This document shows, in pieces, positions 1-34,245 of a stretch of DNA of 34,245 nt; within the stretch, counting starts at the first letter, position 1; the number at the start of each line of letters is the position of its first letter. The DNA comes from Gammaproteobacteria bacterium. GTDB lineage: Bacteria > Pseudomonadota > Gammaproteobacteria > SZUA-140. Both the position numbers and the translations under genes were made by a program. Under the pieces are notes generated by a model that worked only from the letters and a program-made list of their open reading frames with translations, ran no database searches and was not told the origin of the DNA. The stretch covers positions 1 to 34,245 of the forward strand of contig QIGV01000240.1 in assembly GCA_003230085.1 (NCBI GenBank), written 5' to 3'.

Positions 1-126
1 AGCCAAGCACCGACAAGCATGCGGCGGCTGTCAACCTTCGAGGGTTCGTGAGTAGCACTAGAACTGGGGGCTATCCCATTGATGGCGTACCTCCCGATAT
101 CGCAACCGGGAGGCACGCCTAAACAC
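1..126. other. Unassigned left edge, possible 3' end of a plus-strand gene
   Basis: No recognisable gene. Plus frame 3 is open from the window edge to a TAA at 120-122 (39 codons, ending GRHA), only four bases short of the stop of the converging minus-strand gene, so it could be the C-terminal tail of a truncated neighbour. The peptide resembles nothing I know. The strong hairpin at 84-119 lies in the same stretch, which argues somewhat against coding. Confidence 0.25.
84..119. terminator. GC-rich hairpin without U-tract
   Basis: GGCGT-A-CCTCCCG pairs with CGGGAGG-C-ACGCC across a 10-base loop: 5 bp plus 7 bp with one A/C mismatch. On the minus strand it lies 7 bases past the stop of the 127-477 gene, where a terminator would sit, but neither side carries a T-run. 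It may be a 3' mRNA-stabilising hairpin or a terminator needing Rho. Confidence 0.4.
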
Positions 127-477
127 CTATAGATGCCCGTTCAGAATTTTGGAATTTAAGATTTTCTCATTCCCATTGGCATTATTTTTGGCGGCACCGA
201 AGTGCATGCTGGCGTCACCATGGCGACCCAACTTGTCCAGACTGATTGCCTCATTGAAATGGGTTTCCCCGGAAGGGGCAATTTTTGATGCCTCGCTAAA
301 ATGCATCAAGGCCCCTTTAAAATCTCCTTTGTTCCAGGCTGCAATTCCCTCATCGTTATGCATGACGGCTGATGAGCTCGCGCCTGCTGGTAGTTTCATG
401 GGACCTTCTCCCGCCAGAACAGCAATGGAGACAAAGCTGAATAGTAATGCGACAAAGATAACTGATATTTTTCTCAT
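127..477 (-). CDS. Small exported TPR-repeat protein
   Basis: 116 residues. The N-terminus (MRKIS, then a hydrophobic stretch to about residue 21, ending VLAG) is a Sec signal peptide, so the product is probably periplasmic. Residues about 39-104 form two tetratricopeptide repeats: the NKGDF-KGALMHF-EASKIAP and KLGRHGDASMHF patterns are typical TPR A/B helices. The tail is Asn/Lys-rich. The start is well supported by an AAGGAG Shine-Dalgarno 8 bases upstream of ATG. TPRs bind protein partners; nothing shows which. It is the first of three small exported proteins on the same strand, but gaps of about 150 bases or more argue against one tight operon. Function unknown; exported TPR architecture is confident. 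Confidence 0.8.
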   Translation of the reverse strand: MRKISVIFVALLFSFVSIAVLAGEGPMKLPAGASSSAVMHNDEGIAAWNKGDFKGALMHFSEASKIAPSGETHFNEAISLDKLGRHGDASMHFGAAKNNANGNEKILNSKILNGHL

Positions 478-626
478 GGCAGAACTCCTTATAACAGTTG
501 AAAACCATTTACTAAAATCATACCCGTAATGAGCAATCTATCACTTAAACCCACCGCAATAAACACCCTTATCTGATTATTTTACTCAATTATTATATTC
601 GCCCATTTTAATTCAAAAATGGCGTA

Positions 627-1019
627 TCAGTAATCCAACGCGAACTCCATATAATCCAGAGTATAAACAACGATGATGCGCAGCTCTTCTGAGCGCATGA
701 GCATATTGACGCAACGTTCATCGCAGTCAATTTCGCCTGCTTCGCTACGCAAAACATATGAGAGTATCTCATCTTGTAAAGAGTCGCGGTCAGGCCAATG
801 ACTGTAATAGACTTTTGTGAAACTCTTGCAATCTGGGCTTTCCAGTGCCCTTTTACCGAAATTCGTCAACTGTTTCTCGCAATTATCGGCCTCTACGGCC
901 ATATTGGCCAATGTCGCAATCAGTGTGACTAGCTCAGGAAAATAGTCCTTGGCAGCGTTTGCACGGTCTGCACCGGTAGACAGCAAGATTGCAATTGTGA
1001 TTGTCGTAAGGTATTTCAT
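627..1019 (-). CDS. Small exported four-cysteine protein, unknown function
   Basis: 130 residues from the ATG at 1019. The N-terminus MKYLTTITIAILLSTGADRA is a signal peptide with likely cleavage after ANA. The mature part is acidic and helical with four cysteines (motifs NCEKQ, DCKSF, DCDERC), enough for two disulfides in the periplasm. An in-frame extension back to 1214 exists but would run through the Rho-independent terminator at 1170-1195 and would bury the signal peptide, so I reject it. No strong Shine-Dalgarno is visible before the chosen ATG. The Cys-containing part has a DCDERC-type spacing that could be structural or metal-linked. I do not recognise the family. Confidence 0.65.
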   Translation of the reverse strand: MKYLTTITIAILLSTGADRANAAKDYFPELVTLIATLANMAVEADNCEKQLTNFGKRALESPDCKSFTKVYYSHWPDRDSLQDEILSYVLRSEAGEIDCDERCVNMLMRSEELRIIVVYTLDYMEFALDY

Positions 1020-1166
1020 GGGCGCTTTTGAGTCGGTAAAAGAATGCATGGTAACGAAGGCACGTCCAGAAAACAAAACATAATCTGCGAAAGTCATATT
1101 TGACCAGTACAGCCTATTCTTCCTCATAGGCGTGTAATAATCCTGTATTTGCAGTCGAGTATGCTC

Positions 1167-1195
1167 AAAAAAAACGCCCATAATCGGGCGTTTTT
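1167..1195 (-). terminator. Rho-independent terminator of the Met/His-rich gene
   Basis: A 10-bp perfect stem, AAAAACGCCC and GGGCGTTTTT, flanks a 6-base loop. On the minus strand the hairpin is followed by a run of seven T. It sits 40 bases past the stop of the 1236-1628 gene and ends its transcript. Because of the A/T arms it could also work on the plus strand. Confidence 0.85.
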
Positions 1196-1235
1196 CAAAA
1201 TAAAATACTGGCAACTGGATTATTTAAAGCCTGCT

Positions 1236-1628
1236 TTACTGATGGCTACCCATTTTCTCCTTACTCATTTCCATATGCTCTTTCATTCTCTCGCGCATTT
1301 TCTCATGCATCTCGTCGTGGTGGGCAATCATTTTATCCATGCTCGCGATCATATCACCCAGCTTTTCTTTCTCCCCGGCAGATGGCTTATGATTCAGGCC
1401 TTTCAGAATGGACATGGTCTCTTTTAACATTCCCATCATGTCGTTCATCATCTGATGGCGTGCCTGCATCATTTCCATGCCGCCGCCATGACTCTTTTTA
1501 CCCACCATATCCATATTACCTTTATGATGGCCCTTGCCCTCTGACATATCCATATCACTGGCATGGGCATAGCCGCCCATCAGGAATAGGGACAAAATAA
1601 CCGTGGCCATGATGTTCATCACTTTCAT
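1236..1628 (-). CDS. Met/His-rich periplasmic protein, possible copper binder
   Basis: 130 residues with a clear signal peptide (MKVMNIMATVILSLFLMGG, cleavage after AHA). The mature part of about 107 residues holds about 22 methionines and 10 histidines and no cysteine, in clusters such as DMDM, GMEMM, QMMNDMMGM, AHHDEMHEKM and EHMEM. It is otherwise charged and predicted helical. Met/His clusters in exported proteins are typical of Cu(I)/Cu(II) or silver binding (compare PcoE- and CopK-like proteins), but I see no homology that proves this; it is an inference from composition. ATG 1628 is preceded by a strong AAGGAGG Shine-Dalgarno, suggesting high expression. It is a single-gene unit with its own terminator. 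No copper pump or copper oxidase lies nearby. Confidence 0.75.
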   Translation of the reverse strand: MKVMNIMATVILSLFLMGGYAHASDMDMSEGKGHHKGNMDMVGKKSHGGGMEMMQARHQMMNDMMGMLKETMSILKGLNHKPSAGEKEKLGDMIASMDKMIAHHDEMHEKMRERMKEHMEMSKEKMGSHQ

Positions 1629-1856
1629 ACGTGTAACCTCCTTCTCATAAGAATGTTTTTAAACCGCCGGCCTGTTGTGCAACAATTATCCATAACAGGA
1701 GCGGGGCATGGAAACTCCGATTTTATCACCGGCGGCCATGAAAAAAACCATAAATATTTTACAGGATTTTTTTGTTCGTTAGCATACATTTAACTAACTC
1801 AAAATATTTTTGGGCTTCCTCTAGGGGAGACCACCTACAATCATCAATGGATTTCT

Positions 1857-3431
1857 TCAAGCAATCAGTAAAGCCTGTTTGGCAAACACTTTGAGTAGAT
1901 GCATCAATTTTTGATAGGCGATTTCGCTATTAACTAACTCTAGACTATTTTCCTGAATTAATAATTTTTCCATAATATCGGTCAATGCAGCATGGTCATG
2001 GTTGCCATCAAGATATCCTAATAATAGCGCCGATAATTTTTCCATTCTAATACTATAGCATTGTAAATTACTAACAGAAGCGGTTGCACCTTCATATTCA
2101 CGCATTCTTTTAAATTGGTTTTGATGCGCTGCGATGTACCGAGCAAGGGGACTTGCTATCGGACGATCGCTAACATTATTTGTTAACAGTAAAGCACGCT
2201 GATGGAGATATGCATCCCCTCTAATGTATGAATACATCAAACAATCACTCAGCTCCAGGGATTCAATGATATTTTTATTGTTCCGTTGCAACGTATCCCG
2301 AATGTCCGCCAGTAGAACATCAAATGATATCGCTTGCGGCCAGTGATTCGAGAGGATCATTAATGCTAATTTATGAACAGGATTAGATATCGTGATTTGT
2401 TTTCCTACAACTGTTTTAAACGTTACAGCCAGACTGTTATAAAAATCGGCATTGGGAGACACCGGCTTAACTAGCGAAGCCACATACAACTGGTGTATGA
2501 ATTTAGAACATGGAGAACGGTTCAAGGTGACATGTTCATGGCATAGTATGCCGTCACGTTTGATATTCATATGCAATAAATCCGCAAGCTGTTCCATTTC
2601 TATATAGTCTATATCCAGAGACTGATACTGACGGGGTGCCGTAGACGGGAAAATGCCAGGTTGCAATTTAAACAGATCGGCATCAGCAACATACTGGAGA
2701 CCATGTTGACCGGCTTGATCAATAAACTCGGAAAAATATAGGGGTGTTGATTGTGCGACAAGGTGCTGGTGAAATAGATCGCCATCATTATCATCATTTT
2801 TTTCGGTTAAATATTCTTTTAACACGTCGCTCATTAAGGTGTTTTTCTCGGGAGCAATTTCCAGAAATTTTCCCAGGTAGCTACGTGCCTTACTAATACA
2901 TTCATGTGGATCTACAATATTTCGGATATGGTATCGAAGGATGTCACATGACATCCGTTCCAGGTATGCCGCGGGATAGACTAAATAATGCACGTATAAC
3001 AGACCATTTTCAGCAAGATGGCGCCTGGATATTTCGAGTATTTTGTGCTGGACTTCCTTCGATACCCAGGAATAGGCGCCAGAAATAATTATGTAGTCAA
3101 ATTGCCCAAGATTTTCGGGAATATCGACGATGTTCATATGGTGAAGCACTATATTTTTCATGCCAAGCGCATTGATGATTTGCTGCCCCTCTTCGATAGA
3201 GGCTTCCGACATATCAATCCCAGTGAGCGAACTATTCGGCACCATTTGAGCGATCGATATCAGGTTGATCCCATTGCCGCAAGCTAGCTCCAATATCCTG
3301 CAATCATCTACAGGCGGTGTCTGCAAATCAAAATAAGCTGCTAATGCTGCCAAATGTCCCGGCTGGGTCAAATAAGAAGGATTACTGAAATAAGGAATCT
3401 CATCGTAACCGTATAGTTTAGTATCGGACAT
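1857..3431 (-). CDS. SAM methyltransferase with methyltransferase regulatory domain
   Basis: 524 residues from ATG 3431 (a TTG at 3437 is also possible). Residues about 45-150 are a class I Rossmann methyltransferase: motif I ILELACGNGINL, acidic strand-2 end TGIDMS, and FDYIIISGAYSWV as post-I motif. Residues about 215-300 (TPLYFSEFIDQAGQHGLQYV) match the methyltransferase regulatory domain (PF10119 type), followed by a C-terminal all-helical/winged-type region. This layout is shared with bacterial protein-lysine methyltransferases such as the rickettsial OmpB enzymes; the substrate here is unknown. G+C is about 42% by eye, clearly below the neighbours at about 50-52%, suggesting transfer or lineage-specific acquisition. 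It has its own promoter and no operon partner. Confidence 0.85.
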   Translation of the reverse strand: MSDTKLYGYDEIPYFSNPSYLTQPGHLAALAAYFDLQTPPVDDCRILELACGNGINLISIAQMVPNSSLTGIDMSEASIEEGQQIINALGMKNIVLHHMNIVDIPENLGQFDYIIISGAYSWVSKEVQHKILEISRRHLAENGLLYVHYLVYPAAYLERMSCDILRYHIRNIVDPHECISKARSYLGKFLEIAPEKNTLMSDVLKEYLTEKNDDNDGDLFHQHLVAQSTPLYFSEFIDQAGQHGLQYVADADLFKLQPGIFPSTAPRQYQSLDIDYIEMEQLADLLHMNIKRDGILCHEHVTLNRSPCSKFIHQLYVASLVKPVSPNADFYNSLAVTFKTVVGKQITISNPVHKLALMILSNHWPQAISFDVLLADIRDTLQRNNKNIIESLELSDCLMYSYIRGDAYLHQRALLLTNNVSDRPIASPLARYIAAHQNQFKRMREYEGATASVSNLQCYSIRMEKLSALLLGYLDGNHDHAALTDIMEKLLIQENSLELVNSEIAYQKLMHLLKVFAKQALLIA

Positions 3432-3455
3432 AGTCAAAGTTGATTAATTATTCCA

Positions 3456-3484
3456 ATTATAAGTATTGCGGAATCTACCTTTAA
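3456..3484 (-). promoter_or_regulatory. Probable sigma-70 promoter of the methyltransferase gene
   Basis: On the minus strand a perfect TATAAT (3461-3456) lies 17 bp from a weak -35, TTAAAG (3484-3479). The predicted start is near 3449, leaving a leader of under 20 bases before ATG 3431. That short leader lacks a strong Shine-Dalgarno. Confidence 0.45.
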
Positions 3485-3701
3485 GAGCAACAATTCATGC
3501 CCATGAGAATGACAGGTTGCTCAATGCATAATATGAGCATGCTATCACTACGCTATTATTCATATATACGAAAGAAACTTTGAAGATCAGGATAAACCGC
3601 GCGCTACATTTTCTCATCCATGCTGAGGAAAATATCAGTTTTAGTTCAGCACCCCTAGCCGAACATATACTCTTTAATCGATTTAAGGAAAACTTTATAT
3701 T

Positions 3702-5741
3702 TCAAACAAGCAGGCCATTGTGTCGTAGCAGGGCATCAATTTGAGGTTCCCGCCCCCGGAATTCGATAAATAGCTCCAGGGGGTCGCGCGATCCGCCCTG
3801 CTCCAGGACGGCCTTGAGAAACCGCAGGCCGGTCTCACTATCAAAGATCCCCTTCTCTTCAAACAGAGAAAAGGCATCACTGGACAATACCTCAGCCCAT
3901 TTATAACTATAGTAACCTGCGCAATACCCGCCGGCAAAAATATGGGCAAAACTGTGGGGGAAACGGTTGAAGGATGGGGGATGGATGACAGCAACCTGAC
4001 GGCGCACCTCTTCGAGTACCTCATCGATCCTCGCGCCCCGGGCAGGGTCATATTCCAGATGCAGGCGAAAGTCGAAGATTGCAAACTCGAGTTGGCGTAC
4101 CATTTTCATACCGGCCTGGAAGTTCCTGGCTGCCAACAGGCTGTTGAATTTTTCATCTGGTAGTGGTTCTCCCGTTTGATAATGGCCAGAAAACAGGCTA
4201 ATAGCCTGCCGCTCCCAGCACCAGTTTTCCATAAATTGACTGGGTAATTCCACTGCATCCCAGGCCACACCCTGAATCCCGGAAACCCCGGCATAATCTA
4301 CTTGTGTCAGCATATGATGCAGGCCATGCCCGAATTCATGAAACAGTGTCACGACTTCCGCATGAGTAAACAAGGCTGGATCATCTCCTAAAGGCGGGGT
4401 AAAGTTGCAGGTCAGGTAGGCTACAGGCAACTGTATATTCGAGGCGGTCTTGCGCCGGACAATACACTCATCCATCCAGGCACCGCCACGTTTATCAGAG
4501 CGAGCATAAAGGTCCAGATAAAAATTGCCGCGTACATTTTCTTCCGCATCACGAATCTCATAGAAGCGTACATCTTCATGCCAGACGTCCGCGTTTTCCA
4601 CCACCTTGATGTCAAGACCAAATAGCCGATTGACAACCGCAAACAATCCCACCAATACCCGATCTTCAGGGAAATAGGGCTTGAGCGCCTCCTGTGACAT
4701 GGTGAATTGATGCTGTCGCAACTTTTCGGAAAAATAGCTGACGTCCCACGCCTCCAGATCATCATAGCCATTGTGTTGACTGGCATGGGTACACAGTTCT
4801 TGCAGTTCGGTGCGGGCACGCTCACCAGTGCGCTCAGCAAGATCATTTAGAAAATCCAATACCTGACTGGTGCAAGAAGCCATTTTGGTGGCTAGCGATC
4901 GTTCCGCATAGTTTTCAAAGCCCAGTAATCGCGCCTCTTCATGACGCAATTGCAAAATTCTTTCCATCAGCGGCGTATTATCCCACTGCCCGCTGTGGGG
5001 ACCTTCATCCGAAGCACGGGTCACGTAGGCCTCATAAACTTCACGCCGCAACTCACGATTGTCAGCGTAGCTCATAATTGCGTTGTAGGAGGGAAATTCA
5101 AGACTGAACAACCATCCTTCCTGCTCCTTCTGCTGAGCAGATTGGCGGGCCAGGGCCAGGGCTGAATCCGGCAGGCCACGCAGCAACTTTCGGTCAGTGA
5201 CTCGCTTGTGCCAGGCATTCGTTGCATCCAGTAAATTCTGCTCGAATCTGGCGGTGAGGATTGCCAGCTCTTGTATGAGCTGGCTGTAGCGCTTTTTTCC
5301 CTCTTCACCAAGGGCAACACCTGATAAATGGAAGTCGCGTAATGCATTATCAACGACTTTTCTCTGGGCATGATCCAGGGACAGATAATCATCACGTTCG
5401 GCTATCGATTTATACGCATTGTATAGCGTCTCATTCTGCCCCAGCTCAGTCGTATAGGCACTCAATAAAGGTAAACATTCATTGTAGGCATCTCGTGTTG
5501 CTGCGCTGTTAACAACTGCGTTCATATGGCTGACCGGTGACCATACATGCGCCAGACGATCTGCCAAATCCTCCAGTGGCTGAATGAGATTCTCCCAGGT
5601 ATAGTCGCCTCCTGACTCGAGAAATCGGGTGATACTCACGCGGTTCTCTGCCAACACTGTCTTTATGGCCGGTACAACGTGTGCAGGCTTGATCTCGCTG
5701 AATCTGGGCAGAGCGCTATAATTTAATAGTGGATTTTCCAT
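3702..5741 (-). CDS. prlC: Oligopeptidase A (M3 family zinc metallopeptidase)
   Basis: 679 residues, matching the usual 680 of E. coli OpdA/PrlC. The M3 zinc site is intact: HEFGH at residues 468-472 gives two His ligands and the catalytic Glu, and the VELPSQFMENW motif just after gives the third ligand near Glu498. The N-terminal half is the usual helical channel-forming part. The enzyme works in the cytosol, cleaving short peptides, including cleaved signal peptides, down for recycling. ATG 5741 begins MENPLLN, typical of the family. It diverges from gor with an 80-base gap that must hold both promoters. No signal peptide or frameshift is seen. Very secure. Confidence 0.97.
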   Translation of the reverse strand: MENPLLNYSALPRFSEIKPAHVVPAIKTVLAENRVSITRFLESGGDYTWENLIQPLEDLADRLAHVWSPVSHMNAVVNSAATRDAYNECLPLLSAYTTELGQNETLYNAYKSIAERDDYLSLDHAQRKVVDNALRDFHLSGVALGEEGKKRYSQLIQELAILTARFEQNLLDATNAWHKRVTDRKLLRGLPDSALALARQSAQQKEQEGWLFSLEFPSYNAIMSYADNRELRREVYEAYVTRASDEGPHSGQWDNTPLMERILQLRHEEARLLGFENYAERSLATKMASCTSQVLDFLNDLAERTGERARTELQELCTHASQHNGYDDLEAWDVSYFSEKLRQHQFTMSQEALKPYFPEDRVLVGLFAVVNRLFGLDIKVVENADVWHEDVRFYEIRDAEENVRGNFYLDLYARSDKRGGAWMDECIVRRKTASNIQLPVAYLTCNFTPPLGDDPALFTHAEVVTLFHEFGHGLHHMLTQVDYAGVSGIQGVAWDAVELPSQFMENWCWERQAISLFSGHYQTGEPLPDEKFNSLLAARNFQAGMKMVRQLEFAIFDFRLHLEYDPARGARIDEVLEEVRRQVAVIHPPSFNRFPHSFAHIFAGGYCAGYYSYKWAEVLSSDAFSLFEEKGIFDSETGLRFLKAVLEQGGSRDPLELFIEFRGREPQIDALLRHNGLLV

Positions 5742-5821
5742 ATTTTTTCCCGCAGTGACAATTCACAGAAAACATATCAGAAAATGATATATTAGGAAAA
5801 TATTAATCCAAGAGTGCGCGA

Positions 5822-7171
5822 ATGAAACAACATTATGACTTGATCGCCATAGGCGGTGGCAGTGGGGGCATAGCCGTGGCAAAAGGGGCCGCAAAATATG
5901 GTGCGAAATGTGCCGTAATAGAGGCAGACAAACTGGGTGGCACCTGTGTGAACCGAGGTTGTGTCCCCAAAAAAATCTTGTGGCATGCGGCCGAAATTGC
6001 TCACAACCTGCGCTTGGCGCCTGATTACGGGTTTGACAGCAGCCTGACAAATCTCGATTGGGCACAGCTCAAAATTAAACGCGACACCTATTTAAAGCGA
6101 TTAAACAAGATCTACCAGACCAGCCTGGCAGATTTCAATGTCGATGTAATCAAGGGCTGTGGGCGCTTTATCGACGCCCAGACATTAGAGGTGGACGGGC
6201 AGCGCTATCACGCCGACCACATTGTGATCGCGGTAGGTGGGAAACCGGTCATTCCTGATTTGCCAGGAGCACGTTACGGTATTACCTCGGATGGATTCTT
6301 CGGTCTTTTCACCCAACCCAAACGGGTGGCTATCGTGGGGTCCGGTTACATCGCTGTGGAAATTGCGGGATTGCTGAATGCCCTGGGCAGCGAGGTAAGC
6401 ATTATGATACGGCGCCAGCAGCTTTTGAATAACTTCGATATCATGATCAGGGAATCATTGCTAGGGGAGCTGCAAAGCAATGGTGTCAACGTGCTAAGCA
6501 GCATGCAAACCCAACGTGTTACGCGTGAATCTGACGGCAGCCTGACCCTGGTCACAAACCGTGAACACCAGATTACGGGTGTCGACTGCCTGATTTGGGC
6601 CATCGGGCGGGCCCCAAACACCCAGAATCTCAACCTTGATGCAACCGGCATCACGCTGGATTCCCTGGAAAATATCAAGGTTGATGCCTTCCAAAACAGC
6701 AATATTCCCGGTATCTACGCCATCGGCGATGTCACCGGTCAATTACAGCTAACCCCGGTAGCCATTGCAACAGGGCGGCACCTCGCCGACCGCTTGTTCG
6801 GCAATCAGCCCGATAGTCGTCTGGATACTGCGAATATCCCGACTGTAGTATTCAGTCATCCTCCTATTGGCAGCATCGGTTTGACCGAGGATGAGGCGCG
6901 CAAAATACATGGTGATGCGGTCAAAATCTACCAGACAAATTTCACCCCCCTCCTGCACGCCATGACAATCCATAAAACAAGCTCTGCAATCAAGCTAATC
7001 ACAGTGGGCGTAGAGGAAAAAGTGGTCGGCTGCCACATCATCGGCACGAATGCAGATGAAATACTGCAGGGATTTGCTGTTGCCATCAAGATGGGTGCCT
7101 GCAAAAAGGATTTCGACGACACCATGGCGATTCATCCCACCAGCGCAGAAGAGCTGGTATTGCTCAAATGA
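5822..7171 (+). CDS. gor: Glutathione-disulfide reductase
   Basis: 449 residues, the normal length. FAD site GGGSGG at 11-16, redox-active disulfide in [13 protein letters not shown] (Cys42 and Cys47), second Rossmann motif [11 protein letters not shown] for NADPH, and the C-terminal HPTSAEE carrying the catalytic His of the partner subunit. Two Arg in IRRQQLL after the second fold fit NADPH preference. The spacing of the CVNRGC disulfide and the VPKK that follows separate it from lipoamide dehydrogenase and mercuric reductase. The protein is a cytosolic homodimer that reduces GSSG to GSH. Its Shine-Dalgarno is weak. The gamma-carbonic anhydrase gene follows after 57 bases on the same strand and may be cotranscribed. 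Confidence 0.95.
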
Positions 7172-7228
7172 AACAGAAACCACGTAGTTAAAAATCAATG
7201 ATATAGATCTAAGGGAGAAACAGGTGCT

Positions 7229-7765
7229 ATGGCAATCAGATCATTTAACGGGATCCACCCTAATTTATCTCCATCAGCCTATATCGATGAAGCCGCACTT
7301 GTCACTGGTAATGTCACTATTGAAGCAGATGCCTCTTTATGGCCCATGACAGTAGCACGCGGTGATGTTCATCATATTTCCATTGGTGCGCGCAGCAATA
7401 TCCAGGATGGCTCGGTCCTCCATGTCACTCAGGATAATCAGTTTAATCCAGGAGGATTCCCCCTCTCCATCGGAAACGACGTCACCATAGGACATGGTGC
7501 TATTTTGCACGCCTGTACAATCGATGATCTGGTACTGATTGGCATGGGTGCTATTGTTCTCGACGGTGCGCGAATACACCCGCGTGTCATGGTCGGTGCT
7601 GGCGCATTGGTCTCACCCGGTAAGATACTGGAAAGTGGCTATCTGTATCTTGGCAGCCCCGCAAGGCAGGTCCGCAAGCTGACTGACAAGGAACTGGCCT
7701 ATCTGGAGTTTTCATCTCAACACTATGTGGCGCTCAAGAACCAGCATATGAAAACCAGTGGCTAA
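7229..7765 (+). CDS. Gamma-carbonic anhydrase family protein (YrdA/PaaY-like)
   Basis: 178 residues, the family length. Hexapeptide repeats of a left-handed beta-helix run through residues about 20-140. The three zinc-ligand histidines of the family are present: VLHV, IGHGA and ILHAC. It lacks the long N-terminal acidic loop of the archaeal Cam enzyme, as do YrdA and CaiE, whose physiological activity is often uncertain; carbonic anhydrase activity is therefore an inference. A GGGAG Shine-Dalgarno precedes ATG 7229. In Pseudomonas a close relative lies beside prlC, so its position near prlC here is conserved context. Probably a cytosolic trimer. Confidence 0.9.
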   Translation: MAIRSFNGIHPNLSPSAYIDEAALVTGNVTIEADASLWPMTVARGDVHHISIGARSNIQDGSVLHVTQDNQFNPGGFPLSIGNDVTIGHGAILHACTIDDLVLIGMGAIVLDGARIHPRVMVGAGALVSPGKILESGYLYLGSPARQVRKLTDKELAYLEFSSQHYVALKNQHMKTSG

Positions 7766-7840
7766 CTCTGGGTTGTACCCACGGGACAACTGCAACCCGG
7801 AGGTTATAGATGGCTGAATATATGCCGGAATGATGGGTTA

Positions 7841-8680
7841 TTATCGGTGCAGAAACTCGTTCAGACTGTCGGTGTACAAACTTCCCGACGCCAGATAACC
7901 CTGAAAATGATTTCCGGTGATGGTGAGGAATTCCTTGGGTTCTGCCGCAGCCGCATACAACTTCTCAGCATGGGGAAAGAGAATCACCTCATCTTCCGGG
8001 CTATGAATCACCAGCACCGGACAGGTGACTTTTTTCACGTTTTCCAGCACCGGATATCGATAGCGTGACATAAGGCTCACTGGTAGCAGAGGATGAAGCT
8101 CTGCGGCTGCAGTAGGTAGTGAGGTAAATGTAGATTCCAGCACCAGAGCGCGCGGTGTATTCCTGGTGGCCAGGTCTGATGCAATTGCAGCGCCCAGGGA
8201 GCGCCCCATGATAATGATATCTGCGGGATTTAAGCCACGCCGATTAACCAGGTAAGACCACGCGGCTGCCGCATCACGATACGTACCCTCTTCATCCGGC
8301 TGGCCTTCACTGAGACCATAGCCCCGGTAGTCGAACACAAAAATCGCCATGCCCATGCGTTGGAATATTGCAATTGTCTCCATATATTCCGAGATATTGC
8401 CGCGGTTTCCGTGACAAAACAGCACCACCCGCTGCGTCTGCTCATGGGGCATGAACCAACCGTGCAGTGTGATGCCATCGGTAGTCTGAAAGACAGCGAT
8501 TTCGTAACGATAGCCAAAATAGCCCGGCGTTGTCACCATCGTCCGGCTGGGAATATATATGCGACTGGACTGGGTCAGATAGACGCGTAGCATGATGGCG
8601 CCATATCCCAGCACAGCCAACAAGAATATCAGCAAAACAATAGTCACAGTGGGTATGTTACATCCAGCATCGCTATGCAA
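7841..8680 (-). CDS. Membrane-anchored alpha/beta hydrolase (BEM46/YfhR-like)
   Basis: 279 residues. A single N-terminal membrane segment (about 10-33) anchors a serine hydrolase fold. Visible motifs are the oxyanion HGNRGN, DYRGYGLSEG, nucleophile elbow GRSLGAA, the acid in HSPEDEV and the catalytic His in TGNHFQGY. This is the BEM46/ABHD13 clan; substrates are unknown, esters or thioesters being usual. The start is uncertain: a TTG at 8680 overlaps the upstream gene by 8 bases, while a GTG at 8647 would begin just before the membrane segment. The overlap suggests translational coupling to the membrane protein upstream and membership in the ilvA operon. The 75-base gap to the carbonic anhydrase is convergent. 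Confidence 0.85.
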   Translation of the reverse strand: MHSDAGCNIPTVTIVLLIFLLAVLGYGAIMLRVYLTQSSRIYIPSRTMVTTPGYFGYRYEIAVFQTTDGITLHGWFMPHEQTQRVVLFCHGNRGNISEYMETIAIFQRMGMAIFVFDYRGYGLSEGQPDEEGTYRDAAAAWSYLVNRRGLNPADIIIMGRSLGAAIASDLATRNTPRALVLESTFTSLPTAAAELHPLLPVSLMSRYRYPVLENVKKVTCPVLVIHSPEDEVILFPHAEKLYAAAAEPKEFLTITGNHFQGYLASGSLYTDSLNEFLHR

Positions 8681-9074
8681 CCCGGGTCAGTTTCAACCAC
8701 CATGCGGTGGTCACGCCCCACACCGCATTGAAAAAGACCACGAAGGCCGGTGTCAGACTGCCCAGGTCCAACCCCGCCATCCCCTTGTTGGCTTTGTAGG
8801 GAAAGACAATGAACAACTGGACCAGCGTGGGTCCGAAACTGAATACCAGCCCCCTCAGCAACCAGGCGTGACGGCGCCATGAGATGAAAAACAAAACGCC
8901 CCAGAGTCCACCCCAGACAATGCGTGGATAAAGCCAGGCAGGGGTAAGCTGCGGCGCGATACTCACCCCCTGGTTAGTGGTGATTTCGGTAACTCCGAAG
9001 CCCCATACCGTGAGGCTGTTGATCACACCACCCAGGCAACCAGCAGCAAACAATAGTGAAATTTTGCGTAGCAT
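8673..9074 (-). CDS. Four-helix inner membrane protein, unknown function
   Basis: 133 residues from ATG 9074 (TTG 9083 would add three). Four hydrophobic segments are visible (about residues 3-25, 50-68, 75-93 and 108-128) with short loops, one basic (SWRRHAW), so an inner-membrane protein is likely. Conserved-looking features are GGVINSL near the start and the VWGVTTAWW end. I do not recognise a characterised family. It begins 12 bases after the ilvA stop and overlaps the hydrolase that follows, which makes a three-gene operon of ilvA, this protein and the hydrolase. Nothing in the sequence ties it to isoleucine synthesis. Confidence 0.75.
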   Translation of the reverse strand: MLRKISLLFAAGCLGGVINSLTVWGFGVTEITTNQGVSIAPQLTPAWLYPRIVWGGLWGVLFFISWRRHAWLLRGLVFSFGPTLVQLFIVFPYKANKGMAGLDLGSLTPAFVVFFNAVWGVTTAWWLKLTRVA

Positions 9075-9086
9075 ACCAATCAACCA

Positions 9087-10601
9087 CTACCCCAAAAAGA
9101 GATGATAAACCGGGTTTTCTGACTCTTCCCAGAAATCATATCCCAGTGTATCAAGGAAAGACTGAAATTCTTTTTTATCCTCAGGTGGCAACTGCACCCC
9201 CACCAATATGCGCCCATAGGCGGCGCCGTGATTCCGGTAATGAAACAGGCTGATATTCCAGCGCTGTCCAATACAGGCCAGAAAATCCAGCAAGGCTCCA
9301 GGACGCTCAGGGAATTCGAAGCGGTAGACGTACTCATTTTCTACCTTACCCGCATGCCCCCCTACCATATAGCGGGCATGTAATTTAGCCATTTCATTAT
9401 CCGTCATATCGATGACCGGATATTTTTTATCGCGCAGTTGACGGATGACTTCATTTTTCTCTTCATACCCTTGATTCAACTGTATCCCGACAAATACATG
9501 GGCTTTATGGGCATCGGCATAGCGATAATTAAATTCGGTGATACTGCGCTTGCCAATGATCTTGCAAAATTTCAGAAAACTCCCTGGCTGTTCAGGAATA
9601 GTCACAGCCACCAGGGCTTCACGACGCTCGCCCATCTCAGCGCGCTCCGAAACATGACGTAGACGATCAAAATTCGTGTTAGCTCCACTGTCGATAGCAA
9701 CCAGACACTTGTTACGCAAGCCTCTGCGCTGCACATATTTTTTCAATCCAGCAATCGCCAGAGCACCGGCTGGCTCAGCAATTGAGCGGGTATCATCAAA
9801 GATATCTTTGATAGCGGCACAGATTTCATCGGTTGTTACCAGAACAACCTCATCAACCAATTCGCGGGCAATTCGAAAAGGTTCTTTACCCACCTGTCGC
9901 ACGGCCACACCGTCGGCAAAAATACCGACCTGATCCAGCACCACACGCTTGTTATGTTTAAGCGCGGCGTGCAAACATGCTGCATCAGTCGGTTCCACAC
10001 CGATCACCTTGATCTTGGGATAGAGCGCTTTAACATAGGCCGCAATTCCGGCCAGTAGTCCACCGCCACCAACAGGGACAAATATGGCATGAATGTTTTC
10101 GGCATTGTGGTGTAGTATCTCTGCGGCGATGGTGCCCTGCCCGGCAATGACATCGGGATCATCATAGGGATGAATAAATATCATACCATTTTCTTTTTCC
10201 AGCAAGCGGGTATGTTCATAAGCTTCATCATAGGTATCACCAAATAAGACCACTTTGGCACCCATTCTGCGCACCGCCTCGACCTTGATCCCCGGGGTAG
10301 TTTCAGGCATCACAATGAGCGCCTTGATGCCCAGTTTCTGCGCGGATAGAGCTACACCCTGAGCATGGTTACCCGCAGAGGCCGCGATCACCCCCTTATC
10401 CCGGGCGGATTGGCTCAGATTAACAATCTTGTTATAAGCGCCGCGCAGCTTGAAGGAAAATACTGGCTGCAGATCCTCTCGCTTAAGCAACACCTCATTC
10501 CCCAACCGTTCGGATAGTACACTCATCGGGTCAAGTGGCGTCTCAACCGCTACATCATAAACCCTGGCCTTGAGAATTTTGTTCAGATAATGGTTTTTCA
10601 T
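9087..10601 (-). CDS. ilvA: Threonine ammonia-lyase, biosynthetic
   Basis: 504 residues, the length of the long biosynthetic form. PLP lysine is Lys51 in SFKLRGAYN; the glycine-rich phosphate loop is VGGGGLLAG. The C-terminal third (about 330-504) carries two ACT-like regulatory domains (TIPEQPGSFLKFCK and EFPERPGALLDFLA), which in this family bind isoleucine (inhibitor) and valine (activator). It converts threonine to 2-oxobutanoate, the first step to isoleucine, in the cytosol. The start ATG 10601 has a weak Shine-Dalgarno. It diverges from rpiA, an arrangement also known in Pseudomonas. The other ilv genes are not in the window. Confidence 0.97.
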   Translation of the reverse strand: MKNHYLNKILKARVYDVAVETPLDPMSVLSERLGNEVLLKREDLQPVFSFKLRGAYNKIVNLSQSARDKGVIAASAGNHAQGVALSAQKLGIKALIVMPETTPGIKVEAVRRMGAKVVLFGDTYDEAYEHTRLLEKENGMIFIHPYDDPDVIAGQGTIAAEILHHNAENIHAIFVPVGGGGLLAGIAAYVKALYPKIKVIGVEPTDAACLHAALKHNKRVVLDQVGIFADGVAVRQVGKEPFRIARELVDEVVLVTTDEICAAIKDIFDDTRSIAEPAGALAIAGLKKYVQRRGLRNKCLVAIDSGANTNFDRLRHVSERAEMGERREALVAVTIPEQPGSFLKFCKIIGKRSITEFNYRYADAHKAHVFVGIQLNQGYEEKNEVIRQLRDKKYPVIDMTDNEMAKLHARYMVGGHAGKVENEYVYRFEFPERPGALLDFLACIGQRWNISLFHYRNHGAAYGRILVGVQLPPEDKKEFQSFLDTLGYDFWEESENPVYHLFLG

Positions 10602-10749
10602 GCCTATAACTTATCAGCTTAAATGGTTTATTGCACGACTCCGTCAAGCAAATACCATGACAAGATCGCACACACTGGTTATCATAAACATTAATTCGCA
10701 CATAGTTTGAAAAATTAGAACAGAGAAGCCGTTTAACTGGAGACTATCC

Positions 10750-11406
10750 ATGACTCAGGATGACATGAAAAAAATGGCTGCCGAGGCAGCTCTGGAATAT
10801 GTGGACGTTGGCTCAGTGGTCGGTGTTGGCACGGGCTCGACGGCCAATCACTTTATTGACGCTCTGGCAGGCATTAAACATAAAATCGATGGCGCTGTCG
10901 CCAGTTCCGAGGCCACCGCCGAGCGGCTCAGGGCTCACGGCATTCTTGTCATGGAACTCAACGAGGTCAGCGAACTGAGTGTGTATGTTGATGGCGCCGA
11001 TGAAAGTAATCAATACCTGCATTTAATCAAGGGCGGTGGCGGCGCTTTGACGCGAGAAAAAATCGTGGCGGCCGCTAGCCGTACATTTGTCTGTGTTGCG
11101 GACGATTCCAAGCTGGTGGATATTCTGGGTGCATTTCCTCTGCCTATTGAAGTCATTCCCATGGCGCGCAGTTATGTGGCCCGCGAGATCGTCAAGCTCG
11201 GCGGTCAACCAATCCTGCGAGAAGGTTTCACCACGGACAACGGCAATATTATACTGGACGTGCATAATCTGCAGATCATGGAACCGGTCAGGCTCGAGAC
11301 GACCTTGAACCAGATTGCCGGTGTCGTTACCAATGGTCTGTTTGCCAATCGACCTGCTGACGTCTTATTACTGGGTAGTGAATCAGGCGTCAGAAAAATC
11401 ACCTGA
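10750..11406 (+). CDS. rpiA: Ribose-5-phosphate isomerase A
   Basis: 218 residues (E. coli 219). Family motifs are all present: [11 protein letters not shown] phosphate loop, VDGADE with the catalytic acid, [12 protein letters not shown], and the C-terminal [13 protein letters not shown]. It interconverts ribose-5-phosphate and ribulose-5-phosphate in the non-oxidative pentose phosphate pathway, as a cytosolic dimer. ATG 10750 follows CTGGAGACTATCC, a usable Shine-Dalgarno. Its stop is 19 bases from the stop of the converging FAD/Fe-S gene, with no clear terminator between them. The 148-base gap to ilvA must carry both promoters. Confidence 0.97.
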
Positions 11407-11425
11407 AGCCGGGGACAATATCGCA

Positions 11426-14400
11426 TTATAATAATACACGCTCAATGCCGCCCTGGTTAGCCTTGTTGATAAATGCCTCCTGCCACCCATCACCGAGAAG
11501 CTGATTGGCAAGCTCAACGACAATGTAATCTGTTTGCAGCCCGGTATCATCACGATAGCGTGACAGCCCCTGCTGGCAGGCCGGGCAAGAAGTTAGCAGC
11601 TTAACCTCCGTGTTTTCCACTCGGTCTTTACCCGTGAGCCGGGATATCCCGTTGATCAGCTCTTCCTGCTTTCTGAAACGAACCTGAGTCGCTATATCAG
11701 GGCGTGCAACAGCAAAAGTGCCTGCCTCGCCACAACAGCGCTCCGATAATGTGACAGACTGGCCTAACAGGCTTGATGCTACATGTACAGGGTCGTGGGT
11801 CTTCATCGGACTATGGCAAGGATCGTGGTACAGATACTGGACACCTTCAACAGCATCTATGCTGACTCCTTTTTCGAGTAAATATTCATGAATATCAAGA
11901 AGACGCGAGCCAGGAAATATTTTCTGAAACTCATATAACAGTAATTGATCCATGCAAGTACCACAGGACACGATCACGGTCTTGATATCCATGTAGTTAA
12001 GCGTATTGGCAATGCGATGAAACAGGACCCGGTTCGCAGTCGTAATGGCGCGGCCTCGAGCCTCATCCCCAATAGACCGCTGGGGATAACCACAACACAA
12101 GTAGCCTGGTGGCAGAACTGTCTGGGCGCCGACTTCATACAACATCGCCATGGTGGCCAAACCGACCTGACTAAACAGCCGTTCAGAACCACAACCTGGA
12201 AAATAAAAAACGGCATCAGATTCGTCAGCCAGTTTTTCAGGATTACGAATGATAGGTACAAGCTTGCTGTCTTCCAGTTTCAACTGAGAACGGATGGTCC
12301 GAGACGGTAAGTTGGCAGGCAGCGGTTTCCTGGCAAAATGGATCACCTGAGCCGGTATCTTGGGTCTGCCTGTTGTTGTGGGCGGGCAAGTATCCATTTG
12401 TTGTGCAGGCGCCAAGTGACGCACTACCTGATAGGCCAATCGTTGCAACCGGGAGCCCCATTGAACGACAGTCTTGTGCAGAAATTTGACTTTAAGCGGG
12501 TCAGAGGCATTGAGAAAGGCCATCGCCAACCATACCCCTGGATTAAAGCGCTTTTTCATCCGGGCCCTGAGTATATTCCGCATGCGGATGGTCACATCGC
12601 CAAAATCGATACCAACGGGACACGCAGGTAAGCACTTGTGACAAATGGTGCAGTGATCGGATACATCGTTCATTTCATCAAAATGTCGCACCGAAATTCC
12701 ACGGCGGGTCTGCTCTTCATATAGAAAGGCTTCCAAAATAAGTCCTGTAGCGAGAATCTTGTCGCGTGGCGAGTAAAGCAAATTTGCTCTGGGTACGTGA
12801 GTGCTGCAAACCGGTTTGCACTTCCCACAGCGCAGGCAATGACGGATATCATCATTCAGGGCACCTAGTTCACTTTCTTCAAGTATCAACGCCTCTTGCT
12901 GCAACAGCCTTAATGACGGTGTATAGGCATTGTGCAAACCGGACCCGGCAAGCAACTTGCCGCGATTAAATACGCCGCCGGGATCAATGCGCTGCTTATA
13001 GTGACTAAAATCAGCCAGCGTCTGAGCATCCAGGTACTGGATCTTGGTGATACCGATGCCATGCTCACCCGAGATCACGCCTCCCAGAGAAAGTGTGATA
13101 TCCATGATGCGGTCCACGATGCGCTCAGCCTCATGCAGCATGTCATAATCATTGGAGTTGACCGGAATATTGGTATGGACATTGCCGTCGCCGGCATGCA
13201 TATGCAACGCAATAAATAATCGTCCAGAACGGATTTCACCATGAATTTCATCGAACCGTTGATGGGCCAACTCAAATTCGCGACCACCAAAGATCTCCTT
13301 GAGTGGTTGTTCCACTTCCTGTCGATAGGAAATACGAGCGTCACGGCGCAATAACAGATCGACGACCCTGTCCGTAGCACTACTTTTTTCAAGCTCACTG
13401 GCAGAAAATAAGTGGGGGCACTTGCTGACTGGATCATTCAGGCTATCCAGCAAATCCGACCAGCGCTGCCTGACTGCATGCAGCTGCGACATGGCGGTAT
13501 GTACCTTGGTCGCATTAATAAGCTCATTTTCCTGACTGACCCCTGTCTCCAGCTCCAGGCGTATTCCAGGAAGTTCCTCGTCCAGAAATTGCCGTACTGC
13601 GTCGATCATGCGTAATTTATTGTGGGTAGACTGCTCGATATTGATGATCTCGATCAATTCGCTGTAATCGGCCAGCCGTTCCAGAGGAATCACGACATCT
13701 TCATTGATTTTAAAGGCATTGGTATGGGCAGCAATCGCAGCGGTTCGTGACCGGTCCAGCCAGAAGTGCCGTCGCGCAGTCGGACTGGTAGCGATGAACC
13801 CTTCGGCCTGGCATGCAGTGGCAATATCGACGATGGCCGCGGCCACAGCGCTGACTTGAGTCTCCTGATCCCCGGCCACATCCAGTAGCAATATCATTTT
13901 GGGCAGTTCCGGACGGGGGGCTTTGGTCGAATAGTCAACGGCACGCAAATAGCGTTCGTCCAGGTGCTCAAGGCCTGCCAGCAAGACATCGCTGTTCTCT
14001 TCACAATGCTGAATAATTGTTAAAATTGAAGAGACCGCACGTTTGATGTCTGTGCCAAAATATTCCAGACAAATGGTCTGCGTGCAACGGGGGGCGCGGT
14101 GCAGGATAAATTCGGCCGATGTGATAAAACCATCACAGCCTTCTTTCTGGACGCCCGGCACCCCCCCCAGAAACTTATTGGTAACATCCTTGCCAAGTCC
14201 TTGATGGCGAAATAATCCTCCCGGCAGATTCAAAATATCGGGCTGACCGAGCACGCACTTGCCATCAGCGGCATAACGGGTGATACGGAAACTAACCTCC
14301 TCCTGCTCATGGATCTTGCCGAGGTTATGATTAAGCCGTTCGACCTCGATCCACTGGGCATCCGGCGTCACCATGCGCCACGAGACCAGGTTGTCAACCG

Positions 14401-15283
14401 TGGTTCCCCACAGCACAGCCTTTTTACCACCGGCATTCATGGCGACATTTCCCCCGATCGTCGAGGCATCTTGCGACGTTGGGTCTACTGCGAAAACCAG
14501 GGCATGGGCCTCGGCAAGCTCTGCCACACGGCGGGTCACAACACCTGCTCCGGCCCGGACAGTGGCGACCGTACCGGCAACACCTTCCAGCTCGCGCATT
14601 TCCACTGCCCCTAACTGCTCAAGCTTTTCAGTGTTAATTACAGCGGTATCAGAATATAGAGGAACCGCCCCTCCCGTGTAACCTGTGCCACCTCCACGGG
14701 GAATAATGGTCAAACCCAGGTCAATACAAGCTTTGACGACAGGCTGGATCTCAGCCTCGCTGTCCGGCGTTATCACTACAAAGGGATGCTCTACTCGCCA
14801 GTCAGTTGCATCGGTCGCGTGGGAAACACGCGCCATGCCGCCAAATTGGATATTATCTCTGCGCGTCACCCGGGATAGCAGACCTATCGCCTTATTACGC
14901 AGTGCTTGCTGGCGAGGGATCCAGGCCTCAAATTCATTCACTGCTTTGCGCGTGGCATTAAGCAATTGCAATGCCAGTTCATTGTTTTCAGCACGAGTCA
15001 GTATCTGGTCGAGGCGGTGATGCAATGCTCGGGTCAGGGAACGCCAACGTGCAGGATTCTCCTGCAGATCATCTTCCAGATAAGGATTCCGGACTACCAC
15101 CCACATATCACCCAACACTTCAAACAGCATCCGAGCAGAGCGGCCGGTACGCCGGGATTCCCGCAGGCGATTCAGTACTTCCCAGTGCTCTTCACCGAGA
15201 AACCGAATAACGATTTCACGATCAGAGAAAGAGGTGTAGTTATAGGGGATTTCGCGAATGCGTGCCGCTGGAGATTCTTTCAT
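11426..15283 (-). CDS. DUF3683 FAD-linked oxidase / (Fe-S) protein, D-lactate dehydrogenase-like
   Basis: 1285 residues, the usual size of this fused family. Order: DUF3683 N-terminus ([20 protein letters not shown], about 1-140); PCMH-type FAD domain (about 165-400, [18 protein letters not shown]); FAD-oxidase C-terminal domain (about 420-760, [14 protein letters not shown]); two 4Fe-4S sites ([12 protein letters not shown] and [14 protein letters not shown]); and two CCG domains (PGCGSER with [32 protein letters not shown]). It looks like GlcD and GlcF joined in one chain, so it probably oxidises a 2-hydroxy acid such as D-lactate or glycolate and passes electrons to quinone or another carrier. 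The exact substrate is unknown. It has no signal peptide. A run of eight G in the FAD part keeps the frame. Confidence 0.92.
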
Positions 15284-15455
15284 GTGCCAATTGCTGTGAA
15301 GATTTCATAATATCTGCCGATGATACCAGCAGAGGATCCTTTACTGTGAAGTTTAACATGCATTTCCTTGGTTACACATGCAACGAGCAGGGAAATTAGC
15401 AACATTAGCAACCTCGAATTGATCACAGGATTCAGAGCGATAACAGCAGAAAATC

Positions 15456-16538
15456 ATGGCCACACAGCAACCTAACCTAAGCACTGATATATTCGCAGCG
15501 CTTGAGCCCATCTCATCCCTGGCGCCAGATCAACGCCAACAACTGATTGAGCAATCAACAAGGGAAGAACTTGGTGCGGGTGTGACTCTGTTTTATGAAG
15601 GTGAAGCAGACCAACAGGCCATTTATTTACTCAATGGCAGTCTGGAATTGTCTTCCAAAAACAGCGCAGTGGTGCGACTGCTCCATAGCAACAGCGCGGA
15701 CGCCCGCCAGCCGATCGCCAATGACAAACCACGGCGTTTTTCTGCGGTAACGGCCACACCTTCCGAAATCATTCGGATCGACAAGGAGTTGCTGGATACC
15801 TTTCTGACCTGGGGCCAAATCTCTGCGCCCGAAGAGGAAGTGGTCATGTGTGAGCAAGGCATCATCACTGTCAACAAAGGACAGTGGTTAAATACTATGA
15901 TCAAGTCACCCACTTTCAGGAATCTGCCCCCGGCCAATATCGAGGCACTGCTTGACCGCCTGGAGCCTATCATGGTGCAGGCAGGCGACGTGGTCATACG
16001 ACAGGGCGATACTGGTGACTACTTCTATATGATCGACAGCGGCGTCGCAATGGTGGCCCGCAACCCGGATGATGATGAAGACTCTATAGAGATAGCGGAA
16101 TTGAACCAGGGCAACACCTTCGGCGAAGCTGCCCTGATCTCCAACAACCCCCGTAACGCAACGGTATCGATGATGTCGGATGGCGTACTGCTACGCCTTT
16201 CCAAACAGGATTTTATCGAATTGCTCAAACAACCGAACCTGGAGTGGTATGATTTTCCCAAGGCGCAAGAAAAGGTTGCGGACAGTGCGGCACACTGGGT
16301 AGACGTCCGTCTGCCAACAGAATTTCAGCGGGGCCACTTACCCGGCGCCATCAATATCCCCATGCGTGACTTGCATAAGCAGGCGCACGCGCTGGATAAT
16401 TCAGTCTCCTATATCTGCTATTGCGAAACCGGACGTCGCAGCTCTGCCGCTGCATTCGTATTAAAGCATTATGGCCTACATGCTGGCGTCTTGCAGGATG
16501 GCCTCAAAAATATTGATCCGGACCAGCTGGCCCAATAG
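15456..16538 (+). CDS. Cyclic nucleotide-binding / rhodanese fusion protein
   Basis: 360 residues. The first cNMP-like domain (about 15-110) is degenerate: no phosphate-binding cassette is visible. The second (about 145-260) is intact, with FGEAALISNNPRNAT carrying the Glu224 and Arg233 that hold the cyclic phosphate and ribose in CRP-type domains. Residues about 280-358 are a rhodanese domain with a six-residue loop CETGRR whose Cys323 is the persulfide-forming residue; a second Cys precedes it (CYC). There is no DNA-binding domain, so it should be a ligand-gated sulfurtransferase or sensor, probably cytosolic. It diverges from the FAD/Fe-S gene. Domain assignment is firm; the role is inference. 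Confidence 0.9.
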   Translation: MATQQPNLSTDIFAALEPISSLAPDQRQQLIEQSTREELGAGVTLFYEGEADQQAIYLLNGSLELSSKNSAVVRLLHSNSADARQPIANDKPRRFSAVTATPSEIIRIDKELLDTFLTWGQISAPEEEVVMCEQGIITVNKGQWLNTMIKSPTFRNLPPANIEALLDRLEPIMVQAGDVVIRQGDTGDYFYMIDSGVAMVARNPDDDEDSIEIAELNQGNTFGEAALISNNPRNATVSMMSDGVLLRLSKQDFIELLKQPNLEWYDFPKAQEKVADSAAHWVDVRLPTEFQRGHLPGAINIPMRDLHKQAHALDNSVSYICYCETGRRSSAAAFVLKHYGLHAGVLQDGLKNIDPDQLAQ

Positions 16539-16640
16539 AGGCCTCGAAAAGTGCGCTCGGTCTCACTCTGATACAAATAGGTCATTACTCCAATAAGGCC
16601 TTTTCTCATTACTCTCCCTCTGGCATAAGAGGTGTCAGGC

Positions 16641-17135
16641 TCATACTAACCACAACACAACGCTATAGCGCAGTACCTTCCCGAGGGCTATAAAAAATAC
16701 TGTTGCGGGCAATCCGGTGCGCAACCATCCTGCAACGACACACAGAGGATCACCAACAAACGGCAACCATGATAGTATCAGTGCTGGAGTCCCCCATCGC
16801 TGAACGCGCTTAACAGCGATTTGGTAACGATCTGATTTGAGCAGGCGATGGCTTGGATAGCGCCAGGCAATTATTCTTCCCACCAGCCAGGACGACATCC
16901 CACCCAGGGTATTGCCCAGACTGGCAATGAATAGAAGCGTATAGGGGTCCTGGTAATCAGCAGCAGCAAGCCCAAACAACAGTGCTTCCGATCCACCAGG
17001 CAGCAACGTTGAAGAGATGAAGGCGCTGACAAAAAGGGCCCATAGGGCAGTAACATTTCCATCTGCAATGAAGTCCACGATAGCGGAATAGTACCATCCC
17101 GGCGGAGGAATAAATGTAAATGGTAAAACGGACAA
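16641..17135 (-). CDS. yqaA: YqaA-family (DedA/SNARE-associated) membrane protein
   Basis: 164 residues as read from TTG 17135. The core matches E. coli YqaA: SSTLLPGGSEALLF, LGNTLGGMSSWLVGR, RWGTPALILSWLPFVGDPLCVVAGW and ALGKVLRYS. Four membrane segments. The family is a small DedA relative of unknown function, thought to belong with lipid-translocating or envelope proteins. The start is doubtful: TTG 17135 lies directly after a hairpin and eight T, with no Shine-Dalgarno; GTG 17078 (VDFIADG) fits the usual family N-terminus better. It converges on the cNMP-rhodanese gene and diverges from the CLC gene. Confidence 0.85.
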   Translation of the reverse strand: MSVLPFTFIPPPGWYYSAIVDFIADGNVTALWALFVSAFISSTLLPGGSEALLFGLAAADYQDPYTLLFIASLGNTLGGMSSWLVGRIIAWRYPSHRLLKSDRYQIAVKRVQRWGTPALILSWLPFVGDPLCVVAGWLRTGLPATVFFIALGKVLRYSVVLWLV

Positions 17136-17157
17136 AAAAAAGCGGCCAATGAGCCGC
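17134..17157 (-). terminator. Terminator-like hairpin in the yqaA leader
   Basis: On the minus strand GCGGC-TCATTG-GCCGC is followed at once by eight T. The last of the Ts forms part of the annotated TTG start, so either a start further down is used or the hairpin attenuates transcription into yqaA. A second T-run on the plus strand (17164-17170) lies 7 bases past the stem. Confidence 0.5.
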
Positions 17158-17372
17158 CGAATGATTTTTTTATTTCATTATTATTATTTCACCTAAGAAG
17201 GCTACTGCTCCCCCCTCCTAGTTAACCACAATTTAAAACACGCATAGATAGTGTGTCAAGAGAAAATGAATGTAATTAACGAGTATTCATATAAAAAGTC
17301 TTAGCAGGCAAGAAATAAGGGGCATAATAATCATTTAAATTATATCGCTATATTTTTTAGAAATAATAAAGC

Positions 17373-19115
17373 ATGAAATCCAGACTACTCAGCTTCCTTG
17401 AGAAAAAACGGTTATGGCTGGCAACCATCGACACGTTGCCGCAATTGGCCCTGATTGGTCTGGTATGTGGCATTTTGAGCGGAATTGTCATCATCGCCTT
17501 CCGCCTTCTCATCGAATCAACGCAGGCGGGCCTGCTTCCCATGGGTGACCCGGAAAATTATGAGGCACTTTCTCCGCTGATGCGGCTATTAGTTGCCATC
17601 ATCGGTGCATTACTGGTCGGTCTGATTTTTGATGTTATTGCCAAACAGACACGTCAGGTGGGCATCGTCCATATTCTGGAACGTCTGGCCTATCACCAGG
17701 GACGCCTGCCATTGGCAAATGCGGTCTGGCAATTTGTTGGTGGAGCACTGGCCATAATCAGCGGTCATTCCGTTGGCCGCGAAGGCCCGGGCATTCATCT
17801 GGGCGCCACCACTGGTAGCCTGATGGGACAGTCCTTGAGGTTGCCAGACAACAGCACCCGCATCCTGGTCTCCTGCGGCGCGGCTGCATCCATTGCCGCC
17901 TCCTTCAACACGCCTTTGGCTGGCGTCATCTTTGCGATGGAAGTCATCGCCCAGGAATATACCCTGGCGGGATTCACGCCAGTTATCCTCTCTGCCGTTT
18001 CCGCGACCACCCTGTCGCGTCTGGTTTTTGGTAACGCCCCGGTCTTTGCCATACCGCAACTTGCAATGGGGTCGCTGTGGGAATTATCAACTGTCCTACT
18101 CGCCGGACTGATAATCGGCTGCCTGGCAGCGCTGTTTATCAGACTGCTACAGGGCTTCACCCATATCTGGCAACAGCACAGGTTCTGGAAGCGGGCGTTG
18201 CTAGCCGGCACGATCACTGGACTGGCCGCCATGGCCACCCCGCAAATTATGGGCATTGGTTACGACACTATCAATGCTACCCTGGCAGGACACACAGGAC
18301 TTGCCCTGCTCATTATGCTGGTGTTTTTCAAGCTGTTTGCCACTGCAGCCTGTATTGGCCTGGGCCTGCCTGGCGGCCTTATCGGGCCAAGCCTGGTCAT
18401 CGGCGCAAGCGCCGGTGGCGCTCTGGGCCTGGCGATCCAGTTGCTGTTTCCTGAGCTGGTGACAGACCCTGCATTTTACGCAGTCATCGGCATGGCGGCT
18501 ATGATGGGTGCCACCCTACAGGCTCCATTGGCGGCATTGATCGCTATCATTGAATTGACTTCCGATCCCCATCTCATCCTGCCAGGTATGCTGGCCGTCA
18601 TTACCGCAGGACTGACCTGTAGCGAAATATTCAGGCAGCCATCCGTTTTCACCATGCTGATCAAGGAGCGGGGGTTGGATTTCCGTAATGACCCGGTGGC
18701 CCAGTCTCTGCGCCGCCAAGGGGTGGCGCGCATTATGGACAGGAGTTTCATCACCACCGGGGCTGAAACAACGATTCAGGACACCCGAACCATGCTGGAG
18801 AAAAACCCGCTCTGGGTAGTCATCCAGAAAGATGATTTGCAGCCGGATGTGATGCCAGCCAGCAACCTGGCACAATATCTGGCGGAAACTGACTTGATTG
18901 ATGCTGCGGATGATGCCGTCAATTTACTGGAAATTCCTGCCCAACGCAGTCAGGCAGCCCTCATCGATTTACGCGCAACGCTACAGGAGGCCCTTGATAC
19001 GCTTAATAGAGAATCTCTGGATTTTGCGTGTATTGCATCGAACCCGAAGCAGCTCTCGACGATCCAGGGGATCATCACCCGCCAGGATATTGAATCCCAT
19101 TACATATACCAGTAG
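17373..19115 (+). CDS. CLC-family anion channel/transporter with C-terminal CBS-like region
   Basis: 580 residues. The CLC membrane core spans about 25-430, with the gating glutamate in GREGP (Glu137) and the anion-pore loop GLPGGLIGPSL. Key positions differ from E. coli ClcA: the central-serine motif GSGIP reads QVGIV (Val96 for Ser107), the internal proton glutamate Glu203 is Val191 (FAMEVI for FIIEEM), and the tyrosine Tyr445 appears to be Phe426 (PSVFTML). Residues about 445-580 look like a degenerate CBS pair (VARIMDRSF, LWVVIQKD, IQGIITRQDI). Loss of the proton glutamate is seen in CLC channels and some atypical antiporters, so H+ coupling may be weak. The substrate anion is unknown. 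No operon partner is obvious. Confidence 0.92.
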   Translation: MKSRLLSFLEKKRLWLATIDTLPQLALIGLVCGILSGIVIIAFRLLIESTQAGLLPMGDPENYEALSPLMRLLVAIIGALLVGLIFDVIAKQTRQVGIVHILERLAYHQGRLPLANAVWQFVGGALAIISGHSVGREGPGIHLGATTGSLMGQSLRLPDNSTRILVSCGAAASIAASFNTPLAGVIFAMEVIAQEYTLAGFTPVILSAVSATTLSRLVFGNAPVFAIPQLAMGSLWELSTVLLAGLIIGCLAALFIRLLQGFTHIWQQHRFWKRALLAGTITGLAAMATPQIMGIGYDTINATLAGHTGLALLIMLVFFKLFATAACIGLGLPGGLIGPSLVIGASAGGALGLAIQLLFPELVTDPAFYAVIGMAAMMGATLQAPLAALIAIIELTSDPHLILPGMLAVITAGLTCSEIFRQPSVFTMLIKERGLDFRNDPVAQSLRRQGVARIMDRSFITTGAETTIQDTRTMLEKNPLWVVIQKDDLQPDVMPASNLAQYLAETDLIDAADDAVNLLEIPAQRSQAALIDLRATLQEALDTLNRESLDFACIASNPKQLSTIQGIITRQDIESHYIYQ

Positions 19116-19231
19116 TGAGTCGACCTGCAAACAATCGGCCGAGTCTCACGAATGACAGGGATTTGTCAAAAGATGACCATTCCCAGTATATTGCACACCA
19201 TGAACAACTTTATTTTGGTCAATAATTCACT

Positions 19232-19657
19232 ATGATCTGGGTTAAAGCCTGGCACATGATCTTCATGGTCACCTGGTTTGCCGGTCTGTTTTATCTACCT
19301 CGTTTGTTCGTCTATCACGCGCAGAGCGAGGACGCCATCAGTGATGAGCGCTTCAAGGTCATGGAGCGTAAATTGTTTTATGGCATCATGACGCCCGGCG
19401 CAGTACTGACTATCGGGTTGGGGATCTGGATGCTGGTGGATTATGCCTGGGCGGCGTATTCGGCGGCGGGGTGGTTACACACTAAAATGATGCTGGTGGT
19501 GGTGCTGGTCGGGTACCATGTTTACTGTGGTAAACTATTACTGGATTTCAAGGCTGGGCGCAATCGATATAGTCATCGTTTTTATCGCTGGCTGAATGAA
19601 ATTCCAGTGGTTTTTCTTGTTGTCATCGTGATCCTTGTCGTCGTTAGACCCTATTAA
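19232..19657 (+). CDS. hemJ: Protoporphyrinogen IX oxidase, HemJ type
   Basis: 141 residues, the family length. Four membrane helices; the N-terminus MIWVKAWHMIFMVTWFAGLF carries the conserved His8 and the WFAGLFYLPRLFVYH block, and a conserved Lys sits in WLHTKMML. HemJ oxidises protoporphyrinogen IX to protoporphyrin IX in the late haem pathway, in the inner membrane, passing electrons to the respiratory chain. It is the form used where hemG and hemY are absent. No clear Shine-Dalgarno precedes ATG 19232. It lies 116 bases after the CLC gene and 438 before priA, so it is probably its own unit. Confidence 0.93.
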   Translation: MIWVKAWHMIFMVTWFAGLFYLPRLFVYHAQSEDAISDERFKVMERKLFYGIMTPGAVLTIGLGIWMLVDYAWAAYSAAGWLHTKMMLVVVLVGYHVYCGKLLLDFKAGRNRYSHRFYRWLNEIPVVFLVVIVILVVVRPY

Positions 19658-19805
19658 CACCGAGGTATTCGTAAGCTACTGGCCCTGGAATACCGGCTGG
19701 CCTTCTAAATCTTATGCACAAGCTGGCTGAACTGTTGGTTTTCTGACACATTTGCTGGGACATAATCCGACTTATAACGACTATAGATATCTATCCTATT
19801 GTTTT

Positions 19806-19825
19806 TTAAATATTATTAAATATTG
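19806..19825. repeat. AT-rich tandem 10-mer (possible unwinding element)
   Basis: TTAAATATTA is followed directly by TTAAATATTG, preceded by a T-run and followed by another T-rich stretch to about 19833. The tandem AT-rich repeats resemble the 13-mers of a DNA-unwinding element. They lie about 65 bp from the DnaA-box cluster. Confidence 0.55.
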
Positions 19826-19890
19826 TCTTTTTTGCCATCAAAATGCCAGAACGTCAATAGCCACGCGGCTTTAGACTATATGACCCCATT

Positions 19891-19925
19891 TCATCCACAG
19901 AGTTATCCACAGGAATTGTGGAAAA
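19891..19925. promoter_or_regulatory. Cluster of three DnaA-box-like sites
   Basis: TCATCCACA (19891-19899, plus), the consensus TTATCCACA (19903-19911, plus), and TTTTCCACA (19925-19917, minus strand). All three share the TCCACA core and are 3-5 bases apart. The arrangement is typical of oriC-type or DnaA-controlled regions. That it acts as an origin is inference. Confidence 0.6.
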
Positions 19926-20095
19926 CTACCAAACTCACGCCATGACAATAGCTTAGCCATTATATGTAAGACAATTCCTAATTTATTGCCCTATTGACAG
20001 ATACTCAATCAAAATTTGAGCCGCTAAAAGATCGCCCTAATTGCCAACGTGGAAAACCATAAGATACGCGCCGCGGGTGCGGCATACTATCTTCC

Positions 20096-22369
20096 ATGAT
20101 ACAGTCACGTCCCATGCACAAGATACAGGGCATCATCAAGGTCGCCGTCCCTGCGCCCCTGTATCAAATTTACGACTACCTGATCCCCAAATCCTGCAAC
20201 ATAGAGACTATCCAGCCGGGCATGCGCGTTCGGATACCATTCGGGCATGCCACAAAGATAGGCATGATCGTACAAGTTGTCGATACCGCTGATACGGCAA
20301 CTTACCGCATCAAACACGCTTTTGAAATACTGGACAAGCGCCCTATTATCCCGCCTGGATCACTGACACTGTTCAGGTGGGCGGCCAAATATTACCATCA
20401 CCCCCTTGGCGAGGTCATATTCAGCAGCATTCCGCCGCCCTTGCGACACGGCAAAGCTGAAGCAAAGATGATGTCATATCTCTACCTTCTGACAAACGCA
20501 GGTAAGGAAATCACCAGCACTGATCTTCCTCGGGCACCGAAACAGGCTGCCATGCTGGCATTTTTCCGGCGCCACCCCAAAGGGGTACGCAAGGAACAGT
20601 TATGTGAATATGATGCCAAGTGGCGAGCAACGCTGCGATCCCTGACCACCAAAGGGTGGGTCACGGCTGAGGAGCACACTGCACCGCCCCCTGCCATTAC
20701 AGAACCCGACAAGACTTACCACCCCTTCAGGCTTAACCTGCCACAAACCCGTGCAGTCGATGCGGTCTGTGCCCATCTGGACAGATTCAGTCCATTTCTT
20801 CTCAATGGGATAACCGGCAGCGGAAAGACCGAAGTCTATTTACACATCATTGACCGGGTGATCTCCAGGGGAAAGCAGGCCCTGGTACTCATACCGGAGA
20901 TCGGCTTGACCCCGCAGTTGGTTGCCAGATTCACGGAGCACCTGGGTGTGCCACTGGCGATATTGCATTCCGGCCTCAGTGATAAAGAGCGGCTGCATGC
21001 CTGGCTGATGGCCCGCGATGGCAATGCCCAGGTCGTCATCGGCACCCGCTCTGCCATTTTTACACCGTTGCCCCAGCCTGGCATTTGCATCATTGATGAA
21101 GAGCATGACCCCTCATTTAAACAACAGGAGGGTTTTCGATATCATGCGCGCGACCTGGCAGTAATGCGGGCAAGACAGGACAATATACCGATTGTACTGG
21201 GCTCAGCGACGCCTTCCCTGGAGAGCCTGCATAATGTCTCCCAGGAACGCTACCATCACCTGTTGCTGAACGAGCGCATTGGGAATGCGCAGCAACCCGC
21301 CATACATTTGCTGGATATGCGATCCGGCAAACATAAAAACAATTTATCTCCAGCCCTTCTAACTACTATCAAGTCTCATCTGGACCTGGATAACCAGGTC
21401 TTGTTGTTCCTGAACCGGCGTGGTTATGCCCCCACCCTGTATTGCCAGGCTTGTGGCTGGATCGCTCTGTGCCAACGCTGTGATGCACACATGATCCAGC
21501 ATCAAAGCATGCAAAGAATACGCTGTCACCATTGTGATGCGCAGCAGAGTATCCCTACCCAATGCCCCCAATGTGGTGGGCAGGACCTGCACGCCCTGGG
21601 ACAGGGAACTGAACGTATTGAGGAGGCCCTGCAACTACAGTTTCAAGATGTCGAAATTATTCGTTTCGACCGTGACAGCACACGCCGCAAAGGGTCAATG
21701 CAGGCACTGCTGAAACGTGTACAAGCCGGACAACGACAAATATTACTTGGCACCCAGATGATTGCTAAAGGTCACCACCTGCCAAATATCACCCTGGTAG
21801 GCATCCTTGATGCCGATCAAGGACTGTTTGGTGCAGATTTCCGTGCCATTGAAAGAATGGGGCAACTCATCCTGCAAGTTGCCGGGCGAGCTGGACGGGC
21901 TGATAAGCCCGGGGAGGTGCTAATCCAGACCCATTTTCCCGAGCACCCTGCGTTTCATGCACTGCTGACTCACGATTATCACGGCTTTACCACCAAGCTA
22001 TTGGAAGAGCGCCAGCTTGGTCACCTACCGCCCTATGCTGCTCTAGCACTGTTCAGAGCGGAAGCTGCCGATAAAATCCATCCAGCACGCTTCCTACAGG
22101 ATGTACACCAACAGGCTTCTGTACTGTCTTCTGCCCTCTGGGGTCAATGCCCACAGGGATACGCAGGAGACCGTGTTCGTTTGCTGGGTCCGGTTACCCC
22201 TCCTATGGAAAAACGAGCGGGCCGCTATCGCGCCCAATTATTGCTACAATCCGGTAAACGAGGATGCTTGCATAGTCTGCTCAATGAACTGGTACCCACC
22301 ATTGAAGAGCTTTCATCGGCCAGAAAGGTGCGTTGGTCACTGGATATCGACCCCCAGGAATCGTTTTAG
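20096..22369 (+). CDS. priA: Primosomal protein N', replication restart helicase
   Basis: 757 residues. The N-terminal fork-binding domain (VPAPLYQIYDYLIP) and winged helix are followed by helicase lobes: Walker A GITGSGKTEVY (about 239-249), DEEHDPSF (about 333), GSATPSLES and the C-lobe QVAGRAGRADKPGE. Eight cysteines in four CxxC-type pairs (CQACGW, CQRCDA, CHHCDA, CPQCGG; about 450-500) bind two zinc ions. PriA recognises stalled forks and reloads DnaB. Two in-frame starts, 20096 and 20114, both lack a good Shine-Dalgarno; the second would give MHKIQG. The gene heads a priA-argS-SPOR cluster common in this class, and lies beside a DnaA-box cluster. Confidence 0.97.
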   Translation: MIQSRPMHKIQGIIKVAVPAPLYQIYDYLIPKSCNIETIQPGMRVRIPFGHATKIGMIVQVVDTADTATYRIKHAFEILDKRPIIPPGSLTLFRWAAKYYHHPLGEVIFSSIPPPLRHGKAEAKMMSYLYLLTNAGKEITSTDLPRAPKQAAMLAFFRRHPKGVRKEQLCEYDAKWRATLRSLTTKGWVTAEEHTAPPPAITEPDKTYHPFRLNLPQTRAVDAVCAHLDRFSPFLLNGITGSGKTEVYLHIIDRVISRGKQALVLIPEIGLTPQLVARFTEHLGVPLAILHSGLSDKERLHAWLMARDGNAQVVIGTRSAIFTPLPQPGICIIDEEHDPSFKQQEGFRYHARDLAVMRARQDNIPIVLGSATPSLESLHNVSQERYHHLLLNERIGNAQQPAIHLLDMRSGKHKNNLSPALLTTIKSHLDLDNQVLLFLNRRGYAPTLYCQACGWIALCQRCDAHMIQHQSMQRIRCHHCDAQQSIPTQCPQCGGQDLHALGQGTERIEEALQLQFQDVEIIRFDRDSTRRKGSMQALLKRVQAGQRQILLGTQMIAKGHHLPNITLVGILDADQGLFGADFRAIERMGQLILQVAGRAGRADKPGEVLIQTHFPEHPAFHALLTHDYHGFTTKLLEERQLGHLPPYAALALFRAEAADKIHPARFLQDVHQQASVLSSALWGQCPQGYAGDRVRLLGPVTPPMEKRAGRYRAQLLLQSGKRGCLHSLLNELVPTIEELSSARKVRWSLDIDPQESF

Positions 22370-22489
22370 CAAACAGTTGATCCCTCGTCACGCGACACCT
22401 GGTAAACAAGGATAGGTTATTTCTACTTGCATCATCTCTGGCAAACGGGATAATAGTCGATTTTCCCGGTCACCAACCCACGAACAGCA

Positions 22490-24259
22490 ATGAAACACTA
22501 TCTCGAACACCTTGTTTCGCAAGCCATCGTTCAATTACAGGATAATGGCAGACTGGACAGGGACATCACGCCTGACATCCGCATAGAACGGGCGCGGGAT
22601 AAGGGTCACGGAGACTATGCCTGTAATATTGCCTTGATAATGGCAAAGGTAGCGCGTTGTAAACCGCGCGACCTGGCTATCAGCATACAGGCTAATATGC
22701 CCACATCGGACCGCATTGAAAAAACCGAAGTAGCTGGACCGGGTTTTATCAATTTTTACCTGGCGCCCCACGCCTTTCATGAGGTTGTTACACAGATATT
22801 GGATGCCGGCGAAGCCTATGGCCGCAGTACGCTGGGCGCTGGACAATATGTGCAGGTCGAATTCGTTTCGGCCAACCCTACCGGCCCGTTACATGTCGGC
22901 CATGGCCGCGGCGCAGCCTACGGGGCCGCAGTAGCCGACCTCCTGGTTGCAGCAGGCTTTCGGGTTCACCGTGAATACTATGTTAATGATGCAGGGCGCC
23001 AAATGGATATCCTGGCCACCAGCCTGTGGTTGCGCTACCTGGAGCAGCTGGGCGAAATAATTCGATTTCCCAGCAACGGCTACCAGGGACAATACGTCAT
23101 CGACATCGCCACCCAGCTACACGATAAAAATGGCATGGATTTTCACCAACCAGCGGCCACGTTGATGGAAAATTTACCACCCGATGTGCAAGTAGATGGT
23201 AGCGGAGGTGATAAGGAAACCCATATTGACGCCCTGATCCAGCGTACCAAAAACCTGCTAGGGGAGAATCATTATCGCACTGTTTTTGATTTTGGCTTGC
23301 AGGCCATACTGGACGATATTCGCAAAGACCTGGAAGACTTTGGCATCGCCTACGAGGAATGGTTTTCAGAGCGCTCACTGATTACCTCGGGCACTGCGCA
23401 GCAGGCCATCGAGCGCCTAAAGGAGGGCGGCTATCTCTATGAAAAAGACGGCGCCTGGTGGTTTCGTTCAAGTGATTTCGGAGACGAAAAAGACCGTGTC
23501 ATCATCCGTGAAAACGGCCAGGCTACCTATTTTGCCCACGATATTGCCTATCATATGGACAAATTGGAGCGCGGTTTTGACCGCGTAATAGATATCTGGG
23601 GTGCTGATCATCATGGCTATGCACCCCGTATCAAGGCGGGCTTGACAGCGTTGGGGTATGAGCCCAAGCATCTTGATATCTTACTGGTGCAGTTTGCTAA
23701 TCTCTATCGCGGCGGAGAAAAGGTGGCCATGTCCACCCGTAGTGGTCAGTTTGTCACACTGCGAGAACTACGTCATGAGGTCGGCAATGATGCCGCGCGA
23801 TTTTTTTACGTCATGCGTAAAAGTGAACAGCATATGGATTTTGATCTGGACTTGGCGAAATCTCAATCCAGTGATAATCCCGTCTACTATATTCAGTATG
23901 CCCATGCACGCGTATGTAGTGTAATGACGCAGCTGAAAGAAAAGAAACTGGAGCTGGATCAGGCGCAGGGGCTGGCCAATCTACATAGGCTGGTAGAAGA
24001 CCATGAACAGGCTCTGATGATGATGCTCTCCCGCTATCCGGAGACTATCGAAGTCGCCGCCCTGGCCCATGAGCCCCATCAACTTGCCTACTTTCTGCGT
24101 GATCTGGCCAATGCACTACATACCTATTATAACGCCCATCAGTTTATCGTTACTGATAATTCGCTCCGCAATGCACGACTAGCTCTGATACTCGCCACTC
24201 GCCAGGTCATAAAAAACGGCCTGGACCTGCTGGGTGTCCATGCGCCCGAAGCAATGTGA
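22490..24259 (+). CDS. argS: Arginyl-tRNA synthetase
   Basis: 589 residues, class I synthetase of normal length. The N-terminal additional domain is followed by [18 protein letters not shown], with the HIGH-type motif His135-Val-Gly-His138; the KMSKS equivalent is [13 protein letters not shown]. The C-terminal helical anticodon-binding domain (DALD type) ends with [20 protein letters not shown]. It charges tRNA-Arg in the cytosol and requires the tRNA for arginine activation. ATG 22490 lacks a strong Shine-Dalgarno. The SPOR gene begins within a few bases of its stop, so the two are coupled. Confidence 0.97.
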
Positions 24260-24261
24260 TC

Positions 24262-24855
24262 ATGGTACGTAAACGCAAATCAGCGACCAGAAAAAAAAGA
24301 AAGGGTTCAAAATCACACGCCATAGGCAGCTGGGGCTGGTTGGGTACTGGCCTGGGAATTGGTCTTATACTTGGGGTTGGCCTGTATCTCTACCGGTCAA
24401 TACCTGAGCAAACAATCACTACACGAGTTGCTGATACACCGGCGCCTGAACCCGAAAGCCCCTCCCAGAAAACGCAGAAACAAGCTCAGACGCAACCCGC
24501 ACCGGTTTCACGTAAATCCCACTTCGACTTTTATACCTTGCTGCCGGAAATCGAAGTGGAAATCACTGATGAAGAACTGGAAGAAGCACTGCGCATTCTG
24601 CCCAAAATTGATAGAAGCGGCATCTATGTACTCCAGATCGGTTCGTTCCGAAATTATGGTGATGCCGATGGACTCAAAGCCAGACTGGCCTTACTGGGTA
24701 TCGTGGCTAATATAGAAAAAGTCGTGAATAAAAGCGGTAATACCTGGCATCGCGTACGAGTCGGACCGTTTACTGAAATCAAGATCATGAAAAAGGCACG
24801 CAGGCAGCTGAAAAACAATCATATTGATTATATCATGCTAAAAATCAAGGCATGA
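24262..24855 (+). CDS. SPOR-domain protein, FtsN-like
   Basis: 197 residues from ATG 24262 (GTG 24256, overlapping the argS stop as GTGA, would add two). Order: a strongly basic N-terminus (VRKRKSATRKKRKGSK), one membrane helix (about 25-45), a Pro/Gln-rich linker, and a SPOR domain over the last 75 residues (IYVLQIGSFRNYGDADGLKA, WHRVRVGPFTE). SPOR domains bind denuded septal peptidoglycan, and this topology is that of FtsN, a division activator. Whether it is the true FtsN or a paralogue is not shown. Its place after argS is conserved in gammaproteobacteria, often followed by hslVU, which is absent here. Confidence 0.9.
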   Translation: MVRKRKSATRKKRKGSKSHAIGSWGWLGTGLGIGLILGVGLYLYRSIPEQTITTRVADTPAPEPESPSQKTQKQAQTQPAPVSRKSHFDFYTLLPEIEVEITDEELEEALRILPKIDRSGIYVLQIGSFRNYGDADGLKARLALLGIVANIEKVVNKSGNTWHRVRVGPFTEIKIMKKARRQLKNNHIDYIMLKIKA

Positions 24856-25046
24856 CCCCAAAGATTCTGAGAATCTCAAAGTCATAGGAAGCAACACTGG
24901 TTTTCAGCTGTTAGGTGCGCGGCCACAGCAGACAGGTCGGTAGCATACGACGGGGCAGGTCTCGCCCACTTGCGGGAAACCAGACTTCATAACCAGGCTA
25001 ATAGATATTGTCGACGACCTGTTTAGCGATAACCCGCAAGTTCCGC

Positions 25047-27044
25047 TTATGAGACATCGTCCGATGTCATCGCACCACCCTGCACCAGAGTCTGAAGCAA
25101 GGGCTGCAAATGATCAGTATAGCGCCGCCAAAGCTGGACAGAACTACGATAAAGTGGTTTTCTCACCTGGGCAATACTATGGGTTGACACGATACGTGTT
25201 GCGTCATAGTAATTCAGGCAAGCTTCATCCCAGGCAAGATCACAAAAATCCAGCAAGCGGCGCGTTTCTTTCTCCTGATTTTCGATCAGCCCTTCGTAGC
25301 TAAAATCATAAATTTCACCAGGGAACAATTGATGCCAATAGTCCATCAAGTCGCGATAAAGGCAATAGTATTGTCCCAGCTCTTCCAGTTGGTAAGTAAA
25401 ATATAAGCCATCAGTACTGAAATAACGTTTGTAACAGGATAAGCAGGTATCGACAGGATCGCGCACACAATGCACGATTTTCGCTTTCGGGAACAGTATT
25501 CGGATCAAGCCAATGTAGAAAAAATTAGCGGGCATCTTATCAGTAAAGCGATGCGTAAAGCTAAAACGCGATGAGATCCGCTGTAGATATTGTTCTGCAA
25601 GCCCTGCAATCTGTTTCTTATTCAGTCGTGCAAGCTCTCCCGGCAAAGAGAACCTTTCTGATTCAGCAATTGATTGTCTAATGACAATATCAAGGTCCTT
25701 ACGTTCACCAGTACCTAAAACCTCTGGATGACTGGAGAGAATCTGTTCTGCAAGCGAAGTACCTGAACGCGGCATACCCAGAACGAATATTGGTGCAGTA
25801 GAATCTATACCATAGTCTTTGTGTTGAGAAAAATAATCTGTCGTGAATACGCGCTGTATTTCTGTAAAAAATATTCGGTCATCATTAATGTTGTAGCTGA
25901 TTGACGCGCGCTTCAGCGCATTACCTTCTGTAAAATAGCGCATTGCCCGATCATAATCCTGAAGATCCTCGTAGATCTTGCCAAGCGCAAAACACAGAAA
26001 TATTCTCTGCTCATCGTCCACCGCACCATTGGCCAACCTGCTCTCCATTTGCCTGACATCACCGTCAATTTCGCTGAATGTCTTTATATTGGCAAGCACA
26101 TGGGAGACATAAGCGGCATCAGGATTGAGGTGTAATATATGTTTACAGCATTCCTGTGCTGCGCCAAAGTCTCCTTTCTCTGACAGCACATTTAGCAAAT
26201 TGATATTGGCCTGCTGGTGATCAGGGAATCTGCCTATAACAGATTCAAACTGCACTTGAGCTTCATCATAACGACCGTATTCCTGTAGCGCACAACCTAG
26301 ATTATTGCGAATTTCGCTATCATCAGGATGTTCACGCAGCGCCCGATAATAACATTCTAATGCACCCTCAACATCTCCCCTGACAAACAGTACGGCAGCC
26401 AGACCACACTCCAGAACAGCATTGCCAGGCACAATGCCCAGTGCCTGCTGATATTGCTTGATCGCCGCATCGAATTGACCACTGTCACGGTATAACACTC
26501 CCAGGCCATGATGTGCCTCGACACAAGCATTATCGCTAGCAAGGGCGCGCTGGTATGCCTGAATTGCAAGCTGTGGATTGTTCTTCTCGCGATGGATATC
26601 GCCCAGATGACACCATAGCTCAGGACTTTTCTGATCATATTGCAAGGCCTGCTTACAAGCATACAGCGCATCATTATAATGCTGATTTAATTTGAGCAGG
26701 GCAATTTTATTAATATGCGCGAAGGTAAAATCCGGCTGCAACTTTACCGCTTTGCTATAGGCATCCAGTGCCTCGGCAATTCGGCCAACGCCATTCAGCG
26801 CCTGTCCTAGATTGAAATAAGCTGCAGCACTTCCTGATTGCGCTGCAATCAGGCCAGAAAAAATAGTAATGGCTTCTTCATAATCGCCCTGCTGACATAG
26901 CAAGCTACCCAATCGAAATTTAACATCCCGGCTATTGGGCTGTGCTTTCATTGCCTTGCGATAGAATTTCTCTGCCCGCATCAATTGGCCAGCATCATGT
27001 AGCTCAATCGCACGTCTGAATATTGTCTTGTCCGATATCACCAT
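25047..27044 (-). CDS. TPR-repeat protein with C-terminal sulfotransferase domain
   Basis: 665 residues. Residues about 1-340 are nine or so tetratricopeptide repeats (for example RAEKFYRKAMKAQPNSRDVKF and AIQAYQRALASDNACVEAH). Residues about 410-640 are a PAPS-dependent sulfotransferase: 5'-phosphosulfate loop FVLGMPRSGTSLAEQIL (about 418-434), a catalytic-type SHPEV just after, and the 3'-phosphate part VRDPVDTCLSCYKRYF. There is no signal peptide, so it is probably cytosolic. The TPRs would hold the acceptor, whose identity is unknown. ATG 27044 is 15 bases past the speA stop, so it is probably cotranscribed with speA. G+C is slightly below neighbours. Confidence 0.88.
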   Translation of the reverse strand: MVISDKTIFRRAIELHDAGQLMRAEKFYRKAMKAQPNSRDVKFRLGSLLCQQGDYEEAITIFSGLIAAQSGSAAAYFNLGQALNGVGRIAEALDAYSKAVKLQPDFTFAHINKIALLKLNQHYNDALYACKQALQYDQKSPELWCHLGDIHREKNNPQLAIQAYQRALASDNACVEAHHGLGVLYRDSGQFDAAIKQYQQALGIVPGNAVLECGLAAVLFVRGDVEGALECYYRALREHPDDSEIRNNLGCALQEYGRYDEAQVQFESVIGRFPDHQQANINLLNVLSEKGDFGAAQECCKHILHLNPDAAYVSHVLANIKTFSEIDGDVRQMESRLANGAVDDEQRIFLCFALGKIYEDLQDYDRAMRYFTEGNALKRASISYNINDDRIFFTEIQRVFTTDYFSQHKDYGIDSTAPIFVLGMPRSGTSLAEQILSSHPEVLGTGERKDLDIVIRQSIAESERFSLPGELARLNKKQIAGLAEQYLQRISSRFSFTHRFTDKMPANFFYIGLIRILFPKAKIVHCVRDPVDTCLSCYKRYFSTDGLYFTYQLEELGQYYCLYRDLMDYWHQLFPGEIYDFSYEGLIENQEKETRRLLDFCDLAWDEACLNYYDATRIVSTHSIAQVRKPLYRSSVQLWRRYTDHLQPLLQTLVQGGAMTSDDVS

Positions 27045-27059
27045 CTGATAAATATTGCC

Positions 27060-28952
27060 TTACTCTTCCAGATACGTATAGCCAGCCAGCCCTGCGCGCA
27101 GAGTATCCAAACATATTTGTTGCTGGTTTTCGCTTAAGCTCGCGCCCGCAATCTTTCGCTGAAAGATCTGCATCAATTTTTCGCTGTCATAATGGACATA
27201 ACGCAACATGTCATCAACCGTATCGCCATGCTGGATTTCGACTATGCGATAATCAGTGCTGTCAGGTATCAGTTCAATATTTACGGCATGGGTATCACCA
27301 AATAAATTATGCATGTCGCCTAAAATCTCCTGGTAAGCTCCCACCAGAAAAATGCCGATCAGATACTCTTCTCCTGCAATAGGAGTGTGTAATGGCAGCG
27401 TGCTTTCAATACCATCCCGGCCCACATAGGCATCTATGCGTCCGTCTGAATCACAGGTGATATCCTTAATTACGGCGCGTCGATCGGGATGCGCATTCAG
27501 ACGATGTAGCGGCATAATGGGAAATATTTGATCGATAGCCCACACATCAGGCAGCGACTGGAAGATGGAAAAATTGCAGAAATACTTGTCAGCTAGTCTC
27601 TGATTCAGTTCATCCAGCACTTCACGATGGGCATGAGAACCCGGCTGAAGCAGCACATATATCTGCCGGAGAATTTCAAAATAAAGACTTTCGGCCCGCG
27701 CCCGTTGCTCAATGTTGAGCACGCCATGGATATACAATTCGTGGCTCACCTCCATCAAGTGCATGGCATCGTGATATGTTTCAATAGCGGTTCGCGATGA
27801 AAGTCCTTGTAAACCACTATTAAAATCTTTAAGTACCTGCGGATCTTCCTTGTCAGTGGGGAAATCGTTATTGCCAATAGGCGGCTGTTCAACATCGATT
27901 ACATCGGTGATCAGGACCGCATGATGAGCAGTCATAGCACGCCCGGACTCGGTCAGAATATCGGGGCATGGCAGACCCTGCTCAATACAGATTTCTGACA
28001 AGGCATGCACTACATTATTGGCATACTCCCTGACCGTATAATTCATGGAGCAGTAGCTTCGAGATTGAGTACCTTCATAATCGATCCCAAGCCCACCGCC
28101 CACATCCACACAGCGTATAGGAACTCCCAGACGGCGCAATTCAGCATAAAAGCGGCCAGCCTCACGCATCGCCGGCTGTATGTCTCGAATATTGGCAATC
28201 TGTGAACCGAGGTGAAAATGCAGCATTTGTAAAGCATCGAGAAAGCCTGCGTCTCTCAGCTGCTGTACCATGCGCAACAACTGTCCAGCCGAAAACCCGA
28301 ATTTAGATTTTTCACCCCCGGTATTCTGCCATTTCCCCTTGCCGATGGACGCTAATCGAACACGCACCCCGATCAACGGGGCGATATCCAGCTCCCGCGA
28401 AGCCTCAATCACCTGGTTAAGTTCTGAAAGCTTCTCAATAACGATATAGATGCGTTTGCCCAGCAGCCTGCCCATCAAGGCCAGGCGTATATATTCCCGG
28501 TCCTTGTAGCCATTGCAGACAATCACGCCGCCATTGCTACCCACTAGCGCCAAAACAGCTAATAATTCCGGCTTACTACCTGCCTCAAGACCTACACATC
28601 CTTTCTTATGTGAGATAATTTCTTCAACGACGCTACGCTGCTGATTGACTTTGATTGGATAGATTGCGGTGTATGTGGCCTGATAATGGTGCTGTTCCAT
28701 TGCACTGATAAAGGCATCATTCAACACATCAACACGCTCATGCAGGATATCGGTAAATCGCACTAGAACAGGCGTCGACAGCCCTTGCTGTTTCAATTTC
28801 CCGGCCAGGTCATAGAGATCGATCATGGCATCCTGCCGACTCTGGACAGGGCGAGCAATGACGTGGCCCTGATCATTTATATCAAAATAACGGCTTCCCC
28901 AGTGGGCAATATTATAGCTCTGCCGAGCGTTGGCTATAGTCCATTGAGACAT
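27060..28952 (-). CDS. speA: Biosynthetic arginine decarboxylase
   Basis: 630 residues, matching the fold III (alanine-racemase type) SpeA family. The PLP lysine is Lys101 in YPIKVNQQRSVVEEI; the PLP-phosphate region includes DVGGGLGIDYEG, and the C-terminal part has the active-site LTESGRAMTAHHA. It converts arginine to agmatine, the first step to putrescine by the agmatine route, in the cytosol. No agmatinase or agmatine deiminase is in the window. It diverges from speE across 202 bases, and the TPR-sulfotransferase follows after 15 bases. ATG 28952 starts MSQWTIANARQSYN, typical of the family. Confidence 0.97.
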   Translation of the reverse strand: MSQWTIANARQSYNIAHWGSRYFDINDQGHVIARPVQSRQDAMIDLYDLAGKLKQQGLSTPVLVRFTDILHERVDVLNDAFISAMEQHHYQATYTAIYPIKVNQQRSVVEEIISHKKGCVGLEAGSKPELLAVLALVGSNGGVIVCNGYKDREYIRLALMGRLLGKRIYIVIEKLSELNQVIEASRELDIAPLIGVRVRLASIGKGKWQNTGGEKSKFGFSAGQLLRMVQQLRDAGFLDALQMLHFHLGSQIANIRDIQPAMREAGRFYAELRRLGVPIRCVDVGGGLGIDYEGTQSRSYCSMNYTVREYANNVVHALSEICIEQGLPCPDILTESGRAMTAHHAVLITDVIDVEQPPIGNNDFPTDKEDPQVLKDFNSGLQGLSSRTAIETYHDAMHLMEVSHELYIHGVLNIEQRARAESLYFEILRQIYVLLQPGSHAHREVLDELNQRLADKYFCNFSIFQSLPDVWAIDQIFPIMPLHRLNAHPDRRAVIKDITCDSDGRIDAYVGRDGIESTLPLHTPIAGEEYLIGIFLVGAYQEILGDMHNLFGDTHAVNIELIPDSTDYRIVEIQHGDTVDDMLRYVHYDSEKLMQIFQRKIAGASLSENQQQICLDTLRAGLAGYTYLEE

Positions 28953-29154
28953 GAATGAGTTACCTGTTTCAGCTGACTGAGTATTGCGCTTAGTATTGCA
29001 TAACCCAACTGTTCATGATTGCTTGTCCATCGTTTAAACCTGTAACATTGTATAAGATGCCAAGCGTGAAGCGCGTATCTTGTTCACTTAACATTTTACG
29101 CTTCATAGAGTGTGAGCTATCTTAACCCGGCAACAACAAACAGAGAAGACAAAC

Positions 29155-30024
29155 ATGGCGCTTGATAAAAACTGGTTTACAGAGATTAATGAGAAGGGCG
29201 GAACAGCCTTTTCTCTTAAAACTACCCGCGTGCTACACGATGAGCGTTCTCCTTTCCAGCATATTACCGTCTATGAGACGGAGCAGTTCGGCAACCTGAT
29301 GGTCATCGACGGTTTTGTCATGCTGAGCGAACGCGACAATTTTTTCTATCACGAAATGTTGTCTCACCCGGCGCTTTTCACCCACCATAGTCCCTGGCGG
29401 GTACTGATTATCGGTGGTGGTGACTGCGGCACCCTCCGTGAAGTGCTGAAACACCAGGAGGTGGCTGAAGTTTGGCAGGTGGAAATCGATGAACGTGTCA
29501 CACGGATAGCCGAAAAATTCTTTCCCGAGTTGTGTGATACCAACCAGGATCCACGCGCACATTTCCATTTTGGCGATGGCATACGGTGGGTTACTGAAGC
29601 GCTACCTGATAGTTATGATGTGATTATCATTGACAGCACCGACCCAATCGGTCCGGCGGAAGGTCTGTTTACTGAACCATTCTATCGCCAATGTTACCGC
29701 GCCCTGAATCATGAAGGTATCATCGTGCAACAAAGCGAATCACCGCTGCTCCATATGGACATCATTACAGCGATGCACAAGGCCATGAAGCAGGCAGGTT
29801 TCCAGACAACCTTGACCCTGAATTTTCCCCAATGCGTCTACCCCTCAGGGTGGTGGTCGGCAACTATGGCGGGGAAATCAACTGCTCTGATGACGATCAG
29901 AGAAAGTGATATTTCAAAAAGGGATTTTACGACGCGTTATTACAACTTAGCCATTCATCACGCTGCAATGGCCTATCCGGCATTTCTTGAGGCGCAATTA
30001 GGTGATCAGCCACACCATTTCTGA
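29155..30024 (+). CDS. speE: Spermidine synthase
   Basis: 289 residues (E. coli 288). The decarboxylated-SAM site is GGGDCGTLREVL (about 87-98; the residue after GGGD is Cys where E. coli has Gly), and the gatekeeping IIIDSTDPIGPA holds the catalytic Asp160 and Asp163. It transfers an aminopropyl group to putrescine. This requires SpeD, which is not here. Start ATG 29155 gives the normal MALDKNWFTE. Its last 19 bases overlap the tail of the converging DUF4124 gene. Beside divergent speA it makes a compact polyamine locus. Confidence 0.96.
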   Translation: MALDKNWFTEINEKGGTAFSLKTTRVLHDERSPFQHITVYETEQFGNLMVIDGFVMLSERDNFFYHEMLSHPALFTHHSPWRVLIIGGGDCGTLREVLKHQEVAEVWQVEIDERVTRIAEKFFPELCDTNQDPRAHFHFGDGIRWVTEALPDSYDVIIIDSTDPIGPAEGLFTEPFYRQCYRALNHEGIIVQQSESPLLHMDIITAMHKAMKQAGFQTTLTLNFPQCVYPSGWWSATMAGKSTALMTIRESDISKRDFTTRYYNLAIHHAAMAYPAFLEAQLGDQPHHF

Positions 30025-30452
30025 ATCTGCTGACGTGACTTGTCCAGCACCGCCTCACGTTCAGCATCACTGAGGAATGCGCGTTCGCCATTCTCATCCA
30101 GACGGTACATTCTTGAAATATCCTGGTTGCGCTTTAGATTATCTTTGGAAATTTCACAGTTTTTGTTGTTCACTTTTGCGGTTTTAGGATTATCTTGTGA
30201 CTGGGCTACGGCAGCATTACTAACTTTTGCCGATTCTGGCGGTTTTGCCTGTGCAGTGGACGTCTGCTCATCCATCCGCTGATGCCGGGGTATAGGCTTG
30301 ATATCGACAGTCTGCGAATTCGCTCCACCAGGTTGATCACTAAAATGTACCTTGCCATTCCCGTCCACCCACCGGTACACTTGGGCAGCCTGGCTTAGAA
30401 CTGAAAAAACCAATAATAACAACATACTACAATAAATAAGCTTATTTTTCAT
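30006..30452 (-). CDS. DUF4124-containing exported protein
   Basis: 148 residues from ATG 30452; a GTG at 30473 would add seven. The N-terminus MKNKLIYCSMLLLLVFSVLS is a signal peptide ending AQA, followed by the DUF4124 core VYRWVDGNGKVHFSDQPG near the mature start. The middle is Ala/Gln/Lys-rich and disordered, and the end is a charged helix (DAEREAVLDKSRQQIQKWCG). DUF4124 proteins are small periplasmic or envelope proteins of unknown function, common in Proteobacteria. The mature chain has two Cys, one near the C-terminus. Its end overlaps speE by 19 bases tail to tail, with no shared terminator. Confidence 0.88.
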   Translation of the reverse strand: MKNKLIYCSMLLLLVFSVLSQAAQVYRWVDGNGKVHFSDQPGGANSQTVDIKPIPRHQRMDEQTSTAQAKPPESAKVSNAAVAQSQDNPKTAKVNNKNCEISKDNLKRNQDISRMYRLDENGERAFLSDAEREAVLDKSRQQIQKWCG

Positions 30453-30608
30453 TGCGGCTTTCAGCCCCTGCACAGTTATTCACTCATATATCGGCCAGCC
30501 AGTCGATTCCATGATTTTTCGTGATAGACCGAGTGCACAGTTGTAAGGCCTTTCCCACACCAAACGAACCAGTGATATTAATATATTGACCAGACTTCAT
30601 AAGCGGAT

Positions 30609-30636
30609 TTGCCAGACCCACCCTAAGGCATAAAAG
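30609..30636 (+). promoter_or_regulatory. Candidate promoter of the CDGSH gene
   Basis: TTGCCA (five of six to the -35 consensus) and TAAAAG (four of six to the -10) are 16 bp apart, giving a start near 30643 and a leader of about 70 bases. This rests on consensus matching only. Confidence 0.35.
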
Positions 30637-30714
30637 TTTTCATTGTGGTTTCAGCGAATGAAATTCAGTTACAATGATGCTGGAGACACTATATTACCCG
30701 CAAAGGAGCTCACC

Positions 30715-30951
30715 ATGTCAGACCCTGTGATTGTACAGAAATTTCCCTATGTCACGAATCTGGAGCCTGGCACCTATTACTGGTGCAGCTGCGGAAAATC
30801 TGCCAATCAACCCTTTTGTGACGGTTCACATAAAGACACCGCCTTTACGCCTAAAGCGTTCACCATCGACGCAGCAACGACAGTAGCCCTATGTGGTTGC
30901 AAACATACCAAAGATCAGCCCTTTTGTGATGGCTCCCACAGCGATCTTTAG
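30715..30951 (+). CDS. Double CDGSH-type iron-sulfur protein
   Basis: 78 residues from ATG 30715, chosen because AAAGGAG lies 8 bases upstream; an upstream in-frame ATG at 30643 has none. Two CDGSH motifs are complete: CSCGKSANQPFCDGSH and CGCKHTKDQPFCDGSH. Each gives three Cys and one His for a 2Fe-2S cluster, so a single chain carries two clusters, as in the type with both motifs in one peptide rather than a dimer. It is small and soluble with no membrane anchor, unlike mitoNEET. Its role in electron transfer or cluster handling is unknown. A strong terminator follows 29 bases after the stop. Confidence 0.93.
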   Translation: MSDPVIVQKFPYVTNLEPGTYYWCSCGKSANQPFCDGSHKDTAFTPKAFTIDAATTVALCGCKHTKDQPFCDGSHSDL

Positions 30952-30979
30952 AAAAATAAATAAAAGCGACATCTAAAAA

Positions 30980-31005
30980 AAACGGGCGCCCTTTGGCGCC
31001 CGTTT
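30980..31005. terminator. Bidirectional Rho-independent terminator
   Basis: An 11-bp stem, AAACGGGCGCC with GGCGCCCGTTT, encloses a CTTT loop. It lies between the converging CDGSH gene and amtB. On the minus strand it is followed by a run of eight T; on the plus strand by a T-rich TTTCTCTATCTC. It should end both transcripts. Confidence 0.9.
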
Positions 31006-31029
31006 CTCTATCTCTAGTCTGATCAGGAA

Positions 31030-32307
31030 TCAGAGGCCAGAACCCCGCGATCCAGTAAATTCCGGATAGGCTTCCAGGCCACATTCCGCCAGGTCAACAC
31101 CGTCGAATTCCTCTTCCGCAGACACCCGGATACCCATCACCATCTTGAGGATCATCCATACGATAAAGCTGGTGATAAATACCCAACCAAAGATAACCGC
31201 GATGCCATATAACTGAGCACCCAGGGTTGCATCCGGGTTGGTCAGCGTGACCGCCAGTAAACCCCAGATACCGACCACACCATGAACGGAAATTGCGCCC
31301 ACCGGGTCGTCGATCTTGATCTTGTCCAGAGTCAAGATCGACAGCACCACCAGTATTCCGCCGAGCGCACCGATCACCGTAGCCATTAACGGAATTGGCG
31401 TCAGAGGTTCCGCCGTAATGGCCACCAGGCCAGCCAGAGCCCCATTCAAGGCCATGGTGAGATCCGCCTTGCCAAACATCAGGCGCGACAGAATCAATGC
31501 GGCAACCACTCCGCCGGAGGCCGCCATATTGGTATTAACAAAGACTGCGGCAACAGCATTGGCCTCGCCAACATTTGAAAGGACCAACTCTGATCCCCCG
31601 TTGAAGCCAAACCAGCCCAGCCACAGAACAAAGGTCCCCAGTGTCGCTATAGGCATATTGGCACCAGGAATCGGGGTGATCTCCCCGTTGGGGCCATATT
31701 TACCCTTACGGGCACCGAGCAGCAAGACACCAGCCAAAGCTGCAGCGGCACCAGCCAAATGCACTACACCAGAACCTGCAAAATCCAGAAAACCCGCCTG
31801 ATCAAGAAAACCACCGCCCCACTTCCAGTAGCCCTGTATCGGGTAAATGAAACCGGTCATCACCACTGTGAAAGCCAGAAATGCCCACAATTTCATGCGT
31901 TCGGCAACCGCGCCGGAAATGATCGACATAGCAGTGGCCACAAACACCATCTGGAAGAAGAAATCAGACATGCGGGAATAGTATGAACCGTCATACCACC
32001 CTTCAGCGCCCTGCGCCAGCACCATTGCCGGATCATGGTCGCCGCCGAACATGAAAGAAAAATCAAAGGTCGGGATGATGCCGTCACCGCCTGCGGGATA
32101 CATGATCCCGTAGCCCATCACCATATACATGATACAGGCAATCGCAAACAGCGTGATATTCTTGGTTAGAATTTCAGCCGTATTCTTGGAACGGACGAGT
32201 CCGGCTTCCAGCATGGAAAAGCCGGCGGCCATCCACATAACAAGCGCGCCGGTTACCAGAAAATAAAAGGTATCCAGTGCGTATTTGGTTTCGAGAATTG
32301 CTTCCAC
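31030..32307 (-). CDS. amtB: Ammonium transporter
   Basis: 425 residues with 11 or so membrane segments. Substrate-path residues are present: Asp175 in FLDFAGSGVVHLAGA, and the twin pore histidines His183 and His342 (SVHGVVGIWG). The C-terminal tail (EEEFDGVDLAECGLEAYPEF) is the usual GlnK-contacting part. There is no separate signal peptide, unlike E. coli AmtB. The start is GTG 32307, with GGAGG 8 bases upstream. It imports ammonium in the inner membrane and is blocked by GlnK when nitrogen is plentiful. It lies 45 bases after glnK, so one operon. Confidence 0.96.
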   Translation of the reverse strand: MEAILETKYALDTFYFLVTGALVMWMAAGFSMLEAGLVRSKNTAEILTKNITLFAIACIMYMVMGYGIMYPAGGDGIIPTFDFSFMFGGDHDPAMVLAQGAEGWYDGSYYSRMSDFFFQMVFVATAMSIISGAVAERMKLWAFLAFTVVMTGFIYPIQGYWKWGGGFLDQAGFLDFAGSGVVHLAGAAAALAGVLLLGARKGKYGPNGEITPIPGANMPIATLGTFVLWLGWFGFNGGSELVLSNVGEANAVAAVFVNTNMAASGGVVAALILSRLMFGKADLTMALNGALAGLVAITAEPLTPIPLMATVIGALGGILVVLSILTLDKIKIDDPVGAISVHGVVGIWGLLAVTLTNPDATLGAQLYGIAVIFGWVFITSFIVWMILKMVMGIRVSAEEEFDGVDLAECGLEAYPEFTGSRGSGL

Positions 32308-32352
32308 AATTAGTTCCTCCGCAACTTCAGATTAAATAGTTTAAAAAACGCG

Positions 32353-32772
<420 letters not shown>

Positions 32773-32778
32773 CTATTG

Positions 32779-32794
32779 TGCATTATTTGTGCCA
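32779..32794 (-). promoter_or_regulatory. Sigma-54 (RpoN) promoter of glnK-amtB
   Basis: The minus strand reads TGGCACAAATAATGCA. The -24 GG and -12 GC are present at the right spacing, and only one T of the TTGC box differs from TGGCACN5TTGC. The predicted start is near 32768, giving a leader of about 77 bases to ATG 32691. Confidence 0.75.
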
Positions 32795-32859
32795 ACACGT
32801 TTTTTATAATAATTATCAATTACTTATTATATTTTTTAACCCCAATACTCCTTGCTATT

Positions 32860-32905
32860 GCACTGGGTTGGACAGACATGCATAGAGACCGCACCTCATT
32901 GGTGC
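32860..32905 (-). promoter_or_regulatory. NtrC enhancer sites upstream of glnK
   Basis: A perfect GCACC-TCATT-GGTGC (32891-32905) matches the NtrC pattern GCAC-N7-GTGC. A half-site GCAC-N7-GACA (32860-32874) lies 31 bp closer to the promoter. Relative to the predicted start they centre near -129 and -98, close to the spacing of the glnA enhancer. NtrC control is inference from the motifs. Confidence 0.65.
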
Positions 32906-32981
32906 GCTCCTTATTGTCGCTGTAATCACAGCTACGCATTTCTGCTGTCATCGTGTAACATGCACGCAGGAAAAATCACTG

Positions 32982-33254
32982 GTGACTATGACGATGGGAT
33001 TTGATCCAAAAATTTTTGACGATCTGGCCAGTAAGCTGACGAATGCCATTCCCGGCAGTGCACGCGAATTGCAGCAGGATATAGAAAAAAATGTCCGCAC
33101 CCTCCTCAGCAACACCCTCGATAAACTAGACCTGGTCACACGCGAGGAATTTGATGTGCAAAAGGCGGTGCTAGGCCGTACCCGGGCCAAGCTGGAGGCT
33201 CTGGAAAAAGAGATAGATGCACTGGAAAAAGCAGTCTCGGGAAATGACCGCTAG
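32982..33254 (+). CDS. ubiK: Ubiquinone biosynthesis accessory factor UbiK (YqiC family)
   Basis: 90 residues as read from GTG 32982; ATG 32988 and ATG 32994 are alternatives. An AGGA lies about 10 bases before the GTG. It is highly charged, helical and coiled-coil, with a conserved middle (LDLVTREEFDVQKAVLGRTRAKLEALEKEI) shared with E. coli YqiC. UbiK supports the UbiJ-centred complex for ubiquinone synthesis under aerobic conditions. It diverges from glnK-amtB and precedes comM by 57 bases on the same strand, as in other gammaproteobacteria. It has no membrane helix. Confidence 0.92.
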   Translation: MTMTMGFDPKIFDDLASKLTNAIPGSARELQQDIEKNVRTLLSNTLDKLDLVTREEFDVQKAVLGRTRAKLEALEKEIDALEKAVSGNDR

Positions 33255-33311
33255 AACCTAAATCCATTAGAGCATTTTCAAGAATGTATCGCTTCTCAGG
33301 GATCGAGAATC

Positions 33312-34245
33312 ATGTCACTAGCAATTCTATTTAGCCGCGCCCAACAAGGCATCGCAGCACCCCAAGTTACCGTTGAAGTGCATTTATCCAATGGTTTGCC
33401 GGGTCTATCCATCGTTGGCCTGCCTGAAACAGCCGTCAAGGAAAGCAAAGAACGAATTCGTGCCGCACTGCTGAACAGCCGCTTTGAATATCCTACTCGC
33501 CGAATTACGATCAATCTGGCACCTGCTGACCTACCCAAGCAGGGTGGGCGATACGACCTGGCGATGGCCTTGGGTGTACTCGCAGCTTCTGAGCAGATTC
33601 CAGCAGACGAACTTTCGAACTATGAATTCATTGGCGAGCTCGCTCTCAGCGGTAAAATTCGCAGTATACGAGGTATTCTGGCCGCCGCGATTCAGGCCCG
33701 CAGCGCACAACGGCATATCATCATTCCCAGTGAAAATGCGCAAGAAGCATCATTGATCAGTGGAATAACAGTCTTCCCAGCCCATCACCTGCTCGAAGTC
33801 TGCGCTCATTTTTCTAAAACCCAGCCTCTTCAGGGCCACAGGCATCACAGTCACGATACAGTCGTTTCGGACTGCGCACCTGATCTCGCCGACGTGCGTG
33901 CCCAACATCACGCCAAACGCGCACTGGAGATTGCCGCAGCAGGGGGGCATTCATTGCTTATGATTGGCCCTCCGGGCACCGGCAAGACCATGCTCGCCAG
34001 CCGCCTACCCGGGATTCTGCCACCAATGACAGAGGATGAAGCGCTGGAGACAGCAGCCATCACTTCCATCAGCCAACAGGGGTTTTCAGTGCAAAACTGG
34101 CGTCAGCGCCCCTTCCGAGCACCTCATCACACAGCTTCCGGCATCGCCCTGGTGGGAGGTGGCAGCCACCCCTCACCCGGTGAAATCTCACTGGCTCATA
34201 ATGGCGTAATGTTTCTCGACGAATTGCCGGAATTTAACCGCCGGG
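33312..34245 (+). CDS. comM: Mg-chelatase-like AAA+ protein (ComM/YifB), cut by window end
   Basis: 311 codons of an expected roughly 500. The N-terminus [19 protein letters not shown] and the [20 protein letters not shown] block are characteristic of YifB/ComM, as is the S5/Lon-like N-domain (about 1-150). Walker A is GPPGTGKT at 219-226; the Walker B LDELPEF is at the window edge, so the AAA+ module is only partly seen. ComM is a helicase for branch migration in natural transformation in competent bacteria, while the role in others is unclear. ATG 33312 has a CAGGGA Shine-Dalgarno 12 bases away. It lies just after ubiK, a shared arrangement in this class. Confidence 0.92.

Follow-up and report, generated by a model that had tools for sequence, protein, structure and literature searches.

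In Escherichia coli, DnaA-reactivating sequences (DARS) are stretches of DNA that recharge the replication initiator DnaA. A different locus, datA, stimulates the hydrolysis of DnaA-bound ATP, together with IHF. To our knowledge, the recharging of DnaA has been studied almost only in E. coli. The two elements of this species, DARS1 and DARS2, have equal box spacing, with DnaA box I in the opposite orientation to boxes II and III (PMC5742627), and the head-to-head pair formed by boxes I and II is a hallmark of DARSs that is essential for their function (PMC10380432). In the case of DARS2, position in the chromosome matters (PMC5010248). DARS-like sequences in "many proteobacterial species" are mentioned in a passage of PMC10380432 that cites the 2009 DARS paper; therefore, the novelty of a further such element is limited.

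The DnaA boxes between hemJ and priA

The window, that is, the whole 34,245-nucleotide stretch that was analyzed, carries the features listed in Table 1. A sequence-only reading of this DNA had described three 9-mers and tandem repeats in a 438 bp noncoding gap (19658-20095), and all of these were confirmed when the sequence was checked. Its inventory of three boxes was correct but incomplete, since it missed the fourth box, TTATGCACA. Within the window, a single DnaA box is perfect, the TTATCCACA that starts at 19903; the 2.9 Mb assembly has 35.

Table 1. Features of the hemJ-priA region, in window coordinates
Feature	Position	Strand	Remarks
hemJ, left neighbor	19232..19657	+	TIGR00701 above cut-off
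DnaA box IV, TTATGCACA	19712..19720	+	179 bp upstream of box III
IHF-like site, TATCCTATTGTTT	19792..19804	+	2 mismatches to TAANNNNTTGATW
AT-rich tract, TTAAATATTA (19806-19815)/TTAAATATTG (19816-19825)	19806..19825		Flanks the IHF-like site; repeats not conserved
Degenerate Fis-like site, GTCTTTTTTGCCATC, at -66	19825..19839	+	G1 and C15 kept; 3 mismatches to GnnYAnnnnnTRnnC
DnaA box III of the DARS-type core, TCATCCACA	19891..19899	+	Placed relative to box II as in E. coli DARS1/DARS2
DnaA box II of the core, TTATCCACA	19903..19911	+	Perfect consensus; near-invariant in 44 class-wide elements
DnaA box I of the core, TTTTCCACA	19917..19925	-	Head-to-head with box II across 5 bp
Downstream motif, ACAATAGCTTA	19945..19955	+	Family consensus aCAA..agTTA; about 20 bp past box I
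priA, right neighbor	20096..22369	+	NF004067 and TIGR00595 above cut-off

Read in the order III-II-I, the boxes of the window core start at 0, 12, and 26 (steps of 12 and 14 bp), with box I on the other strand. For comparison, the cores of DARS1 (bioD-uvrB gap) and DARS2 (rppH-mutH gap) were taken from E. coli MG1655. In both, the boxes start at 0, 14, and 26, which is the reverse complement of the window core in spacing, order, and orientation. The window core has the spacing that is common to DARS1 and DARS2, and its box I is opposite to II and III, with the head-to-head arrangement of I and II. Among the options offered by the sequence-only reading, that of a secondary DnaA-binding site was right in kind.

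The DARS1 boxes are TTATCCACT, TTATCCACA, and TAATACACA. Their geometry is identical to that of the window core, but DARS1 lacks a good match to the IHF or the Fis consensus at the positions conserved in the elements described below. A core at the DARS1 locus, next to uvrB, was also found in Rodentibacter (L081); it has a perfect IHF consensus at -100 and a box IV at -180, both of which are missing in E. coli DARS1.

GC skew and the origin of replication

A chromosomal oriC was one of the functions proposed for the gap. An oriC, or a second origin, would account for DnaA boxes clustered beside an AT-rich tract, a feature that the locus shares with bacterial origins. However, no GC skew switch was found at 19.8 kb, and the cumulative skew falls monotonically through the whole window. 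In the same genome, dnaA lies on another contig (C29) together with dnaN, recF, and gyrB, and the skew minimum of that contig, at 31.5 kb, coincides with the dnaA-dnaN gap. A relative (G005) has both loci on one 105 kb contig, with dnaA at 46.0 kb and the priA element at 82.9 kb. There, the skew reaches its minimum at 45-48 kb and is still rising beyond the element, 37 kb away from dnaA. Because the window has no skew switch and the minimum is at dnaA-dnaN (own genome) or dnaA (G005), the oriC option is refuted, and we consider an origin at this place extremely improbable. At the skew minimum in the dnaA-dnaN gap, five DnaA boxes that match the consensus fully or nearly so form a cluster (C29:31339-31491), which is likely part of the real origin region.

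The proposed unwinding element did not hold up either. The TTAAATATT tandem repeats are absent even in a genome of the same genus, and in others; in relatives, only an AT-rich tract beside the IHF-like site is retained at their position. A more fitting reading of the "unwinding element" is that of AT-rich DNA flanking an IHF-like site with a degenerate sequence. The locus differs from a bacterial oriC in lying off the skew minimum, away from dnaA-dnaN and mnmG, and in having no conserved unwinding repeats.

Conservation of the core and of its accessory sites

The search of the window's own genome for the three-box geometry, with up to three mismatches, revealed the perfect copy in the window, a copy near polA on contig C25 with one mismatch, and two more with three. 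The polA core (G000:C25:15919-15953; L035 6920-6954) lies about 700 bp upstream of the start of polA; its box IV is located at -175, and its Fis site at -66 matches the consensus perfectly. Twenty genomes of the order, from seven genera, were compared, and conservation was scored where the hemJ-priA gap was readable; G004 was left out of the scoring because its box II lies at the predicted start of the priA match. The priA element, comprising the three-box core and the fourth box, was present in every relative with a readable gap. The polA element was found in most readable relatives and was missing in some. The ACAA..AGTTA motif located about 20 bp past box I occurs in both the priA and the polA elements of the order, and it matches no site known to us.

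To describe the distribution across the class, 185 Gammaproteobacteria genomes, drawn evenly by family, were searched for the core pattern with at most one mismatch. At least one core was present in 146 of the 185 genomes (263 sites, mostly one or two per genome). The reversed pattern, used as a control in the same 185 genomes, had no matches, so the three-box pattern is far above chance. A strict-core scan of 85k genomes yielded at least 117 loci. Among the matches listed with titles, almost all belonged to Beta- and Gammaproteobacteria. Of all the loci listed, 37 were beside priA, nearly all in the same orientation. Other recurrent neighbors, judged by sequence only, look like citrate synthase (gltA), the exonuclease VII large subunit (xseA), and TtcA.

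In 80 sampled regions upstream of priA, a core with no more than five mismatches across the three boxes was found in the same orientation in 45 and in the opposite orientation in one. Controls with altered spacing gave 39 of 560, partly by still catching two of the three real boxes. The 9-mers, whose conservation upstream of priA the sequence-only reading had proposed as a test of an origin, are conserved there, but as a DARS-type core. We found no report of DnaA boxes upstream of priA in the literature searched.

We aligned 44 class-wide priA elements on the core only (negative positions are relative to the core). Outside the boxes and the adjacent short spacers and flanks, the strongest columns were G(-66), A(-62), T(-56), and C(-52), and these are the fixed letters of the Fis consensus GnnYAnnnnnTRnnC (PMC4245941). 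The exact consensus occurred between -95 and -20 in 22 of the 44 elements, against 2.6 in shuffles; with at most one mismatch it occurred in 34, and in 27 exactly at -66. The IHF consensus TAANNNNTTGATW, with up to two mismatches, was present at -96 to -101 (about -98) in 36 of the 44 elements, with an sd of 0.9 bp; equally wide control windows never gave more than 8 of 44. Of the 44 elements, 37 had a box IV between -165 and -189, in most cases at -175 to -181.

This module with Fis-like and IHF-like sites was found across most of the Gammaproteobacteria families tested, often just upstream of priA. Among the matches listed from the 85k-genome scan, two or more of the IHF, Fis, and box IV features accompanied 74 of 109 cores, and 44 of the 73 cores not next to priA, against 2 of 484 random places. 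Since the accessory sites also surround cores that are not at priA, the module is a unit and not part of a priA promoter.

Sites for IHF and Fis beside the core, a mark of the DARS2 subtype, have a strong consensus at fixed places in the relatives and class-wide, and are degenerate in the window copy. Most relatives have zero or one mismatch to the IHF consensus at the IHF-like column (the priA copy of G014 matches it perfectly), and the Fis-like place in relatives, for example GATCAAAATTTGATC in L009, can have a perfect Fis consensus. In the window, both matches are degraded (two mismatches for IHF, three for Fis; Table 1), so the reliance of this copy on IHF and Fis is uncertain.

A DnaA-regulated priA promoter had also been proposed; DnaA bound here would control the transcription of priA (or hemJ). 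The place of the core, about 170 bp upstream of priA in the window, and the orientation that most lineages share agree with such a role. However, the distance from the core to the priA start ranges from 9 to 431 bp (sd 66; 44 elements), whereas the IHF site inside the module is fixed to about 1 bp; the sites keep their spacing to one another and not to priA. The same module lies about 640-1300 bp upstream of polA and beside the unrelated gltA, xseA, and ttcA-like genes, and no sigma-70-like promoter on the + strand of the hemJ-priA gap scored above shuffles. This option has become less likely, and we regard it as unlikely.

In complete genomes, the distance from the priA core to dnaA was about 115 kb (G150), 137 kb (G143), 171 kb (G140), 248 kb (G038), 254 kb (G053), 164 kb (G063), and 516 kb (G154). 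With the E. coli oriC taken to be near 3.93 Mb, DARS2 would lie at a distance of about 0.96 Mb from it and DARS1 at about 1.5 Mb. The origin-proximal place at priA contrasts with the mid-arm places of these two elements. The priA-rpmE gap of E. coli contains no consensus DnaA box. The origin-proximal place next to priA offers a direct way to test how gene position bears on the timing of initiation.

Proposed activity and arrangement of the elements

These comparisons make it very probable that the window cluster is a DARS-type element, which by analogy with E. coli would promote the exchange of ADP for ATP on DnaA. Several lines of evidence support the assignment. The order, orientation, and spacing of the core are the reverse complement of DARS1 and DARS2; two cores occur in the window's own genome and mostly one or two per genome elsewhere, with no control matches; conservation of the core at priA extends from the order to 45 of the 80 genomes sampled in the class; the IHF (-98) and Fis (-66) columns are conserved; and the window's own genome has genes for DnaA, Hda, Fis, and IHF-alpha. 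This genome also encodes HU, and a gene for IHF-beta was not clearly identified in its assembly, which is 81% complete.

If the element works as in E. coli, ADP-DnaA would bind boxes I, II, and III, where DnaA on box I would meet DnaA on box II head-to-head and DnaA on box III would stabilize the complex. DnaA in this complex would have a weaker grip on ADP, and the apo-DnaA would depart and take up ATP, enlarging the initiation-competent pool. IHF and Fis bound between the core and box IV may bend the DNA and so make the process dependent on the cell cycle and the growth phase. The nucleotide exchange, its control by IHF and Fis, and the effect on initiation are all inferred from E. coli.

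High-affinity boxes and an IHF-like site would also be expected of a titration or datA-like site, which would soak up or inactivate DnaA and delay initiation. According to the literature, E. coli datA is likewise a noncoding DnaA-box cluster with an IHF site, and the elements studied here are origin-proximal as datA is (37 kb in G005, often 0.1-0.25 Mb in complete genomes of the class). A fixed geometry is not required for titration, but the spacing and orientation of these boxes hardly vary, and they correspond to those of the DARS cores. Going by its published description, datA has other boxes (2, 3, and 7) and the opposite activity. We judge this alternative quite improbable.

As a DARS-type element, the module resembles DARS2 in its noncoding location and in that its IHF and Fis sites lie to the side of box III, with IHF in the same orientation, in addition to the shared core (offsets 0, 14, 26, box I opposite to II and III). 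A point against the assignment is the accessory order, which is core-Fis-IHF-box IV here (Fis -66, IHF -98, box IV near -178) and core-IHF-Fis in DARS2, which has its IHF consensus at -87, an exact Fis consensus at -125 (the essential Fis), and extra boxes farther out. The module also adjoins priA, not mutH. We lean slightly towards the view that Gammaproteobacteria, with Betaproteobacteria counted among them, usually have a DARS in the form of a stereotyped module about 215 bp long, made up of box IV at -178, IHF at -98, Fis at -66, and the core. On this view, many families would carry a copy near the origin at priA, genomes would usually have one or two strong cores, and DARS1 and DARS2 of E. 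coli would be products of rearrangement or reduction. The fixed layout of Fis, IHF, and box IV and the link to priA were not found in the literature searched, which is weak evidence of absence. A layout that is fixed over distant families indicates the accessory sites that matter, namely a single Fis site at -66, a single IHF site at -98, and a fourth DnaA box, and it makes DARS findable in any sequenced gammaproteobacterium.

Two genomes of the same family (G060 and G200) had seven core matches each, compared with one or two in most genomes, and an expansion of the element in this family is possible. One core match outside Proteobacteria, in a contig titled Clostridia (L087), has no IHF, Fis, or box IV features and is probably due to chance or to a mis-binned contig. 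In L169, two cores (2840/2852) overlap on opposite strands and form a palindromic box array. Tandem cores about 410-600 bp apart were present in L073 (821/1256), L080 (5948/6358), L145 (2048/2646), and L025; in L073 (Duganella) and L080 (Noviherbaspirillum), the tandem cores precede priA.
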